A DNA stretch of 64,000 nucleotides, taken from Carboxydothermus hydrogenoformans Z-2901 (GTDB lineage Bacteria; Bacillota; Z-2901; Carboxydothermales; Carboxydothermaceae). Positions 1 to 64,000 of the stretch are shown one piece after another. A program made the translations under genes and the position numbers. The stretch lies in NCBI RefSeq assembly GCF_000012865.1, contig NC_007503.1, forward strand, positions 496,001 through 560,000. Direction: 5' to 3'. The first letter of the stretch is position 1; each line of letters opens with the position of its first letter. Under the pieces are notes generated by a model. It was given only the letters and a program-made list of their open reading frames with translations. It made no database searches and was not told where the DNA came from.

Positions 1-608
1 AAACCTAAACCTTTTTCTTGAACGGTAAAGGCGGTTTTAATCGCTTTTTTAGCTTTTATGACCTGACCGGGATCAAAAAGCGCTACCCGGGCAATATAAG
101 CTACCCCATCTAAAGTGGCCAGCATTTCTGAAACTTTAAGGGGAAAACCGTTATCTTTGGTGCGCCCTTCGGGGGTGGTAGTGGTCTTTTGGCCCATTAA
201 AGTAGTGGGGGCCATTTGCCCTCCGGTCATGCCGTAAATGGAATTATTAATAAAGATTACCGTTATATTTTCTCCCCGGCCTGCGGCGTGAACGATTTCA
301 CCCATGCCAATAGAAGCCAGGTCACCGTCTCCCTGATAAGTAAAGACAATTCTATCCGGCAGTGCCCTTTTAATTCCGGTAGCTACTGCCGGGGCTCGCC
401 CGTGGGCAGCTTGCTGCATGTCAAGGTTAAAGTAGTCGTAGGCTAAAACCGAGCAGCCAACGGAGGCAACCCCAATGGTCTTTTCCATGAGTCCCAGTTC
501 GTCGATGACTTCTGCCACCAACCGGTGGGCGATACCGTGGGTACAGCCCGGGCAGTAATGAAAGGGTATCTTGGTTAAGCTTTCCGGCCGGGTTAAAATT
601 TCTGCCAT
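1..608 (-). CDS. 2-oxoacid:ferredoxin oxidoreductase, TPP-binding beta subunit (3' end cut by window)
   Basis: This is the thiamine-diphosphate subunit of a three-part enzyme that oxidises 2-oxoacids and CoA to acyl-CoA, CO2 and reduced ferredoxin in the cytoplasm. The start [11 protein letters not shown] is followed by a CPGCTHG motif, and the TPP/Mg site is visible as GDGDLASIG and then [11 protein letters not shown]. About 202 codons are visible; the frame is still open at base 1, so the C-terminus lies outside the window. Its ATG overlaps the stop of the alpha gene as TAATG, which implies translational coupling. A branched-chain substrate is inferred from the leucine dehydrogenase that heads the operon; pyruvate- or 2-oxoglutarate-type enzymes share the same fold. 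Confidence 0.9.
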
Positions 609-1669
609 TATTCCTGCCCCCCTTCAAGGATTTCTAAAGTTCTTCTAAAAATTTTCTGGGGTGAGGGGACAATACCGCCGGCGGTACCGTAAAAATAAAC
701 CGGTTTTTGGCCTTTTACTGCCCGTTCGACATCTTCGACCATTTGCCCCATGCTCATCTCCACTACCATAAATCCTTTACTCTGGTTAACTTTTTCGGCA
801 ATTACGGTATAAGGGAAAGGCCACAGGGTTATCGGCCTGATTAACCCGGCATTGATACCTTTTTCCTTTAAAAGCTCAATTACTTTTAAGGAAAATCGGG
901 CCGAGGAGCCATAGGCTACAAAGAAAAATTCAGCCTCTTCATTTATTACTTCAACCCGGACTTCTTTTTCGGCAATTACTTGATATTTTTTAAAGAGTTT
1001 TTGGTTGTGACTGAATAACTTTTCCGGATCAAGGTACAGGGAGTTTATAATGTTGGGTTTCCGGTTCTTCCTTCCACGGGTGGCCCAGGTTTTTTCCTCC
1101 AAGGGAAAAGCGGGGATATAGGGTTTTAACGTAACCGACTCCATCATTTGTCCCAGTAAACCGTCGCCCAAGACCATGACCGGGTTTCGGTAGTGGTCGG
1201 CTAAATCAAAGGCTAACATTGTATGGTCGTATAATTCTTGAACCGAAGAAGGAGCTAAGACAATTAACCGGTAGTCGCCGTGACCGCCGCCTTTGGTGGC
1301 TTGAAAATAATCCGATTGCGAAGGCTGGATGCCTCCAAGGCCGGGACCTCCCCGCATCATATTGACAATTACAGCGGGGAGTTCTGCTGCGGCGAGGTAG
1401 GAAATCCCTTCCTGCATTAGACTAATACCCGGGCCGGAAGAGGAAGTCATGGTTCTAACGCCGGCGCCGGCTGCTCCGTAAACCATGTTAATTGCAGCAA
1501 CTTCGCTTTCAGCTTGCAAAAAGGTGCCACCGGCCCGAGGAAGATGTTTGGCTAAATATTCACCAACTTCGTTTTGGGGGGTGATGGGATAGCCAAAATA
1601 AACATTCAGTCCGGCCCTAATTGCCGCTTCGGCCAGCGCTTCATTGCCTTTCATTAAAACCGTTTCCAT
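608..1669 (-). CDS. vorB: 2-oxoacid:ferredoxin oxidoreductase alpha subunit (VorB type)
   Basis: This 353-residue protein is the alpha (pyrimidine-binding and transketolase C-like) subunit of the oxidoreductase. It has the family signatures [13 protein letters not shown] near the N-terminus, [10 protein letters not shown] around residue 25 and [13 protein letters not shown] near residue 80. Its length matches VorB/KorA proteins with split subunits. The ATG follows the TAA of the ferredoxin gene with no gap, behind an AGGGAGGG ribosome site, and the stop overlaps the beta gene. With leucine dehydrogenase upstream, its likely substrates are 2-oxoisovalerate, 2-oxoisocaproate and related acids made by deaminating valine, leucine and isoleucine; this is inferred from context. 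Confidence 0.92.
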
Positions 1670-1879
1670 TTACCTTCCCTCCCTCTGGACCGTGATAGCA
1701 AGGTCCGGGCACATGCGGTAGCAGGTACCGCAGGCGGTGCAAACTTCCTGGTCAAAGCTTAGGACGCGGTAGCCCTTTTCATTTAAATTATCGGTAAAAG
1801 TTATCGCTTTAACCGGACAAAATTCCACACAAAGACCGCAGGCTTTACAGAGATTTTGAACGTAAATTATTTTTGGCAA
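1670..1879 (-). CDS. Ferredoxin-like delta subunit, two [4Fe-4S] clusters, TTG start
   Basis: This small electron-transfer subunit (69 residues from the chosen start) passes electrons from the oxidoreductase to ferredoxin. It has two full cluster motifs, CKACGLCVEFCP and CTACGTCYRMCP. A longer reading from an ATG at 1915 would overlap the leucine dehydrogenase gene by 35 bases and has no ribosome site. The TTG at 1879, six bases after GGAGGG and one base past the preceding stop, is the better start. The order dehydrogenase, ferredoxin, alpha, beta, with gaps of zero or one base, shows a tightly coupled operon. Confidence 0.88.
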   Translation of the reverse strand: MPKIIYVQNLCKACGLCVEFCPVKAITFTDNLNEKGYRVLSFDQEVCTACGTCYRMCPDLAITVQREGR

Positions 1880-1880
1880 G

Positions 1881-2924
1881 TTAAGCCCTCCTTTGTAAAA
1901 GCCGCTTTTTGGCATACATGATTGCAGCTTCCTGGGGAGTTATCTTTTGTTCCCGGGAAAGAGTTAAGACTTCTTTAACTTTATCGTAAATTGTGGCAAC
2001 CTTAGCTTTTACCCGGTTCTGATCATAACCTTCCGGGTTTAATTCTTCGGCTACGTTAATTACTCCGCCGCCGTTTATGATGAAGTCCGGGACATAAACT
2101 ATTCCGCGTTCCGCTAAAAGTTTACCGTCTTCCAACTTTGCCAGCTGGTTATTGGCAGCACCGGCAACTATTTTTACTTTAAGCCGGGGAATGGTGTTTT
2201 CGTTTAAAATTCCTCCTAAAGCACAGGGAGCAAAGATATCGGCTTTGACATCATAAATTTGCTCTGGTTGAACAAAACGGGCGTTAAAACGTTTTATTGC
2301 TTCAGCTACCCTATCCTCAAAAATATCGGTGACAATTAGTTCCGCCCCTTCCTGGTGAAGGTGTTCTAAAAGATACATTCCCACATGGCCTAAACCTTGA
2401 ACGGCAACTTTTTTGCCCTTAAGGGAAGTATCGCCAAAAACATATTCTAAGGCTGCTTTCATTCCCGTGTAGACACCAAAAGCAGTAAAGGGAGAGGGGT
2501 CGCCGCTTTTGGCGGGAAGACCGGCAACATACGGGGTGTGTCTGGATACTTCCAGCATATCTTGCGAGGTAATTCCTACGTCTTCAGCGGTGTAGTACTT
2601 GCCCCCTAAAGCGTTTACTGCTTCAGCAAAGCGGGCAAATAGCTCTGAAGACTTATCGGTTCGAGGATCACCAATAATGACCGCTTTACCACCGCCAAGG
2701 TTTAAACCCATGGCGGAGTTTTTATAAGTCATTCCTTCGGCAAGCCGCAGGACATCGGTTAAGGCCTCTTCATCACTTTTGTAAAACCACATTCTGCATC
2801 CACCAAGAGCAGGACCTAAAACCGTACTGTGGACGGCAATTATGGCTTTAAAGTTAGTTTTTTTATCGGTAGCAAAAAGTACGGTTTCATAACCTTGATA
2901 ATTTTCCTTTTTAACAATTTCCAT
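1881..2924 (-). CDS. Leucine dehydrogenase (Glu/Leu/Phe/Val dehydrogenase family)
   Basis: This enzyme catalyses NAD-dependent reversible deamination of branched-chain amino acids to 2-oxoacids, feeding the oxidoreductase encoded downstream. The substrate-binding stretch LGGCRMW, the catalytic-lysine stretch GLNLGGGKAVI and the NAD-binding GLGHVG are all present, and 347 residues is normal for leucine dehydrogenases. The ATG at 2924 is chosen because it follows a GGGGGGCACGGTG ribosome site; an in-frame ATG 51 bases upstream has none and lies almost on the predicted sigma-54 promoter. As first gene of the operon it should be under sigma-54 control. Phenylalanine or valine dehydrogenase activity cannot be excluded. 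Confidence 0.9.
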   Translation of the reverse strand: MEIVKKENYQGYETVLFATDKKTNFKAIIAVHSTVLGPALGGCRMWFYKSDEEALTDVLRLAEGMTYKNSAMGLNLGGGKAVIIGDPRTDKSSELFARFAEAVNALGGKYYTAEDVGITSQDMLEVSRHTPYVAGLPAKSGDPSPFTAFGVYTGMKAALEYVFGDTSLKGKKVAVQGLGHVGMYLLEHLHQEGAELIVTDIFEDRVAEAIKRFNARFVQPEQIYDVKADIFAPCALGGILNENTIPRLKVKIVAGAANNQLAKLEDGKLLAERGIVYVPDFIINGGGVINVAEELNPEGYDQNRVKAKVATIYDKVKEVLTLSREQKITPQEAAIMYAKKRLLQRRA

Positions 2925-2975
2925 CACCGTGCCCCCCAAACTTTTTATTTTAAAAATTTTCAATAAAAAAGACAC

Positions 2976-2990
2976 GCAAAAAGCGTGCCA
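2976..2990 (-). promoter_or_regulatory. Sigma-54 (-24/-12) promoter of the branched-chain oxidation operon
   Basis: On the minus strand the sequence TGGCACGCTTTTTGC matches the sigma-54 consensus (TGGCACG, four free bases, TTGC) with correct spacing between the invariant GG and GC. It lies about 52 bases upstream of the leucine dehydrogenase ATG and just downstream of the gene for a sigma-54 activator. A perfect palindrome, TTTCCGGAAA at 3051-3060, lies about 65 bases further upstream and could be part of an activator site; that part is speculative. Confidence 0.82.
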
Positions 2991-3068
2991 TTTATTAATA
3001 AAAGGGATTTATCCGATTGTTGAAATAAAATTCAGATAATGTGAAAAAAATTTCCGGAAAGAAGATAC

Positions 3069-5087
3069 TTATAAAAGGTCAAACTCTTTTAGCTTGTTAT
3101 ACAAACTGCGGGGAGTTATTCCAAGAAGCTGGGCTGCTTTGGTTTTGTTATATTTAGCTTTTTCGAGAGCTTCCTTAACCACCGATTTTTCAAATTCCCG
3201 GGTCAGTTTCTTTAAGTTTAAGTCGGAGCTTTGGGTTTTAGAAAAAGAAGTTTGGGGAGTTTCTTCAAAAAGCTTGGGCAGATGTTCGGGGCCCAAGCGA
3301 TTTTCGGCCAGGGATACTTTTAACATCGCCCGCCCTAAATAATTTTCAAGTTCCCGGATATTTCCCGGCCAGGAATAACTCATTAAATAGCGGAAAACTT
3401 CCGGATCAATAAATTTAATATTGCGGCCGTATTCCCTGTTAAGTTTTTGGACAATAGCCCGGGCTAAAGCGGGGATATCGGTTTTACGTTCTCGTAAAGC
3501 CGGTAAATTAATGGGGATTACGTTTATCCGGTAATAAAGGTCTTCCCGGAAGGTTTTATTTTTTACCGCTTCTTCTAAGTTTAAATTGGTAGCAGCGATA
3601 ATCCTTACATCTACCGGAATTGGCTGATTACCGCCTACCCGTACAATTTCCTTTTCCTGAAGAACTCTCAAAAGTTTAGCCTGCAAATTGGAGGAGAGAG
3701 TGGTGATTTCATCTAAAAACAGAGTTCCCCCATTGGCTTCTTCAAAGACACCTTTTTTACCGCCTTTTTTAGCCCCGGTAAAAGCCCCTTCTTCGTAGCC
3801 AAAAAGTTCACTTTCTAAAAGACTTTCGGTTAAGGCGGCGCAATTGATCCGGATAAAAGGTTTTTTTGCCCTGGGACTCTGGTTATGGATAGCGTGGGCA
3901 AATAGTTCCTTACCGGTTCCGGACTCGCCGCGCAGCAAGACAGTAGCGGAAGTCTGGGCTGCTAACTTGGCAAGCTCTATAGCTGAAATTAGTAAGGGAT
4001 GTTCTCCTATTATATCATCAAAGGTGTAGCGGGCGCTCGAAGCAAGGGAACGCTTTAACCGATCGATTTCTTCGGTAAGTCTTTTTAATTCCGAGACATC
4101 GTGAATAACGGCGACGCTTCCTTTTAGGGTGCCGTCGACAATTAGGGGTGCGGCGTTAACCACCACTTCCTTTTTTAAGGGACCGACTTTCATCGTGATA
4201 TTTTTTATCGGCCTTTTTTCCTGTAGTACTCGAAAATGAACACTTTCCCCTTCGGCAATATCAACCGTTGCCGGTTTACCGATGACATCCTTTTCGGTAA
4301 GTCCGGTAAGTTCGGAATAGGCTTTATTGATTAAAAGCCCGTAACCCCGTTCATCGACCACCGAGATAGCGTCTTGCGTACAATCAATAATTGAAGTTAA
4401 TAAGGTTTTAATTTCCTGAAGGTTGGTTAATTCCTCGGCTAACTTTTGCATGTCAGTAATATCTTTAAAAATAGCAAAGGCACCGATTACTTCTCCAAAT
4501 TCATTGAAGAGAGGAATCCGGCTGGTAATAATTTTTGCTTGTCCCAAGTCTTGAAACTGGTTGATTTCGGCTTTGCCGGTTTTGAGGATAACGTGCAGCC
4601 GGGTGTTAGGGATGGCGTCAACGACGTATTTTCCCAGTGCCTGGTTGCGGTTTATCCCGGTAATTTTTTCGGCAGCGCTATTAAACCAGGTAATAATTCC
4701 TTCACGGTTTACCGCAATTAAACCGTCGTGGGCGGAGTTAATTATGGCTTCAAGCTCTTTTTCCTGGTAAAAAAGTTCATCAGCTAAAGATATAAAAAGT
4801 TTAGCGATATAGCCGCTAAGATAAGGGATATTTTCCTTTAAGTTTTTTAAAGTTTTTTCGATTTGGGGGTCGCCGGTGGTGTCAATAATAAGATTGGGAG
4901 CTTTCGTTAGCCCTTCCTCAAGGGTTGAGAAAACCGGGATATTTAAGTCCTTGGCAATTTTGACCCCCAAAGCTTCCGGGTTTTTTTCTACTGCCATAAG
5001 CTTTAAATTACTTTTTTTACCAAGAATTTTTAAAAATCTGGTTCCGCCCTGCCCTAAACCTAAAAGAAGGATCTTAATTGCTTCCAT
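3069..5087 (-). CDS. Sigma-54-dependent transcriptional activator with PAS domains (BkdR-like)
   Basis: This 672-residue activator drives RNA polymerase carrying sigma-54. Domains in order: an N-terminal Rossmann-like segment (GLGQGG near residue 10), two PAS sensory domains (about 110-220 and 225-335), an AAA+ ATPase with Walker A GESGTGKE and the sigma-54 contact loop GAFTGA, and a Fis-type helix-turn-helix at the C-terminus (NKTKAAQLLGITPRSLYNKL). It sits upstream of, and in the same direction as, a sigma-54 promoter serving leucine dehydrogenase and the oxoacid oxidoreductase, as BkdR does in Bacillus. The ligand sensed by the PAS or Rossmann parts is unknown. Confidence 0.92.
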   Translation of the reverse strand: MEAIKILLLGLGQGGTRFLKILGKKSNLKLMAVEKNPEALGVKIAKDLNIPVFSTLEEGLTKAPNLIIDTTGDPQIEKTLKNLKENIPYLSGYIAKLFISLADELFYQEKELEAIINSAHDGLIAVNREGIITWFNSAAEKITGINRNQALGKYVVDAIPNTRLHVILKTGKAEINQFQDLGQAKIITSRIPLFNEFGEVIGAFAIFKDITDMQKLAEELTNLQEIKTLLTSIIDCTQDAISVVDERGYGLLINKAYSELTGLTEKDVIGKPATVDIAEGESVHFRVLQEKRPIKNITMKVGPLKKEVVVNAAPLIVDGTLKGSVAVIHDVSELKRLTEEIDRLKRSLASSARYTFDDIIGEHPLLISAIELAKLAAQTSATVLLRGESGTGKELFAHAIHNQSPRAKKPFIRINCAALTESLLESELFGYEEGAFTGAKKGGKKGVFEEANGGTLFLDEITTLSSNLQAKLLRVLQEKEIVRVGGNQPIPVDVRIIAATNLNLEEAVKNKTFREDLYYRINVIPINLPALRERKTDIPALARAIVQKLNREYGRNIKFIDPEVFRYLMSYSWPGNIRELENYLGRAMLKVSLAENRLGPEHLPKLFEETPQTSFSKTQSSDLNLKKLTREFEKSVVKEALEKAKYNKTKAAQLLGITPRSLYNKLKEFDLL

Positions 5088-5230
5088 TATCTCACCCTGT
5101 AAAATAAATTGTTTTTCCTTAATATATTCGCCGGAAAAATCTTTAAACCTCTATTTTTCGTCAAACCCTTGCATAGGGATTTGGGGTGGGGGTAAGATGT
5201 TTTTAGAAGCATTTCTGGAGGGAGATAAAA

Positions 5231-6478
5231 ATGAAAATTATCGATGCTCTTTTTGCGCCAGGACTTACCGGTTTTTATTTTGATGATCAAGAGGCCATTA
5301 AAAAAGGTGCGGTACATAACGGGTTCTGGTATGAAGGGAACCCCCAAACTCCCGGTTACAAAAGGATTCGCCAGAAGGGTGAAGCAATTCTGGTTATGCT
5401 TGTTTTGGAAAATGGGGAAGTGGCGTATGGCGATTGTGCGGCGGTGCAGTATTCGGGAACGGGAGGTCGGGACCCTCTTTTTACTGCTGAAGAGTTTTTG
5501 CCGATCCTGGAAAATGAAATACGCCCGAAGTTAATTGGGCTTGAGTTAAATAGTTTTAGAAACCTTGCTCATATTTTTGACCGGGAGCTAACGGTTAACG
5601 GAAAACCTTTACATACCGCTTTAAGATACGGGCTAACCCAGGCGCTTTTAGATGGCGTAGCCCGGGCGCAAAAAAAGCTTATGGCGGAAGTGATAGCGGA
5701 GGAATATCAGCTACCGGTGATTCCCGAGCCGGTACCGATTTTTGTTCAAACCGGCGATGACCTATACACCAATGCCGATAAGGCAATTATTAAAAGAGCC
5801 GACGTTTTACCCCATGCCCTTATTAATAACGTGGAGGAAAAATTAGGGCGGCAGGGGGAAAAGCTTTTAGCTTACATAAAGTGGTTGAAAAAAAGGATAT
5901 TTGAGCTGGCTGGTGATGAATATCGTCCGGTGATTCATATTGACGTTTATGGTACCGTCGGTTTAATTTTTGCCAATGACCTTGAGAAAATTGCCGGTTA
6001 CCTTGCAACTTTAGCTCATGAGGCGGCTCCCTTTAAGCTTAGAATTGAAGGACCGGTAGATATGGGAAGCCTCTGGGGGCAAATCGAGGCTCTATCTAAG
6101 TTAAGGGAAATAATTGACCGAAGAGGGATTCCCGTGGAAATTGTGGCCGATGAATGGTGTAATACCTTGGAAGACATTAAATTATTTGCTGACCATAAAG
6201 CGGGACATATGGTTCAGATTAAAACTCCCGACTTGGGCGGGATAAACAACGTTGTGGAGGCGGTGCTTTACGCCAAAATGAAGGGTATAGGTGCATATCT
6301 GGGAGGTACCTGCAACGAAACCGACCGCTCAGCGCAAATTTCGGTACATTTGGCTCTGGCAACCCGCCCGGACCAGATGTTAGCCAAACCCGGGATGGGG
6401 TTGGATGAAGGGTTAATGATTGTTTATAATGAAATGCAGCGAGCAATTGCCCTGTTAAAGAGGCGAGGAGGTAAATAA
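5231..6478 (+). CDS. mal: 3-methylaspartate ammonia-lyase
   Basis: This enzyme of the enolase superfamily eliminates ammonia from threo-3-methylaspartate to give mesaconate (methylaspartate pathway of glutamate fermentation). It aligns from memory along its whole 415 residues with the Clostridium tetanomorphum enzyme: start APGLTGFYFDDQ, GDCAAVQYSG, HIDVYGT with the active-site histidine, LVADEWCNT-like VADEWCNT, and MVQIKTPDLGG with the catalytic lysine. The ATG follows GGAGGGAGATAAAA. It runs divergently from the sigma-54 activator and is directly followed by the AtuA-like gene. Glutamate mutase, the usual preceding step, is not in this window. Confidence 0.95.
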   Translation: MKIIDALFAPGLTGFYFDDQEAIKKGAVHNGFWYEGNPQTPGYKRIRQKGEAILVMLVLENGEVAYGDCAAVQYSGTGGRDPLFTAEEFLPILENEIRPKLIGLELNSFRNLAHIFDRELTVNGKPLHTALRYGLTQALLDGVARAQKKLMAEVIAEEYQLPVIPEPVPIFVQTGDDLYTNADKAIIKRADVLPHALINNVEEKLGRQGEKLLAYIKWLKKRIFELAGDEYRPVIHIDVYGTVGLIFANDLEKIAGYLATLAHEAAPFKLRIEGPVDMGSLWGQIEALSKLREIIDRRGIPVEIVADEWCNTLEDIKLFADHKAGHMVQIKTPDLGGINNVVEAVLYAKMKGIGAYLGGTCNETDRSAQISVHLALATRPDQMLAKPGMGLDEGLMIVYNEMQRAIALLKRRGGK

Positions 6479-7858
6479 ATGGAAAAGGTGAAAATCCTAT
6501 CCCCTACCGCTATTTTGGGGTACGGCTTTCCGGTTAAATCTTTTGAAGCTGGATTGGAAAAAAAGCCAGATGTTATCGCTGTTGATGCTGGTTCGGTCGA
6601 CCCCGGACCGTATTATTTAGGAGCCGGAAAATCGTTTACCCAGCGGGCTGCGGTAAAAAGGGACCTTTATTACATGCTTAAAGCTTGTGTGGAACTAAAT
6701 ATTCCGCTGTTAATTGGTACTGCCGGGGGAGCCGGCGGCAGGGTTCATTTAATGGAAGTAGTAGAAATTATCAAAGAACTGGCTTTTGAAAATGATCTTT
6801 CCTTTAAAATGGCGGTTATTGATACCGAAATAGATAAAGAGTGGTTAAAAGATAAAGTTAGACAAAGGAAAACCAAACCGTTAGGAAATTTACCGGATTT
6901 AACCATTGAGGAAATTGAGGAAGCGGTGCGGATTGTGGCCCAGGCGGGAATGGAGCCGTTTATCAAAGCGTTAAAAGCCGGTGCTCAGGTAATCGTGGCG
7001 GGAAGAGCTTTTGACCCGGCGGTTTTTGCTGCCTATCCGGTGGCCCACGGTTTTGATGTGGGTTTATCCCTGCATTTGGGGAAAATACTGGAATGTGCGG
7101 CGATTGCTACCGAACCGGGCAGCGGCAGCGACTGCTTGATGGGGGAACTTGACCGGGAAGGATTTGTAGTTTACCCCTTAAATCCCGAACGGCGGGCTAC
7201 ACCCCTTTCGGTATCTGCCCATTCCCTTTATGAAAAAACTAGTCCCTTTGAGTTACACGGTCCGGGTGGTAAGCTTGACCTCTCCCAGGTGAACTTTCAA
7301 GCAGTAGATGACCGGACGGTGAGGGTTACCGGTACTAAATTCATTAAAACCCCCAATTACTACCTGAAAATTGAGGGCGTAAAAAGAGTAGGATTCCGGG
7401 CCATTAGCATTGCCGGCAGCAGGGACCCGAAATTTATTGAAAATTTCCAGTCCATAGCATCAGGGGTAAAAAAACGGGTGGAAGATAATTTTCCAGAACT
7501 TGCGGGAAAGTATTATCTAAACTTTATAGCTTACGGGATAAACGGTGTTATGGGGGCGTTAGAGCCGGAAAACAAGCTTTCCCATGAAATTGGGATTGTT
7601 ATGGATGTGGTGGCGGAAGATAAAAATACTGCCGAACAGATATTAAGTTTTACCCGCAGTACCATGCTCCATTTTGGTTTTCCCGGGCGAATTTCCACCG
7701 CCGGAAATCTGGCGTTTTCCTTCTCTCCTTCGGATATTCCGGTTGGCGATGTTTATAATTTCTCCATCCACCATTTGGTGGAAGTGGAAGATCCGGAAAA
7801 GCTTTTTCCCATCGAACACATTGAAATAGGAGGTAGAGGCGGTGGTAAAACTTATTGA
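6479..7858 (+). CDS. AtuA-like (DUF1446) protein
   Basis: This 459-residue protein belongs to the DUF1446/AtuA family, named from acyclic terpene utilisation but without a proven reaction. Family features seen are an N-terminal glycine-rich segment (GTAGGAGGRVHL), GRAFDPAVFAAYP near residue 180 and the conserved GPGGKLDLSQVNF stretch. The ATG directly follows the stop of methylaspartate ammonia-lyase (TAAATG arrangement, GGAGG upstream), and it overlaps the DUF4387 gene, so the three form one translational unit. The context suggests a role in handling mesaconate or a related branched dicarboxylate; this is inference. Confidence 0.8.
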   Translation: MEKVKILSPTAILGYGFPVKSFEAGLEKKPDVIAVDAGSVDPGPYYLGAGKSFTQRAAVKRDLYYMLKACVELNIPLLIGTAGGAGGRVHLMEVVEIIKELAFENDLSFKMAVIDTEIDKEWLKDKVRQRKTKPLGNLPDLTIEEIEEAVRIVAQAGMEPFIKALKAGAQVIVAGRAFDPAVFAAYPVAHGFDVGLSLHLGKILECAAIATEPGSGSDCLMGELDREGFVVYPLNPERRATPLSVSAHSLYEKTSPFELHGPGGKLDLSQVNFQAVDDRTVRVTGTKFIKTPNYYLKIEGVKRVGFRAISIAGSRDPKFIENFQSIASGVKKRVEDNFPELAGKYYLNFIAYGINGVMGALEPENKLSHEIGIVMDVVAEDKNTAEQILSFTRSTMLHFGFPGRISTAGNLAFSFSPSDIPVGDVYNFSIHHLVEVEDPEKLFPIEHIEIGGRGGGKTY

Positions 7859-8156
7859 TATTGCCAAAGTAATCCGGAGTAAAAACTCCGGACCTTTTGA
7901 GCTTACTTTTGACATTATTTTTAAAGATAAGGAAATTTACGAAAAGGTTAAAGGGAAAAAAGCTATTAATAGCGAATTAATAAAAAGGCTTTATAAAATT
8001 TCTGAAGACAAAATAATAGGTATTTATTATTTTGATCCGGCACTGGCGGTGAAGTTTACTATAGTACGTCCCCTGCCAGCAGGACACCTGGGAGAAACCG
8101 ATATTTACGGGGCCCAGCAGCATGCACCGCTTTTAAATGCAGAACTTGAACTGTAA
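7842..8156 (+). CDS. DUF4387 protein, GTG start
   Basis: This 104-residue protein matches the DUF4387 family, which is typically encoded next to AtuA-like proteins. It has the recognisable ends IDIAKVIRSKNSGPFELTFD and YGAQQHAPLL. The GTG start at 7842 overlaps the AtuA-like gene by 17 bases and follows GGAGGT with good spacing. The pairing, with overlapping reading frames, suggests a complex with the AtuA-like protein. No catalytic residues can be assigned and the function is unknown. Confidence 0.75.
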   Translation: MVKLIDIAKVIRSKNSGPFELTFDIIFKDKEIYEKVKGKKAINSELIKRLYKISEDKIIGIYYFDPALAVKFTIVRPLPAGHLGETDIYGAQQHAPLLNAELEL

Positions 8157-8168
8157 AGGAGAGGCAAA

Positions 8169-8720
8169 ATGGGGAGAATTGAGGTCATTACCGGTCCAAT
8201 GTTCTCCGGGAAATCGGAGGAACTGGTGCGCAGAGCCTTGCGGCTTATGTATGCTAAGAAAAAAGTAATAGCATTTCACCATGCTCTGGATAATCGCTTC
8301 GGGCATAAAAAAATAGTCAGTAGGAGCGGGTTTGAACTGGAATCCTACCCGGTTCAAAATTTTGCTTTTGAGGTAATCTGGGATTTAGCAAAAGATTATG
8401 ATGCGGTTTTAGTTGATGAAGCTCAATTTTTTAGTGACGAACTGGTGGATACCTGTTTAAATTTGCGCCGGCGTTCGAAAATTGTGGTGGTTTCCGGTTT
8501 GGATTTGGATGTTTACGAAAATCCTTTTGGCCCAATGCCGAAACTGTTAGCTCTGGCTGACAGGGTGGATAAATTAAAAGCCGTTTGTTTTGAATGCGGA
8601 GAGGAAGCTACGATATCATATCGTTTATCGGGGGAGAAGGAACAAATAGTGGTTGGAGACAAAAATTACATCGCCCTGTGTTACCGCTGTTATTATGCCA
8701 AGAAAAAAGAAGAGCGGTAG
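8169..8720 (+). CDS. tdk: Thymidine kinase (type II, TK1-like)
   Basis: This enzyme phosphorylates thymidine with ATP in nucleotide salvage. The 183-residue protein has the P-loop GPMFSGKSEEL, the Walker B-like VLVDEAQFF, the lasso and zinc-binding cysteines (CFECGEE and CYRC) and normal length for the TK1 family. The start follows AAAGGAGAGGC, 12 bases after the DUF4387 stop, so it may be co-transcribed with the methylaspartate genes, although the functions are unrelated. The stop codon lies inside a perfect stem-loop. Confidence 0.95.
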   Translation: MGRIEVITGPMFSGKSEELVRRALRLMYAKKKVIAFHHALDNRFGHKKIVSRSGFELESYPVQNFAFEVIWDLAKDYDAVLVDEAQFFSDELVDTCLNLRRRSKIVVVSGLDLDVYENPFGPMPKLLALADRVDKLKAVCFECGEEATISYRLSGEKEQIVVGDKNYIALCYRCYYAKKKEER

Positions 8721-8733
8721 AACGCTACCGCTC
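8712..8733. repeat. Perfect 9-bp stem-loop covering the tdk stop codon
   Basis: GAGCGGTAG and CTACCGCTC flank an AACG loop, and the tdk TAG stop is the last triplet of the left arm. No run of T follows at once, so it is not a classic terminator; it may stabilise the 3' end or weaken read-through. A second, looser inverted repeat (TGAGGGG at 8805 and CCCCTCA at 8827) follows before the next gene. Confidence 0.45.
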
Positions 8734-8860
8734 GTAGTAACGGCATTTTTCCCGGGAACAGCCGTGGGGGTGCTTTAGATATTCGCTGCATGATATTTTA
8801 TAATTGAGGGGCAGATTGAAAATTTACCCCTCATGATTATTTTAAGAAAGAAGGGGTAGT

Positions 8861-9253
8861 ATGGACATTAGAGAAATTTTGACCCGTTTTAAAAATATTG
8901 CGGTGGTAGGGGTTTCCGATAAGCCGGAACGCCCGAGTTATCAGGTAGCAAAATTTTTAATGGAAAAAGGGTACAGGGTTTTTCCTGTAAATCCTAACTT
9001 GGATAGTTTTCTTGGCCAAAAAGCTTATAGGTCTTTAGAAGAAATTCCAGAAACGGTGGAAATTGTGGATGTTTTTCGCAAGACTGAAGAAGTACCGGCA
9101 ATAGCTAAGTCTTCCGTGACTATTGGTGCTAAGGTTTTATGGCAGCAGGAGGGAGTAAATAGCCCGGAAGCTAAGGAAATTGCCGAAGCTGCCGGTTTAA
9201 TTGTTATTGCCGATCGCTGTATCAAAAAAGAATATCTTAAAAATTTCCCTTAA
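8861..9253 (+). CDS. CoA-binding domain protein (YccU family)
   Basis: This 130-residue cytoplasmic protein is a stand-alone CoA-binding Rossmann domain, as in the N-terminal part of succinyl-CoA synthetase alpha. Features are NIAVVGVSDKPERPSYQVA at the nucleotide-binding turn, GYRVFPVNPN, and a C-terminal VIADRCIKKEY. The start follows AAGAAGGGGTAGT. The family is widespread, but its physiological role is not settled. It is followed 17 bases later by the hemerythrin gene. Confidence 0.85.
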   Translation: MDIREILTRFKNIAVVGVSDKPERPSYQVAKFLMEKGYRVFPVNPNLDSFLGQKAYRSLEEIPETVEIVDVFRKTEEVPAIAKSSVTIGAKVLWQQEGVNSPEAKEIAEAAGLIVIADRCIKKEYLKNFP

Positions 9254-9270
9254 AAAGGGGTGAAGGTTAA

Positions 9271-9837
9271 ATGGCCAATTGCACCGAGGTAATGGTAAAG
9301 GAACATGAACTTATCTTGAGAATGTTAGATATTTTAGAAACCGGAGCGGACAAGCTTTCCCGGGGAGAGTTTGTTCCGCCGGAAGTATTTACCGGAGCGG
9401 TTATTTTTATCCGGGAGTTTGCTGATCGCTTTCATCACGGCAAAGAAGAAGATGTGTTTTTCCCTGCTCTGTATGAAGCGGGAATGCCGGAAGAAAACAG
9501 CCCTCAGGAGCTTTTAAATTTAGAGCACAAACTCGGGCGAAGGTTTGTGGGGCGCCTGGATGAGGCAGCAGAGCAGTACATGGATGGGGATGACGGAGCA
9601 ATACCGGCAGTGGTGGAAGCTGCCCGCGACTATGTAAGGCTCTTACGGCAGCATATTTTAAAGGAAAATGAGGGGCTTTTTCCTGTGGCTGAACGCCTTA
9701 TGAGCGATAGCTTAAAGGAAAGGGTAAACCAGAACTATGCGGAAGTTGAAAGGGAAAGATTTCCCGAAGACACGGTGCTAAGATTTACCCAGTTAGTGGA
9801 ACGTTTTGAACATTTACTGGATATAAAGAAAAATTAA
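9271..9837 (+). CDS. Hemerythrin domain protein
   Basis: This 188-residue four-helix protein should bind a diiron centre. Iron ligand motifs are KEHELI near residue 11, FHHGKEEDVFFP, NLEHKLGRR and RQHILKENEGLFP, which give the H...HxxxE...H...HxxxE pattern. Such domains in anaerobes serve oxygen, nitric oxide or iron handling; which one applies here cannot be read from the sequence. The ribosome site is GGGGTGAAGG. It precedes an MFS exporter by 13 bases. Confidence 0.9.
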   Translation: MANCTEVMVKEHELILRMLDILETGADKLSRGEFVPPEVFTGAVIFIREFADRFHHGKEEDVFFPALYEAGMPEENSPQELLNLEHKLGRRFVGRLDEAAEQYMDGDDGAIPAVVEAARDYVRLLRQHILKENEGLFPVAERLMSDSLKERVNQNYAEVERERFPEDTVLRFTQLVERFEHLLDIKKN

Positions 9838-9850
9838 CCTGGAGGTTTTT

Positions 9851-11269
9851 ATGGAGTACCGGTGGAGAGTAATGTGGGTAGTGGCTCTTGGGACTTTTAT
9901 GGCGCCACTGGATGCCAGCGTTGTGAATATTGCCCTTCTTTCAATAATTAAAGATTTTAAGGCAAGTTTAGCGACCGGAGAATGGGTAATTTTAATTTAC
10001 CTTCTTTTCATCAGCACTCTTTTGCTGACTTATGGACGCCTGGGGGATTTGTACGGTAAAAAATTGGTTTACGTTACGGGCTTTGTAGTTTTCACTGTTG
10101 GTTCTTTGTTATGCGGTCTTTCCCCGACCCTTGGTTTTTTAATAGGAGCGCGGGTTATCCAATCCCTTGGCGCAGGGATGATGATGGCCATGGCGCCGGC
10201 AATTGTTACCGAAGTTTTTCCATCGCAGGAACGGGGAAAGGCTTTGGGGATTAATGGCATGATGGTGGCTGCAGCTCTGGCTTTTGGGCCTTCTGCCGGG
10301 GGATTTTTAACTCACTTTTTCGGGTGGCGTTCCGTGTTTTTTATTAATCTCCCTATTGGATTAATTGGGAGTATTTTGGCCTTTAAAATAATTAAGAACG
10401 ATTTCACGCGGGAAAAACATTCCTTTGATTTTCTCGGGGCTTTTTTAAGCTTTCTTGGTCTTGGAAGCCTTTTAATCCTTCTTACCTTTTTTGAAAAATA
10501 CGGCTTTACCCATCCCTTAATGATTGGTGCCTTGGTTATTTCAATCCTGGCTTTTCTTTTGTTTTTATACACCGAAAAAAAGGTTTCTGAACCAATGGTG
10601 GATTTGGGCTTATTTAAAAATCGTGATTTTTCGTTTAGTAACTTAAGTGCTTTTTTAAGCTATGTTGCCTTGTATCAAGTGGTGTTTTTAATGCCGATTT
10701 ATCTGCAACAGTTGCGACATTTTACTCCCGAAAAAGCAGGAATGGTAATGTCGGTGCATCCGTTACTAACAATGATTGTAGCTCCTTTAAGCGGAAGCCT
10801 TTCCGACAAAATCGGTTCGAAGGTTTTAGCCCCTTTGGGAATGACGGTTATGGCTTTAGGGTTATTTGCCCTTTCCCGTTTAAATAGCGAGACAACAGTT
10901 GGCATAATTATCTTATCTTTAATGTTAATCGGGCTTGGCAGTGCCATTTTTCAGTCGCCCAACAACAGCACTATAATGGGGAGTGTGCCGAAAAATCGCC
11001 TGGGAACCGCTTCCGGGTTTCTGGCGACAATGCGCAATGTCGGAATGGTAATGGGAGTAGCCGTTGCCGGGGCCGTGTTTACCGGCCGGCGTACTTATTA
11101 TTTAACTTATTATTTGCAAAATCACTATACTAAAGAACTTGCAACCGTAAAAGCCTTTGTTTTAGCTTTTAGGGAAGCATTTTTAGTGGGCGCTTTTATT
11201 GCCCTGTTGTCGGCTGCAGCTTCACTGGTAAGATCCCGGGGGCGAAAAGAAAAGCTTTTACAAAAATAA
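9851..11269 (+). CDS. MFS transporter, DHA2 (EmrB/QacA-like) drug:proton antiporter
   Basis: This 472-residue integral membrane protein has about 14 predicted hydrophobic helices. It carries the DHA2 signature LDASVVNIAL in helix 1, the loop 2-3 motif GRLGDLYGKK and motif C-like glycine and proline residues in helix 5 (GPSAGGFL). It should export hydrophobic or cationic compounds with proton exchange; the substrate is unknown. The start follows CTGGAGGTTTTT. The final residues RSRGRKEKLLQK form a basic cytoplasmic tail. Confidence 0.9.
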   Translation: MEYRWRVMWVVALGTFMAPLDASVVNIALLSIIKDFKASLATGEWVILIYLLFISTLLLTYGRLGDLYGKKLVYVTGFVVFTVGSLLCGLSPTLGFLIGARVIQSLGAGMMMAMAPAIVTEVFPSQERGKALGINGMMVAAALAFGPSAGGFLTHFFGWRSVFFINLPIGLIGSILAFKIIKNDFTREKHSFDFLGAFLSFLGLGSLLILLTFFEKYGFTHPLMIGALVISILAFLLFLYTEKKVSEPMVDLGLFKNRDFSFSNLSAFLSYVALYQVVFLMPIYLQQLRHFTPEKAGMVMSVHPLLTMIVAPLSGSLSDKIGSKVLAPLGMTVMALGLFALSRLNSETTVGIIILSLMLIGLGSAIFQSPNNSTIMGSVPKNRLGTASGFLATMRNVGMVMGVAVAGAVFTGRRTYYLTYYLQNHYTKELATVKAFVLAFREAFLVGAFIALLSAAASLVRSRGRKEKLLQK

Positions 11270-11285
11270 TTCTGGAGTGTTTACT

Positions 11286-12212
11286 ATGGCCTTAAAAGAA
11301 CTGGCGAAAAACTTCTGGCGGAAAAACTTTAATTTAAAACCCTTTGAAAAAGTAATAATTGTTTTTGATAATAAACGGGAAGAGCTGGCGCGGGCTCTTT
11401 CCGAAACTGCCGTCATGTTTAAAGCCGATTTGGGCCTGGTAAAAATTTATGATTCGGAGCTTCCTCCGGATATCGAAGACCGTCTGGTCGGGGCGGACGT
11501 AGTTGTCTTTTTAACCGAAAAATCTTATTCTCACCATCCCTTAAGGGTAAAGGCTTGTGAGGCAGGAGCAAGAATTGCCAGTCTTCCCAAAATAACTTCG
11601 GAAATCTTTAAAAGAGCTGCTCAGGCGGATTACGAAAAATTGGCGGCCAGAACGAAAACTTTGGCGGACCTTTTAACCGGTGCTTCTGAAGTCAAAATAA
11701 CCTCTTCCCTTGGGACCAATTTTACGGTAAATATTCGGGGGAAAGAAGGCTTGCTGGATATCGGAAACTTTACCGAGCCCGGTAATTTTGGCAATTTTCC
11801 GGCGGGGGAAGCATCTTTGGCACCGGTCTTAGAGGGAACTTCAGGGGTTTTGGTGGTGGATGGCCGAAAAAAGCTTTTTGGACCTCACCCCTTGATTGTT
11901 CGGGTGGAAGACGGCCGGGTGGTGAGTGTTGAGGGGCCCGGGAGTACGGTGCTGGAGGAGTATTTTAATCAGTACGGAGAGAAAGCTCGCCTTATCGGTG
12001 AGTTTGGGATTGGCAGTAACGAGCAGGCACATATAGAAAGTATTCCCCTGGAAGCGGAAAAAGCAATGGGAACGGTCCACTTAGCCCTTGGCAATAATTT
12101 ATCCTTTGGCGGCGAAAACGATGTTCGCTTTCACCTGGATTTAATCATTACTCAGCCTACGGTAGCGTTAGATGGGAATGTAATTATCAAGAAAGGTAAG
12201 CTTTTAATTTGA
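11286..12212 (+). CDS. Aminopeptidase-like protein (M29/thermophilic metallopeptidase type)
   Basis: This 308-residue cytoplasmic protein resembles M29-type aminopeptidases and their non-peptidase relatives. The visible signature is the C-terminal region with GEFGIGSNEQAH, KAMGTVHLALGNNLSFGG and FHLDLIIT, where metal ligands (E, H, D) of M29 enzymes lie. The ATG at 11286 is preferred over an upstream GTG because TCTGGAGTGT is correctly spaced. It lacks the longer N-terminal part of full M29 enzymes (about 400 residues), so peptidase activity is uncertain. Confidence 0.7.
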   Translation: MALKELAKNFWRKNFNLKPFEKVIIVFDNKREELARALSETAVMFKADLGLVKIYDSELPPDIEDRLVGADVVVFLTEKSYSHHPLRVKACEAGARIASLPKITSEIFKRAAQADYEKLAARTKTLADLLTGASEVKITSSLGTNFTVNIRGKEGLLDIGNFTEPGNFGNFPAGEASLAPVLEGTSGVLVVDGRKKLFGPHPLIVRVEDGRVVSVEGPGSTVLEEYFNQYGEKARLIGEFGIGSNEQAHIESIPLEAEKAMGTVHLALGNNLSFGGENDVRFHLDLIITQPTVALDGNVIIKKGKLLI

Positions 12213-12258
12213 CCGTTTGGGGGCAAAAAACGACCGTTTACCCCAAAAAAGATGAATA

Positions 12259-12287
12259 TTGACATTGAATCCCCTAAAATTTATACA
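12259..12287 (+). promoter_or_regulatory. Sigma-A promoter TTGACA-N17-TATACA
   Basis: A consensus -35 (TTGACA, 12259-12264) and a near-consensus -10 (TATACA, 12282-12287) are separated by exactly 17 bases. Transcription should start near 12294, only about six bases before the ATG at 12300. This rules out an upstream in-frame ATG at 12252 as a start on this transcript. Direct repeats of GACCGTTT lie just upstream (about 12212 and 12232). Confidence 0.75.
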
Positions 12288-12299
12288 GGGGGTTTTTTT

Positions 12300-12986
12300 A
12301 TGCGGATGGTTCATCAGGTTAAAGGTGTTGTCTACTTTGTGGAAGATGACTGTTTAAGAACCGGCTTTAATTATCTCATTCGCTACCCGCAGTTAATTTA
12401 TCCCCTGGTAGGCTATAAGGGAAGGCTTTTGGGAGCTGTTGAGCTTTCTTCGCTGCTCTATGCTATATCCACTATGCAAAGCCATGCAACGCCAATAAAA
12501 ATGTACGTTCGGGGCGATTATCCCGTGCTTCCGGCCGGTTTAAGGAAAGAAAAACTTTTAGAAATCTTTGTTCGGGAACCTTTTTTGTGGTATTTGCAGG
12601 AAAATGAAGGTAAAGGCTTTGCCGGCCTGGCTTTGGGATATAAACTGCTACAGGATGGAATTAGTGAGGGAAAAGTAGAAGCGGCTACGGTTAAAAAATT
12701 CAGTGAGCTTTTTGGCGAAGAATTTTATAAAAGCTTAAAAATTTTGGATGCAGGACAAATATCTTTTTTGTTTAAAAAATTTTTAATGATTGCGACTTAT
12801 AAAGCTTTTAATTTTAAAGCGGTGTATCCCTACCTTGATTTATCTTCCTTGGAGGAAAAAATTATTGAACTAAGTCTTAAACTTAATAACGGCCAGAAAG
12901 CTGAACTTTCCAAAATTGCCGGATTTAAAAGATCGGCTTTGTATCAACAGCTTAAGGGCCAAGCCAGGGAGGGGAAAAAAGCTTGA
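12300..12986 (+). CDS. Unrecognised 228-residue protein
   Basis: I do not recognise this family. The N-terminus (VKGVVYFVEDDCLRTGFNYL) and a region with GYKGRLLGAVELSSLLYA look like a compact globular fold, and the C-terminus (ELSKIAGFKRSALYQQLKG) resembles a helix-turn-helix. No signal peptide or membrane segment is seen. The start at 12300 follows AGGGGGT. The stop TGA overlaps the TTG start of the CoA-transferase gene (TTGA), so the two are translationally coupled; a regulatory or accessory role in acyl-CoA metabolism is possible but unproven. Confidence 0.65.
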   Translation: MRMVHQVKGVVYFVEDDCLRTGFNYLIRYPQLIYPLVGYKGRLLGAVELSSLLYAISTMQSHATPIKMYVRGDYPVLPAGLRKEKLLEIFVREPFLWYLQENEGKGFAGLALGYKLLQDGISEGKVEAATVKKFSELFGEEFYKSLKILDAGQISFLFKKFLMIATYKAFNFKAVYPYLDLSSLEEKIIELSLKLNNGQKAELSKIAGFKRSALYQQLKGQAREGKKA

Positions 12987-13990
12987 ATTTACTTCACGAC
13001 CAGCCGCTAATTTTGGACTTAACCCGCCTTTTACCCGGTCCCTATGGTACGTTTCTATTGGCAGCGTACGGGGCGAAGGTGATCAAAATTGAAGAACCGG
13101 TGGTCGGGGACTATTTAAAAAGTATGTTTAGTTCTGATGGCAAGGAGTCATTTATTTATCGGGTCTTAAACGCCGATAAAGAAAAAATTTATTTAAACCT
13201 TAAAGATGCCAGTGATCGGGAAAAATTTTTAGATTTAGTTAAGGAGGCTAATGTTTTAGTGGAAAGCTTTCGCCCCAAGGTTATGGAACGTTTGGGCATA
13301 GGTTTTAAGAGGCTTAAAGAAATAAATCCAAAGCTTATTTACATTAACCTGGGGGGCTATCTGGAGGGGTCCGAGGAGGCAGAAAAAGCGGGACATGACA
13401 TAAACTATCTGGCGCAAAGTGGAATCCTGGGGGATACCTATAAGGATGGACCGGTGATCCTTGGAGCACCAATTGCTGATTTTGCCGGAGGACTTGCCTT
13501 GAGCTCCCTGGTGATGGGTGGCTTATATTATCAGCAACTTACGGGACAGGGGATGTATATCCAAATAGGAATGGCAGAGCTTATGAAAAGCTGGGGTGTA
13601 CTGGCTGCCGCCGTTTACGGTGAAAAAAATAAAGTTCCGGGCCCGGGTAAAGGAATCTTAAAAGGTGGGGTAGTTTGCTACAATATCTATCGAGCTAAAG
13701 ATGGGTACTTAGCCCTGGGAGCTTTGGAAGAAAAGTTCTGGTTAAATTTTTTAAGGGCTCTTGGGCGGGAAGATTTAAAACCGGGGCAGTTTACCCCGGC
13801 GGTCAAGGGAAACCGGTACTATGACGAAGTTTGCGCTATCTTTGCTAATTTGACATTAATTGAGGTGGAGAAGCTTTTTAAGGATGTAGATTGTTGTCTG
13901 ACTCCTGTGAAAGAGCTAAAGGATATTGCAACCTCCGATGTGGTGGAAGGTAGCGAGAAAGCTCTGGGATTTTTCCGGGTAGAAAGGTAA
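12983..13990 (+). CDS. CaiB/BaiF family CoA-transferase or acyl-CoA racemase, TTG start
   Basis: This 335-residue protein belongs to the class III CoA-transferase family. Seen are the N-terminal LPGPYGTFLLAAYGAKVIKIE, the VESFRPKVMERLGI motif and GHDINYLAQSG, whose aspartate corresponds to the catalytic acid that carries the CoA thioester. It is a little shorter than formyl-CoA transferases and similar to alpha-methylacyl-CoA racemases. The TTG follows GGAGGGG and overlaps the previous stop. With an acyl-CoA synthetase downstream, it points to activation of an organic acid of unknown identity. Confidence 0.85.
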   Translation: MNLLHDQPLILDLTRLLPGPYGTFLLAAYGAKVIKIEEPVVGDYLKSMFSSDGKESFIYRVLNADKEKIYLNLKDASDREKFLDLVKEANVLVESFRPKVMERLGIGFKRLKEINPKLIYINLGGYLEGSEEAEKAGHDINYLAQSGILGDTYKDGPVILGAPIADFAGGLALSSLVMGGLYYQQLTGQGMYIQIGMAELMKSWGVLAAAVYGEKNKVPGPGKGILKGGVVCYNIYRAKDGYLALGALEEKFWLNFLRALGREDLKPGQFTPAVKGNRYYDEVCAIFANLTLIEVEKLFKDVDCCLTPVKELKDIATSDVVEGSEKALGFFRVER

Positions 13991-14000
13991 GTTGACGTGT

Positions 14001-14267
14001 TTAAGATATTTTTCTTTTGGTAAAAGGGATAATTTTTGTGGTAATGTTTAACTCCTCCATAAGCCTTTTTCTTTCCAAAAAGAGGTTTTCATTTAGCTTG
14101 TAAAAGTTTTCCCAGTATTCGTTTAACCAGGACATGGGAATATAAGCTTTTTGATTTATTTTAAATACCGGAAAATTGCCGTGAAGGATACGGTATAGAT
14201 TTTCTTGCCGCTTGATTTCTTTCTCAATTTTGTTTAACTTGATACTTAATAACATTTTTCTATCCAT
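14001..14267 (-). CDS. Small charged protein of unknown function
   Basis: This 88-residue, lysine- and glutamate-rich protein is not recognised. It starts MDRKMLLSIKLNKIEKEIKR and is probably largely helical. Support for a real gene: it fills the gap between the CoA-transferase and the acyl-CoA synthetase, its ATG at 14267 follows TTGGGGTG, and a TTGTAA-N17-TACAAT promoter lies just upstream on the same strand. It runs divergently from the acyl-CoA synthetase. Confidence 0.55.
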   Translation of the reverse strand: MDRKMLLSIKLNKIEKEIKRQENLYRILHGNFPVFKINQKAYIPMSWLNEYWENFYKLNENLFLERKRLMEELNITTKIIPFTKRKIS

Positions 14268-14284
14268 TTTAACACCCCAAGGAA

Positions 14285-14313
14285 ATTGTAACATAAATTT
14301 ACAAAATTTACAA
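14285..14313 (-). promoter_or_regulatory. Promoter TTGTAA-N17-TACAAT for the small minus-strand gene
   Basis: On the minus strand TTGTAA (14313-14308) and TACAAT (14290-14285) are 17 bases apart, about 18 bases upstream of the ATG at 14267. On the plus strand a TATAAT at 14317-14322 overlaps an ATG at 14321, so the divergent gene probably starts at 14339; its -35 is weak. The two promoters nearly abut. Confidence 0.55.
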
Positions 14314-14338
14314 TATTATAATGAAAGGTTTTGGTTTT

Positions 14339-15919
14339 ATGAACTTTCAGTTAAATTTGGGGAAGATATTAAAGCGCGCTGCCAGCTACTTTGGGGAAAA
14401 AACCATCGTATCTTATGAAGCTCTGGAGCGAAAGGAGATAACTTATAGAGAGTTTTACTCCCGGGTCTTGGCTTTAATTGGTTATTTAAAAGCTCTGGGG
14501 GTTAAAAGAGGAAGTCGGGTAGGGGTTTTTGCCTGGAATAATTTAGCCCATTTAATGCTTTATTATGCGGTGCCTTGCTCCGAAGCAGTTTTACACCCGG
14601 TAAATTTACGGTACAGCAAAGAGCAAATGCTTTATACCATAAATCACGCTGAAGATGAAGTTTTATTTGTGGAAAAGGAATTTTTGCCTTTAGTGGCGGA
14701 AATAAAAAGCGAACTTCAGAGAGTGCAACAAATATTACCTTTAGACGCGGTTTTTACAAATTTTGTTTCTTTTGCCGAAAATTTTGACCAAATTCCGGAA
14801 GACCTTCCGGCAAAATTATGTTATACCACCGCAACCACCGGGACTCCCAAAGGCGTAATGTATTCTCACCGGGACCTGTATCTGCAAAGCATGGCTCTTT
14901 GCATGACCGATAGTTTTGGCATATCGGAGAAAGAACGAATATTAATCATGGTTCCGATGTTTCACGTAAATTCCTGGGGAATTCCTTATGCTGCGGCAAT
15001 GGTAGGTGCTACGATGGTCTTACCCGGGGGAAATTTTAAAGGGCAATTTTTAGCTAAAATAATTTCTGAAGAAAAAGTAAGTTTAGCTGCAGGAGTACCT
15101 ACCGTTTTCCAGGAAATTTTAAAAGCAGCGCAAAGCGAAAATATTGATTTGGGAAGCCTGCGAACTGTTCTGGTGGGTGGAGCTCCCCTTACCAGAGAAA
15201 TTATTGAGGGATTTGCCCGATATGGTGTTGAAGTTCGTCAGGTCTATGGACTTACCGAAACCGCGCCTTTTGTAGCAAGTAATTACCAGAAATCAACCCT
15301 CGTCCATCTTAGCGAAGAAGAAAAGAAAAAACAGCAGCTAAAAATCGGCCTTCCCGCTCCTGGCGTTGAGGTAAGGGTGGTGGGCAAAGATGGAAAGGAT
15401 GTGCCCTGGGATGGGGAATCCATTGGCGAGCTCTGGTTAAAAGGTCCCTGGCTTGCCCGGGAATATTACAATGATGAAAAGCATACCCGGGAAGCTTTTG
15501 TGGATGGCTGGTTTAGAACTTTTGATTTAGTTAAAATTGATGCGTTAGGGTATATTGAGTTTTGCGACCGGGAAAAAGATGTAATAAAAAGCGGTGGGGA
15601 ATGGATTTCCTCGGTGGCGGTGGAGAAATATCTTCTGTCCCACCCCGATGTAAAAGAAGCGGCGGTGGTAGGTTTACCCCATCCCCTCTGGCAGGAACGA
15701 CCGGTAGCCTTTGTGACTCTATGGGAACAGGCAAAGGTAACCGAAGAAGAACTTCTAAGTTATTTGCGGAGTAAACTTCTTTCCTTCTGGGTTCCCGACC
15801 GCATACTTTTTTTACGGGAGTTGCCCCGTAATTCGGTAGGTAAAGTAGCCAAAAAATTACTGCGGGAAAAATATCATGATTTATTGCTTAAAAACCCGAA
15901 CGAAAGGGAAAAAGTATAA
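14339..15919 (+). CDS. Acyl-CoA synthetase (AMP-forming, AMP-binding superfamily)
   Basis: This 526-residue enzyme activates a carboxylic acid with ATP and CoA through an acyl-adenylate. Motifs in order: the phosphate loop YTTATTGTPKGVMYSHRD (TTATTGTPKG replaces the common TSGTTGxPKG), GLTETAPF, GELWLKGPW, DREKDVIKSGGEWIS and the C-terminal catalytic lysine in NSVGKVAKK. It resembles medium- and long-chain types. The ATG at 14339 is preferred to one at 14321, which sits in the predicted -10 and lacks a ribosome site. It probably acts with the CaiB-type gene upstream. Confidence 0.9.
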   Translation: MNFQLNLGKILKRAASYFGEKTIVSYEALERKEITYREFYSRVLALIGYLKALGVKRGSRVGVFAWNNLAHLMLYYAVPCSEAVLHPVNLRYSKEQMLYTINHAEDEVLFVEKEFLPLVAEIKSELQRVQQILPLDAVFTNFVSFAENFDQIPEDLPAKLCYTTATTGTPKGVMYSHRDLYLQSMALCMTDSFGISEKERILIMVPMFHVNSWGIPYAAAMVGATMVLPGGNFKGQFLAKIISEEKVSLAAGVPTVFQEILKAAQSENIDLGSLRTVLVGGAPLTREIIEGFARYGVEVRQVYGLTETAPFVASNYQKSTLVHLSEEEKKKQQLKIGLPAPGVEVRVVGKDGKDVPWDGESIGELWLKGPWLAREYYNDEKHTREAFVDGWFRTFDLVKIDALGYIEFCDREKDVIKSGGEWISSVAVEKYLLSHPDVKEAAVVGLPHPLWQERPVAFVTLWEQAKVTEEELLSYLRSKLLSFWVPDRILFLRELPRNSVGKVAKKLLREKYHDLLLKNPNEREKV

Positions 15920-15986
15920 AAGTATAAAAGCAGATTTTTAATGGGAATAATACCATACTAAGTGGTGCCAATTTACCCGTTGCTTT

Positions 15987-16022
15987 TTTAAAATCACCGG
16001 TATATACCGGTGATTTAATTTT
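15987..16022. terminator. Terminator built on a 26-bp perfect palindrome
   Basis: Bases 15991-16016 form an uninterrupted palindrome (left arm AAATCACCGGTAT), preceded by a T/A-rich stretch and followed by TAATTTT. It can terminate the acyl-CoA synthetase transcript and perhaps also antisense transcription. A perfect palindrome could instead be a protein-binding site. Confidence 0.6.
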
Positions 16023-16093
16023 GTGCGCTTTTAATTTAGTAAAAATAAAGGAATTTTTACGATAATTGCCGAATTAAAAATAAGGGTGAGAGT

Positions 16094-16639
16094 ATGGAGA
16101 AAAAAGTTGGGAATTCGAAAATTATTTTAAAACTTGGTGATATAACCAAAGAAAAGGTTGATGCTATTGTTAATGCTGCTAATTCAAGGCTTGCCGGTGG
16201 AGGTGGGGTTGATGGGGCCATTCACCGGGCCGGTGGGCCGAAAATTATGGAAGAATGCCGGGAAATAATTAATAAAATAGGTGTTTTACCTCCCGGGGAA
16301 GCGGTAGCCACAACCGCCGGAAATTTACCGGCAAAGTACGTAATTCATACCGTAGGGCCCATTTACCGTGGTGGCCAAAAGGGTGAGGAAAATACTTTAA
16401 GGAACGCCTATTTAAATTCCCTGAAATTAGCAAAGCAGTTAAATGTCAAGACGATTGCGTTTCCTTCAATAAGCACGGGAGCTTATGGTTACCCAGTTAA
16501 GGATGCGGCGAGGGTAGCCCTGAAAGCTGTGATAGAGTTTTTAGAAGGAGAACCGGAAGATTTTACCGTGGTTTTTGTGCTGTTTGACGAAATTACTTAT
16601 GCTGCCTACCAGGAGGCTCTGGAAGCCTATTTAAAGTAA
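16094..16639 (+). CDS. Macrodomain protein (ADP-ribose/O-acetyl-ADP-ribose hydrolase type)
   Basis: This 181-residue protein is a single macrodomain, which binds ADP-ribose and often removes it from proteins or deacetylates O-acetyl-ADP-ribose. The ligand loops are clear: GDITKEKVDAIVNAANSRL, GGGGVDGAIHRAGG and FPSISTGAYGYP. The length is standard for the MacroD/YmdB class. The start follows AAGGGTGAG. It is followed 16 bases later by the iron-sulfur flavoprotein gene. No ADP-ribosyltransferase toxin is seen next to it. Confidence 0.93.
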   Translation: MEKKVGNSKIILKLGDITKEKVDAIVNAANSRLAGGGGVDGAIHRAGGPKIMEECREIINKIGVLPPGEAVATTAGNLPAKYVIHTVGPIYRGGQKGEENTLRNAYLNSLKLAKQLNVKTIAFPSISTGAYGYPVKDAARVALKAVIEFLEGEPEDFTVVFVLFDEITYAAYQEALEAYLK

Positions 16640-16655
16640 AGAAGGGAGAAGGAAG

Positions 16656-17327
16656 ATGAAAGTTTTTGCTTTAATGGGAAGCCCGCGGGAGGGGAGTAAT
16701 ACCGACATTTTAATTGAGGAAGCACTAAAGCCTGCCAGGGAAGCTGGCTGGGAAGTGGAGAAGTTTAATATTGATCAGCTCTACATCAATCCGTGTCGGG
16801 GTTGTATGGAGTGCCGGGGTACCGGTGATTGCAGCTTAGAGGAAGATGATATCCTGGTGGTGGCCAGGGCAATGGCGGAAGCCGATGCCTACATTATTGG
16901 AGCGCCGGTTTACGGTAACCATTTACCCGGCCAGGTAAAGGTTTTGTTTGACCGCTTGTCGGGTTTAATTCATAAGGTCAGTTATGATGGTGCAAGTTTG
17001 CGTTCGCAAAGCCGCTTACCCCATAAAAAGCGGCGGGTTTTTATCTTTGCCGTAGCAGCGGCCGGAAGACCTGAATCGTGCGATGGAGTTCTTAGGTATT
17101 TAAAGTTTTTTGTAAGACCGGAACTAAACGGTGGAGAGGTGTTTGAACTGGCAGTTACCGGAGTTGGGGCCAAAGGGCAGATAGGCTTTGGCCCCGAAGA
17201 GTTGGAAAAGATGCTGATAAAATATAATTATGATAACCCTGAAGAAAAAATTAAGGAATATCTTGATTTGCACCAAAAATATCTGAACCTTGCCCGGGAA
17301 TTTGGGCAAAAGATTTTGACCCTGTGA
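16656..17327 (+). CDS. Iron-sulfur flavoprotein (flavodoxin-like FMN reductase)
   Basis: This 223-residue protein has a flavodoxin-like fold with the FMN phosphate loop GSPREGSNT at residues 8-16, then a compact cysteine motif CRGCMECRGTGDC (C-x2-C-x2-C-x5-C) expected to hold a [4Fe-4S] cluster, as in the Isf family of anaerobes. GAPVYGNHLPGQVK continues the FMN site. Such proteins take electrons from ferredoxin and can reduce oxygen, peroxide or quinones; the acceptor here is unknown. The ribosome site is AAGGGAGAAGG. Confidence 0.87.
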   Translation: MKVFALMGSPREGSNTDILIEEALKPAREAGWEVEKFNIDQLYINPCRGCMECRGTGDCSLEEDDILVVARAMAEADAYIIGAPVYGNHLPGQVKVLFDRLSGLIHKVSYDGASLRSQSRLPHKKRRVFIFAVAAAGRPESCDGVLRYLKFFVRPELNGGEVFELAVTGVGAKGQIGFGPEELEKMLIKYNYDNPEEKIKEYLDLHQKYLNLAREFGQKILTL

Positions 17328-17335
17328 GTGAAATA

Positions 17336-17369
17336 TAAAAAAGGAAGGGTTTTTCGCCCTTCCTTTTTT
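17336..17369. terminator. Bidirectional terminator between convergent genes
   Basis: AAGGAAGGG (17341) pairs with CCCTTCCTT (17357) across a TTTTTCG loop, with A-runs on the left and T-runs on the right, so it can end transcripts from both the flavoprotein gene and the phosphate transporter gene. Confidence 0.85.
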
Positions 17370-18363
17370 ACTTTAATAAGGAAATTAGCTGGTACATGAG
17401 AGCAGCCATCAATCCTGCCGCTGGTATTGTTAACACCCAGGCCGTTACGATGTTTTTACCCACTTCCCAGTTAACCCCGCTAAATCTTTTGGCAGAACCT
17501 ACACCTAAAATCGAAGAAGCCACCACATGGGTGGTGCTAACCGGAGCTCCCAGGAGGGAAGAACCGTAAATGGTGATGGCCGATGAAAGGTCTGCGGCAA
17601 AACCGTTTACCGGTTCAATGCGGAAGATTTTACTGCCCATAGTCTTGATGATTCGCCAGCCGCCAGAATAAGTCCCAAAACCCATTGCCAAAGCACAGGC
17701 GAGCTTTACCCAGAGGGGAATTTCAAAAGTTGTAAGATATCCTGCACTAAAAAGAGCTAAAGTTATAATTCCCATCGATTTTTGCGCATCGTTGGAACCG
17801 TGGGAAAAGGAAGCCATAGCGGCGGATAACACCTGGAGTTTTCTAAACTTCATGTTCAGGGGAAAAGGTGCCGCTTTATCAAAAATCCAGAAAAAAGAAG
17901 TCATAATAATAAATCCTATGGAAAAACCGATAATTGGTGATAAAACCAATGGCAGCAGAACTTTTTCTAATATTCCTTTAATAAGTAAAGCTTTGACACC
18001 GGTACCGGCAATGGTGGCCCCAATTAATCCCCCGATTAAAGCGTGGGAAGAACTGCTGGGCAGTCCATAATACCAGGTGATAAGGTTCCAGGTTATTGCT
18101 CCAACTAAAGCAGCAATAATAACGTACTGGTTAATGGCGCTGGGCTGAACTATTCCTTTACCGATGGTTTTGGCTACTGCGGTACCGGATACCGCACCGA
18201 CAAAATTTAAAACACCGGCTAATAGAACCGCCTGCTTTGGGGAAAGGGCCCGGGTGGTGACCGAAGTTGCTACGGCATTGGCAGTATCGTGAAAACCATT
18301 AACAAAATCAAAGGTTAGTGCCAAGATGGTTACAATGACCACTAAGGTAAGCGTACTAAGCAT
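17368..18363 (-). CDS. PiT family inorganic phosphate transporter
   Basis: This 331-residue membrane protein imports phosphate with a cation. The PiT signatures FDFVNGFHDTANAVA at the N-terminus and the second copy FSHGSNDAQKSMG in the middle are present, and about ten hydrophobic helices can be seen. The gene overlaps the upstream DUF47 gene by eight bases. The pairing of PiT with DUF47 is common, and the partner is thought to modulate transport. Confidence 0.95.
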   Translation of the reverse strand: MLSTLTLVVIVTILALTFDFVNGFHDTANAVATSVTTRALSPKQAVLLAGVLNFVGAVSGTAVAKTIGKGIVQPSAINQYVIIAALVGAITWNLITWYYGLPSSSSHALIGGLIGATIAGTGVKALLIKGILEKVLLPLVLSPIIGFSIGFIIMTSFFWIFDKAAPFPLNMKFRKLQVLSAAMASFSHGSNDAQKSMGIITLALFSAGYLTTFEIPLWVKLACALAMGFGTYSGGWRIIKTMGSKIFRIEPVNGFAADLSSAITIYGSSLLGAPVSTTHVVASSILGVGSAKRFSGVNWEVGKNIVTAWVLTIPAAGLMAALMYQLISLLK

Positions 18364-18982
18364 ACTTTAAGACTACCCCTTTAATTAAATCTCCTAAATC
18401 TTCGCATAAATCTAAAAGTTCTTCGATATGTTCGTATATTTCCTTCCACTTAATCAGTTCAATGGGGTCTTTGACATTTTTAAACAAATAAGAAGTACCT
18501 TCCTGGAAAATTTCATCGCCCACACTTTCTAAACGGTTTATTTCCATACAAAGTTCAATTAGTTTTTCGTGATGACCGGGAACATTGTCTAAAAGTTTAA
18601 CGGCTTCGTAAACTTGATGGGCTACTTTGTTAATTACTTCTACCATTTTTAAAGCCGTTGGGGTTGGGCTAATAGCGTCATATAAAACCATTTTAAGGTA
18701 AGTGGCGTAGATAAAATCTAAAATATCATCCAAGTTAGTGGCAATTTTCATAATATCTTCCCGGTCCATAGGGGTGGAAAAGCTTTTGTCAAGTTTGTCT
18801 AAAAGAGTGCGGGTCACTTCATCCCCTTTGCTTTCAATGGCCTTTAAATTGTACAAACTTTCCTGAGCCGAGTAGGGTGAATTAACTGCTGTGACTAAAA
18901 CTTCTGCTCCTTCCACCACGTATTTGGCGCTTTCGGTGAAAAGTTCGAAAAAAACCGGTTTCTTTGGCTTCAAGGAAATCAT
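18356..18982 (-). CDS. DUF47 (PhoU-like) partner of the phosphate transporter
   Basis: This 208-residue helical protein of the DUF47/PhoU-like family is encoded just before and overlapping the PiT gene. It has the typical start KPVFFELFTESAKYVVEGA and the acidic metal-binding pattern ESKGDEVTR and ESVGDEIFQEG, as in PhoU trinuclear iron sites. The ATG follows AAAAGGGAGCCC. It probably controls the transporter on the cytoplasmic side of the membrane; this is known of the family, not shown here. Confidence 0.9.
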   Translation of the reverse strand: MISLKPKKPVFFELFTESAKYVVEGAEVLVTAVNSPYSAQESLYNLKAIESKGDEVTRTLLDKLDKSFSTPMDREDIMKIATNLDDILDFIYATYLKMVLYDAISPTPTALKMVEVINKVAHQVYEAVKLLDNVPGHHEKLIELCMEINRLESVGDEIFQEGTSYLFKNVKDPIELIKWKEIYEHIEELLDLCEDLGDLIKGVVLKYA

Positions 18983-19094
18983 GGGCTCCCTTTTCTCCTT
19001 CCTTAATCTTTTTTTTAAAATAATGTAAAGATTCCGTTGTTATTTTACTTTCTTCCCCCGGAAATGTTAAAGCGGGTTTACAATCTATTAACAT
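18882..19094 (-). CDS. Possible 70-residue upstream ORF overlapping the DUF47 gene
   Basis: An ATG at 19094 follows a perfect GAGGAG site (seven-base spacing) and opens a 70-codon frame (MLIDCKPALTFPGEESK...) that overlaps the first 100 bases of the DUF47 gene in another frame. The protein is not recognised and its tail is arginine- and serine-rich. It may be a coupled leader ORF, or only the remains of a longer N-terminus; the DUF47 gene keeps its own good ribosome site. Confidence 0.3.
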   Translation of the reverse strand: MLIDCKPALTFPGEESKITTESLHYFKKKIKEGEKGAHDFLEAKETGFFRTFHRKRQIRGGRSRSFSHSS

Positions 19095-19098
19095 AAAA

Positions 19099-19127
19099 TT
19101 AACTCCTCAATAAATATGTTGTATAAT
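19099..19127 (+). promoter_or_regulatory. Promoter TTAACT-N17-TATAAT, now cut off from its gene by the insertion sequence
   Basis: TTAACT (19099-19104) and a perfect TATAAT (19122-19127) are 17 bases apart and point toward the insertion sequence. If bases 19142 to about 21202 are removed, this promoter would lie just upstream of the ribosome site of the metallo-beta-lactamase-fold gene at 21219, so it is probably that gene's original promoter. Confidence 0.5.
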
Positions 19128-19149
19128 ATAGGCAAATTGACCGAAAAAC

Positions 19150-19193
19150 GGCCGCCGCAGGCCCCGCCCTTTAGGGCTGGGGATAAGGCGGCC
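19150..19193 (+). repeat. Left-end subterminal hairpin of the insertion sequence
   Basis: An outer stem GGCCGCC (19150) with GGCGGCC (19187) encloses an inner stem CCCCGCCC / GGGCTGGGG around a TTTA loop. The right end has a similar inner hairpin with the same loop. Such structures are bound as single strands by the TnpA dimer. Confidence 0.75.
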
Positions 19194-19242
19194 AAATTTT
19201 TATGGGCTACAATTATATTGCCGCTTGTGGTATAATAATTTT

Positions 19243-19641
19243 ATGAAGCGCAAATTTAAGTCCAACAACAATATCATGTATTCTTGCAAATACCATGTAG
19301 TCTGGTGCCCGAAATACCGGCGTCCCGTCCTGAAAGATGGAGTAGACGTGCGGCTCAAAGAGATCCTCTTTGAAGTGGCACGGGAGAAAAGGGCCGAAAT
19401 TATTGAATTGGAGGTCATGCCGGACCACGTCCACCTGCTGGTAGAGGTGGACCCGCAGTTCGGCATCCACCGGCTGGTGAAGCTCATGAAGGGCCGGTCC
19501 TCCCGCATCCTACGCCAGGAGTTCCCGTGGCTCAGGTCGAGGCTGCCGACCCTCTGGACCAACAGCTACTTCGTGGCTACCGTTGGAGGTGCGCCCCGTG
19601 CCACCCTACGCGAGTACATCGAGAAGCAAAAGTACGTCTAG
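19243..19641 (+). CDS. tnpA: TnpA, IS200-type Y1 (HUH) transposase
   Basis: This 132-residue single-strand DNA transposase has the HUH motif in MPDHVHLLVEV and the catalytic tyrosine in the C-terminal helix (REYIEKQKY). The N-terminal SCKYHVVWCPKYRRPVL is typical of the family. The ATG at 19243 is chosen; a TATAAT lies only seven bases upstream (19231-19236), so the transcript may be nearly leaderless. The gene overlaps tnpB in another frame. Length and motifs indicate a functional protein. Confidence 0.93.
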   Translation: MKRKFKSNNNIMYSCKYHVVWCPKYRRPVLKDGVDVRLKEILFEVAREKRAEIIELEVMPDHVHLLVEVDPQFGIHRLVKLMKGRSSRILRQEFPWLRSRLPTLWTNSYFVATVGGAPRATLREYIEKQKYV

Positions 19642-21184
19642 CACGCCCAGCTTCGTGTGCGAGCTCCTCCTGCGGGTCTCTCCCGCCCAGGAGAAAGCCT
19701 TGCTGGCCCGCCTGGAGGCAGCCCGGCAGCTCTACAACGCCTGCCTGGGGGAAGCTTTAAAGCGCGTGGGGCTCGTGCAACAATCGAAGCTGTGGCAGAA
19801 AGCCTGGAAAGCAGGGGACAAAGAGCTAAGAAGGGCCCTGATCCGGGAAGCTTGTCTAAAGTACGGTTTCACGGACGCCGCTTTGCAGCACTACGCCGTG
19901 AAGATACGGCGCTCCTGCTGGATAGGCGACCACCTGGATGTCCACGTGGCCCAGAAGCTGGGCACCAGGGCCTTCCGTGCCGCCCAAAGGGTGCTTTTCG
20001 GACAGGCACGCAAGGTGCGCTTCAAGGGCAAGAACCAGATGGACACCGTGGAGGGCAAGAGCAACGGAGCGGGCATCCGGTGGCGGAATGGTCGTGTGGT
20101 CTGGAGGGGCCTGGTTCTACCAGCCATTATCGACCCAGAAGAACCGGTAATCTGTCATGCTCTTTCCTGCCGGGTCAAGTACGTCCGCCTGGTGAGGCGA
20201 AAAATAAACGGCCGCAACCGATTCTACGCGCAGCTTATCTGCGAGGGCACACCCTACCAGAAACCTGAAAATGCCCTGGGAGAAGGGACTGTCGGCATCG
20301 ACGCAGGGCCCTCTATCATCGCCCGTGTCAACAGTAAAGAGGCGCGCCTGGATCGCTTTTGCGAGGAGCTTGCAAAGAAGGAAGCAGAAATACGCAGGCT
20401 CCAGCGCAGGCTGGACCGTTCCCGCAGAGCCAACAACCCTGAGAACTACAACCCCGACGGTACGGTAAGGAAAGGGCCGAAGCAGTGGAAGAAGACCAAC
20501 ACGTACCTCAAGACCGAGGCCCGCCTGGCGGAGCTCTGGCGCAGGCTGGCCGCCCACCGCAGGAGCCTCATTGGCAGGATGGTCAACGAGACGCTGCGCA
20601 TGGGCAACGTGTTCAAATTTGAAAAGCTTTCCTACCGCGCCCTGCAGAGGATGTTTGGCAAGTCCGTCAACACCCGGGCGCCGGGGATGTTCTTCCGGGA
20701 GCTCACCCGCAAGGCTGAGAGTGCTGGCGGGAAGGTCCTGGAGTTTCCCACCCGGCTTAAAGTCAAAGGTACAGAAACTTGCGTTGGCCTTTCCAGCTAC
20801 TGCGTTTGCGGGGAACACAAGAAGAAGTCTTTGTCCGAGCGCTGGCACATATGCTCATGCGGTGTAAAGTGCCAGCGGGACCTCTACAGCGCCTACCTGG
20901 CATGTTTTGTGGAACAGGTTGGGCAGAATGATTTCGAGCTCGACGCGGGCACTGCCGCGAGGCAGTGGCCGGGTGCGGAGCCGCTCCTGCAAGCGGCGTC
21001 GGGCCGTATCCCCAACCCCCGAATGTCCGGCTCCTCCGGACAGCCCCGCAAGGGGACAGAGGGGGTCGCTGCGGAAGAGAGGACAGCCAAAGCCGAGGCC
21101 CGTGATGCTGTAGCGCCGTCTCATGGCGGTAGCGAGAGCCCGGGAGAGGTCGCGGTGGTTCCCCTCAGAACCCCCGGGCTTTAG
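19598..21184 (+). CDS. tnpB: TnpB RNA-guided nuclease with long C-terminal extension
   Basis: TnpB is the RNA-guided nuclease that promotes retention of IS200/IS605 elements and is ancestral to Cas12. RuvC residues are visible: D235 in GIDAG, E342 in FEKLSY and D428 in CQRDLYSAY. The zinc finger has C-x-C pairs (YCVCG and HICSCG) in place of the usual C-x2-C. The GTG at 19598, seven bases after GGAGGT, is the best start and gives 528 residues. TnpB proteins usually end soon after the last aspartate; this frame runs about 100 more residues through the right end, a region more likely to work as guide RNA. Confidence 0.88.
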   Translation: MPPYASTSRSKSTSSTPSFVCELLLRVSPAQEKALLARLEAARQLYNACLGEALKRVGLVQQSKLWQKAWKAGDKELRRALIREACLKYGFTDAALQHYAVKIRRSCWIGDHLDVHVAQKLGTRAFRAAQRVLFGQARKVRFKGKNQMDTVEGKSNGAGIRWRNGRVVWRGLVLPAIIDPEEPVICHALSCRVKYVRLVRRKINGRNRFYAQLICEGTPYQKPENALGEGTVGIDAGPSIIARVNSKEARLDRFCEELAKKEAEIRRLQRRLDRSRRANNPENYNPDGTVRKGPKQWKKTNTYLKTEARLAELWRRLAAHRRSLIGRMVNETLRMGNVFKFEKLSYRALQRMFGKSVNTRAPGMFFRELTRKAESAGGKVLEFPTRLKVKGTETCVGLSSYCVCGEHKKKSLSERWHICSCGVKCQRDLYSAYLACFVEQVGQNDFELDAGTAARQWPGAEPLLQAASGRIPNPRMSGSSGQPRKGTEGVAAEERTAKAEARDAVAPSHGGSESPGEVAVVPLRTPGL

Positions 21185-21200
21185 CCCTGGGGAGGCTCAG
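20945..21200 (+). ncRNA. Probable reRNA (omegaRNA) of TnpB at the right end
   Basis: In this family the guide RNA comes from the tnpB 3' end and the right end of the element. Here the stretch holds a row of clean hairpins: CACTGCC-GCGA-GGCAGTG (20950), TGTCCGG/CCGGACA (21024), CCCC-GCAA-GGGG (21044) and the terminal hairpin at 21171-21192, two of them with GNRA tetraloops. The guide would be the host bases just right of the element, reading into the metallo-beta-lactamase-fold gene's leader. Ends are approximate. Confidence 0.55.
21171..21192 (+). repeat. Right-end subterminal hairpin of the insertion sequence
   Basis: CCCC, a C/T mismatch and GGGC pair with GCCC and GGGG around a TTTA loop, mirroring the inner hairpin of the left end. 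The tnpB stop codon (TAG at 21182) lies in the loop region. Confidence 0.7.
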
Positions 21201-21218
21201 AAAAGAGGTAATATCGCG

Positions 21219-22037
21219 ATGTTAAAAACAAAGGTATTTCGGGAAGTTTTAGCAATTAAAATGGGAAGAACCATCTTTGGCAAATTATTGTATCCCGTTC
21301 ATGCTTTTTATTTTGATGGGGTATTAATCGATACCGGTTGCTGGCACTGCCGCTTTGAATTTAGTTCTTTTCTCAAGGAATTAAATATTGATAAGGTTAT
21401 TTTAACCCACGCCCATGAAGACCATTTTGGCAATGTTTGGGCTGCAGAAAAATGGCAAATTCCAGTGTATGTGGAAGAAAAGGGCCTACCTTTTTTACAG
21501 GAACCGCGAAGATTAAAGATGGAGCTCTACCGGAAGATAACTTGGGGGGAACCGGCAAAAGCCAAAGCCCTACCTTTACCCCAATTGGTAGAAACGCAGC
21601 ATTTTACCCTGGAAGTAATAAAAACCCCCGGGCACAGTCCGGACCATGTCTGTTTTTATGAACCGGAAAACGGTTACTTATTTTCCGGAGACCTGTACTT
21701 AGGGGAACGCCAGAACTTGTTAATGTATACTGAAAATTTTTGGGAAATTAGAAATTCTTTAAAAAAGGTGTTAGCTTTAAACCCTAAAATCCTTTTTTGC
21801 GGTTTAAACGGGTATGTCCCCGGGGCTTCAGAAAAATTAAGAGCAAAACTTAACTACTGGGATGATTTAGCCGGTAAGGTCTTAGATTTGGCAGACAGGG
21901 GATTTAGTTTGAAGGAAATCAACCAACTAATGTTTAAAAAGAAACATTTTATTTCCATAGTTTCCGGCGGTTCTTTTTCTTCATTAAACCTTGTCCGGTC
22001 AATAATTAGAGACCGGAAGGACGGGGAAGAAATTTAA
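21219..22037 (+). CDS. Metallo-beta-lactamase-fold hydrolase
   Basis: This 272-residue protein has the metal-binding THAHEDHFGN motif (HxHxDH), a further histidine in KTPGHSPDHVCF and the bridging aspartate in LFSGDLYLG, so a dinuclear metal hydrolase is expected (thioesterase, glyoxalase II or lactonase type; substrate unknown). The C-terminus is helical (KLNYWDDLAGKVLDLADRG). The ATG at 21219 follows AAGAGGT. A longer in-frame reading back to 21123 lies in the insertion sequence and is not credible. The insertion separates the gene from a good promoter at 19099-19127. Confidence 0.9.
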   Translation: MLKTKVFREVLAIKMGRTIFGKLLYPVHAFYFDGVLIDTGCWHCRFEFSSFLKELNIDKVILTHAHEDHFGNVWAAEKWQIPVYVEEKGLPFLQEPRRLKMELYRKITWGEPAKAKALPLPQLVETQHFTLEVIKTPGHSPDHVCFYEPENGYLFSGDLYLGERQNLLMYTENFWEIRNSLKKVLALNPKILFCGLNGYVPGASEKLRAKLNYWDDLAGKVLDLADRGFSLKEINQLMFKKKHFISIVSGGSFSSLNLVRSIIRDRKDGEEI

Positions 22038-22050
22038 CAAAAATTTACCT

Positions 22051-22080
22051 GGACCCGTTACTGGGTCCTTTTAATTTTTA
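22051..22080 (+). terminator. Rho-independent terminator after the hydrolase gene
   Basis: GGACCC and GGGTCC pair across a six-base loop (22051-22068) and are followed by TTTTAATTTTT. Confidence 0.85.
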
Positions 22081-22086
22081 TTACCC

Positions 22087-22106
22087 GTGTAAGAAATTTG
22101 TAAGAA
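22087..22106 (+). promoter_or_regulatory. Tandem response-regulator box GTGTAAGAA / TTGTAAGAA, 11-bp period
   Basis: Two direct repeats (22087-22095 and 22098-22106) lie one helical turn apart, the usual layout for OmpR-family binding sites. The second copy coincides with the -35 of the promoter below. An almost identical tandem lies upstream of nrfA (31643-31662). The cognate regulator is inferred to be the OmpR-type protein encoded at 29167-29847. Confidence 0.6.
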
Positions 22107-22126
22107 ATGAAAGTTATTATTATAAC
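22098..22126 (+). promoter_or_regulatory. Promoter TTGTAA-N17-TATAAC of the molybdoenzyme operon
   Basis: The -35-like TTGTAA (22098) and the -10 TATAAC (22121) are 17 bases apart and lie about 30 bases upstream of the GTG at 22156. The poor -35 lies within a tandem repeat box, as at activator-dependent promoters. Confidence 0.6.
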
Positions 22127-22155
22127 AAACATAGTTAAAAAGGGGGTAGGTCAGC

Positions 22156-24843
22156 GTGGCTCGAAAATTTACACGGCGTAAATTTTTAAAGGGCGCTGGT
22201 GCCGGGGCAGCGCTTATGGGTTTAAAGGCCGTCGGAAAAAGCCGCTGGATTGAAAATTTTAGCCAGGATATAGCTGAAGCTGCCAATCTTCCGGCGGAAA
22301 AGTGGGTAAACAGCGTCTGCCCATATTGCGGTGCTGGTTGCTCCATCCTTTACGGGGTAAGGGAAGGAAAAGTGGTAAGTGTTCGGGGTAATCCCGAGGC
22401 CTGGAACCGGGGTGGTGTTTGTATAAAAGGAGCAACCCTGGCGGATTTGTACCTTAGCAATTCTCCCGGGGTCAAAGATCGGCTGAAAAAACCGCTTTTG
22501 CGGGACCCGGAGAAAAGGGGTAGTTTGGAGAATTTCCGGGAAGTTTCCTGGGACGAAGCGTTAAATTATATGGTTAAGAAAGTAAAAGAATACACAAAGA
22601 CAAAGTTTGGGGATAAGCACCCCTTTGCCATGTACGGCAGTGGTCAGGTATCTACTGAATTTATGTACCTGCAGGCAAAATTCAATGTTATAGGCATGAA
22701 TATTCATAACGACAACAACGGCCGGTTATGCCAGGCAACTAAAGCCAACGCTATGGTGATTTCCTTTGGTATCGATGGCCCGCCTATGAGCTTTGACGAT
22801 GTTTTTGAGGCAGATAACCTGTTTATCTTTGGTTTTAACATAGCTGACACCTTACCGGGTTGGTTTGGCAAAATAGTGGAGGCTAAAGTCCAAAAAGGTG
22901 ATAACTTAAAAATCGCCGTGATAAATCCCGTGAAGATTTCCGCCACCCAGATTTTAAATTATAAAGCTGGGGATTTGTATCTTCCGATTATTCCTACCAC
23001 CGATGTGGCCTTTATTAACAGTATGGCCCATGTAATAATTTATGAACTTGAGGGGGTAAACCGGGATTATGCCGGTGATGTGAGCAGGTGGGCCGATGAT
23101 GTAATAAGCGGCAAAGTCAAGCCTAAACATATCGACACCGAATTTATCGCCAAATACGTAAATTTCTATCGGGGTGATTATCAAGTTTTAGCCCGGCTGG
23201 GTAAAGAAGGTCCTAAAATTTTCGAGGAAATTAAGCTTCCTTCCGGACTGGAAGGGTTTAAAGAATATGCCAAATTTTTAGCCGCGTACAAACCGGAAGA
23301 TGTAGCCAAAACTACTGGATTAACCCCGGAAGATATTCGCAAGGCAGCTCAAATGTTTGTCCGAAATAAAAATACCATGTCTATGTATCTGCAGGGCTTT
23401 GGCCAGCAGTCAAATGGGGTTTCCAAGCACTTGGCTCTGGTAACCCTGCACGCGGTAACCGGCCGGATTGGCAGAGCAGGAGCAGGGGTAATGCCGACGG
23501 TAGGTCAGCCCAATGGACTTGGTCAAAGAGTTGGAGGTGCGGTGGTAGGCAGACTTCCGGGCAACCGTAATCACCCGCTGGCTGCCCATCGGGCATCACT
23601 GGCCAAGGCTATGGCCCGGGGGAACCAGGAAATGGAAGCCAAAATTTTGGAACGGCTTGAAGACCCGGTAACAAAGTATTCCCGACTTTCTCTGACCTCC
23701 GTTGATATCTTTAAGAACCTCAAAAATGGAAACATAAAAGGGATCTGGACGGTTTGCACTAACCCGATGGTGGCGTTTCCCAACCTCAACATGGTTCATG
23801 AGGCTTTACGGAAAGCCGATTTAGTGGTGGTTCAAGATATCTATCCTACCGAAACCATGGCTTTTGCCGATGTGGTGCTCCCGGCAGCGGCTATTTCCGG
23901 AGAAGCGTACGGGACATATTTAAATTCGGAGCGGCGAGTCCAGATATTAGAAAAAGCGGTGGAACCCCCCGGGGACGCGTTACCCGATGAAATTATTCAC
24001 CTTGCTTTTGTTTACAAGTACCAGAAGGCTTTGGCCGAAGAAGGGCGTCAGGAAGACGCAGATTTTCTAAAGTTTTTATTAGAGCCCATAATTCAGGGTT
24101 ACGAGCCATTATTTGAAAATGTCCAGGCTAATATCCGGGAATTAAGGGAAGCTCATCAGGAAATTCAAAAACGACTGTTTAGCGAACTTGCGTATGTTTC
24201 TAAGGGAATACCAGGCAATGATTTAAGCGGCTTATCCTATGAACGGTTAAGGACGGAAAAAGATGCTAAAGGGTATGTGGGCTTTAAGCTTCCCGTTTTG
24301 GACAGCAGTCACAAAGGTCTTGAACGGCTTTACGATGAAAACTACGAAGCAATATACCAAAAACGTTTTGCTACTCCGGACGGAAAACTTAGATGTTTCT
24401 TATTTGAGCAAGTTCATCCCGCAGAGGAATGGATTGATGCTGAATATCCGTTTATGCTCACTCTACCCCGGATTTATGAGCACTGGCATACCAGGACCCG
24501 GACGGGACGCTGCGCATTGCCCCACCGGCTGCGCCCCGAAGCCTGGCTGTCCATAAATCCCAACGATGCGAAGAAACTTGGTATAAAGGACGGGGACTGG
24601 GTAGAAGTGGAAAGCCGTCGGGGTAAGGTTACGGTGAAAGCCAAAATCGATACTGTAAAAACACCGCGGGAAGGGGTGGTTTGGATGCCCTGGGCTTATG
24701 GCTTTTTAGGGAATTTGTTTACCGGCCAAAAAGAGGCGCCTCCCGGAAAATCCGCCGGAAATGTCTTAAGTACCGATGCTTACGACCCCGTTTCCAAACA
24801 GCCCGAACTAAAATTTGCCGCGGTGAAAATAAGAAAGGTGTGA
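22156..24843 (+). CDS. Tat-exported molybdopterin oxidoreductase, NapA-like
   Basis: This 895-residue catalytic subunit belongs to the DMSO reductase superfamily and carries one [4Fe-4S] cluster and a bis-MGD molybdenum site. The Tat signal RRKFLKGAGAGAALMG is at the start, the cluster motif CPYCGAGC begins at Cys55, and RLCQATKANA places Cys192 where NapA enzymes have the molybdenum-ligating cysteine. The pattern FGIDGPPMSFDDVFEAD also recalls NapA, so nitrate is the likely substrate, although formate dehydrogenase-like or other oxyanion reductases are possible. It starts with GTG after AGGGGGT and heads an operon with an iron-sulfur protein and cytochromes. NapB and NapD are absent. Confidence 0.88.
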   Translation: MARKFTRRKFLKGAGAGAALMGLKAVGKSRWIENFSQDIAEAANLPAEKWVNSVCPYCGAGCSILYGVREGKVVSVRGNPEAWNRGGVCIKGATLADLYLSNSPGVKDRLKKPLLRDPEKRGSLENFREVSWDEALNYMVKKVKEYTKTKFGDKHPFAMYGSGQVSTEFMYLQAKFNVIGMNIHNDNNGRLCQATKANAMVISFGIDGPPMSFDDVFEADNLFIFGFNIADTLPGWFGKIVEAKVQKGDNLKIAVINPVKISATQILNYKAGDLYLPIIPTTDVAFINSMAHVIIYELEGVNRDYAGDVSRWADDVISGKVKPKHIDTEFIAKYVNFYRGDYQVLARLGKEGPKIFEEIKLPSGLEGFKEYAKFLAAYKPEDVAKTTGLTPEDIRKAAQMFVRNKNTMSMYLQGFGQQSNGVSKHLALVTLHAVTGRIGRAGAGVMPTVGQPNGLGQRVGGAVVGRLPGNRNHPLAAHRASLAKAMARGNQEMEAKILERLEDPVTKYSRLSLTSVDIFKNLKNGNIKGIWTVCTNPMVAFPNLNMVHEALRKADLVVVQDIYPTETMAFADVVLPAAAISGEAYGTYLNSERRVQILEKAVEPPGDALPDEIIHLAFVYKYQKALAEEGRQEDADFLKFLLEPIIQGYEPLFENVQANIRELREAHQEIQKRLFSELAYVSKGIPGNDLSGLSYERLRTEKDAKGYVGFKLPVLDSSHKGLERLYDENYEAIYQKRFATPDGKLRCFLFEQVHPAEEWIDAEYPFMLTLPRIYEHWHTRTRTGRCALPHRLRPEAWLSINPNDAKKLGIKDGDWVEVESRRGKVTVKAKIDTVKTPREGVVWMPWAYGFLGNLFTGQKEAPPGKSAGNVLSTDAYDPVSKQPELKFAAVKIRKV

Positions 24844-24849
24844 TGACGG

Positions 24850-25461
24850 ATGGCACGTTACGGAATGGTTATTGACCTGCGTAAATGCCGGGGGTGCCGC
24901 GGTTGTACCGCGGTTTGTGCCGTGGAAAATAATGTTCCGGTAGATAGAACCGGTGAAGAGGCCGGTGAGCAGTTAGCCCGGTGGGCAGCCGGGGAGCTTG
25001 ATTATTACAACATGCGGGTATTAACCGCAACGGTATATGGTCAAATTCGCTCCATACCCATGCCGTGCATGCACTGCGACAACGCACCCTGTATCGCCGT
25101 TTGTCCTGTAAAAGCAAGTTACAAAAGAAAAGACGGGATAGTAGTCATCGATAAATATAAATGTATCGGCTGCCGTCTTTGCTTAAAGGCCTGTCCCTAT
25201 CAGGCCCGGTATATACGCAAAGTGCCGGTAAAGGGTGAACCCAAGGGAGTAGCTGGAAAATGCGAGTTTTGCGCCCATTTGGTAGATAAAGGGGAAAAAA
25301 CCATGTGCAGTAGAAGTTGTCACTCCGGGGCGATAAAATTTGGCGACTTAGATGATCCCAATAGTGAAGTAAGCCAGCTTTTAAAGCAAAACGCTAAAAA
25401 GGTAAAGAGGCTTAAACCAGAATATAAAACGTCACCCAGAGTTTATTACATTACCTTTTAG
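24850..25461 (+). CDS. Four-cluster ferredoxin-type electron transfer subunit (NrfC/DmsB-like)
   Basis: This 203-residue protein has four cysteine groups for [4Fe-4S] clusters: CRGCRGCTAVC, CMHCDNAPCIAVCP, CIGCRLCLKACP and CEFCAHL with CSRSC. It is the usual partner that links a molybdoenzyme to quinone or cytochromes. No signal peptide is seen, so it would travel with the Tat-folded catalytic subunit, as known for this class. It starts six bases after the catalytic subunit gene ends. Confidence 0.92.
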   Translation: MARYGMVIDLRKCRGCRGCTAVCAVENNVPVDRTGEEAGEQLARWAAGELDYYNMRVLTATVYGQIRSIPMPCMHCDNAPCIAVCPVKASYKRKDGIVVIDKYKCIGCRLCLKACPYQARYIRKVPVKGEPKGVAGKCEFCAHLVDKGEKTMCSRSCHSGAIKFGDLDDPNSEVSQLLKQNAKKVKRLKPEYKTSPRVYYITF

Positions 25462-25472
25462 GGGGGAGAGCG

Positions 25473-26096
25473 GTGAAAAAAAAGCTCCGGCTTTTTATTC
25501 TGTTCATTTTTTTAATGGTTGTGGCAACTCCCGTAATGGCCAAATCCGATAGGAGTTACGGGAATAATTGCCTCAGCTGTCACACAAGGTTTGAATTTCC
25601 GGAAATTAAGCCCCAGACGGGGAGCACCATTACCGAAGCCCAGTTTGTAAATTTGCTCTTAGAAAAGGTCTTGCAGCAAAAGGTGCAGGTGTTTGACCGG
25701 GAAGCAGCAGGAAATGTTAGCGATCTAAAGTATTTAGCCGATACCGGCCTCGTACCTGCTATGGAATTAAGTGTCAAAAATCCCAGTAAAGGCCTTACCA
25801 GGCTTGAAGCGGCTGGGTACTTGGCTCAGGTGCTAAAACCTTCCCTATCATCCAAAGAAACAGCGGCTATTTTAAGCCGCCTGGCCGACCGGAATAAAAT
25901 CCCCTCTTCCTATCAAAAAGGGGTTGCCTATTTGCTGAAATATAAGCTACTAACCCCTGAAGCAAAAGTTTATAAGGTGCGGAAAAAAGTTAAAGGAAAA
26001 TGGGTTTATCAAAAAGAAACCAGGTATTATTTTAACCCTGGCAAAATTGTTACTAACGCCGAAGCGATTAACTGGCTGAACAAAATAAAGATTTAA
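25473..26096 (+). CDS. Exported monohaem protein with S-layer-homology-like repeats
   Basis: A signal peptide (KKKLRLFILFIFLMVVATPVMA) is followed by one haem c site, CLSCH, at about residue 31. The rest resembles two S-layer homology units: YLADTGLVPAMELSV... with GLTRLEAAGYLAQVL, and YQKGVAYLLKYKLLTPE... with IVTNAEAINWLNKI. SLH repeats bind cell-wall polymers, so this looks like a wall-anchored monohaem electron relay. The SLH match is from pattern reading and is weaker than the haem motif. The gene lies between the iron-sulfur subunit and the 20-haem cytochrome. Confidence 0.7.
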   Translation: MKKKLRLFILFIFLMVVATPVMAKSDRSYGNNCLSCHTRFEFPEIKPQTGSTITEAQFVNLLLEKVLQQKVQVFDREAAGNVSDLKYLADTGLVPAMELSVKNPSKGLTRLEAAGYLAQVLKPSLSSKETAAILSRLADRNKIPSSYQKGVAYLLKYKLLTPEAKVYKVRKKVKGKWVYQKETRYYFNPGKIVTNAEAINWLNKIKI

Positions 26097-26115
26097 ATTG
26101 TTTGGGGGTGCAAAA

Positions 26116-27480
26116 TTGAAGAAAAAATTGCTGTTAACTCTGGTAATAGCAGGTATTATTTTGCTATCGGCTCTTGGAATTGGGATTCACGAGACCAGCA
26201 AGCCAACCTTTTGTAATACGTGCCATTCGATGAAGCCTTACGTGACTGCCTGGAAAACATCTGCCCATTCAAAGACCGACTGTATGGCTTGCCATCGGGA
26301 CCCGGGGCTTGTAGGACTTGTAAAAGTTAAACTTGGTGGTCTTAAACAAGTGGCGGTAGAGCTTACCCGTAAGCCTGAACCGGCAGAAATTAAAGGGAAG
26401 GCAGAAGTACCCAACCGCCGCTGTCAGTCCTGCCATGAATTAAATAAACTTCCCGGGCCTACGGCTATAAATTTTAGTCACGAGCTGCATGCGGGTAAAA
26501 AAGGACTGGAATGTGTAACCTGTCACGGGGATCTGGTTCATGGCGAGCCCAAAACCTTAAAGATGCAGGACTGCCTCGACTGTCATAAAGCGAAAAACGG
26601 GCCGGTAAAATGTGAAAGCTGTCATCAGAGTAAAGCGACCATGAAACCTCAGAATCACGATGCGAAATGGCTTGCAGCTCACGGTGAGGCAGCCAAAAAA
26701 GATCTAAAATCTTGTACTACCTGCCACACCGGGGAATTGGGGGTAGAAAAATACTGTAACACCTGCCATAACGGTGTACAAATGCCCCACCCGAAAGGTT
26801 GGCTCCAAAATCACAAGGTTTCCGATGTAAAAGTATGTAACACCTGCCATGAAAAGCCTGTGGAAGGGGGAAAGGCCCAAACCTGTATAAGTTGTCACCA
26901 GGTTGAAATACCCCACCCGGCTAATTGGAATAAAGAGCATGGAAAGTTTACTTTACAAAATAAAAACGTCAATTGCTATTCTTGTCATACTAAAACCGAA
27001 TGCAGTAGCTGTCACAAAGTAGACATGCCCCATCCGAGTGGGTGGCTTAGAACTCATGGAGTTACGGCTTTAGCCAAGGGAAGCAGCACCTGTTATACCT
27101 GCCATAGCAAAACTACCTGTACCAGCTGTCATACAAGTAAATCGCCCCATAATAGCACCTTTTTAACCGTTCACAGCAAGGAATATAGGGAAAATCCGGC
27201 AAAATGTAATACCTGTCATACCAATAAAACTACCTGCAATACCTGTCATCAGAAGCTTGGTCACGATAGTAGCTGGATAGTACGTCACGGGCAAGTAGCA
27301 AAAACCCAAACGTCCTGCCTGCCCTGTCACCGGCAGCCGGATTATTGCAGTACCTGCCATCCTAAAACCGGTCACGATGAACGCTGGATACAAAACCATG
27401 GTATTACAGCCAAACTTCGTCCCGAAAGCTGTACGCCCTGCCATGATTTTAAAATCTTTTGTAAAAAATGCCATAATTAA
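26116..27480 (+). CDS. 20-haem c-type cytochrome with NapC/NrfH-like N-terminus
   Basis: The 454-residue protein has 20 CxxCH motifs, the first at residue 33. A single N-terminal membrane helix (LLLTLVIAGIILLSALGIG) followed by HETSKPTFCNTCHSMKPYV resembles the quinol-oxidising NapC/NrfH domain. After it come diverged haem repeats in which paired CxTCH motifs are followed by PHPxxW...HG. It probably takes electrons from menaquinol and passes them to the molybdoenzyme, to NrfA or outward through the wall. TTG at 26116 follows GGGGGTG; an upstream TTG at 26098 has no ribosome site. Confidence 0.9.
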   Translation: MKKKLLLTLVIAGIILLSALGIGIHETSKPTFCNTCHSMKPYVTAWKTSAHSKTDCMACHRDPGLVGLVKVKLGGLKQVAVELTRKPEPAEIKGKAEVPNRRCQSCHELNKLPGPTAINFSHELHAGKKGLECVTCHGDLVHGEPKTLKMQDCLDCHKAKNGPVKCESCHQSKATMKPQNHDAKWLAAHGEAAKKDLKSCTTCHTGELGVEKYCNTCHNGVQMPHPKGWLQNHKVSDVKVCNTCHEKPVEGGKAQTCISCHQVEIPHPANWNKEHGKFTLQNKNVNCYSCHTKTECSSCHKVDMPHPSGWLRTHGVTALAKGSSTCYTCHSKTTCTSCHTSKSPHNSTFLTVHSKEYRENPAKCNTCHTNKTTCNTCHQKLGHDSSWIVRHGQVAKTQTSCLPCHRQPDYCSTCHPKTGHDERWIQNHGITAKLRPESCTPCHDFKIFCKKCHN

Positions 27481-27493
27481 GAAATCTAAATGT

Positions 27494-27518
27494 TCCGGGC
27501 ACTGCCCGGATTTTTTTT
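27494..27518 (+). terminator. Strong Rho-independent terminator
   Basis: TCCGGGC and GCCCGGA (7-bp stem, ACT loop) are followed by eight T. It separates the cytochrome operon from the two-component system. Confidence 0.92.
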
Positions 27519-27558
27519 CTACGAATATTGGAGAAAAATTGTTATAATTATCGTAGAA
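27517..27558 (+). promoter_or_regulatory. Promoter region with inverted repeat TTCTACGA...TCGTAGAA
   Basis: A TATAAT at 27543-27548 lies between the two arms of an 8-bp inverted repeat (27517-27524 and 27551-27558), just upstream of the sensor kinase gene. No good -35 is seen. The arms could be an operator or could pair in the transcript; the first arm overlaps the T-run of the preceding terminator. Confidence 0.45.
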
Positions 27559-27578
27559 TGTAAAAAGGGGCAGTAAAT

Positions 27579-29174
27579 ATGATGCATGAAATTAAATTAA
27601 GCCAAAAGCTTATGCTTGGCATGGGCGTTGTTATAGGCTTTTTTTCGCTTCTGGCTTTTATCTGGAACGTTGCCGAAACCCGCTATAGTTACCAGAAAGA
27701 GCTTTTAGAAAAAGCCCGGGTTATTACTTCCGGTCTGGTGGCAACCCGCCGGGTAATCGCCGAAAATCAAGATAAAATAAATTATGACAGCCAAGGGCAT
27801 TTTGAATTTAAACATTTAAATCCGGCGGCGGTTGGACGACAGGTAGCAAAGTATTTCAATCAAACTACCGGCTACCGGCTAAAGCAAACCCGCCTTAAAT
27901 ACCGTAATCCCGAAAATGCCCCGGATCCCGTGGAAAAAGAAATGCTCAAAGAGCTGGCCGCAAACCCGCAAAAACAGGAACTTTATCGCAACATAGAAAG
28001 GGATGGGCACCGTTATTTTTACTATATGAAACCTCTATACATTGAAGAGCCGTGCCTCGATTGTCACGGCGAACCGGTGGGAGTCAAAGATATTGCCGGC
28101 TATCCCAAAGAAGGGTATAAACTTGGGGATTTTGCCGGTGCTATTTCGCTGGTGGTTCCTGCGGATAATTTGCAAGTCGAGTTTGAACGTAAATTAAAAG
28201 GAAATTTCTTATTGTTTCTTGCCTTTTTAGGTACTATCGGTCTTTTTAGCTTTACAGTTATAAAAAATACCATTGAAGAGCCGCTAAAAGAAATTGTGGC
28301 TATGACTGGAGAGGTGGCTACCGGTAACTTTAAGACGAAAGTTATAGAAACTAATAGCCGGGAGATTAAAGAACTTTCCGAAAACTTCCACCAGATGGCC
28401 CAGAAGTTAAAAGAACTTTATCATAACCTCGAGGAAAAAGTAAGAGAGCGAACTCATGAGCTTTCCTTAGCCAATGAGGAGTTAGCCAGGGCCAACGCTT
28501 TTAAATCGGAGATAATTGCCATGGTTAGCCATGAGCTCAAAACTCCGCTTACCAGCATTTTAGCCTTTGGTGAAATTCTTTTAGCCGACAGTGAAAACCT
28601 GCTTCCCTGGCAAAAAGAGTATTTAGAAGATATAATGGAAAGCGGCCAGGAACTTTTAAAGCAAATTGAAACACTCTTAACTATGGCTAAAATTGAAGCC
28701 GGAAAAATTACCGTTACCTATTCTCCGGTAAATTTGCAGCAATTTTTGGAGCAATGTTTTAAATTTTACAAAAATAAAGCCAGGTCACGCCGGGTAAGCC
28801 TGAAAATTAAAACGAATATTACCGGAATTTTAATAACCGATGAACACAAACTGAAATTAATCCTGGGAAATATAATCGGTAACGCTATTAAGTTTACTCC
28901 GCCGGGGGGGAAGATTTCGGTAGGATTGCGGAAAATCTTTGGCCGCCTGTATATCTATGTGAAAGATTCCGGACCGGGAATTGCACCGGAAGACTTACCT
29001 AACATCTTTAATAAGTTCTGGCGTAAAGATCAAAAGGTTGACGGTACTGGCCTGGGGCTTACCTTGGCAAAAGACCTGTGTGAACTGCTCGGTTACGAAA
29101 TTAAAGTAAAGTCGAAACTCGGTCGTGGAAGCAGTTTTTATATTGTTATTAAGGAAGGGTTTAGCGATGTATAA
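27579..29174 (+). CDS. Sensor histidine kinase with haem c-binding extracytoplasmic domain
   Basis: This 531-residue membrane kinase has an N-terminal helix (about 10-30), an outer domain of the DUF3365/Tll0287-like type with a CLDCH haem site (Cys159, Cys162, His163), a second helix near 207-228, a HAMP linker, a phosphoacceptor HisKA domain (His318 in MVSHELKTPL) and an ATPase domain (NIIGNAIKFTPPGG, DSGPGIAPE, GTGLGLTLA). A covalent haem outside the membrane suggests sensing of redox state, nitric oxide or nitrite. It overlaps its regulator gene by eight bases. Confidence 0.93.
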   Translation: MMHEIKLSQKLMLGMGVVIGFFSLLAFIWNVAETRYSYQKELLEKARVITSGLVATRRVIAENQDKINYDSQGHFEFKHLNPAAVGRQVAKYFNQTTGYRLKQTRLKYRNPENAPDPVEKEMLKELAANPQKQELYRNIERDGHRYFYYMKPLYIEEPCLDCHGEPVGVKDIAGYPKEGYKLGDFAGAISLVVPADNLQVEFERKLKGNFLLFLAFLGTIGLFSFTVIKNTIEEPLKEIVAMTGEVATGNFKTKVIETNSREIKELSENFHQMAQKLKELYHNLEEKVRERTHELSLANEELARANAFKSEIIAMVSHELKTPLTSILAFGEILLADSENLLPWQKEYLEDIMESGQELLKQIETLLTMAKIEAGKITVTYSPVNLQQFLEQCFKFYKNKARSRRVSLKIKTNITGILITDEHKLKLILGNIIGNAIKFTPPGGKISVGLRKIFGRLYIYVKDSGPGIAPEDLPNIFNKFWRKDQKVDGTGLGLTLAKDLCELLGYEIKVKSKLGRGSSFYIVIKEGFSDV

Positions 29175-29847
29175 AATTTTAGTGGTGGAAGATGACCAGA
29201 AAATCCAAAAAGCTCTTGCCCATCTTTTAAAGGCTGAAAATTACGATTTTGTGCAGGCGTACGATGGAGAGGCGGCAGTAGAACATTTTTACCGGGAAAA
29301 TTTTGACCTTGTTATATTAGATTTAAACCTTCCGAAACAGGACGGATTTTCGGTATTAAAGGAAATTAAAAACCGGGAAGACGTTCCGGTAATTATCCTA
29401 ACTGCCCGAGGGGAGGAGATGGATAAGATTACCGGATTTACCCTTGGAGTAGATGATTACTTAACCAAACCCTTTAGTCCTGCGGAATTAATGCTTAGAA
29501 TAAAGGCAGTCTTGCGTCGTTACCGCAAAGGCAGGGGTGAGGAGGAGATCCTGAAATATGGTAAGGTAGCTGTGAACTTAAAAACCCGGGAGGTCTTAAA
29601 AAACGGGGAGCCGGTGGAGTTGACTTCTAAAGAATATGCTTTACTGGAACTCCTTTTTAAAAACCCCAACCGGATATTTACTAAAGAACAGATAATGGAT
29701 AGGCTTTGGCCGGATACTTTTCCCGAGGATCCCAATATCGTTTCGGTATTGGTTCGAAGACTCCGGGAAAAAATAGAAGAAGACCCCAGTTCCCCGCGGA
29801 TTATTAAAACGGTCTGGGGAGTTGGTTATAAAGCAGAAAAAATATAG
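29167..29847 (+). CDS. OmpR/PhoB-family response regulator
   Basis: This 226-residue regulator has a receiver domain with acidic pocket VVEDD, phosphoacceptor Asp52 in VILDLNLPKQDG, ILTARG and the LTKPF lysine, then a winged-helix DNA-binding domain (ELTSKEYALLELL to VWGVGYKAEKI). The ATG at 29167 follows AAGGGTT inside the kinase gene. As the only complete two-component system in the window, placed between the molybdoenzyme operon and nrfA, it is the best candidate to bind the TTGTAAGAA tandem repeats found upstream of both. Confidence 0.95.
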   Translation: MYKILVVEDDQKIQKALAHLLKAENYDFVQAYDGEAAVEHFYRENFDLVILDLNLPKQDGFSVLKEIKNREDVPVIILTARGEEMDKITGFTLGVDDYLTKPFSPAELMLRIKAVLRRYRKGRGEEEILKYGKVAVNLKTREVLKNGEPVELTSKEYALLELLFKNPNRIFTKEQIMDRLWPDTFPEDPNIVSVLVRRLREKIEEDPSSPRIIKTVWGVGYKAEKI

Positions 29848-29862
29848 AAAGGAGCAGGAAAA

Positions 29863-30249
29863 ATGGATTTAAAATTGTCTCACGTTACTTTATTTGTACG
29901 GGACCAGGAAGAAGCTTTAGCCTGGTATACGGAAAAACTTGGATTTGTAAAAAGAGAAGACAACAATTTTGGCCACGGTATGCGGTGGCTTACTATCTCT
30001 CCGGCCAATCAACCTGAAATTGAATTTGTCCTTTTTAAACCTTTTGGGGAAAATGCTGAAGAACAGTTAAAACTGGTAGGAAAAAATGGCACCTGGGTTT
30101 TCTTAACTTCTGACTGTCGGAAAACCTGCGAGGAGTTAGCAGCCCGTGGTGTTGAAATTGTTTCGCCTCCGCAGGAGGTACCATGGGGAGTTTCAGCCCT
30201 TTTTAAAGATTTATATGGCAATATTTACAACTTAGTTGAAAGAAAGTAA
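29863..30249 (+). CDS. Glyoxalase/VOC-superfamily protein
   Basis: This 128-residue protein is built of two beta-alpha-beta-beta-beta units, starting LSHVTLFVRDQEEALAWYTEKLGF and ending FKDLYGNIYNLVE. These positions (histidine near residue 6 and glutamate near 126) are the usual metal ligands of the VOC fold. The family covers dioxygenases, epimerases and antibiotic-binding proteins, so no substrate is assigned. It begins 15 bases after the response regulator and is probably co-transcribed. Confidence 0.87.
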   Translation: MDLKLSHVTLFVRDQEEALAWYTEKLGFVKREDNNFGHGMRWLTISPANQPEIEFVLFKPFGENAEEQLKLVGKNGTWVFLTSDCRKTCEELAARGVEIVSPPQEVPWGVSALFKDLYGNIYNLVERK

Positions 30250-30291
30250 CCGTTAGGGACGGTTCTTAGAACCACCATTTTCACTATCGAC

Positions 30292-30329
30292 AGAAAGCCC
30301 GCAGCATTTAGACTGCGGGCTTTCTTTAT
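30292..30329. terminator. Bidirectional terminator between convergent genes
   Basis: A 13-bp stem (AGAAAGCCCGCAG with CTGCGGGCTTTCT) and an eight-base loop stand between the VOC gene and nrfA, with A/T-rich edges. A small palindrome GGTTCTTAGAACC lies just to its left at 30261-30273. Confidence 0.82.
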
Positions 30330-30347
30330 AGAGAAAGGGCGGGTGGA

Positions 30348-31592
30348 TTATTTCTTAGCTTCCAAAGCTTTTAATCTTGCTTGATAGGCAAGTTCGATAG
30401 ACTTATTTAAAGTAGCGAAAGCTTTCGCCGGGTTATGGAAACCGGTGGAGTTTTCCGCCGCTACATAATCCCAGTACCACTGACTTTCCCGTTGAAGTTT
30501 TTGCGCTTCGGCTAAAATTGCAGGATCATAAGTGCCTGCTGCCACCGATTTGATAACCTTTAAAGTTTCGGCATTGGCTTCTCCTGCCCGGTCGATAGCG
30601 GCTTTCACCCGATCCTGAATGTAAAATACCCTCTCCATTAAATACTTGGCATCTTTAGTGTGGCACTTTTTACAGGCGGACATGTCTTTTAAAGGTGATG
30701 TCCACTGGTGGCTTGCTATAGTAAACGTAAGATTTCCACTTTTTACGGTTTTCTTGGGCATGTGGCAATCGGCACAGGTAGCGCCTGCCTGCTGGTGCGT
30801 GCTTCCCTGGAACATTTCAAATTCCGGATGCTGGGCTTTTAGTTCTTTTACAAAGGTAGAGGGATTGGTCCAGTCGCTAAAGGCTCGTTCTTCATAGTAC
30901 TGGTAGATGTTTTCCGGATCAAATCCTTTATCCCAGGGGAAGGTTAACTTCTTGCCGTTTTGCGGGTCAAAGAAGTATTCCACGTGGCACTGACCACAGA
31001 CATAAGTGCGCATCTGGGACTGTGACGCTTTGGTTACATCAATTCCTCGACGCTTCATAGCTTCAATGAATGCTGGCCGTGTAACAACTAACTTGAAGGT
31101 TTTTAAATCGTGGCAGTCGCTGCAGCCGATGGAGTGTTTAAATTCATCCTGATAAACCAGCATTGGTAAAGTATAGTAGGCATCGCCGTACTTTTTCATT
31201 GCGGCCGGCACATCGGAAGACTTACAGGTCATACAGGTCATCGGAGTTGCGGGAGACAGTCGCTTGGTCGATTTTACATCTTCTAAAGTATAATAGTGTC
31301 CCCGGTCTTCGTTGTAGTCTTTGCTGAAGGGATAGCCTTCCCAGAGGGTTTTTAAGTACGGAGATTCTTCTAAGTGGGAATAGGGTATTGAGCCGCCGTA
31401 CTTACTGGGCTCCTTTTTCATTTCACTGTTTTTAAAGAAAGTTTTAGAAACTTCCGCAATGATTTGCGAAAGGGTAGGTTTTGGCGGGGCTTTTTTTACA
31501 GCAGCTTCGGTAGTAACCACCGGGCTTACTATTACCAAAGCTAAAATTAAAAGTAAAAGTCCGCCGGAGATAAGATAATAAAACTTCTTCAT
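30348..31592 (-). CDS. nrfA: Ammonia-forming cytochrome c nitrite reductase NrfA
   Basis: NrfA reduces nitrite to ammonium outside the membrane with six electrons. The active-site haem has the diagnostic lysine ligand in CMTCK (Cys120 to Lys124), followed by four CxxCH haems: CSDCH, CGQCH, CADCH and CKKCH. A signal peptide or membrane anchor (FYYLISGGLLLLILALVIVS) is at the start. The ATG at 31592, six bases after AAGGAGGG, is chosen over one at 31598 that touches the ribosome site. At 414 residues it is slightly shorter than proteobacterial NrfA. No nrfH adjoins it; the 20-haem protein may donate electrons. Confidence 0.96.
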   Translation of the reverse strand: MKKFYYLISGGLLLLILALVIVSPVVTTEAAVKKAPPKPTLSQIIAEVSKTFFKNSEMKKEPSKYGGSIPYSHLEESPYLKTLWEGYPFSKDYNEDRGHYYTLEDVKSTKRLSPATPMTCMTCKSSDVPAAMKKYGDAYYTLPMLVYQDEFKHSIGCSDCHDLKTFKLVVTRPAFIEAMKRRGIDVTKASQSQMRTYVCGQCHVEYFFDPQNGKKLTFPWDKGFDPENIYQYYEERAFSDWTNPSTFVKELKAQHPEFEMFQGSTHQQAGATCADCHMPKKTVKSGNLTFTIASHQWTSPLKDMSACKKCHTKDAKYLMERVFYIQDRVKAAIDRAGEANAETLKVIKSVAAGTYDPAILAEAQKLQRESQWYWDYVAAENSTGFHNPAKAFATLNKSIELAYQARLKALEAKK

Positions 31593-31642
31593 GAACATCC
31601 CTCCTTGAAAGTGTTTGTTTTCACTTTTACTCTAAGAGATAT

Positions 31643-31662
31643 TTCTTACAAAATTCTTACAA
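31643..31662 (-). promoter_or_regulatory. Tandem box TTGTAAGAA-N2-TTGTAAGAA upstream of nrfA
   Basis: On the minus strand two exact copies of TTGTAAGAA, 11 bp apart, lie about 50 bases upstream of the nrfA start. The arrangement and orientation match the box in front of the molybdoenzyme operon (22087-22106). No clear -10 can be named. The likely binder is the OmpR-type regulator encoded nearby. Confidence 0.6.
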
Positions 31663-31750
31663 AATTTATTTTTTCATAAAATTTTCTTGACGAATGGGGA
31701 AGTAACTGGGAAAATAAAAGTAAAAATATACCAGTAAAGGAATGGTAGGC

Positions 31751-32905
31751 GTGACTATTTCTATAAAAAAACTACTTAAAATTTTAGGAATTATTTTAAT
31801 CTTCAGCGGAATTGGTTTTTATTTTAATAAAGTTATCATTAAAGATATTTGCGTAAAATCCTATTATCAACATTTATTAAAAGCTGAGTATGATAAAGCA
31901 GCAAACTACCTGTTTTACTGGGATAAATATTCTGATAGACCTGCAAAGCTTCCGGCTCTTGCAGCAAAGAATCTTTATCTGCGAAAGACTGAACTACTAA
32001 CAGGTCGAGGTTATAGGGTGGTAGAAATAAAAGATATTTCAAGGCGTATTGATGATGGACTTTTAATTTATCGGGTTCAGGGTACTTATGAAGTTAATGG
32101 TGAGCGAAATAGCTTTGAAGATGAACTTTACTTTATTAACAATAAAATTATGATTGAAAATAGCACTGACCCCTACCTAAGATACCGGGACGGGAAAATT
32201 GCCAGAATATTTCAGGAAAGCTATGACGAAGGCTTAATCTTTGCCGATTTAAATAATTTAATTCAGGAAAAAGAAAAAAAGAGCGAGTACAATGGAATCA
32301 TTGTATTCGTAAGAGGTGCTATTGCCGACGGAGTAAGAACTGTTCTTAAAGTGGCGGTAGAGGGAAAATATCCAGGAAAAGAAGAGTGGGATTTTGGAAA
32401 TATTCAGTTGATTGATGGAGCGGGGAAGAGGTATTTGCCGGTTAAGTGGAGCAAAGGCAGTGAGGATGAGACCTTAATTGAATTTGCCGGAAGTCCAACG
32501 AAAAATACCGATGTAACCTTAACGTTAAAAAGAATAAATGGGGTCGAAGGAAAGTGGGAAGTGAAATTTCCCTTAAAGGTCTTCCGGCCGGTGGAGTTAG
32601 GTTTTAACATTTCAGGAAAAGAACATGGGAACGAACTAAAAATAAAGAAAATTATCTTTGCTAAAACCATTACTAAAATTGAAGGAGAAATTAGCGGTGA
32701 CGACTTATTTGAAGAAACTTATGCAATTATTGCAGGGAATAAAATTAATTTTAAATCCGTTAGTGTGGATAACCAATCACATAAAATAAACTTATATTTA
32801 ATGCCGGTTGACTATTTGAAGGTAAATAACTTGAAAATTGTTATAAAATTTAGTAATCCCGGGACCAAAGAAAGTTTCTTTTTAAATACGGATTTAAAAT
32901 GGTAA
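31751..32905 (+). CDS. Membrane-anchored extracytoplasmic protein of unknown function
   Basis: This 384-residue protein is not recognised. One N-terminal hydrophobic helix (LLKILGIILIFSGIGFYF) anchors it, and the rest is predicted to lie outside: a helical part with SYYQHLLKAEYDKAANYLFYW, then beta-rich segments with VTLTLKRINGVEGKWEVKFPL reminiscent of beta-sandwich domains in Firmicute surface proteins. GTG at 31751 is chosen over ATG at 31742 because AAAGG is better spaced. A TTGACG at 31687 may be its -35. It starts a cluster of exported proteins running to about 35400. Confidence 0.65.
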   Translation: MTISIKKLLKILGIILIFSGIGFYFNKVIIKDICVKSYYQHLLKAEYDKAANYLFYWDKYSDRPAKLPALAAKNLYLRKTELLTGRGYRVVEIKDISRRIDDGLLIYRVQGTYEVNGERNSFEDELYFINNKIMIENSTDPYLRYRDGKIARIFQESYDEGLIFADLNNLIQEKEKKSEYNGIIVFVRGAIADGVRTVLKVAVEGKYPGKEEWDFGNIQLIDGAGKRYLPVKWSKGSEDETLIEFAGSPTKNTDVTLTLKRINGVEGKWEVKFPLKVFRPVELGFNISGKEHGNELKIKKIIFAKTITKIEGEISGDDLFEETYAIIAGNKINFKSVSVDNQSHKINLYLMPVDYLKVNNLKIVIKFSNPGTKESFFLNTDLKW

Positions 32906-32920
32906 TCGAGGTGGTTACTT

Positions 32921-33022
32921 ATGCCCTTTGCGTGGATGGATTTTTTGTGGACGGTAATTAACTTTTGTATATTAATTGGAATGCTTTATATTGCGGTAAG
33001 GTTTATTAAAAAATACTGGTAG
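32921..33022 (+). CDS. 33-residue single-helix membrane protein
   Basis: A short gene with a very good ribosome site (GAGGTGG, seven-base spacing) encodes 33 residues: MPFAWMDFLWTV, a hydrophobic helix (INFCILIGMLYIAV) and a basic end RFIKKYW. It fits neatly between two larger exported-protein genes in the same direction. Its function is unknown; small proteins of this kind often associate with membrane complexes. Confidence 0.6.
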   Translation: MPFAWMDFLWTVINFCILIGMLYIAVRFIKKYW

Positions 33023-33048
33023 TCTTATTTTTAAAGGTGGTAAAAAAG

Positions 33049-33714
33049 GTGAGGAGAAAAGGAATTTTTATCCTATTAATTGTTTTAATATTCCTCTTTT
33101 TATTTTTTAACTTAACTCCAGCGGCAGAAATTTTAAATGATAAATTTAAACAGTTTGGCGAATTTCTAAAAAAAGTTAATCATGATAAAAAGTATGATGT
33201 AGTTGTTGCCAGAATTGGTGACCGGGATGTGACGCTAAGAGAGTTTGAACTGTTTAAAAGAAGTTATGTTTTAGACGGCAGAACTGTTACTCCGGAAGAG
33301 GTGCTGGAGGAATTAAAGAGACGAACGGTGTTGAAGGAAGAAGCCGAAAAAAGAAAAATAACTGTTTCCGATGAAGAAGTAGAAAAGGCAATCCAGGATT
33401 ATAAAGAAGGGATGGAAAACTTAAAAAAGACCAATCCGGCAGAGTATAGCGAGTTTCTAAGTTACCTTGAAGGGTTAAATATGACCGAAGAACAATACTG
33501 GAAAAGTAAAGAAATTTTTGAAATTTACCGTAAGGCTCTTGTAACAGGGAAGGTTCGGAAAGCGATTTTAAAAGAGTTAAGCGAAAAATATAACCTTACT
33601 GGAAATGAGCTTCAGAAAAAGTATCGGGATTATATCGAAGAAGAAAAGGCAAAACTTAAAGTTAAAATTTTAAAACCAGAACTTATCGGAATAAAAAACA
33701 GTACAGATTCCTAA
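33049..33714 (+). CDS. SurA-N-like chaperone or foldase fragment without PPIase domain
   Basis: The 221-residue protein has an N-terminal membrane helix (GIFILLIVLIFLFLFFNL) followed by a SurA/PrsA-type N-terminal domain: VVARIGDRDVTLREFELFK, TPEEVLEELKRRTVLKEEAEKR and DEEVEKAIQDYKEGME. The usual parvulin prolyl isomerase domain is absent, so it may work as a pure chaperone outside the membrane. GTG at 33049 is chosen eight bases after AAAGGTGG. Its neighbours are other exported proteins of unknown function. Confidence 0.75.
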   Translation: MRRKGIFILLIVLIFLFLFFNLTPAAEILNDKFKQFGEFLKKVNHDKKYDVVVARIGDRDVTLREFELFKRSYVLDGRTVTPEEVLEELKRRTVLKEEAEKRKITVSDEEVEKAIQDYKEGMENLKKTNPAEYSEFLSYLEGLNMTEEQYWKSKEIFEIYRKALVTGKVRKAILKELSEKYNLTGNELQKKYRDYIEEEKAKLKVKILKPELIGIKNSTDS

Positions 33715-33810
33715 GAGCCGCAGCCTACCTTGGGATATATTAACAGTAAGTTTTAACCAAAGGGGTGTGGCTTTTTATGTTAAGTAAATTTGGGGACGGT
33801 GATTTTACAG

Positions 33811-34743
33811 TTGGGAAGAAAAATATCTTTAATTATTTTTATTTGGTTTTTTTTAAATTTATTTTTATTTAACAATGAAATAAGTACAATAGCAGGTAAT
33901 TTGTTTCAAACTCCTGCAGATAAAAATAAGGAAATGAAGGAGCTGGGGATTTTTCTTGGTAACGATGTGAAAATAGATAACGAGGAGTTAAGAAATATAG
34001 ATTTTAGGAAATTGAAAAATAAGGTTAATGAATTTTTAGGAGAAAAAGATTTTAAAATTACCTTAACTAATATTGAAATGGAGGGAAACCAAAGAAATAT
34101 TGAAGTTAAAGTAAAATTAAGTGACGGTACAAGGTATATAACGCTCGTTCCAGAGCTCAATTATGAAGTAGTGAGATTTACTGATGAAAATGCCATAAGT
34201 TCTAATTTAAGCCTACCGGTAATAGCTCATGAAATAGCCAAAGAGACTGCCTTTAATTTTGTCATAAAGCATTTTAAGCCGTTTAATTCATATAACATGA
34301 TTTTGGACGAAGACAAGTATTTTAATCGAGGGTCTCTGCGAGAATATAGATTTGTATGGAATGCGGTAGATGACGAAATAAAACTTCCCATATTTGTTGC
34401 CGCAGCGGTTGATGCCATAAGCGGTAAAATAATTAGTTACACCTGTGGTTATACTGGTGAAAAGTTTAAAAAGTTAACGCCGAGAATATCAACAAAAGAA
34501 GCGTTAGAAATACTTGAGAAAAAATACCCCGGTAACGAAATTAAAGATTACAACATTACATTAATGATTGGGATTAATCATAAGAGCAAAGTTCAGGAAA
34601 ATATTTTAAAATATTCGATTGAATATAAATTTAACGTTCCCCAGGATAAATGCTTTGATGAAAAAGGCAAATGGATTCATCACGGTGGAAGGATAGAAAT
34701 AAATGCGGAATCGGGGGAAATTATCACTGAAGGGATTTATTAA
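33811..34743 (+). CDS. Exported PepSY/YcdB-like domain protein
   Basis: This protein of about 310 residues has an N-terminal hydrophobic helix (ISLIIFIWFFLNLFLF) and repeated segments ending in VDAISGKIISY and IEINAESGEIITEG, which recall PepSY or YcdB-type domains found in protease inhibitors and surface proteins. Its start is uncertain: TTG at 33811 follows GGTGA, GTG at 33799 and TTG at 33790 are alternatives, and the best ribosome site nearby (AAAGGGGTG) serves an ATG at 33777 in another frame. The function is not known. Confidence 0.6.
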   Translation: MGRKISLIIFIWFFLNLFLFNNEISTIAGNLFQTPADKNKEMKELGIFLGNDVKIDNEELRNIDFRKLKNKVNEFLGEKDFKITLTNIEMEGNQRNIEVKVKLSDGTRYITLVPELNYEVVRFTDENAISSNLSLPVIAHEIAKETAFNFVIKHFKPFNSYNMILDEDKYFNRGSLREYRFVWNAVDDEIKLPIFVAAAVDAISGKIISYTCGYTGEKFKKLTPRISTKEALEILEKKYPGNEIKDYNITLMIGINHKSKVQENILKYSIEYKFNVPQDKCFDEKGKWIHHGGRIEINAESGEIITEGIY

Positions 34744-34828
34744 AATCTAAGATTTTGGGGAGGATGGTTTTAATGAGTATTGGAGATGATGGTTTGGGCG
34801 TGGCTGTGAAGGAAAGGAAGATATTTTC

Positions 34829-35398
34829 ATGAAAAAGAAAAAATATTTTTAATTTTATTTTGGGTATTATTCTTTTGCTTTCACTGCCTGTAGTACCAAT
34901 TATGATGAAAATACATTAAAAAGTATTTTAATAAAAGAAATAAAAGAAAATATTCTGCCAGCCGAAAATATCAAGGTAGTTTTATTAAAAAAATTTAATA
35001 AAAATGAGTATGTTGCTATTTGTAATTATGACATTGTAAATATAAATTATGAAGATCTCGTGCAAATAAATATTAAATACGGTAAAGTTAACGTATATGG
35101 CTTAGGCGGAGGTATTGGAAAAACCAGTCCCGATCAAAAGATGACCATTTCCAGTACTTCGTATGATTCGGAAAAGTTCAAATTTTTAATGGTTTACGGA
35201 ACAGTATTTGATAAACGTATTGCCAAAGTTAAGGTAGTTTATGTTGATGGTAAAGAGGAAGTAAGCGATGTAAGTTACGAAAGCGATCTTGGCGGATATC
35301 TCTTCTACCGGGAGAATTATGTAAAAGGCTTTAAAAGAGTAGAAGCCTATGATAAAAATGGCAATTTGATAGAAAGATCCGATCAGTTGGGAGGCTAA
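34829..35398 (+). pseudogene. Decayed lipoprotein gene (frameshifted signal peptide)
   Basis: An ATG at 34829 opens MKKKKYF and meets a stop after seven codons. The same frame, beyond the stop, reads FTACSTNYDENTLKSILIKEIK and stays open to 35398. One frame over, the stretch between encodes NIFNFILGIILLLSL, a signal peptide core. A signal peptide plus the TACS lipobox can be rebuilt with two compensating one-base shifts, one in the A-run near 34840 and one near 34890. This is either decay, programmed slippage or sequencing error. The rest (about 170 codons) is an unrecognised beta-rich domain, possibly still translated from GTG at 35060. Confidence 0.5.
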
Positions 35399-35749
35399 TT
35401 TACCTCTTGGCTCAGCCCTTTTGCAGTATCCGGCGGTAATTAATATTAGCGGTATTGCTGCTGGTTTTCTATTACTTGGATTAATCTTTAAATCCCAAAA
35501 ACATTTTTCCGGCTAATTTTTTGGACTAAGAGAGTACCTATCCAGGCAAAGGTTTGATAGCCCACAATTAGACTTAGTAATAAAACGCCCGGTAAGGACA
35601 TTATTAAGCGTTCTACCGTAAACGAAAGGATTACCGGATTGACGATTATAGATTTTTCAAAGGACAAGGAAATTGTGAAGAAGCTTTTGCCACAGTTTGA
35701 GTTTATTTTCCAGCAAAGTATGAATTAACATTTAATTATGAGGGATTTT
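35399..35749. other. Gene-poor stretch with coding remnants
   Basis: No intact gene is seen. Bases 35400-35516 read as the end of a membrane protein (ALLQYPAVINISGIAAGFLL, then a lysine-rich tail and stop) with no start or ribosome site, probably a remnant. Bases 35561-35728 hold an open frame ending LPQFEFIFQQSMN without a plausible start. On the other strand an unsupported 37-codon hydrophobic frame crosses the same place. I read this as decayed sequence adjoining the broken lipoprotein gene. Confidence 0.4.
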
Positions 35750-35778
35750 AAAATCCTGCTAAGTGGCAGGATTTTTTT
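35750..35778 (+). terminator. Rho-independent terminator
   Basis: AAAATCCTGC and GCAGGATTTT form a 10-bp stem with a TAAGTG loop and run into a T tract. It isolates sigK from upstream transcription. Confidence 0.85.
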
Positions 35779-35921
35779 ATGTACTGCAATTGATCGAGCA
35801 TGCAAAGCAATACTATTTCAGCCCGCATAATATGACCGTGCCTTGAGGTACGCCGCTATCTAAAGCGGTGTCATGCGGTTAAAGCGATAGGATTTTTTCT
35901 TTTTTACCCCCTTTTCCCGTC

Positions 35922-35948
35922 ACCCTTTCCCAATTCCCGCATATCATA
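35922..35948 (+). promoter_or_regulatory. Sigma-K/E-like promoter of sigK
   Basis: AC at 35922, 16 bases, then CATATCATA at 35940-35948 fits the mother-cell sigma-K pattern (AC, 16-17 bases, CATANNNTA); sigma-E promoters share a similar -10. It lies about 28 bases upstream of the sigK ATG and suggests autoregulation, as known for sigK in Bacillus. Confidence 0.55.
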
Positions 35949-35975
35949 TAGGGAAGAGTGTGCGGGAGGGATGGT

Positions 35976-36680
35976 ATGGGTGTTTTAGGTGCACTTATTA
36001 CCCTGGTAGTGGAAGGCCTTTTATTTCTACTTGGGTATTTGGCTGGCAGTGCTTTTCCCCAGCCGTTATCGGAAGAAGAGGAGGCTTACTACATTGATAG
36101 GCTTTTACAGGGTGACCGGGAGGCCCGGGATGTGCTGGCGGAGCGGAATTTACGGCTGGTTGCCCATATTGTAAAAAAATTTGAAGGTACCGGAGAGGCA
36201 ACGGAAGATTTAATTTCCATTGGTACCATTGGGCTTATTAAAGCTATCGATACCTTTCGCCCCGATAAAGGAACTAAGCTTGCTACCTATGCGGCAAAAT
36301 GCGTGGAAAATGAAATTTTAATGCATCTTCGTGCCACCAAGAAAAACCGGGGTGAGGTTTCCCTTTATGATCCCATCGGTTTTGATAAAGAGGGAAATGA
36401 AATTACCCTTTTAGATATTCTCGGCACCCGGGGAGATATCGTTTTAGAGCAGGTGGTGCGGATGCTCGATGCCGAGACTATCGAGAAAAATTTAAAGAAA
36501 CTAACTCCCCGGGAACGAAAGGTAATTGAAGAAAGGTTTGGACTTTCCCAAACCCCCAGGAAAACCCAGCGGGAAATTGCCAAAAAAATGGGGATTTCCC
36601 GGTCGTATGTATCAAGGATTGAAAAAAGAGCCATCTTAAAGCTTTTAAACTGTTTTCCCGAAAATAAGGTAAAATTTTAA
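35976..36680 (+). CDS. sigK: Sporulation sigma factor SigK (intact, with pro-sequence)
   Basis: This 234-residue late mother-cell sigma factor has a hydrophobic pro-sequence (GVLGALITLVVEGLLFLLGY) cut during activation, the region 2 core NLRLVAHIVKKFEGTGE with DLISIGTIGLIKAI, and region 4 with TQREIAKKMGISRSYVSRI. It closely resembles Bacillus SigK. The ATG at 35976 follows GGGAGGG; an in-frame GTG at 35958 is not needed. The gene is not interrupted by a skin-type element. Its presence marks the organism as a spore former. Confidence 0.95.
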   Translation: MGVLGALITLVVEGLLFLLGYLAGSAFPQPLSEEEEAYYIDRLLQGDREARDVLAERNLRLVAHIVKKFEGTGEATEDLISIGTIGLIKAIDTFRPDKGTKLATYAAKCVENEILMHLRATKKNRGEVSLYDPIGFDKEGNEITLLDILGTRGDIVLEQVVRMLDAETIEKNLKKLTPRERKVIEERFGLSQTPRKTQREIAKKMGISRSYVSRIEKRAILKLLNCFPENKVKF

Positions 36681-36707
36681 GCCGCCTTAAATTTTAGGCG
36701 GCTTTTT
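36679..36707. terminator. Terminator between sigK and the convergent transporter gene
   Basis: AAGCCGCCT and AGGCGGCTT pair around an A/T loop and are followed by TTT. The stem overlaps the sigK stop codon and could act in both directions. Confidence 0.8.
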
Positions 36708-36713
36708 GAAGTA

Positions 36714-38549
36714 TTAGTCAGTTAGGTGGTAAGGAACACTGGTTACTAAAACATTTTTTCTAAAAAGCAGTAAAGTCTTTAGCTTAAAACCGGTTTGGTT
36801 ATGAAGAAGAAAATGCCACCATTTATGAGGGACAAATTCGGGAATAACCACCATAATAAAACGGCCTTTTTCTACAGCTCTGTGCTCCATATGGTTGATA
36901 AATCTTAAAAGTGGGCCGTAAACATCCCGGTAAGCAGAAGTAATGACCAGTAGTTTTGCCGGGACTTTAAATTTTTCCCACTTTTCTTCAATTTTTGCTT
37001 TGCTTTCCTCATTAAAAGCAATGTTGATAGCTATTACATCCTCCGAGATAGAGCGGGCGTACTTAATAGCGTTTAAAACTACTTTATTAAAACTTGCTAC
37101 AGGAATAATTACTAAGGGTGATTGGTTTTCAGTTTTCCAGATATCTTCAGGTATCGAAACTACTCTTAATTGTTCGGCTATAGCTAAATAGTGACGTTTA
37201 ATTTTGGAAAAGAGAAGAATCATTAGCGGGATTAAAATAACAACAATCCAAGCGCCACCCAAAAATTTAGTGGTAGCAATTATTATTGAGGCAATACCGG
37301 TGGCAATAGCTCCGAGACTGTTGATTAAAATATTAACTTTCCAACCGCTTTCTTTTGTTTTATACCAGTGCTTAATCAAGCCTGCCTGCATTAAGGTAAA
37401 GGAAACAAAAACCCCTACAGCGTACAGAGGGATTAAAGCGTGAGTATCGCCTTTAAAAATAATTATTAACAGAGAAGAAATTACTCCTAAGATTACAATA
37501 CCATGACTGAAAACTAAACGGGTCCCGAGGACCGAAAGGATTCTTGGGAGATAACCATCTCTGGCCATTAAACAGGAAAGACGAGGAAAACCGTTAAAAC
37601 TGGAGTTTGCTGCCAAAAACAAAATTATAGCTGTGCTGGCTTGTACCAGGTAATAAAAAAGGGTTTTCCCAAAAATTATCCGGGCGATTTGCGAAACAAC
37701 TGTTTCGCCAACTTTAGGGACAACATTTAAGTTATAGGCGAGGTAGGTTATTCCAAAGAATAATGTTCCCAATAAAAGGGCCATCCAAACCATCGTGATG
37801 CGGGCGTTTTTGTCTTCAGGCGGGAAAAAAGCCGGAACGCCGTTAGAAATTGTTTCAACTCCGGTAAGAGCGGTACAACCGGAAGAAAAGGCTTTTAACA
37901 ATAAAAAAAGAGTTAAGGGGGCAAAACTTTCTGCCGTTGTAGTAACTGGTAATGGAGTAAGTTGACCAGTAATAAGTTTATAAGTTCCCACTCCTATTAA
38001 AATAAGAAAAGTAAAAATAAAAGCATAAGTAGGAATAGCAAAAAAGGTACCGGATTCACGTATACCTCTAAGGTTCATAATAGTGATAAATAATACCGTT
38101 AACACGCCTAAAATCACCCGATAGGGATAAAGGGAAGGAAAAGCTGAGGTAATAGCAGCAATACCTGAACTTACACTAACTGCTACAGTTAAAATGTAAT
38201 CAACTAACAGTGATGACCCGGCAATTAATCCCGGAACCTGACCTAAATTTTCTAAAGATACTACATAAGCTCCGCCACCATTGGGATAAGCTAAAATTCC
38301 CTGGCGGTAGGATAAGGTTAATATTCCTAAGAGAAATAAAATAGCAATTGAAATGGGGAGAGATAATTTTAATGCTACGGGACCGGCAGCTATTAAAACA
38401 AGTAAAATTTCTTCGGTCGCATAAGCAACCGATGATAAAGCATCAGAGGAAAAAATTGCTAAAGCTTTAATTTTGGTTAAACGTTCTTCAGCAATTTTTT
38501 CTGTCCTGAGTGGAGAGCCAATTAACAAGTCTTTTATGCGGTAATTCAT
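36714..38549 (-). CDS. kimA: KimA-like potassium/APC-superfamily transporter
   Basis: This 611-residue protein has about 12 membrane helices and a cytoplasmic C-terminal domain. It aligns from memory with Bacillus KimA (YdaO): ALAIFSSDALSSVAYATEE, LTLSYRQGILAYPNGGGAYV, NLGQVPGLIAGSSLLVDYIL and ITSAFPSL. KimA imports potassium with protons and is inhibited by cyclic di-AMP at its C-terminal domain. The ATG follows AGGAGGAAGG. No ydaO-type riboswitch is recognisable upstream, unlike in Bacillus. Related APC amino acid permeases are the alternative reading. Confidence 0.85.
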   Translation of the reverse strand: MNYRIKDLLIGSPLRTEKIAEERLTKIKALAIFSSDALSSVAYATEEILLVLIAAGPVALKLSLPISIAILFLLGILTLSYRQGILAYPNGGGAYVVSLENLGQVPGLIAGSSLLVDYILTVAVSVSSGIAAITSAFPSLYPYRVILGVLTVLFITIMNLRGIRESGTFFAIPTYAFIFTFLILIGVGTYKLITGQLTPLPVTTTAESFAPLTLFLLLKAFSSGCTALTGVETISNGVPAFFPPEDKNARITMVWMALLLGTLFFGITYLAYNLNVVPKVGETVVSQIARIIFGKTLFYYLVQASTAIILFLAANSSFNGFPRLSCLMARDGYLPRILSVLGTRLVFSHGIVILGVISSLLIIIFKGDTHALIPLYAVGVFVSFTLMQAGLIKHWYKTKESGWKVNILINSLGAIATGIASIIIATTKFLGGAWIVVILIPLMILLFSKIKRHYLAIAEQLRVVSIPEDIWKTENQSPLVIIPVASFNKVVLNAIKYARSISEDVIAINIAFNEESKAKIEEKWEKFKVPAKLLVITSAYRDVYGPLLRFINHMEHRAVEKGRFIMVVIPEFVPHKWWHFLLHNQTGFKLKTLLLFRKNVLVTSVPYHLTD

Positions 38550-38797
38550 AAAACCTTCCTCCTGAAAATCTTTTGTTTCGCTACAACAATTAATTAAACT
38601 ACTTTCATGTTTAAAAATAAATCTTAGAAATTAAGCAAAATGAACGAAAGATTTTTAAATAACCATCATTTTATTAATGATTAAATTAAGGCCTTTTAAA
38701 CATTGTTATTTTATGAAATTGCGTGATTTTTAAACCACCGCCTTTTTTTAACGACCTGGTTTAGCCATATTTATGTATTTACAAAAAAACGTTTTTT

Positions 38798-38821
38798 CGA
38801 TATTCTTAAATCAGAATATCG
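38798..38821 (+). promoter_or_regulatory. Inverted repeat CGATATTC-N8-GAATATCG abutting a ribosome site
   Basis: An 8-bp perfect inverted repeat ends on the first G of the GGAGG that serves the ModE-like regulator gene. It could be an operator for autoregulation or an mRNA hairpin limiting translation. The 240 bases between it and the transporter gene are AT-rich and show nothing else I can name. Confidence 0.5.
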
Positions 38822-38832
38822 GAGGTGGAAAC

Positions 38833-39171
38833 TTGCGTTTAAGAAGCAAATTATGGATTGTAACCGATGAGGGAGAAAAATTGTTTGGTGATGGACCGTA
38901 TCGCCTGTTATTAGGAGTGCAAAAGACTGGTTCTTTAAAGCGGGCTGCCGAAGAACAAAAGATGGCTTACAGTAAAGCGTATATGATGATAAAAGCCTTG
39001 GAACAAAGGCTTGGAATAAAACTTTTAAACTTTTACAAAGGCGGAAAAGGGGGCGGAAGGGCTGAATTAACCGGGGACGGACTTAAGCTTTTAGAAAAAT
39101 ATGGGGAATTTCGCAACCGTGCCCAGGATTATCTGGATGAATTGTTTGCGGCTTATTTTAAGGAGGAGTAA
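38833..39171 (+). CDS. ModE-like winged-helix regulator (DNA-binding domain only)
   Basis: The 112-residue protein matches the N-terminal LysR-like winged helix of ModE: GDGPYRLLLGVQKTGSLKRAA, then AYSKAYMMIKALEQRLG and GGRAELTGDGLKLLEKY. The molybdate-binding C-terminal domains of full ModE are missing, as in many Firmicute homologues. TTG at 38833 is chosen after GGAGGTGG. It heads an operon with a chromate-transporter-type gene and a MoeA-like gene, so regulation of oxyanion or molybdenum metabolism is likely. Confidence 0.8.
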   Translation: MRLRSKLWIVTDEGEKLFGDGPYRLLLGVQKTGSLKRAAEEQKMAYSKAYMMIKALEQRLGIKLLNFYKGGKGGGRAELTGDGLKLLEKYGEFRNRAQDYLDELFAAYFKEE

Positions 39172-39175
39172 GGTA

Positions 39176-39700
39176 ATGCAGTCAATAATTAACTTATTTC
39201 TGGCTTTTTTAAAAGTAGGGGCGTTCTCCTTTGGGGGAGCGTACTCTTTAATTCCCATAATTGAAAGGGAAGTGGTGGAACATTACCGGTGGCTGACCAA
39301 AGACGAATTTATGGAAGTACTGGGAATAACCCAGGCTATTCCGGGAGCAATTTCCGCCAAATTTGCTACCTATACCGGTTACAAAGTTGCAGGTATAATA
39401 GGAGTGGTTGTTGCCAATATTGGTAATATTCTACCACCGGTTTTATTAATGCTTAGCTTAATCGGGATACTCTTTAAAATTGGCCATCATCCGCTAACTA
39501 AAAATTTTATAAAGGGAGTAAAATACGGTACCTTTGCGATGGTACTGGGCTTTGGGGTGTCAATGCTTTTAAAGACAAGTTTTGCAGTAAAAGGATATAT
39601 AATTGCTGCGCTGGTTTTTACCGCGGTAGCTTTTTTTAATTTTGATCCCGCTTTAACCATTGTTGGAGCAGGAATTTTAGGTATAATCTTATTTAAATAG
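39176..39700 (+). CDS. Single-domain chromate transporter family (CHR) protein
   Basis: This 174-residue membrane protein is one CHR domain (FLKVGAFSFGGAYSLIPIIE, with LTKDEFMEVLGITQAIPGAIS). Short CHR proteins usually come as pairs encoded side by side; only one is present here. The family exports chromate or transports sulfate-like oxyanions. The ATG at 39176 follows GGAGGAGTAAGG and lies four bases past the regulator stop. A link to molybdate or tungstate is suggested by its neighbours but is not shown. Confidence 0.85.
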   Translation: MQSIINLFLAFLKVGAFSFGGAYSLIPIIEREVVEHYRWLTKDEFMEVLGITQAIPGAISAKFATYTGYKVAGIIGVVVANIGNILPPVLLMLSLIGILFKIGHHPLTKNFIKGVKYGTFAMVLGFGVSMLLKTSFAVKGYIIAALVFTAVAFFNFDPALTIVGAGILGIILFK

Positions 39701-39711
39701 AGGTGGAAATA

Positions 39712-40728
39712 ATGAAAAAAGTTCCGGTGCAGGAAGCGATAGGGATGGTATTATGCCACGATATAACCAAAATCGTCCCGGGAGAATTTAAAGGTCCTGC
39801 CTTTAAAAAAGGCCATATTATCCGGGAAGAAGACATTCCCGAACTTTTAAAGTTGGGAAAAGATCACATTTACGTCTGGGAAGTAAAAGAGGGAATTCTC
39901 CACGAAAACGAGGCAGCCCAGAGAATTGCCCGGGCAGTTGGTGGAGACCGGTTTATTTTTACCGAACCAAAAGAAGGAAAAGTTAATCTTTTAGTAAAGG
40001 AACGGGGACTTTTCAAAGTCGATCGCGAGGCTTTATTTGAGATAAATATGTTGGGAGAACTTATGGTTTCTACCCTTCACACCAACCGGGTGGTAGGGCC
40101 CGGTCAGTATGTGGCCGGCACCCGGATTATTCCCCTGGTGATTGAAGAGGAAAAGATAAAAAAAGTAGAAGAGATTTGTCGGGATAAAAAGGTTTTAGAG
40201 GTAAAACCCTTAGCCCAACCAAAGGTAGGGGTTGTTAATACCGGTAACGAAATTTTTTATGGCCGGATTGAAGACAAGTTTACACCGGTGTTGGCGGAAA
40301 AGTTAAAAGCTTTTGGGTTAACAATAGACATGCATCTTAAAGCGCCCGATGATGTCGAGAAAATCGCCGAAGCCATTTTAAAACTAAAAGAAGCGGGTAT
40401 GGAGCTAATTTTAGCTACCGGTGGAATGTCGGTAGACCCCGATGACCTGACGCCGGGAGGAATTAAGAGAGCCGGTGGCGAAGTAGTAGTATATGGGTCG
40501 CCGGTGCTTCCCGGTGCTATGTTCCTGTATGCTCTTTTGGATGGAGTACCGGTTTTAGGACTTCCCGGTTGTGTCATGTACAGTAAAACCACCATTTTTG
40601 ATTTGGTTCTTCCGCGGATCTTAGCCGGGGAAGTATTAACCAGAAAAGATATTGCAGCTTTAGGGCACGGAGGCCTTTGCCTTGAGTGTCCGGTTTGCAC
40701 CTACCCCCATTGTCCCTTTGGAAAATAA
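39712..40728 (+). CDS. MoeA-like molybdopterin-binding protein with cysteine-rich tail
   Basis: The 338-residue protein has a MoCF-biosynthesis domain: VGVVNTGNEIFYG, LILATGGMSVDPDDLTPGGI and VPVLGLPGCVMYS. It differs from full MoeA in its N-terminal part and carries the tail CLECPVCTYPHCPFGK, whose four cysteines may bind metal. It could insert or sense molybdenum cofactor and may serve the NapA-like enzyme. The ATG at 39712 follows AGGTGG. Co-transcription with the ModE-like regulator is expected. Confidence 0.83.
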   Translation: MKKVPVQEAIGMVLCHDITKIVPGEFKGPAFKKGHIIREEDIPELLKLGKDHIYVWEVKEGILHENEAAQRIARAVGGDRFIFTEPKEGKVNLLVKERGLFKVDREALFEINMLGELMVSTLHTNRVVGPGQYVAGTRIIPLVIEEEKIKKVEEICRDKKVLEVKPLAQPKVGVVNTGNEIFYGRIEDKFTPVLAEKLKAFGLTIDMHLKAPDDVEKIAEAILKLKEAGMELILATGGMSVDPDDLTPGGIKRAGGEVVVYGSPVLPGAMFLYALLDGVPVLGLPGCVMYSKTTIFDLVLPRILAGEVLTRKDIAALGHGGLCLECPVCTYPHCPFGK

Positions 40729-40738
40729 AGGAGGCAAT

Positions 40739-41287
40739 ATGTTAAACTATTTTTGGCCGGATTTATATTTAGAAAAGGTTACTGTACTGGATGAAGAGCT
40801 CTTAAAAAAATATAATTTAAAAGGAATAATTCTTGACCTTGATAACACCATTTCCCCCTGGGGGGAGAAAACCATTCCCCGGGATGTGGTTAAATGGGTA
40901 AAAAAATTGCAAGAGTTTGGGATAAAGTTTTGCCTGGTTTCCAACAACAGCAACGAGCGGGTGCGAGAAGTGGCTGTTTTTCTGGGTATCCCTTATGTAG
41001 CCCGGGCCATTAAACCCCGGAGGCGGGCGTTTTTGCAGGGAGTGGAGCTTATGGGGCTTAAGCCGTCGGAAGTGGCGGTGATAGGAGATCAGCTTTTAAC
41101 CGACATAATTGGAGCCAAAAGAGCGGGGTTAATGGCGATCCTGGTAACACCTATGGCTTCCCGGGAGTTTATCGGAACGAAAATTAACAGGTTTATCGAA
41201 AGTTACCTTTTAAAGCGACTTTTACAAAAGGGTCTGAAAATATACGGACCTCAGGGGGGATTAAATGGCCATGCGGATAAACGGTGA
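40739..41287 (+). CDS. yqeG: YqeG family HAD phosphatase
   Basis: This 182-residue HAD-IIIA phosphatase has the nucleophile motif ILDLDNTISPWG, SNNSNERV (motif II) and VIGDQLLTDIIGAKRAG (motif III/IV), in the YqeG/GEP4-like subfamily. A phosphatidylglycerophosphate phosphatase role is known for yeast GEP4; in bacteria the role is less certain. The ATG follows AAAGGAGG. It overlaps aroE by 23 bases, a position next to aroE that is common in Firmicutes. Confidence 0.9.
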   Translation: MLNYFWPDLYLEKVTVLDEELLKKYNLKGIILDLDNTISPWGEKTIPRDVVKWVKKLQEFGIKFCLVSNNSNERVREVAVFLGIPYVARAIKPRRRAFLQGVELMGLKPSEVAVIGDQLLTDIIGAKRAGLMAILVTPMASREFIGTKINRFIESYLLKRLLQKGLKIYGPQGGLNGHADKR

Positions 41288-42113
41288 AACCAAACTAACG
41301 GGGATAATCGGTTATCCTTTAAAACATACCCTTTCCCCTCAGATGCATAATGAAGCTTTTAAAGCCCTAAATTTAAATTTCCTGTACCTGCCCCTGGAAG
41401 TTGCTGAAGAAAGCTTGCCCCAGGCCATCTATGGCCTAAAAGCTTTTAACTTTCGGGGGATTAACGTAACCATTCCTTATAAAGAAAAGGTTTTTCCTTT
41501 TTTAGATGAAGTAGCAACGGAAGCAAAAACCATTGGTGCGGTAAATACCATCGTCCATGACCGGGGTAGGCTTATTGGTTACAATACCGATGCCCCCGGC
41601 TTTTTATTAAGTTTAAAAGAAAACGACGTTGAAGTTACCGGGAAAAAAGTTTTGCTCTTAGGAGCGGGGGGAGCGGCACGGGCGGTAGCGTATGCGCTTT
41701 TAACCGCCGGAGCTGAACTTATCATTGCTAACCGCACCATCGATAAGGCAAAGGAATTAGCTAAAGACTTCCAGGGAGTCGGGAAAATATCCGAAATTCT
41801 TGAACTTGGCGATAAACCCATTTCCCTTGCGCCTTATCATATGGCGGTTAATACTTTACCCCTGGGAATGCATCCTTATGAAAACCAGATGCCGGCGGTG
41901 GATTTTACCGGCGTTACTTCCGATTTTGTGGCTTACGACCTTATTTATAACCCTGCCGAAACTAAATTCCTGAAAGCTTCTAAAGAAAAAGGTGCCAGGA
42001 CAATAAACGGTCTTTCCATGCTGCTCTGGCAGGGTGTTCTGGCTTTTGAAAAATGGACCGGGGTTAGCCCGCCGGTTAAGGTGATGAAAAAAGCTATCGG
42101 CCTTTCTTGTTAA
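41265..42113 (+). CDS. aroE: Shikimate dehydrogenase
   Basis: This enzyme reduces 3-dehydroshikimate to shikimate with NADPH. The substrate-binding GYPLKHTLSPQMHNEAF, the catalytic lysine region NVTIPYKEKV, the NADP loop GAGGAARAVAYAL and NTLPLGM are all visible in 282 residues, the usual length. The ATG follows CAGGGGGG inside yqeG. It is followed by aroC, and the aroK-aroB fusion lies about 4.6 kb further on, so much of the chorismate pathway is encoded in this window. Confidence 0.96.
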   Translation: MAMRINGETKLTGIIGYPLKHTLSPQMHNEAFKALNLNFLYLPLEVAEESLPQAIYGLKAFNFRGINVTIPYKEKVFPFLDEVATEAKTIGAVNTIVHDRGRLIGYNTDAPGFLLSLKENDVEVTGKKVLLLGAGGAARAVAYALLTAGAELIIANRTIDKAKELAKDFQGVGKISEILELGDKPISLAPYHMAVNTLPLGMHPYENQMPAVDFTGVTSDFVAYDLIYNPAETKFLKASKEKGARTINGLSMLLWQGVLAFEKWTGVSPPVKVMKKAIGLSC

Positions 42114-42166
42114 AGAGCCGGGAATCAAGTAAAATAGAGGTAAATTTTACTGATGGGGGTTGTGCG

Positions 42167-43321
42167 ATGTTTCGGTATTTAACTTCGGGGGAATCCCACG
42201 GTGAAGGATTATATGTGATTTTGGAAGGAGTGCCGGCAGGACTTAAGGTTGACCTTGATTACATAAACCACGAACTTTCCCGCCGGCAACTGGGCTATGG
42301 CCGGGGGGAGCGGATGAAAATAGAAAAGGATGAAGCGCAAATTTTAACAGGCGTCCGGGGAGGCTTTGCTACCGGAGCACCTATTACCATAAAGGTTAAA
42401 AACCGGGATTATGAAAACTGGGAGAAGTTTATGCGGACCACCGGAGAAATCGAACCGGGAAGGGAGGTTACCGTGCCTCGCCCTGGTCATGCCGATTTAG
42501 CCGGGGGGTTAAAGTACGGGCATAAAGATTTAAGGAACGTTTTGGAAAGGGCTTCGGCCCGGGAGACGGCGGTCCGGGTAGCTGCGGGAGCAGTTGCCAA
42601 ACTTTTTTTGGCGGAGTTCGGCGTTCGGATTTACAGTCACGTATTGAGAATAGGTTCGGTGGAAGTGGAATATCCCGGGGGTCTTCCTGAAGAAGAGCTA
42701 AAAAAAGCCGATGAACACCCCCTGCGTTGTCTTGACGCCCAGGTTGAGGGACGGATGCTCAAATGGGTGGATCGGGCCCGGGAAAACGGGGATACTTTGG
42801 GTGGCATTTTTGAGGTGGTGGTGTTTGGGCTACCCCCGGGCCTGGGAAGCTACGTTCACTGGGACAGAAAATTAGATGGCCGTCTGGCCGGAGCATTAAT
42901 GGCCATTCCTTCGGCCAAAGGGGTCGAGATTGGCGATGGTATTGCTCTTGCCAATATTCCCGGACGGATGGCGGTGGATGAGATTTATTACGAAAATGGC
43001 CACTTTTACCGGAAAACCAATAAAGCCGGGGGGTTAGAAGGCGGAGTAACCAATGGCATGCCGTTAATAGCCAAAGTTTCCTTAAAACCCATTCCCACTC
43101 AGGTAAAGCCCTTAAAATCGGTGGACATCGTTACCAAGGAAACAAAGCCGGCTCAAGTGGAACGGTCGGACATAACAGCCGTTCCGGCGGCGGGAGTAGT
43201 AGGGGAAGCAGTTACTGCCCTGGTATTAATGGAAAGCTTTCTTGAAAAATTTGGCGGTGACCGAATCGAGGAAACAAAAAGAAACTATCAAAATTATCTT
43301 CAATCTATAGCCAATTATTAG
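42167..43321 (+). CDS. aroC: Chorismate synthase
   Basis: This enzyme converts EPSP to chorismate with reduced FMN, the last step of the common aromatic pathway. Signatures are TSGESHGEGL at the start, RRQLGYGRGERMKIEKD, RPGHADLAGGLKYGHKD and ERASARETAVRVAAGA. Length (384) is typical. The ATG at 42167 follows GGGGGTTG; an in-frame start 60 bases upstream lacks support. It is encoded 53 bases after aroE. Confidence 0.97.
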   Translation: MFRYLTSGESHGEGLYVILEGVPAGLKVDLDYINHELSRRQLGYGRGERMKIEKDEAQILTGVRGGFATGAPITIKVKNRDYENWEKFMRTTGEIEPGREVTVPRPGHADLAGGLKYGHKDLRNVLERASARETAVRVAAGAVAKLFLAEFGVRIYSHVLRIGSVEVEYPGGLPEEELKKADEHPLRCLDAQVEGRMLKWVDRARENGDTLGGIFEVVVFGLPPGLGSYVHWDRKLDGRLAGALMAIPSAKGVEIGDGIALANIPGRMAVDEIYYENGHFYRKTNKAGGLEGGVTNGMPLIAKVSLKPIPTQVKPLKSVDIVTKETKPAQVERSDITAVPAAGVVGEAVTALVLMESFLEKFGGDRIEETKRNYQNYLQSIANY

Positions 43322-43373
43322 AAGGAAAAGAGAATTTTATAGCGAAAAGTTATTATTATAGAAAGGTGAAAAA

Positions 43374-43598
43374 ATGAACAAGCGCTTTATAGACTGTCTT
43401 GGGGAAATGTGCCCCATACCGGTGATAAAAGCCGAAGAAGAGTTTAAAAAGCTCAATCCCGGTGAAAGCTTTGTTTTAGAAACGGATCATAGCTGTGCTC
43501 CTCTATTTATAAAAAAACAGTTAAAAAAATATAAATGCAAAATTAAAGTAAAAGAAGTTGATTTTGGCATCTGGCAGGTTACGGTCGAAAAGTGTTAA
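43374..43598 (+). CDS. TusA/SirA-like sulfurtransferase
   Basis: This 74-residue protein has the TusA signature DCLGEMCPIPVIKAEEE, with the sulfur-carrying cysteine in CPIP. TusA relatives shuttle persulfide sulfur or take part in selenium metabolism. It starts after AAAGGTG and is followed 15 bases later by a YeeE/YedE permease gene, a very common pair (YedF-YedE), which suggests that it receives sulfur imported by the permease. Confidence 0.93.
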   Translation: MNKRFIDCLGEMCPIPVIKAEEEFKKLNPGESFVLETDHSCAPLFIKKQLKKYKCKIKVKEVDFGIWQVTVEKC

Positions 43599-43613
43599 GG
43601 AGGACTAAATCCT

Positions 43614-44780
43614 TTGCAGACCGAAAAGAGAGCTTATTATTTATCGGTAATACCGGGTTATTTATTATTGATAGGTCTGGGGATAGCGTTATCTATCATA
43701 AATCCTGCTATGCTTTTGTATTATTTTTTGGGTATGGGCATAGGTTTTGCCATGCAAAAAAGTCGGATTTGCGTGGCATCAGCCTTTAATGATTTATTTT
43801 TGTTTAAAAACCCTGTCGGTATGAAAAATCTTTTTTTCTTAATTTTATTTACCACTGTAGTATTTAGTAGCCTGCAGTTTTTTTTACCAACGCATTTCGG
43901 TAAGGGATCGATTTACTATACCGGACCCTTTAACCTGTTAGGCGGTATTTTATTTGGTTTTGGCATGGTCTGGGCTGGCGGTTGTGCCGGGAGTACCCTG
44001 GTAAGGATGGGGGAAGGCCAATTGGCGGCCTTTTTAACCTTTATTTTTATGTTTTTCGGTACCTTTTTGGGAACATATCTTTTTAACTTTATCTGGGAAA
44101 TGGTAATTTCCTTTAAACCCGTTTATTTACCGGAAACTTTAGGATGGTTAAACGCTATTTTATTACAGTTGTTTTTAATAGTCTTAATAATCTTAGTGTT
44201 TTATTTTTGGGAAAAAAAACAGGAAGATTTGGCAGAAGTCGAGTTAGAATGGGAAGATACTCCCTTTTGGAAAAGACCCTGGCCTTATCTGGTAGGGGCT
44301 TTGTTTTTTGTGGTATTTAGTGGACTCATCTTTTATTTTTCGGAGAAAGTGTGGCGGGTTAATACCGTCTTTTCCTTCTGGGGTTTATGGCTCTTAAAAA
44401 GTCTCGGAATAAACATTGAAAACTGGAAGTTTCTTGCTTTATCAAGCCACCGGCAAATTTACGAAAATGGGTTTGGGGCACTTGTTTTTAACTTTGTTAA
44501 TTTTGGTGTTATCGCCGGAGGCTTTTTAGCTTCTTCAATTTCTGGAGAATTTAGGATTCGCAAAATTCGAAAACCAATCCAGTTCTGGGGGAGCATTTTA
44601 GGTGGTTTTTTAATGGGTATAGGTGCCCGTTTATCCTTTGGTTGTTCCATCGGAGCTTTTATCGGAGGAATAGCTTCCTTTTCCCTGCACGGTTGGTTAT
44701 TTTTTGCTGGCTTACTGGTAGGGGCTTTTTTGGGAACCAGGGGATTAAAATATTATTACCTTAAAGCAGGAAAAAATTAA
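43614..44780 (+). CDS. YeeE/YedE family (thio)sulfur transporter
   Basis: This 388-residue membrane protein has about ten helices and the conserved cysteine-bearing glycine motifs of the family: GFAMQKSRICVASAF, WAGGCAGSTLVRMGEG and GARLSFGCSIGAFIGG. In thiosulfate transporters of this family such cysteines relay the substrate through the membrane. TTG at 43614 is chosen nine bases after AAGGAGG. Together with the TusA-like protein it should import thiosulfate or a related sulfur (or selenium) compound. Confidence 0.9.
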   Translation: MQTEKRAYYLSVIPGYLLLIGLGIALSIINPAMLLYYFLGMGIGFAMQKSRICVASAFNDLFLFKNPVGMKNLFFLILFTTVVFSSLQFFLPTHFGKGSIYYTGPFNLLGGILFGFGMVWAGGCAGSTLVRMGEGQLAAFLTFIFMFFGTFLGTYLFNFIWEMVISFKPVYLPETLGWLNAILLQLFLIVLIILVFYFWEKKQEDLAEVELEWEDTPFWKRPWPYLVGALFFVVFSGLIFYFSEKVWRVNTVFSFWGLWLLKSLGINIENWKFLALSSHRQIYENGFGALVFNFVNFGVIAGGFLASSISGEFRIRKIRKPIQFWGSILGGFLMGIGARLSFGCSIGAFIGGIASFSLHGWLFFAGLLVGAFLGTRGLKYYYLKAGKN

Positions 44781-44839
44781 GATAGCTCGAATATTTATAA
44801 GCGTTGCGGATAAAGTGGCTTTTGGAGGGATGGGGTAAG

Positions 44840-45313
44840 ATGAAAATAAAAAAAGTAATTGCCCTTTTAGCGGTGATTGTGTTAACGTTAGCTTTTACTC
44901 AGGGTTGTGGTTTAAAGAGAGAAAGTAAGCTTGTAAAGATGTATAAGGAGCTTGATTTAAAAGATTTTAAAAGCCAGGAGTTAGTGGGGGATAAAAATAA
45001 ATCGGAGAAGCTGGCACGGGAAGTTTATGTAGAACCCCAGCTATCCAGGGTTTTAAAGTATTTAGAATTCCTACGGAAAAATGACACGAAGTTTATTTTA
45101 TATAAAGTTGATTATAAAAAAATTGAAATTAAAGAGCAAAAGGATGATATGGCAAAACTGTTAGTGGAAAGTGAAGTTACCGGCGATTTCTTCACCATAA
45201 AATATCCCGAGAAAAAGTTGGATTCTTTAGTGGCGAGACCTCTTAAATACGAAATTACTTTAAAAAAGGTCAACGATAAATGGTACATTTCCGATGCCAA
45301 ACCTTTAAGTTAA
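44840..45313 (+). CDS. Small lipoprotein of unknown function
   Basis: The 157-residue product has a lipoprotein signal (KKVIALLAVIVLTLAF then TQGCG, cysteine at about residue 22) and a mature part rich in charged residues that ends in a small beta domain (KYEITLKKVNDKWYISDAKPL) like those of other Firmicute lipoproteins (NTF2-like or DUF4878-type). The ATG at 44840 follows GGAGGG. It is separated from the permease gene by about 60 bases and followed by a strong terminator. Confidence 0.78.
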   Translation: MKIKKVIALLAVIVLTLAFTQGCGLKRESKLVKMYKELDLKDFKSQELVGDKNKSEKLAREVYVEPQLSRVLKYLEFLRKNDTKFILYKVDYKKIEIKEQKDDMAKLLVESEVTGDFFTIKYPEKKLDSLVARPLKYEITLKKVNDKWYISDAKPLS

Positions 45314-45345
45314 GGGCTGAAAGCAAGCGCTTTCAGCCCTTTTTT
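45313..45345. terminator. Bidirectional terminator, 12-bp stem
   Basis: AGGGCTGAAAGC and GCTTTCAGCCCT pair across an AAGC loop and are followed by TTTTT. It lies between the lipoprotein gene and the convergent LysR gene. Confidence 0.9.
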
Positions 45346-46249
45346 AACAGAAACCTCGTTCTTTGGGAGAATTAATAAAAGCTAAAAACTTTTTCTCCAA
45401 AAGGGAACGTTTTTTATTTTTTAGCGTAATAGCTACAAAAGGATGAAGCAGGGATATGTCTTTAACTTTAATCGATTTTAGACTTCCGGTTCTAAGTTCT
45501 TTTTTTACCGCAAACCGTGGGAGCAGCGATACACCTTTTCCAGATTCCACCGCTACTTTAATAGCATCGATGCTGTTTACCTCCATTACGATGTTTAAAT
45601 CGGAAATATTAAGTCCTTTTTCTGCCAGAGCTTTTTCGATAGTCTGCCTGATACCCGATCCTTTTTCGCGAATGATAAAGGGGAGAGTTCTTAGTTCGTC
45701 AAGGGTAAGAATTTCTTTGTTCTTATAAGAATTATTATTGGGGACTACTAAGACAAGCTCATCGTAAGTTAAATGAGAAGAGATAAATTCGTTACTTTCA
45801 ATGTTACTTTCCACTAAACCTATATCAATTTGCCGGTCTAACAGGGCTTCGATAACTTTTTCGGTATTCATAATGGTTAGCTTAATACGGGCGGATTCGT
45901 ACTTTTCCTGGAAGATGTAAATGCTACAGGGTAAGGCATAACCGCCTATGGTTGAGGCTGCTCCAATCGATAATTCTTCTTCTTCCAGGTTTTTTAAACG
46001 CTCGATTTCTTCATTTAAATTTTTTACCAGATTGCAGATTCGCTTGGCGTAGTAAAGCAGAGTTTCCCCCGCTTCGGTTAATTCAATCCCGCGGTTTGTT
46101 CGTTCCATCAGTTTAACCTGCAGCTGGTTTTCCAAGGCGGCAATTTGCGTGGAAAGGGCAGGTTGGGACAAATGCATTAACTTTGCAGCTTTGGAGATGC
46201 TGCCCTGCTCCACGATATTGCAAAAAGCTTCCAATTGGTTTAAATTCAC
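45344..46249 (-). CDS. LysR-family transcriptional regulator
   Basis: This 301-residue regulator has the N-terminal winged helix (LEAFCNIVEQGSISKAAKLM, then LSQPALSTQIAALENQLQ) and a periplasmic-binding-like effector domain. It resembles the CysL/CbbR-type branch. GTG at 46249 is chosen, eight bases after GGGGAGGG. It runs divergently from the region with the two hairpin elements and aroK-aroB, and convergently to the sulfur transport genes; either could be its target. The effector is unknown. Confidence 0.92.
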   Translation of the reverse strand: MNLNQLEAFCNIVEQGSISKAAKLMHLSQPALSTQIAALENQLQVKLMERTNRGIELTEAGETLLYYAKRICNLVKNLNEEIERLKNLEEEELSIGAASTIGGYALPCSIYIFQEKYESARIKLTIMNTEKVIEALLDRQIDIGLVESNIESNEFISSHLTYDELVLVVPNNNSYKNKEILTLDELRTLPFIIREKGSGIRQTIEKALAEKGLNISDLNIVMEVNSIDAIKVAVESGKGVSLLPRFAVKKELRTGSLKSIKVKDISLLHPFVAITLKNKKRSLLEKKFLAFINSPKERGFC

Positions 46250-46460
46250 CCGGATACACCCTCCCCTTATTAAGAAGCCAAATAAGTCTTAAAATTCACA
46301 AACCTTTTTATAACTTTTTTCGGCATAAGTTTTTAAATTCCTTCTTTTTCATAAGATTTATTTATATAAAACGGTGGGGTTTATCTATAACGTGAAAAGG
46401 TGTAAACCGGATAAGGGGGTGTTACGTTCTATCTAAAAAAATATAAAATCAGATTAAGTT

Positions 46461-46490
46461 TTCTTGGTAATAAAAAAGCAATGATATAGT
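46461..46490 (+). promoter_or_regulatory. Promoter in front of hairpin element 1
   Basis: A -10 TATAGT (46485-46490) with a weaker -35 (TTCTTG, 18-base spacer) predicts a start near 46497, exactly at the base of the first hairpin element. Bases 46250-46460 upstream hold the regulator's ribosome site and nothing else that I can identify. Confidence 0.5.
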
Positions 46491-46495
46491 TCTTT

Positions 46496-46553
46496 GAGGG
46501 GAAATTGCTGTGGATACGGCAGTTAGCAGGGTTAACAATTCACCTCTTTTTTT
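46496..46553 (+). ncRNA. Hairpin-terminator element 1, possible small RNA
   Basis: The RNA would fold as a long stem (GAGG/CCTC, GAA/TTC, TTG/CAA with one mismatch and one bulge) capped by a 28-base core and followed by seven T. The core TTGCTGTGGATACGGCAG... is shared with element 2, whereas the stem arms differ in sequence but keep pairing, which suggests selection on structure. It has its own promoter directly upstream. It may be a short independent RNA or an attenuator of aroK-aroB. Confidence 0.5.
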
Positions 46554-46565
46554 ATGCAAAAGTTG

Positions 46566-46594
46566 TTGAATTCAGGTTAAAAAAGGCATATAAT
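46566..46594 (+). promoter_or_regulatory. Promoter TTGAAT-N17-TATAAT between the two hairpin elements
   Basis: The -35 TTGAAT (46566) and perfect -10 TATAAT (46589) are 17 bases apart, with a predicted start near 46601. The transcript would open with element 2 and, on read-through, carry the aroK-aroB mRNA. Confidence 0.72.
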
Positions 46595-46600
46595 GAATTA

Positions 46601-46676
46601 AAGATGTTGATTTGCCGGATGTTGCTGTGAAGGCGGTAATTGGCAGGATTGGGGGAGCAACTTCCGGCTTTTTTTG
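46601..46676 (+). ncRNA. Hairpin-terminator element 2, possible small RNA or aro leader
   Basis: GCCGGA/TCCGGC and GTTGCT/AGCAAC form a 12-bp stem with one T/T mismatch (46614-46668), followed by seven T. The loop holds the core GCTGTGAAGGCGGTAATTGG, then CAGG, which matches element 1 at most positions. It lies 43 bases upstream of the aroK-aroB start, so it could attenuate that gene. I do not recognise it as a known riboswitch. Confidence 0.55.
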
Positions 46677-46718
46677 TATATTTTTATTTGTATATTTTTA
46701 AAGGAAAGGGTTGTTAAA

Positions 46719-48308
46719 ATGAACATCATTTTAGTGGGACTACCGGGGGCTGGCAAAACACATATAGGTCGGATTTTAGCGAGGAAATTAAAAAGGAATT
46801 TTGTGGATCTTGACCGGAAGATTGAAGAAGAGACGGGACTTACGATTAAAGAAATATTTGCCCGTTTCGGTGAGCGCTATTTCCGCCGTTTGGAAGTAAA
46901 GAAACTACAGGAACTTTTTAAACTTCATAATGCGGTGATTGCCACCGGTGGGGGAACGGTAGAACGAATGGATGCGAGAAGAAAGTTAAAAAATCTTGGC
47001 TTAGTGGTTTATTTAAAGGCGTCCCCGGAAGTTATAATCCGGCGTCTTATTAATTTAGAAAATAGACCAATACTTACCCAGGGGGACCCTTTAGAAAAGC
47101 TTTCGGAGCTTTACCGTCGCCGGGATAAGTTTTACCGGGAAGTTTCCGATGTAGCAATTAATACCGAAGGTAAAGACTCAGGCGAGGTCGTTGACGCGAT
47201 CCTAAAATCCCTGACTATTGATGGTTTACGGTTTCCCCGGAAACTTTACATTAATTTGGCTGAAAATAGTTATCCGGTATATTTTGGCGAAAAAGTGGCG
47301 TTAAAAGCGGGTGAGTTTTTAAAAGAAAAAGTTACCGGGAAAAAGATTTTAATTGTTTCCCAGGAAAATATCTTTGGTTTATATGGCAAAACTTTAGAAG
47401 AAAGTTTAACAAAGGAAGGTTTTAAAACCGACGTTTTTTTTCTTCCCCAGGGGGAAGTTGCAAAATCTATGGAATATATTGTGAAGCTTTACGATAAAGC
47501 CATAGAGTTTGGACTACGCCGCCATGATACCGTTATGGCCTTTGGGGGAGGAGTAGTAGGAGATGCTACTGGATTTTTTGCCGCAACCTATTTGCGGGGA
47601 ATCAATTTTGTCCAGGTACCGACAACTCTTCTTTCTATGGTGGATAGCAGTGTAGGGGGGAAAGTGGGGATTAACCTTCCCCAAGGGAAAAACCTGGTAG
47701 GAGCCTTTTACCAGCCAAAAGTAGTGTTAATAGATACTACTTACCTAAAAACTCTTCCCAGAAGAGAAGTGCTGGCGGGATTGGCTGAAATTTATAAAGC
47801 GTTTTTAATTGCTGAAGAAAGCCTTGTCGGGTGGCTTTCCGGATTAAACCTGGATAAGCTCCGTCCAAGGGATTGGCAAAGGATTATCAAGGCGGCGGTA
47901 AAAATAAAAGCAAAGGTTGTATCCCTCGATGAACGGGAAGAAGGGTTACGGGCGGTATTAAATTTAGGCCACACCATAGGCCATGCGATAGAAGGTGTAA
48001 ACGGGTTTTCCGGTATTCTTCACGGCGAAGCGGTAGCTCTGGGAATATTATGGGAAGCCAAGCTCTCTAAAGATTTAGGATATTTAAGGGAGGAGGAATG
48101 GGAAAAAATACGGGAGTTTATCGAGAAAAATTATGCTTACTTAAAACTATCCTTAAATCCCGATAGCTTACTTGTTTTTATGGATAAAGATAAAAAAAAT
48201 CGGGAAGATATCGCTTTTATGCTTTTAAAGAAGATTGGTGAATACCCGGAAAATGTTGAAATAAAGAGAGAATGGTTACAAAAGTGGTTAACGTTGAATT
48301 TTTCTTAA
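46719..48308 (+). CDS. aroKB: Shikimate kinase / 3-dehydroquinate synthase fusion
   Basis: One 529-residue protein joins two aromatic-pathway enzymes. Residues about 1-165 are shikimate kinase (Walker A GLPGAGKTHIGR, DLDRKIEEETG, RYFRRLE, ATGGGTVER). Residues about 175-529 are dehydroquinate synthase (GGGVVGDATGFFAATYLRG, VPTTLLSMVDSSVGGK, LNLGHTIGHAIE, LHGEAVALG). The fused arrangement is known in some thermophiles such as Thermotoga. The ATG follows AAGGAAAGGG. It catalyses steps 2 and 5 of the chorismate pathway, with aroE and aroC encoded nearby. Confidence 0.95.
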   Translation: MNIILVGLPGAGKTHIGRILARKLKRNFVDLDRKIEEETGLTIKEIFARFGERYFRRLEVKKLQELFKLHNAVIATGGGTVERMDARRKLKNLGLVVYLKASPEVIIRRLINLENRPILTQGDPLEKLSELYRRRDKFYREVSDVAINTEGKDSGEVVDAILKSLTIDGLRFPRKLYINLAENSYPVYFGEKVALKAGEFLKEKVTGKKILIVSQENIFGLYGKTLEESLTKEGFKTDVFFLPQGEVAKSMEYIVKLYDKAIEFGLRRHDTVMAFGGGVVGDATGFFAATYLRGINFVQVPTTLLSMVDSSVGGKVGINLPQGKNLVGAFYQPKVVLIDTTYLKTLPRREVLAGLAEIYKAFLIAEESLVGWLSGLNLDKLRPRDWQRIIKAAVKIKAKVVSLDEREEGLRAVLNLGHTIGHAIEGVNGFSGILHGEAVALGILWEAKLSKDLGYLREEEWEKIREFIEKNYAYLKLSLNPDSLLVFMDKDKKNREDIAFMLLKKIGEYPENVEIKREWLQKWLTLNFS

Positions 48309-48370
48309 AGGATTTTTGTTTTTTTTTGACGAACTCTTAAGGTAAAATCCGATGGGAGTGCGGAGCTAAG

Positions 48371-50077
48371 ATGAGTGAAGCGAAAGATGGCAAAAAAACC
48401 AAGAGACTGGGTGATTTTTTAGTAGAAAATGGGCTTATTACCGAAGAACAATTACAGAAAGCTTTGGAGTATCAGAAAAGAACGGGAGAGCGCCTGGGAC
48501 AAGCTTTGATTAAACTTGGCTATGTTTCGGAACAGGATATCATGGGGGTTTTAGAGTTTCAATTGGGAATTCCCCAGGTTGCTTTATATAATTATTCGTT
48601 AGACCCGGCCTTAATTAAAAGCATACCCGAGTCGCTAATTAAAAGGCATAAGGTAATACCCTTAAAACGCGAGGGCAACCGCTTAACCGTTGCCATGGTT
48701 GACCCTTTAAATGTGGTTGCCATTGACGACTTAAGGCTTGCCACCAATTTAGATATTATCCCGGTCATTGCTTCGGAAAAAGAAATTGATGCCGTTATTA
48801 ACCGTTTTTTTGGCGCTATTGATTTAAACGAAACCATTAAGGACATAGAAAAAGCGGGCGAAGAGCCGGAAGTAATAAAAAATGAAGAGACAGAAGAGGT
48901 TTTGGTTGATGAAGCGCCGGTGGTGCGACTGGTGAATTCCCTCTTACTGCAGGCGGTAAACCAGAGGGCGTCCGATGTCCATATTGAGCCTTTTGAAGAT
49001 ATGGTAAGAGTACGCTTTAGGGTAGACGGTTTTTTAAGAGAAGTTATGACTTTGCCCCGGGCGATTAGAAGTTCCCTTACTTCCCGGATAAAAATAATGG
49101 CCAATATGAACATTACCGAGAAGCGGCTTCCCCAGGATGGGCGGATTAAGATAAAAGTAGCCAATCGCCAGGTAGATATGCGGGTGGCTACAACTCCGAC
49201 GTTATTTGGGGAAAAGGTGGTCATAAGACTTCTGGATCAGGAAAATGCCTTTTTAACTTTAGATAGACTGGGACTTTCCAGTAAAAACAGCGAAAGATTT
49301 AATAAAATCCTGGCCCAACCCCACGGCATGATTTTAATTGCCGGCCCTACCGGAAGCGGCAAAACTACCACCCTTTATGCTGCTTTAAACCAAATTCATG
49401 ACCCTTCCAAAAATATTATTACCATTGAGGACCCAGTTGAGTATGTTATGCCCGGGGTAACCCAAATCCAGGTTAATCCGAAAGTTGGACTCACCTTTGC
49501 GGTGGGCTTGCGCTCAATTCTGCGCCTTGATCCCGATATCATTATGGTAGGCGAAATTAGGGACCGGGAAACTGCAGAAATAGCGGTAAAAGCGGCCAAT
49601 ACCGGGCATCTTGTATTATCTACCATTCACACCAATGATGCAGTTTCTACTGTGAGCCGTCTGGTAGAAATGGGGATTGAAGCGTACTTGGTTGCTGCTT
49701 CGCTTGTGGGAATAGTGGCTCAACGCCTGGTGCGCAAACTTTGCCCGGAATGCAAAGCTTCTACTAAAATTGGTCCCGATGATCCTGCTTATCATGCCTT
49801 AAATCTCGGCCAAGGAGAGACGGTAACCGTTTACCGGCCGGTGGGCTGCCCGGCATGTGAAAACACGGGCTATAAAGGGCGGGTTGGCATCCATGAAGTT
49901 TTAATAAATTCTCGAAAAGTTAGAAATCTTATTGTCAACGGCGGCTCTTATGATGAAATGTTGGCAACCGTGCGGGAAGAAGGAATGGTCTTAATGTTGG
50001 AAGACGGGCGGGAAAAAGTTCTGGCAGGTATTACCGCGCCGGAAGAGATTATCCGGGTGGCCAGTACGGTTAACTAA
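48371..50077 (+). CDS. pilB: Type IV pilus assembly ATPase PilB (MshEN domain)
   Basis: This 568-residue hexameric ATPase powers pilus extension. The N-terminal MshEN region has two 24-residue motifs starting RLGDFLVENGLITEEQL and RLGQALIKLGYVSEQDI, the pattern that binds cyclic di-GMP in MshE-type proteins. The ATPase domain has Walker A GPTGSGKTTTLYAA, Walker B IIMVGEIRDRETAEI, the histidine box STIHTND and a four-cysteine zinc site (CPEC and CPAC). It opens an operon of pilus genes that runs to 58723. Confidence 0.96.
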   Translation: MSEAKDGKKTKRLGDFLVENGLITEEQLQKALEYQKRTGERLGQALIKLGYVSEQDIMGVLEFQLGIPQVALYNYSLDPALIKSIPESLIKRHKVIPLKREGNRLTVAMVDPLNVVAIDDLRLATNLDIIPVIASEKEIDAVINRFFGAIDLNETIKDIEKAGEEPEVIKNEETEEVLVDEAPVVRLVNSLLLQAVNQRASDVHIEPFEDMVRVRFRVDGFLREVMTLPRAIRSSLTSRIKIMANMNITEKRLPQDGRIKIKVANRQVDMRVATTPTLFGEKVVIRLLDQENAFLTLDRLGLSSKNSERFNKILAQPHGMILIAGPTGSGKTTTLYAALNQIHDPSKNIITIEDPVEYVMPGVTQIQVNPKVGLTFAVGLRSILRLDPDIIMVGEIRDRETAEIAVKAANTGHLVLSTIHTNDAVSTVSRLVEMGIEAYLVAASLVGIVAQRLVRKLCPECKASTKIGPDDPAYHALNLGQGETVTVYRPVGCPACENTGYKGRVGIHEVLINSRKVRNLIVNGGSYDEMLATVREEGMVLMLEDGREKVLAGITAPEEIIRVASTVN

Positions 50078-50098
50078 AAGGTGGCAGGTGAAGTTTTT

Positions 50099-51187
50099 AT
50101 GATTAATGAGCTTTTACGGTTAATGGTAGAGTTTAAAGCGTCGGACTTGCATTTAACGGTGAACTTTCCCCCGGCTTACCGGATTCACGGCAATATCCGG
50201 CCGCTAACGGAGCTTGCCAGGGAAAATCCGGGGATACCGCAAAGCTTGACAAGGCTTTTAACCATGAGCGATACCGAAACCATGGCCCGGACGATTATGT
50301 CGACCGAGCAGTGGGAAAAATTTGCGAAAATGGGTGAACTGGACTTTGCCTACTCTCTACCGGATGTGGGCCGTTTTCGGGTAAACGTCTTTCGCCAGCG
50401 AGGAGCGGTAGCTTTAGTTCTCCGGCATATTAATTCGAAAATATTGTCCTTTAAAGAGTTGGGCCTTCCGGAAGTTATTGCCGATCTGTCCCGGAAAAAT
50501 CGGGGGATTGTCCTGGTAACCGGTCCCACCGGTAGCGGTAAATCAACCACCCTGGCTTCAATGATTGATTTAATCAATAGCGAGCGAGCCTGTCACATCA
50601 TAACCCTGGAAGATCCGATTGAATATCTGCATACCCATAAAAAAAGTGTGGTAAACCAGCGGGAAATAGGCAGTGATACCGAAAGCTTTGCCAAGGCTTT
50701 GCGGGCTGCGATGCGGGAAGATCCGGACGTCATCCTTGTGGGTGAGATGCGGGACTTAGAAACTATTTCTATCGCGATTACGGCGGCAGAAACTGGACAC
50801 CTGGTTTTTGCGACCCTGCACACTTCCAGTGCTGCGGAAACCATTGACCGGATCATAGACGTTTTCCCCCCTTCCCAGCAGCAGCAAATTCGCGTACAGC
50901 TTTCCACCACCATTCAGGGGATAATTGCCCAGCAGTTAATTCCCCGGATGGATGGTAAAGGCCGGGTAGTGGCGGTGGAGGTCATGGTGGCAACTCCAGC
51001 AATAAGAAACCTTATCCGGGAGGGTAAAACCCACCAAATCCCTGCCCAGATTCAAACCGGGGCTAAATACGGAATGCAGACGTTAGATATGGCATTAGCG
51101 AAACTTTATCAAAATCGGCTTATTTCTTATGAAGAAGCTATTTCCCGGGCCCATGATCCCGAAAGTTTAGCCCGAATGTTATATTAA
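50099..51187 (+). CDS. pilT: Pilus retraction ATPase PilT
   Basis: This 362-residue ATPase drives pilus retraction and twitching. It shows the PilT start FKASDLHLTVNFPPAYRIHG, Walker A GPTGSGKSTTLASMID, the DVILVGEMRDLETI Walker B, HTSSAAETIDRIIDVFP and the AIRNLIREGKTHQ segment (AIRNLIRE box) needed for retraction. The ATG at 50099 is chosen over a GTG 18 bases earlier, with AGGTGAAG upstream. Its presence marks the system as a retractable pilus rather than a pure type II secretion apparatus. Confidence 0.95.
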   Translation: MINELLRLMVEFKASDLHLTVNFPPAYRIHGNIRPLTELARENPGIPQSLTRLLTMSDTETMARTIMSTEQWEKFAKMGELDFAYSLPDVGRFRVNVFRQRGAVALVLRHINSKILSFKELGLPEVIADLSRKNRGIVLVTGPTGSGKSTTLASMIDLINSERACHIITLEDPIEYLHTHKKSVVNQREIGSDTESFAKALRAAMREDPDVILVGEMRDLETISIAITAAETGHLVFATLHTSSAAETIDRIIDVFPPSQQQQIRVQLSTTIQGIIAQQLIPRMDGKGRVVAVEVMVATPAIRNLIREGKTHQIPAQIQTGAKYGMQTLDMALAKLYQNRLISYEEAISRAHDPESLARMLY

Positions 51188-51284
51188 ATTTGGGAAAAAT
51201 TTTTGTCGAAGAAAATTACAAAATATATTAAAATATTAAACAAAAGGAATAGTTTGTGAAGGTTATAAGGAAAGGAGGAGAGTT

Positions 51285-52493
51285 ATGCCCCAGTACCGGT
51301 ATAAAGCTAAAGACCTTTCGGGACGAGTGGTTAGTGGTTTGGTAGAAGCGGAATCGGAAGTAGGGGCGAGAAATCTCCTCCGGGAAAAACGCTTTTTTGT
51401 TCTGGAATTGAAAAAAAGTGATGGAGCGGTAAATTCAGGATTTTCCTTTAGTTTTCAACGAAAGTTAAAAGCCAAGGATTTAGCCTTAATGGCCAAACAG
51501 TTAGGGACAATGATAGCGGCCGGGGTACCCCTTCTGACGGCGGTCAATGTCCTGTCCCGCCAGGTGGAAAATAAAACTTTGAAAAAAAGCCTCATTAGAA
51601 TTGAAGAAAAACTTCGTAACGGTAATACCCTTTCCGAAAGCTTGCGGGAGGAGAAAATTTTTCCCGAACTTATGTGCAGTATGGTGGAAGTGGGCGAAGT
51701 TGGCGGTGTTTTAGACAACGTCCTTGATCGGCTTTCCCTTCACTACGAAAAGGAAGCCCAGTTAAGCGAAAAAATCCGCTCGGCGATGACTTACCCGATG
51801 GTGGTTTTATTTGCTGCCATTGCCGCTGTCTTGGTACTGGTTACATACGTACTTCCGCAGTTTACAGGTATCTTGTTGCAGGCAAATATCGAACTTCCTC
51901 TGATTACTCAGGTAGTCATAAAAATAACCAATTTTTTCTCCCAGCATGCGGCAACTATTTTTCTCACTTTAGGTGCAATTATTGGAGGACTTCTTTACTG
52001 GTTTTCAACCCCTCCAGGGCGAAAAATCCGGGATCAGTTATCCCTTAATATGCCCCTTATTGGTACTCTGGTTTTAAAAGGGATTATTGCCCGCTTTTCC
52101 CGAACCATGGCAACTTTAGTCCAGGGCGGGGTTCCGATGCTTCAGTCTTTAAGGGTGGTGCAAAAAACCCTTGGTAATGGGGAAATGCAAAAAGTACTGG
52201 AGTTAGCCGAAGATAAGGTTAGAGAAGGAGAAAGCCTGGCCACTTTTTTAGCCCAGAGCCGTTGGTTTCCGCCGCTTCTAACCCAGATGATGTTAGTGGG
52301 GGAAGAAACCGGTCAGCTGGATGCAATGCTTACCAAAGCTGCTGATTTCTATGAAGCGGAAGTAGATGCGGCGGTGGGAAGGCTTTCGTCAATAATTGAG
52401 CCGGTCTTGATTTTATTTATGGGTGGCATTGTAGGCTTAATCATTGTGTCCATCATGCTGCCGATGTTTAACATGGTAAATGCGGTTAAATAG
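51285..52493 (+). CDS. pilC: Pilus assembly inner-membrane platform protein PilC
   Basis: The 402-residue platform protein has two GspF-type domains and three or four membrane helices. It begins QYRYKAKDLSGRVVSGLVEA, with LMAKQLGTMIAAGVPLLTAV in the first domain and FSRTMATLVQGGVPMLQSL in the second, and ends in a typical helix GGIVGLIIVSIMLPMF. The start follows GGAAAGGAGGAGAG. A 97-base gap to pilT holds a weak promoter candidate (TTGTCG, 17 bases, TATTAA). Confidence 0.95.
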   Translation: MPQYRYKAKDLSGRVVSGLVEAESEVGARNLLREKRFFVLELKKSDGAVNSGFSFSFQRKLKAKDLALMAKQLGTMIAAGVPLLTAVNVLSRQVENKTLKKSLIRIEEKLRNGNTLSESLREEKIFPELMCSMVEVGEVGGVLDNVLDRLSLHYEKEAQLSEKIRSAMTYPMVVLFAAIAAVLVLVTYVLPQFTGILLQANIELPLITQVVIKITNFFSQHAATIFLTLGAIIGGLLYWFSTPPGRKIRDQLSLNMPLIGTLVLKGIIARFSRTMATLVQGGVPMLQSLRVVQKTLGNGEMQKVLELAEDKVREGESLATFLAQSRWFPPLLTQMMLVGEETGQLDAMLTKAADFYEAEVDAAVGRLSSIIEPVLILFMGGIVGLIIVSIMLPMFNMVNAVK

Positions 52494-52522
52494 TTTTTAC
52501 CCCCTTTTTTTCGGGGTAAAAA
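52494..52522 (+). repeat. Stem-loop between pilC and the major pilin gene
   Basis: TTTTTACCCC pairs with GGGGTAAAAA around a nine-base T-rich loop, directly after the pilC stop. No T-run follows, so it is more likely an mRNA processing or stabilising element, which would help raise pilin expression, than a terminator. A second inverted repeat, ATGAAA-AAG-TTTCAT, follows at 52537-52551. Confidence 0.55.
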
Positions 52523-52578
52523 TAATGGGTACTTAATGAAAAAGTTTCATAACTTTGCCGAGAGAGGAGGTGAAAGGG

Positions 52579-53001
52579 ATGAAAATAAGACAAGCCCTTA
52601 AGAACCAGAAAGGTTTTACTTTGGTGGAACTGATGGTGGTGGTTATCATCATCGGTATCCTGGCTGCTATTGCTCTGCCGAACTTCTACAAACAGGCGGA
52701 TAAGGCCAAAGTAGGAAGAGCAAAGTCGGAGTTGGCTCAGATGAGGAGTATTTTGATTACTTATAAGAGTGAGTATAATAAATTGCCTGACGATTTTACA
52801 GCATTATTGAAGGATAATGGTTTTAGTAACGGGATTCCTAATGATCCTTGGGGTAATCCTTATGATTATCAAGCTGGTAATCCATCAACTGGTCCAAATG
52901 CCAACTTCTTAGTTTATTCTAAAGGTGCTGATGGTCAACCTTCAACTGGTGACGAAGTTTACGCTGATGTTAATGGGGTTGATCAAGGTAAGAAGCCTTA
53001 A
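52579..53001 (+). CDS. Major pilin or GspG-like pseudopilin
   Basis: This 140-residue prepilin has the leader cut site QKG/FTLVELMVVVIIIGILAAI, with a glutamate at mature position 5. The C-terminal half carries the calcium-site pattern of GspG (PNDPWGNPYDY, then YSKGADGQPSTGDEVYAD). Thus the protein looks like a type II secretion major pseudopilin although the operon has a PilT. The ATG at 52579 follows GGAGGTGAAAGG, one of the strongest ribosome sites in the window. Codon use in the second half is more AT-rich than in neighbouring genes. Confidence 0.92.
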   Translation: MKIRQALKNQKGFTLVELMVVVIIIGILAAIALPNFYKQADKAKVGRAKSELAQMRSILITYKSEYNKLPDDFTALLKDNGFSNGIPNDPWGNPYDYQAGNPSTGPNANFLVYSKGADGQPSTGDEVYADVNGVDQGKKP

Positions 53002-53063
53002 TTTTTAAATATTTTTGGGCGGGGTTGTCCCGCCCTAATATCCATTTTTTTCGAGGTGAAGAA

Positions 53064-53813
53064 GTGGAAGTTTTAATAATCTTTCTTTTTGGCCTGATAA
53101 TTGGAAGCTTTTTAAATGTAGTTATCTATAGACTTCCCAGAGGACAATCAATACTGTATCCTCCATCGACCTGTCCAAACTGCGGTCAAAGACTAAAACC
53201 ATGGCACTTAATTCCAGTATTAAGCTTTCTCTTGCAAAAAGGTCGCTGTGCTTATTGCGGGGGGAAGATATCTTTTAAATACCCTTTGGTGGAGTTAATC
53301 ACCGCTTTTATCTTTAGCGTTGTGCACTTGAAATTTGGCTTAAGTTTATTAACTCTAAAATATCTACTTTTTTTTATTTTCCTTATCCCGCTATTTTTTC
53401 TTGACCTGGAAAACTTTCTCCTGCCGGATAAGCTAACTTACCCTTTATTTCTGGCAGGAGTTTTGATAAACCTTATTACCCGGGAGCTTTCCTGGAAAAG
53501 CTTAATTTTTGGCGTTATTACCGGTTTTGGCTTACTGTTCCTCCTGGCTCTTATCTCCCGCGGAGGTATGGGCGGAGGGGATATTAAGCTTGCCGCAGGG
53601 CTCGGGGCATTTTTGGGTTTTCCCCTTATTTTAGAGACGCTATTTTTAGCGTTTTTCTTTGGCGGGCTTACTGGGATAATTTTGCTTTTGACGAAAAAAA
53701 AGGCTCGCGGTGACATGGTACCTTTTGGCCCGTTTTTAATAGGGGCAGCATTTATTACCGTTTTATGGGGAGAAAAAATTATAAAATGGTATTTAAAAAT
53801 ATTTTTCCTGTAA
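53064..53813 (+). CDS. pilD: Prepilin peptidase PilD
   Basis: This 249-residue membrane aspartyl protease cleaves and N-methylates prepilins. It has the cytoplasmic zinc site (CPNCGQ and CAYCGG), the first catalytic aspartate in FLDLENFLLPDKL and the second in GMGGGDIKLAAGLG, and about seven helices. GTG at 53064 follows GAGGTGAAGAA. It overlaps the next pseudopilin gene by 28 bases. Confidence 0.94.
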   Translation: MEVLIIFLFGLIIGSFLNVVIYRLPRGQSILYPPSTCPNCGQRLKPWHLIPVLSFLLQKGRCAYCGGKISFKYPLVELITAFIFSVVHLKFGLSLLTLKYLLFFIFLIPLFFLDLENFLLPDKLTYPLFLAGVLINLITRELSWKSLIFGVITGFGLLFLLALISRGGMGGGDIKLAAGLGAFLGFPLILETLFLAFFFGGLTGIILLLTKKKARGDMVPFGPFLIGAAFITVLWGEKIIKWYLKIFFL

Positions 53814-54238
53814 CCGAAAAAGGCTTTACTTTAATCGAGCTCATTGTGGTAATAACTATAGCCGGTATAATTTTTTTAACGGCGGCAATTAGCTTAGATT
53901 ATACTTTAGCAAAGATTACTTTGGCCAATGATGCTTATGCTTTAGCTCAAAATTTACGTCAAACAAAAGAATTGGCCTCAGCGCAGGAAAAGGCTTTTAC
54001 TTTGTACTTTTTTCAGGAGAATAATAGCTACTTAATCTCGGAAAATTATAAAGCTAATAAACTTTATGTTTTATCTCCTCGGTTAAAATTTATTGCTGTA
54101 CCGTTGGATCCAGTTACAATTGATTATAAAGGAAGCAGCCGGGCCTTTTCGGTGGAAATGGCTAATAGTTATGGAGTAAAGGTTCGGGTTTATACTACTC
54201 CCAGAACCGACCGGATTTGGATTACTCCCTTTTATTAG
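53786..54238 (+). CDS. Minor pseudopilin (GspH/PilE-like)
   Basis: The 150-residue protein has the prepilin signature EKG/FTLIELIVVITIAGIIFL and a beta-rich C-terminal part like GspH/FimT proteins (AYALAQNLRQTKELASAQ, then IDYKGSSRAFSVEM). Minor pseudopilins prime pilus assembly at the tip. ATG at 53786 is chosen, although the GGGGAG site lies rather far upstream; an ATG at 53765 is the alternative. Confidence 0.85.
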   Translation: MVFKNIFPVTEKGFTLIELIVVITIAGIIFLTAAISLDYTLAKITLANDAYALAQNLRQTKELASAQEKAFTLYFFQENNSYLISENYKANKLYVLSPRLKFIAVPLDPVTIDYKGSSRAFSVEMANSYGVKVRVYTTPRTDRIWITPFY

Positions 54239-54246
54239 GTGGTGGG

Positions 54247-54621
54247 ATGATGAAGGAAAAGGGATTTAGCTTAGTTGAAACAATGGTAGCAGTCCTGCTT
54301 TTATTGCTAATTTTAATTCCGTTATTAAATCTTCTTACGGCCAGCAGTTTTTCTTATAATGCTGCTGGCAACCAAACTAAAGCCTTAAATGCGGCCCGGG
54401 AAATAATTGAAGAGCTTCGGCTTAAAAGTTACGAGCAAATTAACAATACTTCCGGGGTAACTCCGGACGGTTTTAAATACAGCTTAAGTGTTGTAAATAA
54501 ATCCACTAATCTGAATTTTGCTATTCCCTATAAAGAAGTGTCGGTAACCGTTTATTACCCTACTGGTACGGGAGAGAAGACGGTAGTTTTAACTACTGTG
54601 TTCACCCCGCGAAACAGGTGA
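54247..54621 (+). CDS. Minor pseudopilin (PilV/GspI-like)
   Basis: This 124-residue protein has the prepilin cut site EKG/FSLVETMVAVLLLLLILIP, with the VETMVA form seen in PilV/GspI proteins, and a small C-terminal domain. It follows the previous pseudopilin by eight bases after AGGTGGTGGG. Two ATG codons (54247 and 54250) are equally possible starts. Confidence 0.83.
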   Translation: MMKEKGFSLVETMVAVLLLLLILIPLLNLLTASSFSYNAAGNQTKALNAAREIIEELRLKSYEQINNTSGVTPDGFKYSLSVVNKSTNLNFAIPYKEVSVTVYYPTGTGEKTVVLTTVFTPRNR

Positions 54622-54625
54622 TTTT

Positions 54626-55138
54626 ATGAAAGATAAGGGTTTTACGTTAGTAGAGCTGCTGGTGGTTTTAGTTATAGGCAGTATCATTATGCTGGTTGTT
54701 TTTAATTTATTTGTCTTTACCTATAACCTGTGGTTTAAGGGCCAGAAAGCAATTGATTACCAGGAACAGCTGCGCTTTGCAATGGATCGGATGGCCCGGG
54801 AAATTCGAACAGCCTCGGCGGTATATAATCCGTATGTAAACCCTCCGTCACCTGGCACTGCTTATACCCAGGTTTATTTAGTAAATACCGTAAACAACGA
54901 GACCTACCGGGTTTATTACTATTTAAACTCTCTTAATAAAACTTTATACCGCAAGGTTTACTATCCAAATAACAACCAAACAACGGACCCTCTGATAAGT
55001 GATGTCAATTTTACCGTATATTATTTAGGTTATGATGCGGTTACCAACAAAATTTATAACTTAAAACTCAATCTTAGTTTAATTAATAAACCTTCTGCTA
55101 CCCTTTCCACTTCGGTGGTAACCAGGGTAACGAGATAG
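54626..55138 (+). CDS. Minor pseudopilin (PilW/GspJ-like)
   Basis: This 170-residue protein has DKG/FTLVELLVVLVIGSIIML and then the GspJ/PilW pattern QLRFAMDRMAREIRTASAVY. The C-terminal part is rich in tyrosine and asparagine. It is encoded four bases after the preceding pseudopilin and is expected to form part of the tip complex with the other minor pilins. Confidence 0.84.
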   Translation: MKDKGFTLVELLVVLVIGSIIMLVVFNLFVFTYNLWFKGQKAIDYQEQLRFAMDRMAREIRTASAVYNPYVNPPSPGTAYTQVYLVNTVNNETYRVYYYLNSLNKTLYRKVYYPNNNQTTDPLISDVNFTVYYLGYDAVTNKIYNLKLNLSLINKPSATLSTSVVTRVTR

Positions 55139-55149
55139 GTGGTGAAATT

Positions 55150-56295
55150 TTGTTAAAAGATGATAAAGGTTATATTTTATTAACGGTTTTAGTTATTGGT
55201 ATTATTTTTGCTATTTTAGCCACCGGATTGTTTAACTTATCTTTAAACGAAAAAAGTATTTCTAACATAAATTTAGGAAAGGAACAAGCCTACTATTGTG
55301 CAGAGGCCGGACTGGAGCTGGCGTTATACGCTTTAGAAAAAGACCCACAAAAGTTTCTAAGGCAAAATTTAACATTAGACGAATTTAGCGATTTGCCGGT
55401 AGGGAATGGTAAAATTGAGCAAGTAACTTCCCAAATCAGTTCGGTGAGTGGAAGTGTATATACAATATTGCTAGAAAGTAAGGGTATTGTGCCCAATGGG
55501 GCAAAAAAGACCGTTCAAGCAAGGGTAAAGGTAAGTTTAGGTGCAGCGCAAAATTTAAACCTCAACAATTTTACTTTATTCTTAAATAATAATGAGCCTA
55601 ATTTAAATTTCAACAAAAAATCCGAAGTTATCGGTAATCTTGTTGTTCCGGGAGATATTGTGTTAGAGGCGGATGATATTACCGGCGCGGTTTATGGTCA
55701 AAACGTTACCGTGTTAAGGGGAGAAGGCAAAAGTTCCTTTACGATTACTAAAATTTATTACACCAATTCCGTTAATACCAACGGTCTTAATATTCCTACG
55801 GAAAAAATTAATAATTTATTTTCAACTTTAAACTTAAATTTTGACGATAGTTATCTGCGATCGTTGCCCAATATTGTGGTTTTAAAGACTAATAAATACT
55901 CCTTATCTCCGGGCGATAGCGGAAAAATTGTGTATCTTATTCCTACTGAACCTAATGATGAGGTAGAAATAGATAATAACTCGTCTTATCAGTACAACGG
56001 AAACTATCTAATTATCTCTCCCAATACAATTGAAATTGAAAGTAGCTATAGTAGAGCGAACAACAATTCAAATCTTACAATAATATCGGTAAATGGGGAT
56101 ATAAAGTTAGAAAAGAAAATAGATGTCACCGCTAATCTGATTGCCTTGAATGGTAGCCTTGAATATCACGACAATAGCGGAAAAGCAACGGTTACCGGGG
56201 TTGTGATGGTAAACGATATTAATAAAAAGGAAAATAACAACAATGTGAAAGCAATGCTAACTTACGACCCGTATAATAATTTAACCAATATTTAA
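55150..56295 (+). CDS. PilX-like pilus protein with beta-helical domain
   Basis: The 381-residue protein starts DDKGYILLTVLVIGIIFAIL, a prepilin-like segment with tyrosine in place of the usual phenylalanine, followed by EQAYYCAEAGLELALYAL as in PilX/GspK-like proteins. The remainder is asparagine-rich with beta-helix-like repeats (EVIGNLVVPGDIVLEADDIT, AVYGQNVTVLRGEG) and could be an exposed tip or adhesive domain. TTG at 55150 follows GGTGGTGAAA. The function is inferred from position. Confidence 0.78.
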   Translation: MLKDDKGYILLTVLVIGIIFAILATGLFNLSLNEKSISNINLGKEQAYYCAEAGLELALYALEKDPQKFLRQNLTLDEFSDLPVGNGKIEQVTSQISSVSGSVYTILLESKGIVPNGAKKTVQARVKVSLGAAQNLNLNNFTLFLNNNEPNLNFNKKSEVIGNLVVPGDIVLEADDITGAVYGQNVTVLRGEGKSSFTITKIYYTNSVNTNGLNIPTEKINNLFSTLNLNFDDSYLRSLPNIVVLKTNKYSLSPGDSGKIVYLIPTEPNDEVEIDNNSSYQYNGNYLIISPNTIEIESSYSRANNNSNLTIISVNGDIKLEKKIDVTANLIALNGSLEYHDNSGKATVTGVVMVNDINKKENNNNVKAMLTYDPYNNLTNI

Positions 56296-56382
56296 CAACC
56301 ATTTTTAAATAAAAGTAGTGAAATTAAAATATTAGAGTGGAAAGAGCTTTACCAAGTTTTTTAGAAAAGGATGGAGGGCTAA

Positions 56383-57438
56383 GTGCAAAGTTTTATCGGG
56401 AAATTTATGGGGAAAAACCGGTATATTTTAGCTTTTGACGCGGGAGTGCGGTATTTTAAAGCTGTTTTACTTAAAGCTGACAAAAAGCAGCCGGAATTAT
56501 TAAAAACGGTAACTTATCAGATGCCAGTGGAATTTCAGGAGAATACGGTTCGGGATTATATTCCCAAATATTTGCTGGCAGCCAAAAAAGAATTTAACAT
56601 AGGAAAGGCTAAAGTTATAACTACTCTTCCCGGCAATAAAATTATTTCCCGCATCATCAAAGTTCCTTTAATGAACCAAAAAGAGTTAAATGCCTATCTT
56701 GACTTAGAAGCAGAGCAGTATTTACCAGTTCCCGTTAAAGATAGCGTTTTGGCTTCGGTAATTTTGGAAAATGCCGAGGCGGATGATGGAACCAAACAGA
56801 TGAACGTTTTACTTTCCGCCGCTTCCCGGGAAATTATTATGGATCTTTACGATACGGTGGTTTCTACGGGCTTAAACTTGGATGTGATTGATCTTCCTTT
56901 TCTGGCTTTATACCGGGGAGTTTTTTCCCAAATAAATCCGGAAGTGCCGGTGGCGGTAGTGGATATTGGTGCTGGTAATACCCTGTTAATTATCGTTAAA
57001 GACGGAATTTTAAAATTTGTCCGTTCAATTAAATGGGGGGCCAATGCCATCACCCAGATGATTGCAACCAATATGAACCTTGACTTTGTCAAAGCGGAAC
57101 AACTAAAGGAAGAGAAGGGTGAGCTTTTGGCGGCAGATGAGCAGGTGGTTGATCAGGAAAAATTAACTATTGATATAAGCATTCGCCAGGCAATATCAGA
57201 ACTTATTAACGAAATCCGCCGCAGTATAGATTTTTACCGTACCCAGGAGCGGGGGAATAACGTTGAGCGAATTTTAATTACCGGAGGAGGGAGTAAGTTA
57301 AAAGGACTAACCGAACTTTTTGAAAGCCAGCTTGACCTTGAAACCTTTACCTTTGCCCCGATGGTGGAGGAAAAACTTGACCCGGCTTTTACTTTAGCCT
57401 ACGGCCTGGGACTCTGGGGGGTGGAAAGGGATGTATAA
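56383..57438 (+). CDS. pilM: Pilus assembly protein PilM
   Basis: This 351-residue actin-like cytoplasmic protein has the nucleotide-binding pattern FDAGVRYFKAVLL at the start, VVDIGAGNTLLIIV in the middle and ITGGGSKLKGLTELF near the end. PilM binds PilN and links the ATPases to the inner-membrane ring. GTG at 56383 follows GGAGGG. It overlaps pilN by eight bases. Confidence 0.93.
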   Translation: MQSFIGKFMGKNRYILAFDAGVRYFKAVLLKADKKQPELLKTVTYQMPVEFQENTVRDYIPKYLLAAKKEFNIGKAKVITTLPGNKIISRIIKVPLMNQKELNAYLDLEAEQYLPVPVKDSVLASVILENAEADDGTKQMNVLLSAASREIIMDLYDTVVSTGLNLDVIDLPFLALYRGVFSQINPEVPVAVVDIGAGNTLLIIVKDGILKFVRSIKWGANAITQMIATNMNLDFVKAEQLKEEKGELLAADEQVVDQEKLTIDISIRQAISELINEIRRSIDFYRTQERGNNVERILITGGGSKLKGLTELFESQLDLETFTFAPMVEEKLDPAFTLAYGLGLWGVERDV

Positions 57439-57961
57439 AGCTAACCTCCTTCCCCCGGAACTACAAAAAGATGTCGAAATTAACACGAAAAAACTTGCCA
57501 TTTTGGCGGGGATTACTGCTTTAGTTACCATTATAATCTTTTCTTTAATTGGTTTTATGGTTCGCGTTTATTATTTAAAAAAAGATTTGGAAGTTAAAAA
57601 GGCCAATATAGTCCAACTGCAAAAAATTGCCCAAAAGGTAAACGAAACGAAAAACGAAATTTCGTTATTGAATAAAGAAAAAGAGGCGTTTTTGGAACTA
57701 AAACAAAAGCGACTGGTTTTTACGGTTATTTTAACGGATATTAATTTAAACATCCCTAAAAATACCTGGCTTACTGAAATAAAATATAATCCGGCAACCA
57801 GGGAATTATCTTTAACCGGTTCTACCCGGGATTCGGAAGAAGCAGGAATATTTGTTTATAATTTAAACAATTTACCGCATTTCTCCAAAGTACTTTTAGT
57901 GCAGATGATAAGAAACAATACGGGAAATTACGACTTTTCCATAAAGGCAATTTTGAAATAA
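57431..57961 (+). CDS. pilN: Pilus assembly protein PilN
   Basis: The 176-residue bitopic protein begins with the PilM-binding motif ANLLPPELQ, followed by a membrane helix (LAILAGITALVTIIIFSLIG), a coiled coil and a small ferredoxin-like domain (WLTEIKYNPATRELSLTG). It forms the alignment ring with PilO. Confidence 0.92.
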   Translation: MYKANLLPPELQKDVEINTKKLAILAGITALVTIIIFSLIGFMVRVYYLKKDLEVKKANIVQLQKIAQKVNETKNEISLLNKEKEAFLELKQKRLVFTVILTDINLNIPKNTWLTEIKYNPATRELSLTGSTRDSEEAGIFVYNLNNLPHFSKVLLVQMIRNNTGNYDFSIKAILK

Positions 57962-57973
57962 GGGGATGGTTAA

Positions 57974-58723
57974 ATGCCATTTTGGGAAAAACTTGCCCCG
58001 CGGGAACGAATATTGGTGGGAATCGCTCTGGGACTTACAGTTTTTTATTTGTTATACTATTACGCTATCATGCCCAACTGGCAAAAATATCAGGAACTGA
58101 AAACCGAGCTTAATACCGTTAACGCCGAATGGGAACGCTTGCAGGGAATTGAAAATGTCTTAGCGACTGAGGTGAAAAATAAGGAGCAGCTGGAGAAGGA
58201 GCTCAAAAATATTCGAGCGGAATTTGATTTTAACGTAGAAGATGGGGCGGGCTTTACCAAACTCCTTGCTTCGGCCAAAGAGAAAAATATAAGACTCCTG
58301 GAGTTTAAACCTGGGTCGGTAGTGGACAAAAGCTATTATTTTGAATTTCCCGTTGAGATTAAAGTTCAAGGATATTATCCACAAGTGCTGGAGTATGTGG
58401 AGTCTCTGGAAAACTTTCCGGACCTTGCGGAAATAAAAAATTTAACTATTTCCTCGGTTCCCGGGGATGTAAGGGGAAATGTGGAAGCCGCTTTTACTCT
58501 GGCAATTTACTCAGCTAAAAACCCTGCGGGGTCCCTTATCATTCAAAACTACGAAAAGTTATCTACCGGAAAGTATAATCCCTTTAGGCCCATGTATATT
58601 CCGCCGGTAGCTACTACCCCGGCAACTAATAATAACCCGCCTGGGAATAATACTGGTTCTGGTGCAACGGTACCCGGAGAGATTTACAACAATAATACCG
58701 ATGAGGAACCTTTAGTAAAATAA
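57974..58723 (+). CDS. pilO: Pilus assembly protein PilO
   Basis: This 249-residue protein has one N-terminal membrane helix (LVGIALGLTVFYLLYYYA), a coiled coil and a PilO-type C-terminal domain (FPVEIKVQGYYPQVLEYVESLE). An extra proline-, threonine- and asparagine-rich tail of about 50 residues follows. It is the last gene of the operon; no pilQ secretin or pilP is present, consistent with a single-membrane cell. Confidence 0.9.
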   Translation: MPFWEKLAPRERILVGIALGLTVFYLLYYYAIMPNWQKYQELKTELNTVNAEWERLQGIENVLATEVKNKEQLEKELKNIRAEFDFNVEDGAGFTKLLASAKEKNIRLLEFKPGSVVDKSYYFEFPVEIKVQGYYPQVLEYVESLENFPDLAEIKNLTISSVPGDVRGNVEAAFTLAIYSAKNPAGSLIIQNYEKLSTGKYNPFRPMYIPPVATTPATNNNPPGNNTGSGATVPGEIYNNNTDEEPLVK

Positions 58724-58729
58724 CCTTGA

Positions 58730-58752
58730 CCTCGCCTTACTGCGGGGTTTTT
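58730..58752 (+). terminator. Terminator of the pilus operon
   Basis: CCTCGC and GCGGGG (one G/T pair) form a six-bp stem with a six-base loop and run into TTTTTATTTT. Confidence 0.8.
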
Positions 58753-58832
58753 ATTTTATTTCTTGGAAAAAAAGGATATAATGTTAGTTAAGGAGAATTT
58801 CTCAGCATTAGAGATAATGAGGGGGAAAGCCA

Positions 58833-60221
58833 ATGGATAACTTCACAATAAACGAAGTGTTACGGGAAGCGGCCCGCCGGGGAGCGCCCTTTGCGGAAAT
58901 ATATTTTGAAGAAAAAAATAACTTTGGCCTTGTTTTAGAAGACGGAAAAATTGAAAAAGTAACTCAGGGTTACGAAGCTGGTGCCGGTATCCGGGTGATA
59001 GATGATAACGGAAGAACAACTTACGCCTATACCAATGATTTATCTTTGGAAGCTCTTTTAAAGGCCGTTCGGGTAGCTACTCTGGGTTTAAATGGGTTAA
59101 AGGACAGTGTGAGCCTGGAAAATCCCGAAGTCACCTCCGGTAACGTGCAGATTAAGCCGGGAGAAGTGGCAGCGGAAGAAAAACTAAACCTTTTAAAAGT
59201 TGCCGATGAAGAGATCAGAAGACTCGGTCCTGAAATTCGCCAGGTGCAGGCGAGTTACGGGGAGTTGGAAGCCAAAGTAGTTATTGCCAATACCGAAGGC
59301 ACTTATGTTGAGATGAACAAAACCCGGGTGCGGTTTGCGGTCCAGGCGGTAGCGGAAAAAGATGGGGTTATTCAGACCGGCTACGATGCCATAGGTACTA
59401 CCAAAGGTTTTGAGACTTTTAAGGAGCAGCAGGTGGATGTTGCGGCCCGGGCAGCGGGAGAACGGGCCATTAAAATGCTTTCGGCCGAGCCCGCCCCTTC
59501 GGGGGAAATGCCGGTGGTGATGGCCGGTGAAGCCGGCGGCACCATGATTCACGAAGCTTCGGGGCACGGCCTGGAGGCGGACATAGTCCAAAAGCGAATG
59601 AGCGTTTATGCCGGAAAAAAGGGTCAGAAGGTGGCCTCGCCATTGATTACTGTGGTGGATGATGGCACAATCCCCGGAAAATACGGGACCGTACCGTACG
59701 ATGATGAAGGAAACAAAACGAAGAAAAATGTTCTCATTGACCGGGGGATTTTAACCGGTTATATGTATGACCGGCTAACTGCTAAAAAAGATAACGTTGA
59801 GCCTACCGGAAATGGAAGAAGGGAGTCGTATCAGCATAAACCGATTCCCCGGATGACTAACACGTATATAGCTCCCGGTGAAGACGACCCGGAAAAGATT
59901 ATTCGGGAGGTAAAAGAGGGTTTACTGGTTAAAAAAATGGGTGGTGGACAGGTGGACACCAATACCGGCGATTTTGTTTTTGAGGTATCCGAAGGGTACC
60001 TGATTGAAGACGGCCAGGTTACCGTTCCGGTAAGAGGAGCTACTTTAACCGGCAACGGCCCCAAAGTTTTAAACAATGTGCTGGCCGTAGGTAAAGACCT
60101 GGGCTGGTCTATCGGTACCTGCGGTAAAGACGGCCAGGGCGTTCCCGTTTCCGACGCCCAGCCTACTCTCTTAATTGGTAACCTGGTGGTAGGTGGCACC
60201 GGCCGCATCCGCCGCAAATAG
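58833..60221 (+). CDS. tldD: TldD family metalloprotease
   Basis: This 462-residue zinc peptidase has the modified metal motif HEASGHGLEAD (HExxxH) and the conserved end IGTCGKDGQGVPVSDAQPTL. TldD usually acts with TldE on modified or unfolded peptides; no tldE is present here. The ATG follows GAGGGGGAAAGCC. It is monocistronic or shares a transcript with the FmdB-type gene 60 bases on. Confidence 0.95.
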   Translation: MDNFTINEVLREAARRGAPFAEIYFEEKNNFGLVLEDGKIEKVTQGYEAGAGIRVIDDNGRTTYAYTNDLSLEALLKAVRVATLGLNGLKDSVSLENPEVTSGNVQIKPGEVAAEEKLNLLKVADEEIRRLGPEIRQVQASYGELEAKVVIANTEGTYVEMNKTRVRFAVQAVAEKDGVIQTGYDAIGTTKGFETFKEQQVDVAARAAGERAIKMLSAEPAPSGEMPVVMAGEAGGTMIHEASGHGLEADIVQKRMSVYAGKKGQKVASPLITVVDDGTIPGKYGTVPYDDEGNKTKKNVLIDRGILTGYMYDRLTAKKDNVEPTGNGRRESYQHKPIPRMTNTYIAPGEDDPEKIIREVKEGLLVKKMGGGQVDTNTGDFVFEVSEGYLIEDGQVTVPVRGATLTGNGPKVLNNVLAVGKDLGWSIGTCGKDGQGVPVSDAQPTLLIGNLVVGGTGRIRRK

Positions 60222-60281
60222 CAAAAAGAGGTATAATTTTAGGGACTGTCCCCAAATTTATACTTGAGGAGGGTGTAGTGT

Positions 60282-60509
60282 ATGCCGGCGTATGATTTTC
60301 GCTGTAACGATTGTGGCGAACTTTTTACCGTAAGATGCTCCATTTCCGAAAAGGAAAATGTCACTTGCCCCAAATGCGGTGGCAAAAATTTAACCCAGCG
60401 TTTAACCGGGTTTATGATAATGGGTAAGTCTTCCTCAAATGGAGAGGGGGCAATGGCATCCGGTTCAAGCTGCAGCGGCAAAAGCTGTTCCGGTTGTTCT
60501 GGGTGTTAA
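60282..60509 (+). CDS. FmdB family zinc ribbon protein
   Basis: The 75-residue protein has the FmdB zinc ribbon, CNDCGELF with CPKCGG, followed by a serine-, glycine- and cysteine-rich tail (SGSSCSGKSCSGCSGC). The family is a small putative regulatory ribbon first named in formamidase operons; its function remains unclear. The ATG follows GAGGAGGGTG. Confidence 0.9.
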   Translation: MPAYDFRCNDCGELFTVRCSISEKENVTCPKCGGKNLTQRLTGFMIMGKSSSNGEGAMASGSSCSGKSCSGCSGC

Positions 60510-60525
60510 TGTGGATTTCAAAAGA

Positions 60526-60551
60526 GTCGGCTTTTGCCGGCTATTTTTTTG
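60526..60551 (+). terminator. Rho-independent terminator after the zinc ribbon gene
   Basis: AGTCGGC and GCCGGCT (one G/T pair) surround a TTTT loop and are followed by ATTTTTTT. Confidence 0.88.
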
Positions 60552-60612
60552 CCTGTTAAAAAATTCTTACCAGATTGAAGTAATATCCTGAAAAATTTCT
60601 CAATATATATAC

Positions 60613-60702
60613 TCTCGGGTAAAAAATTTGGCAATAGATAAGGCACCCGGGGGGAAAAGGGGGTGAAAAAGGACACCCCCGGTGCCAAAACCCGAGAGGA
60701 GG
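60613..60702 (+). promoter_or_regulatory. Structured leader with competing stems before the multihaem cytochrome
   Basis: TCTCGGG (60613) pairs with CCCGAGA (60691), whose end abuts the AGGAGG ribosome site. Inside, two arrangements compete for the same TGCC: TTTGGCA (60627) with TGCCAAA (60683), or GGCACC (60642) with GGTGCC (60681), the latter stacked on GGGGGTG (60659) with CACCCCC (60674). The alternatives are mutually exclusive, as in switching leaders. It does not match the cyclic di-GMP (GEMM) core that I know. Confidence 0.55.
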
Positions 60703-60709
60703 AGTTTTT

Positions 60710-62773
60710 TTGCGAAATTTTATGTTTTTTCTTTTCTTCGGACTCATCCTGGGGGTTGTAACATCGACTGCTTTTGCTGCCCAGATAAGGGTAGGCCAGG
60801 ATTACGGACCAACTCCCAAGTACTTTAATGCCGATGATAAAGCCTATTACCCCGCGGAAATTTACCTGCCCAATGAAACCAATCCTGCCCGGTACCGCAT
60901 CCACTCCAATTATAGCCGGAATACCGATGCCTGTGCTGCCTGCCACGCCACCCACACGGCAGTGGGGGAAACCCTGCTCCAGTGGGGAACGGTATATGAT
61001 ACCTGCATGGCCTGCCACGACGGCACCATTTCCACCACTTATAATGTGCAGGAAGGGGAAATAGGCGCCAACGGTAAACCCACTTACGGCGGTATGTTTG
61101 GCATAGGTAATGAACCTTTTCTTTCCAACCATCTGGTGACCGGAGCGGTAAAAATCTTTGCTGCACCCGGTGGAAATATCACCGGAAATTATGAAACCTA
61201 TGATGTACCGGACCAGGGGCAGGGAAAAATGTGGGATATAACCTTTGGCTGTGAGTCCTGCCACAGCCCTCACGGCTTGGGCGGCAACGCCCGCATCTTA
61301 AACCCCAATGTTAATGCATACAGCCTGGTAAATTATAAGACTAATTTTTCCCTTAAAAAAGTTACTGAAGGGAATGAGACTTTCTGGGTAGCCTTAAGTA
61401 GCGGCAACAGTTTTGATTCCACTGCCAAAAATGCTTACCAGTGGGTAAGAAGTTATCCGTATCTTAAAGGAACAAAAGTTTATTTTGATGGTACTGAAAA
61501 AGTCGAGGGAGTGGACTATGAACTTAGTAATTCCCAGGGGTATACTAAAATAAAAGTTTTACAGGGTAATCCTGCCACCATTACGGCGTCCTTTTATCCC
61601 GCCCTGCAAGTAGCCATGACCATTACCAATTATCTTGATGGTGATAACACTTCCCAGTCTCCCGACTCCGAAACGGTCATTCACGTAAAAGGCATCAATG
61701 CTTTCTGCGGGGCTTGCCATACCGACTACAATACCGAAAACGTTTATAAGGATAGTACGAAATCAGAACCCAACGGCTCTTCCGACCTTTTAAACGGGAA
61801 ATACACGGAAGCTTACCGGCACCAGGTTGGTTTTAACGTGGCCGACTTTGAACAGTATCTTCCAAACTCCAATATGGCTTATGAGCTCCGGGGTGGTAAA
61901 AAATTCATGACCTGTCTTACCTGCCATTATGCTCATGGTGTAAGTCAAAGTTTTTGGGAGAAGACATTAGAAGGGAACTGGTTCCCGGAAGCAAAAAGTT
62001 ACTGGGGTACCTTGCCGTTAGTTGAAATTGCCGGATCTTCTGCTCTAAAACGGGCTCCCAACATGGCGACCTGCGAAACCTGCCACCGTAAAGGTCCTGC
62101 TTCCGAAGGATATACGGCCAATTCTGCAGGAAGTACGCCGGGAAATAATCGTGATACTCCTGTAAATCCTTCCTTCCCATTGACCCGGGTAGACAACACC
62201 CTCTGCCAAAAATGTCACGAAAAAATCTATACCGGCTGGCTGCAAACTAAACACGCAAATCTAAGGGGAGATAGGGTAGACTGTCAGGATTGCCATACCG
62301 GCGGCAGTGAACACGTAAAGTCGCCTTCAGGGACGTATATGGATAGCATTTCTGAGCTAAATTACCAGCAGCAGGTAGCAAAATGTGCAGGTGCCAATTG
62401 TCACGGAAATACCAGTGATAGTTTAGCAAACATGGATTATAACAACGATACCATAAGCTTTGTAGACAGCAGCACTCCCCAGGTAAGAGAACATGTCAGC
62501 AGTAAGCACTACAACGTAGGTGCGATGACCTGTACTACATGCCATAATCCTCACGGAGTAATTAAGCACAACAATCAAACCTATGAGTTAAAATACCAGC
62601 CCAATTCCCTCTGTGCCTTTTGCCACGATTTAGGCGAATTTGCCGGTGCCTTTAACTGGGAAGATTATATGCCTCCGGTTCCAAGGGCAGCGGTAAATGG
62701 TGCTGCCTATCATCTCCACTCTTTTACCTATAAAGAAGCCAATTTTCCCGGGTGGTTGGATAGTGATCATTAA
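60710..62773 (+). CDS. Secreted multihaem c-type cytochrome (11 haem sites)
   Basis: The 687-residue protein has a signal peptide (RNFMFFLFFGLILGVVTSTAFA) and no other membrane segment, so it should be released or wall-associated. It has ten CxxCH motifs (first CAACH and CMACH near residues 70 and 100, last CAFCH near 645) and one unusual CAGANCH (C-x4-CH). Several sites are followed by a second histidine (CAACHATH, CESCHSPHG), as in doubled-CxxCH domains. Between haems lie beta-rich stretches. TTG at 60710 follows GAGGAGG. Its paralogue follows at 63113; a role in electron transfer to outside acceptors is likely. Confidence 0.9.
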   Translation: MRNFMFFLFFGLILGVVTSTAFAAQIRVGQDYGPTPKYFNADDKAYYPAEIYLPNETNPARYRIHSNYSRNTDACAACHATHTAVGETLLQWGTVYDTCMACHDGTISTTYNVQEGEIGANGKPTYGGMFGIGNEPFLSNHLVTGAVKIFAAPGGNITGNYETYDVPDQGQGKMWDITFGCESCHSPHGLGGNARILNPNVNAYSLVNYKTNFSLKKVTEGNETFWVALSSGNSFDSTAKNAYQWVRSYPYLKGTKVYFDGTEKVEGVDYELSNSQGYTKIKVLQGNPATITASFYPALQVAMTITNYLDGDNTSQSPDSETVIHVKGINAFCGACHTDYNTENVYKDSTKSEPNGSSDLLNGKYTEAYRHQVGFNVADFEQYLPNSNMAYELRGGKKFMTCLTCHYAHGVSQSFWEKTLEGNWFPEAKSYWGTLPLVEIAGSSALKRAPNMATCETCHRKGPASEGYTANSAGSTPGNNRDTPVNPSFPLTRVDNTLCQKCHEKIYTGWLQTKHANLRGDRVDCQDCHTGGSEHVKSPSGTYMDSISELNYQQQVAKCAGANCHGNTSDSLANMDYNNDTISFVDSSTPQVREHVSSKHYNVGAMTCTTCHNPHGVIKHNNQTYELKYQPNSLCAFCHDLGEFAGAFNWEDYMPPVPRAAVNGAAYHLHSFTYKEANFPGWLDSDH

Positions 62774-62789
62774 AAAATAAAGTGAAAGT

Positions 62790-62815
62790 AGCGGGGATAG
62801 TTCCCCGCTTTTTTT
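62790..62815 (+). terminator. Rho-independent terminator between the two cytochrome genes
   Basis: AGCGGGG and CCCCGCT form a 7-bp stem with a six-base loop and run into seven T, so the second cytochrome gene has its own promoter or depends on read-through. Confidence 0.9.
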
Positions 62816-63039
62816 GTGGTAAAAATAACAAATCGAAATATTACATATAAAAAAATAGAATTAATACTGCGAAAATAAAAGAAAAATTTGCAAAAGCTTG
62901 ATAATTAAAGAAAAATAGCATTTACGGAATTTTTGCTGCAATAAATCTAACTTATCGATATAAATAACATTTAAAACAAAGATAAAGGAAATATTTACCA
63001 AAACATCTAATTAATAGCATAAAAATAATAATGCCTGTA
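62816..63039. other. Very AT-rich spacer before the second cytochrome gene
   Basis: About 220 bases with only scattered G and C, no reading frame and many A-tracts. It probably holds the promoter; one candidate is TTACCA (62995), 17 bases, CATAAA (63018). A-tract phasing may bend the DNA. I see no other feature. Confidence 0.4.
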
Positions 63040-63086
63040 CGGATAAACCGCCGGGAAAGGAGGGAAGAGGTAATACGGCGCATCCG
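63040..63086 (+). promoter_or_regulatory. Leader hairpin before the second cytochrome gene
   Basis: CGGAT/ATCCG and CGCCG/CGGCG stack, with an AAAC side bulge and one bulged C, around a purine-rich loop that contains GGAGGG and AGAGG. It ends 10 bases before the ribosome site region of the gene at 63113. It differs from the first cytochrome's leader. Confidence 0.4.
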
Positions 63087-63112
63087 GAATTAAAGGAAAG
63101 GAGGAGGAAGTA

Positions 63113-64000
63113 TTGAAGGGGAAGATTAAGGTATTGTGTTTACTGATTTTAGCCCTGCTGATTTTAGGGTCCAACGCTTACGCCGCCCAGCTTTTGACGG
63201 GCGACACCTACGCCCCTACGGTAAAGAAAGTATATGACGAGCAGAGGGGCATGGTAAGTAAGTTTAATGCCGATGATAAAACCTATTACCCCAATGAAAT
63301 TTATTTACCCAATGAAGCCAATCCTGCCAATTACCGCATTCACACCAACTATTCCAAAAACACCGACGCCTGTGCGGCCTGCCACGCCACCCACACGGCG
63401 GTAGGTCAAACCCTTTTACAGTGGGGAACGGTGTACGACACCTGCATGGCCTGCCATGACGGCACCATCTCGACCACCTATGATGTGCAAATGGGAACCA
63501 TCGCCACTACCCAAAAGCCCACCTACGGCGGAATGTTTGGCAGCGGCAATGAAGATTCCCTCTCCAACCACTTGGTCACCGGAGCGGTTCAGATTTTCGC
63601 TGCCCCCGGGGGAAACGTTACCGGCAACTATGAAACCAACGACACTCCCGACAAAGCCGGTGCCACTGCCTGGGATATTACCTTTGGCTGTGAATCGTGC
63701 CATAGCCCCCACGGCTTGGGCGGTAACGCCCGAATCCTAAACCCCAACGTCAATGCTTACAGCTACCTGAACTACAAGTCCAATGTGGCGTATGTTTATA
63801 ATTCTGCTACCGGTTATTACGAAAACAGCCAGAAATATCAGTGGGTCAGAAGCTATCCTTACAATAAAGGCACCCAGGTCTGGGTAAACGGTCAGTTAAA
63901 GACCGAAGGGGTGGACTACCTTTTGGACGGTACCAGCGGCGAAACCAGGATTAAATTACTCCAGGGAAACGGCAGCGTAACGGTAGTATATGCCTACTTC
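63113..64000 (+). CDS. Second secreted multihaem cytochrome, paralogue (3' end cut by window)
   Basis: This is a tandem paralogue of the preceding cytochrome, open to the window end with 296 codons visible. TTG at 63113 follows GGAGGAGG. A signal peptide (KVLCLLILALLILGSNAYAA) is followed by a segment nearly identical to its neighbour (FNADDKTYYPNEIYLPNE, then ACAACHATHTAVG and CMACHDGTISTTY), and a third haem at CESCHSPHGLGGNARILNPN. The third part diverges. Three haem sites are visible; more are expected beyond the edge. Confidence 0.88.
   Translation, partial: MKGKIKVLCLLILALLILGSNAYAAQLLTGDTYAPTVKKVYDEQRGMVSKFNADDKTYYPNEIYLPNEANPANYRIHTNYSKNTDACAACHATHTAVGQTLLQWGTVYDTCMACHDGTISTTYDVQMGTIATTQKPTYGGMFGSGNEDSLSNHLVTGAVQIFAAPGGNVTGNYETNDTPDKAGATAWDITFGCESCHSPHGLGGNARILNPNVNAYSYLNYKSNVAYVYNSATGYYENSQKYQWVRSYPYNKGTQVWVNGQLKTEGVDYLLDGTSGETRIKLLQGNGSVTVVYAYF

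Follow-up and report, generated by a model that had tools for sequence, protein, structure and literature searches.

Directly in front of the aroK-aroB fusion gene (aroKB) of the thermophilic, metal-respiring bacterium Carboxydothermus hydrogenoformans Z-2901 lie two short hairpin elements that share a core, and the question raised by this locus is what such a pair does. The elements were studied within a 64,000-nucleotide stretch of the genome (hereafter the window), to which all coordinates refer unless otherwise indicated, and in the genomes of two relatives. A note made earlier from the sequence alone had proposed that the core is conserved as an RNA fold of no known class and had linked it to aromatic amino acids. 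The comparisons described below point to a different role, in which the two elements would encode small RNAs directed against multiheme cytochromes.

Anatomy and conservation of the paired elements

The presence of two hairpins with a shared core was confirmed by sequence and folding, with element 1 (candidate sRNA 1) at 46496-46546 and element 2 (candidate sRNA 2) at 46614-46668, both on the plus strand and 5' of aroK-aroB (46719-48308, plus strand). The core pattern occurs twice exactly in the window, against a chance expectation of 0.04 at up to three mismatches in shuffled sequences. As the earlier note had observed, the arms of the two elements differ in sequence and yet stay paired, with three pairs changed on both sides; the outer stems share little sequence. 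The hairpin folding energies are modest compared with those of shuffled sequences (z -1.35 to -2.1), in keeping with the large open loop that the stem carries. Each hairpin is immediately followed by a T-run on the plus strand, at 46547-46553 for element 1 and at 46669-46675 for element 2, the latter also recovered by the promoter/terminator scan. This order of hairpin and T-run, typical of the intrinsic terminators of trans-encoded sRNAs, is found in three of three species. Elsewhere in the window, a perfect 26-base self-complementary sequence is located at 15991-16016, and a 12-base near-palindrome, GGGACTGTCCCC, occurs as a single copy at 60242-60253, just past a gene ending at 60221.

The earlier claim that each element has a promoter of its own holds clearly for element 2 and in weaker form for element 1. 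The element 2 promoter, TTGAAT-N17-TATAAT (46566-46594, plus strand), was identified by the promoter scan, and both hexamers and their spacing are invariant across the three species. The candidate promoter of element 1, TTGGTA-N15-TATAGT (46464-46490, plus strand), was recognized in the sequence by its motifs, is weak in C. hydrogenoformans and was not detected by the promoter scan of the C. hydrogenoformans sequence; its counterpart in C. islandicus, TTGCAA-N16-TATAAT, is stronger. Own intergenic promoters of this kind are characteristic of trans-encoded sRNAs, and the sequence supports the view of the locus as two predicted small RNA genes, each equipped with a promoter and a terminator.

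The genomes compared were those of C. hydrogenoformans (searched as one contig of 2,401,520 bases), C. islandicus (G001) and a third Carboxydothermus species (G002). Both elements are present in all three, where their placement before aroKB is kept, and the search with a covariance model that the earlier note had suggested recovered them in each genome. Three-species identity is 86% for element 1, 93% for element 2 and 79% for the element 2 promoter, vs 27% in the 100 columns upstream. An Rfam search of the window at the gathering threshold gave no match to either element, and a relaxed threshold gave chance-level matches only, in agreement with the earlier failure to assign them to a riboswitch class or other RNA family. 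Searches of published papers returned no report of Carboxydothermus small RNAs.

The core as antisense cytochrome sequence

A third good occurrence of the core in the window, with one mismatch and on the opposite strand, is located at 63323-63348, inside a cytochrome gene. Whole-genome searches with the element DNA in the three species returned the elements themselves and otherwise, with one exception considered below, antisense sites in cytochromes of this family, with E values of about 1e-5 to 1e-8. The elements thus have the complementarity to mRNAs of other loci, beyond chance and conserved in relatives, that is expected of trans-encoded sRNAs. A covariance model built from six elements (two elements in three species) ranked the elements first (E 4e-18 or better), then the cytochrome sites (4e-5 to 7e-3) and then noise. 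All antisense sites cover the same run of codons, N-P-A-N-Y-R-I-H-S-N, which immediately precedes the first CxxCH heme motif and corresponds to codons about 70-80 of the cytochrome mRNAs. The antisense stretch of 31 nt is made up of the loop plus the 5' arm of each element. In element 1, this guide occupies 46503-46533 (plus strand), as defined by guide-target alignment; in element 2, it occupies 46621-46652 (plus strand) and is 93.75% identical over 32 nt to the complement of 63318-63349. As judged from these alignments, the shared core is an antisense copy of multiheme cytochrome coding sequence. Its conservation is attributed to this antisense relation and not to an unknown RNA fold, as read earlier, or to a ligand pocket, and nothing was found that ties it to aromatic amino acids. 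The orientation of promoters and T-runs makes the antisense strand the one predicted to be transcribed.

Other leads were set aside. A match at 927552 fits the promoter region of element 2 and not the core. A peptide encoded on the minus strand, NPANYRLHSN, has stop codons close by and no evident start or ribosome site. RNAduplex energies do not single out the cytochromes, as other windows reach about -60 kcal/mol, and were too unspecific for target finding.

The predicted element 2 target in the window is cytB (63113-64000, plus strand), which encodes a cytochrome of 669 aa and runs past the window end; pattern search and alignment place the target site at 63318-63349 (plus strand; codons NPANYRIHTN). 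The adjoining paralog cytA (60710-62773, plus strand; 687 aa) has a diverged site (24/31) and serves as a natural non-target for comparison. The targets are secreted 11-12-heme cytochromes with Paired_CXXCH and MtrC-like domains; cytB gave no match in a search of PDB sequences. A domain of this cytochrome family is also contained in a 2496-aa open frame of C. islandicus (G001:C1:165729, L033). In C. ferrireducens, the cluster with these cytochromes has been named the pilin-cytochrome cluster, and its first two cytochromes are located at 217646-219709 and 220048-222057 (PMC7829351). Their lengths and spacing match those of cytA and cytB (60710-62773 and 63113 onward), so that the middle cytochrome of the cluster corresponds to cytB in size and spacing. 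The proteins detected by proteomics of C. ferrireducens include the first cytochrome of the cluster and the third, and the middle one is not listed (PMC7829351), an absence that fits silencing of cytB and may have other causes.

In a covariance-model search of 299 genomes from the phylum, good scores were confined to the elements of Carboxydothermus and the corresponding antisense sites; two hits read from the weak remainder were plain terminators. In six further genomes that encode this cytochrome family, the antisense pattern revealed no element. Good matches to the pattern in these genomes lie inside cytochrome genes, and the few three-mismatch matches elsewhere are at about control level. 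From these searches, the element pair looks specific to the genus Carboxydothermus.

Guides, targets and codons

The fit between guide and target was scored as the best 31-base match. In every genome, two cytochrome genes match element 2, with scores between 28/31 and 30/31: cytB (29/31) and a paralog at 1453 kb (28/31) in C. hydrogenoformans, two targets at 29/31 each in C. islandicus, and two at 30/31 each in G002. In G002 the mismatches to the two targets are at different bases, so every guide base fits at least one target. A mismatch of CTT for ATT is seen against both targets in two species. The match of element 2 to cytA, next to cytB, is only 23-24/31. In C. islandicus, the likely cytB ortholog is cut near the target site by contig ends (L036, start of G001:C48; L037, end of G001:C114), which leaves its match to element 2 unreadable. 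Element 1 matches a C. islandicus gene at C47:23.9 kb in 31/31 positions, and its best match in the other two species is 23/31.

The differences between guides follow the codons of the targets. Between the guides of elements 1 and 2 in C. islandicus, 7 of 30 positions are different, and six of these seven fall on the third base of a codon when read in the frame of the target (binomial P about 0.007), a pattern for which a structure-driven RNA offers no reason. Within one genome, the two element 2 targets differ overall in the codon used at 43% (C. hydrogenoformans) or 52% (G002) of the residues that they share, and at the site they show no synonymous difference in eight same-residue codons (P 0.012 and 0.003, uncorrected). 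At the non-target site in cytA, codons have changed at three of nine positions between species. In the species in which one target reads AACTCC, element 2 is altered to match. The co-variation is drawn from three genomes and few events, and all P values are uncorrected.

The two cytochrome genes of the C. islandicus region C47:17.5-24.2 kb are absent from the syntenic place in C. hydrogenoformans and G002, where the flanking genes are kept. The 23.9-kb gene branches outside a paralog clade common to the three species (clade support 100/99); its own branch is long, so the placement should be taken cautiously. On this placement the gene is probably of old origin, with loss elsewhere. Element 1 retains the synonymous letters of this gene in all three species, and in the two genomes without the gene the centre of the guide is changed (TAC to TGC and TAC to AAT) and the stem is mismatched. 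Element 1 may thus once have acted on a third paralog, one that C. islandicus retains, and would be decaying where that paralog is absent.

On this evidence we favor, at a probability of roughly three in four, the reading that the two elements are sibling trans-acting antisense sRNAs repressing particular cytochrome mRNAs, where anatomy, conservation, complementarity and co-variation are observed and both transcription and regulation are predicted. Alternatively, element 2 could chiefly be a leader terminator (attenuator) of aroKB, with read-through transcripts making aroKB and with an antisense loop that senses cytochrome mRNA or is incidental. Its promoter is the nearest good one to aroKB, a gap of 35-50 bp without an evident promoter lies between its stem and the start codon of aroK, and this placement is conserved in three species; no antiterminator was identified in the leader. 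We consider this unlikely as the chief role, because it would account neither for the antisense match to cytochrome sequence and the pattern of codon differences nor for element 1, which lies further 5' and has a terminator of its own. Element 2 may still double as the aroKB leader terminator beside its sRNA role. Equally unlikely is that the elements are inert pieces of cytochrome genes in inverted orientation, forming terminators only by accident. The 31-nt guides must indeed derive from cytochrome coding sequence, but inert fragments would hardly keep 86-93% identity across three species next to an upstream region at 27%, unchanged hexamers in the element 2 promoter, arms paired through changes on both sides, and guides that track separate paralogs. 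Separate guides in similar hairpin scaffolds with near-perfect matches of about 30 nt also recall guide RNAs that direct a CRISPR-like, Argonaute or TnpB-type protein to DNA or mRNA. We regard this as very improbable, since the outer stems of the two elements share little sequence and hence offer no common protein handle of the repeated CRISPR type, and Rfam gave no match. A chance likeness of a terminator loop to a cytochrome gene, conceivable for a sequence as short as about 31 nt, is refuted by E values of 1e-5 to 1e-8 in whole genomes of three species, all within a single gene family and the same run of codons, and has a negligible probability.

How the sRNA pair arose is a more tentative matter. 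Its birth by inverted capture of target coding sequence, followed by duplication, divergence of the guides at third positions together with their paralogs and decay on target loss, is a possible course to which we give slightly less than even odds; it would make the pair a prokaryotic silencing module that derives from a gene and is specific to individual paralogs.

Predicted action and relation to known systems

For the sibling sRNAs we infer pairing in cells, and the direction and route of regulation, as follows. Each RNA, of about 65-80 nt, would start at its own promoter and end at its own hairpin terminator. The stem would present a loop of about 25 nt that nucleates pairing with the cytochrome mRNA, and the 5' arm would then invade to give a duplex of about 30 bp inside the coding region, leading to RNase III type cleavage or stalled translation. 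Selected cytochromes would in this way be held low under conditions that do not need them, with element 2 acting on two cytochrome genes per genome; silencing of cytB but not of the neighbouring cytA is the corresponding prediction. Hfq is encoded in all three genomes and may not be needed. The predicted target site, more than 200 nt inside the coding region, is an uncommon position for sRNA action.

If this reading is true, a bacterial sRNA can originate as an inverted segment of its own target gene, guide and target co-evolve codon by codon, and the turnover of sRNA and target can be traced in sequence. The pair would also provide a regulator for the secreted multiheme cytochromes of Gram-positive metal reducers, for which we found no reported regulator.

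Trans-encoded antisense sRNAs with long complementarity are represented by IstR-1/tisB. Some plant microRNA genes are born by inverted duplication of their targets, and the Carboxydothermus elements resemble them in having a guide from the coding sequence that it would silence, placed in a hairpin; they differ in being bacterial, in carrying the guide in the loop rather than in the stem, and in implying no Dicer or Argonaute. Sibling sRNAs usually have a common seed, whereas the seeds of the Carboxydothermus pair have diverged in step with different targets. Like other sibling sRNAs (reviewed in PMC4211561), the pair consists of two related RNAs in one genome, in this case adjoining. RyhB of Shewanella oneidensis, which is Fur-controlled and acts with Hfq on many mRNAs via their 5' ends, lowers c-type cytochromes (PMC5826389). 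The predicted action of the Carboxydothermus sRNAs would likewise lower cytochromes; however, no sequence relation to RyhB was seen, and RyhB differs in its control by Fur and its action at 5' ends. In Sulfolobus, paralogs of RNA-2571 act against the 1183 mRNA by pairing in untranslated regions (PMC3674436). Common to both systems are short RNAs from another locus, paralogous to each other, with extended antisense pairing to mRNA. In Carboxydothermus, by contrast, the predicted pairing falls within the coding regions of a family of genes, with each guide matched to its own paralog down to the synonymous codons. Pairing sRNAs are thus a known class, of which guides copied from, and co-varying with, the codons of separate paralogs are an unusual variant.
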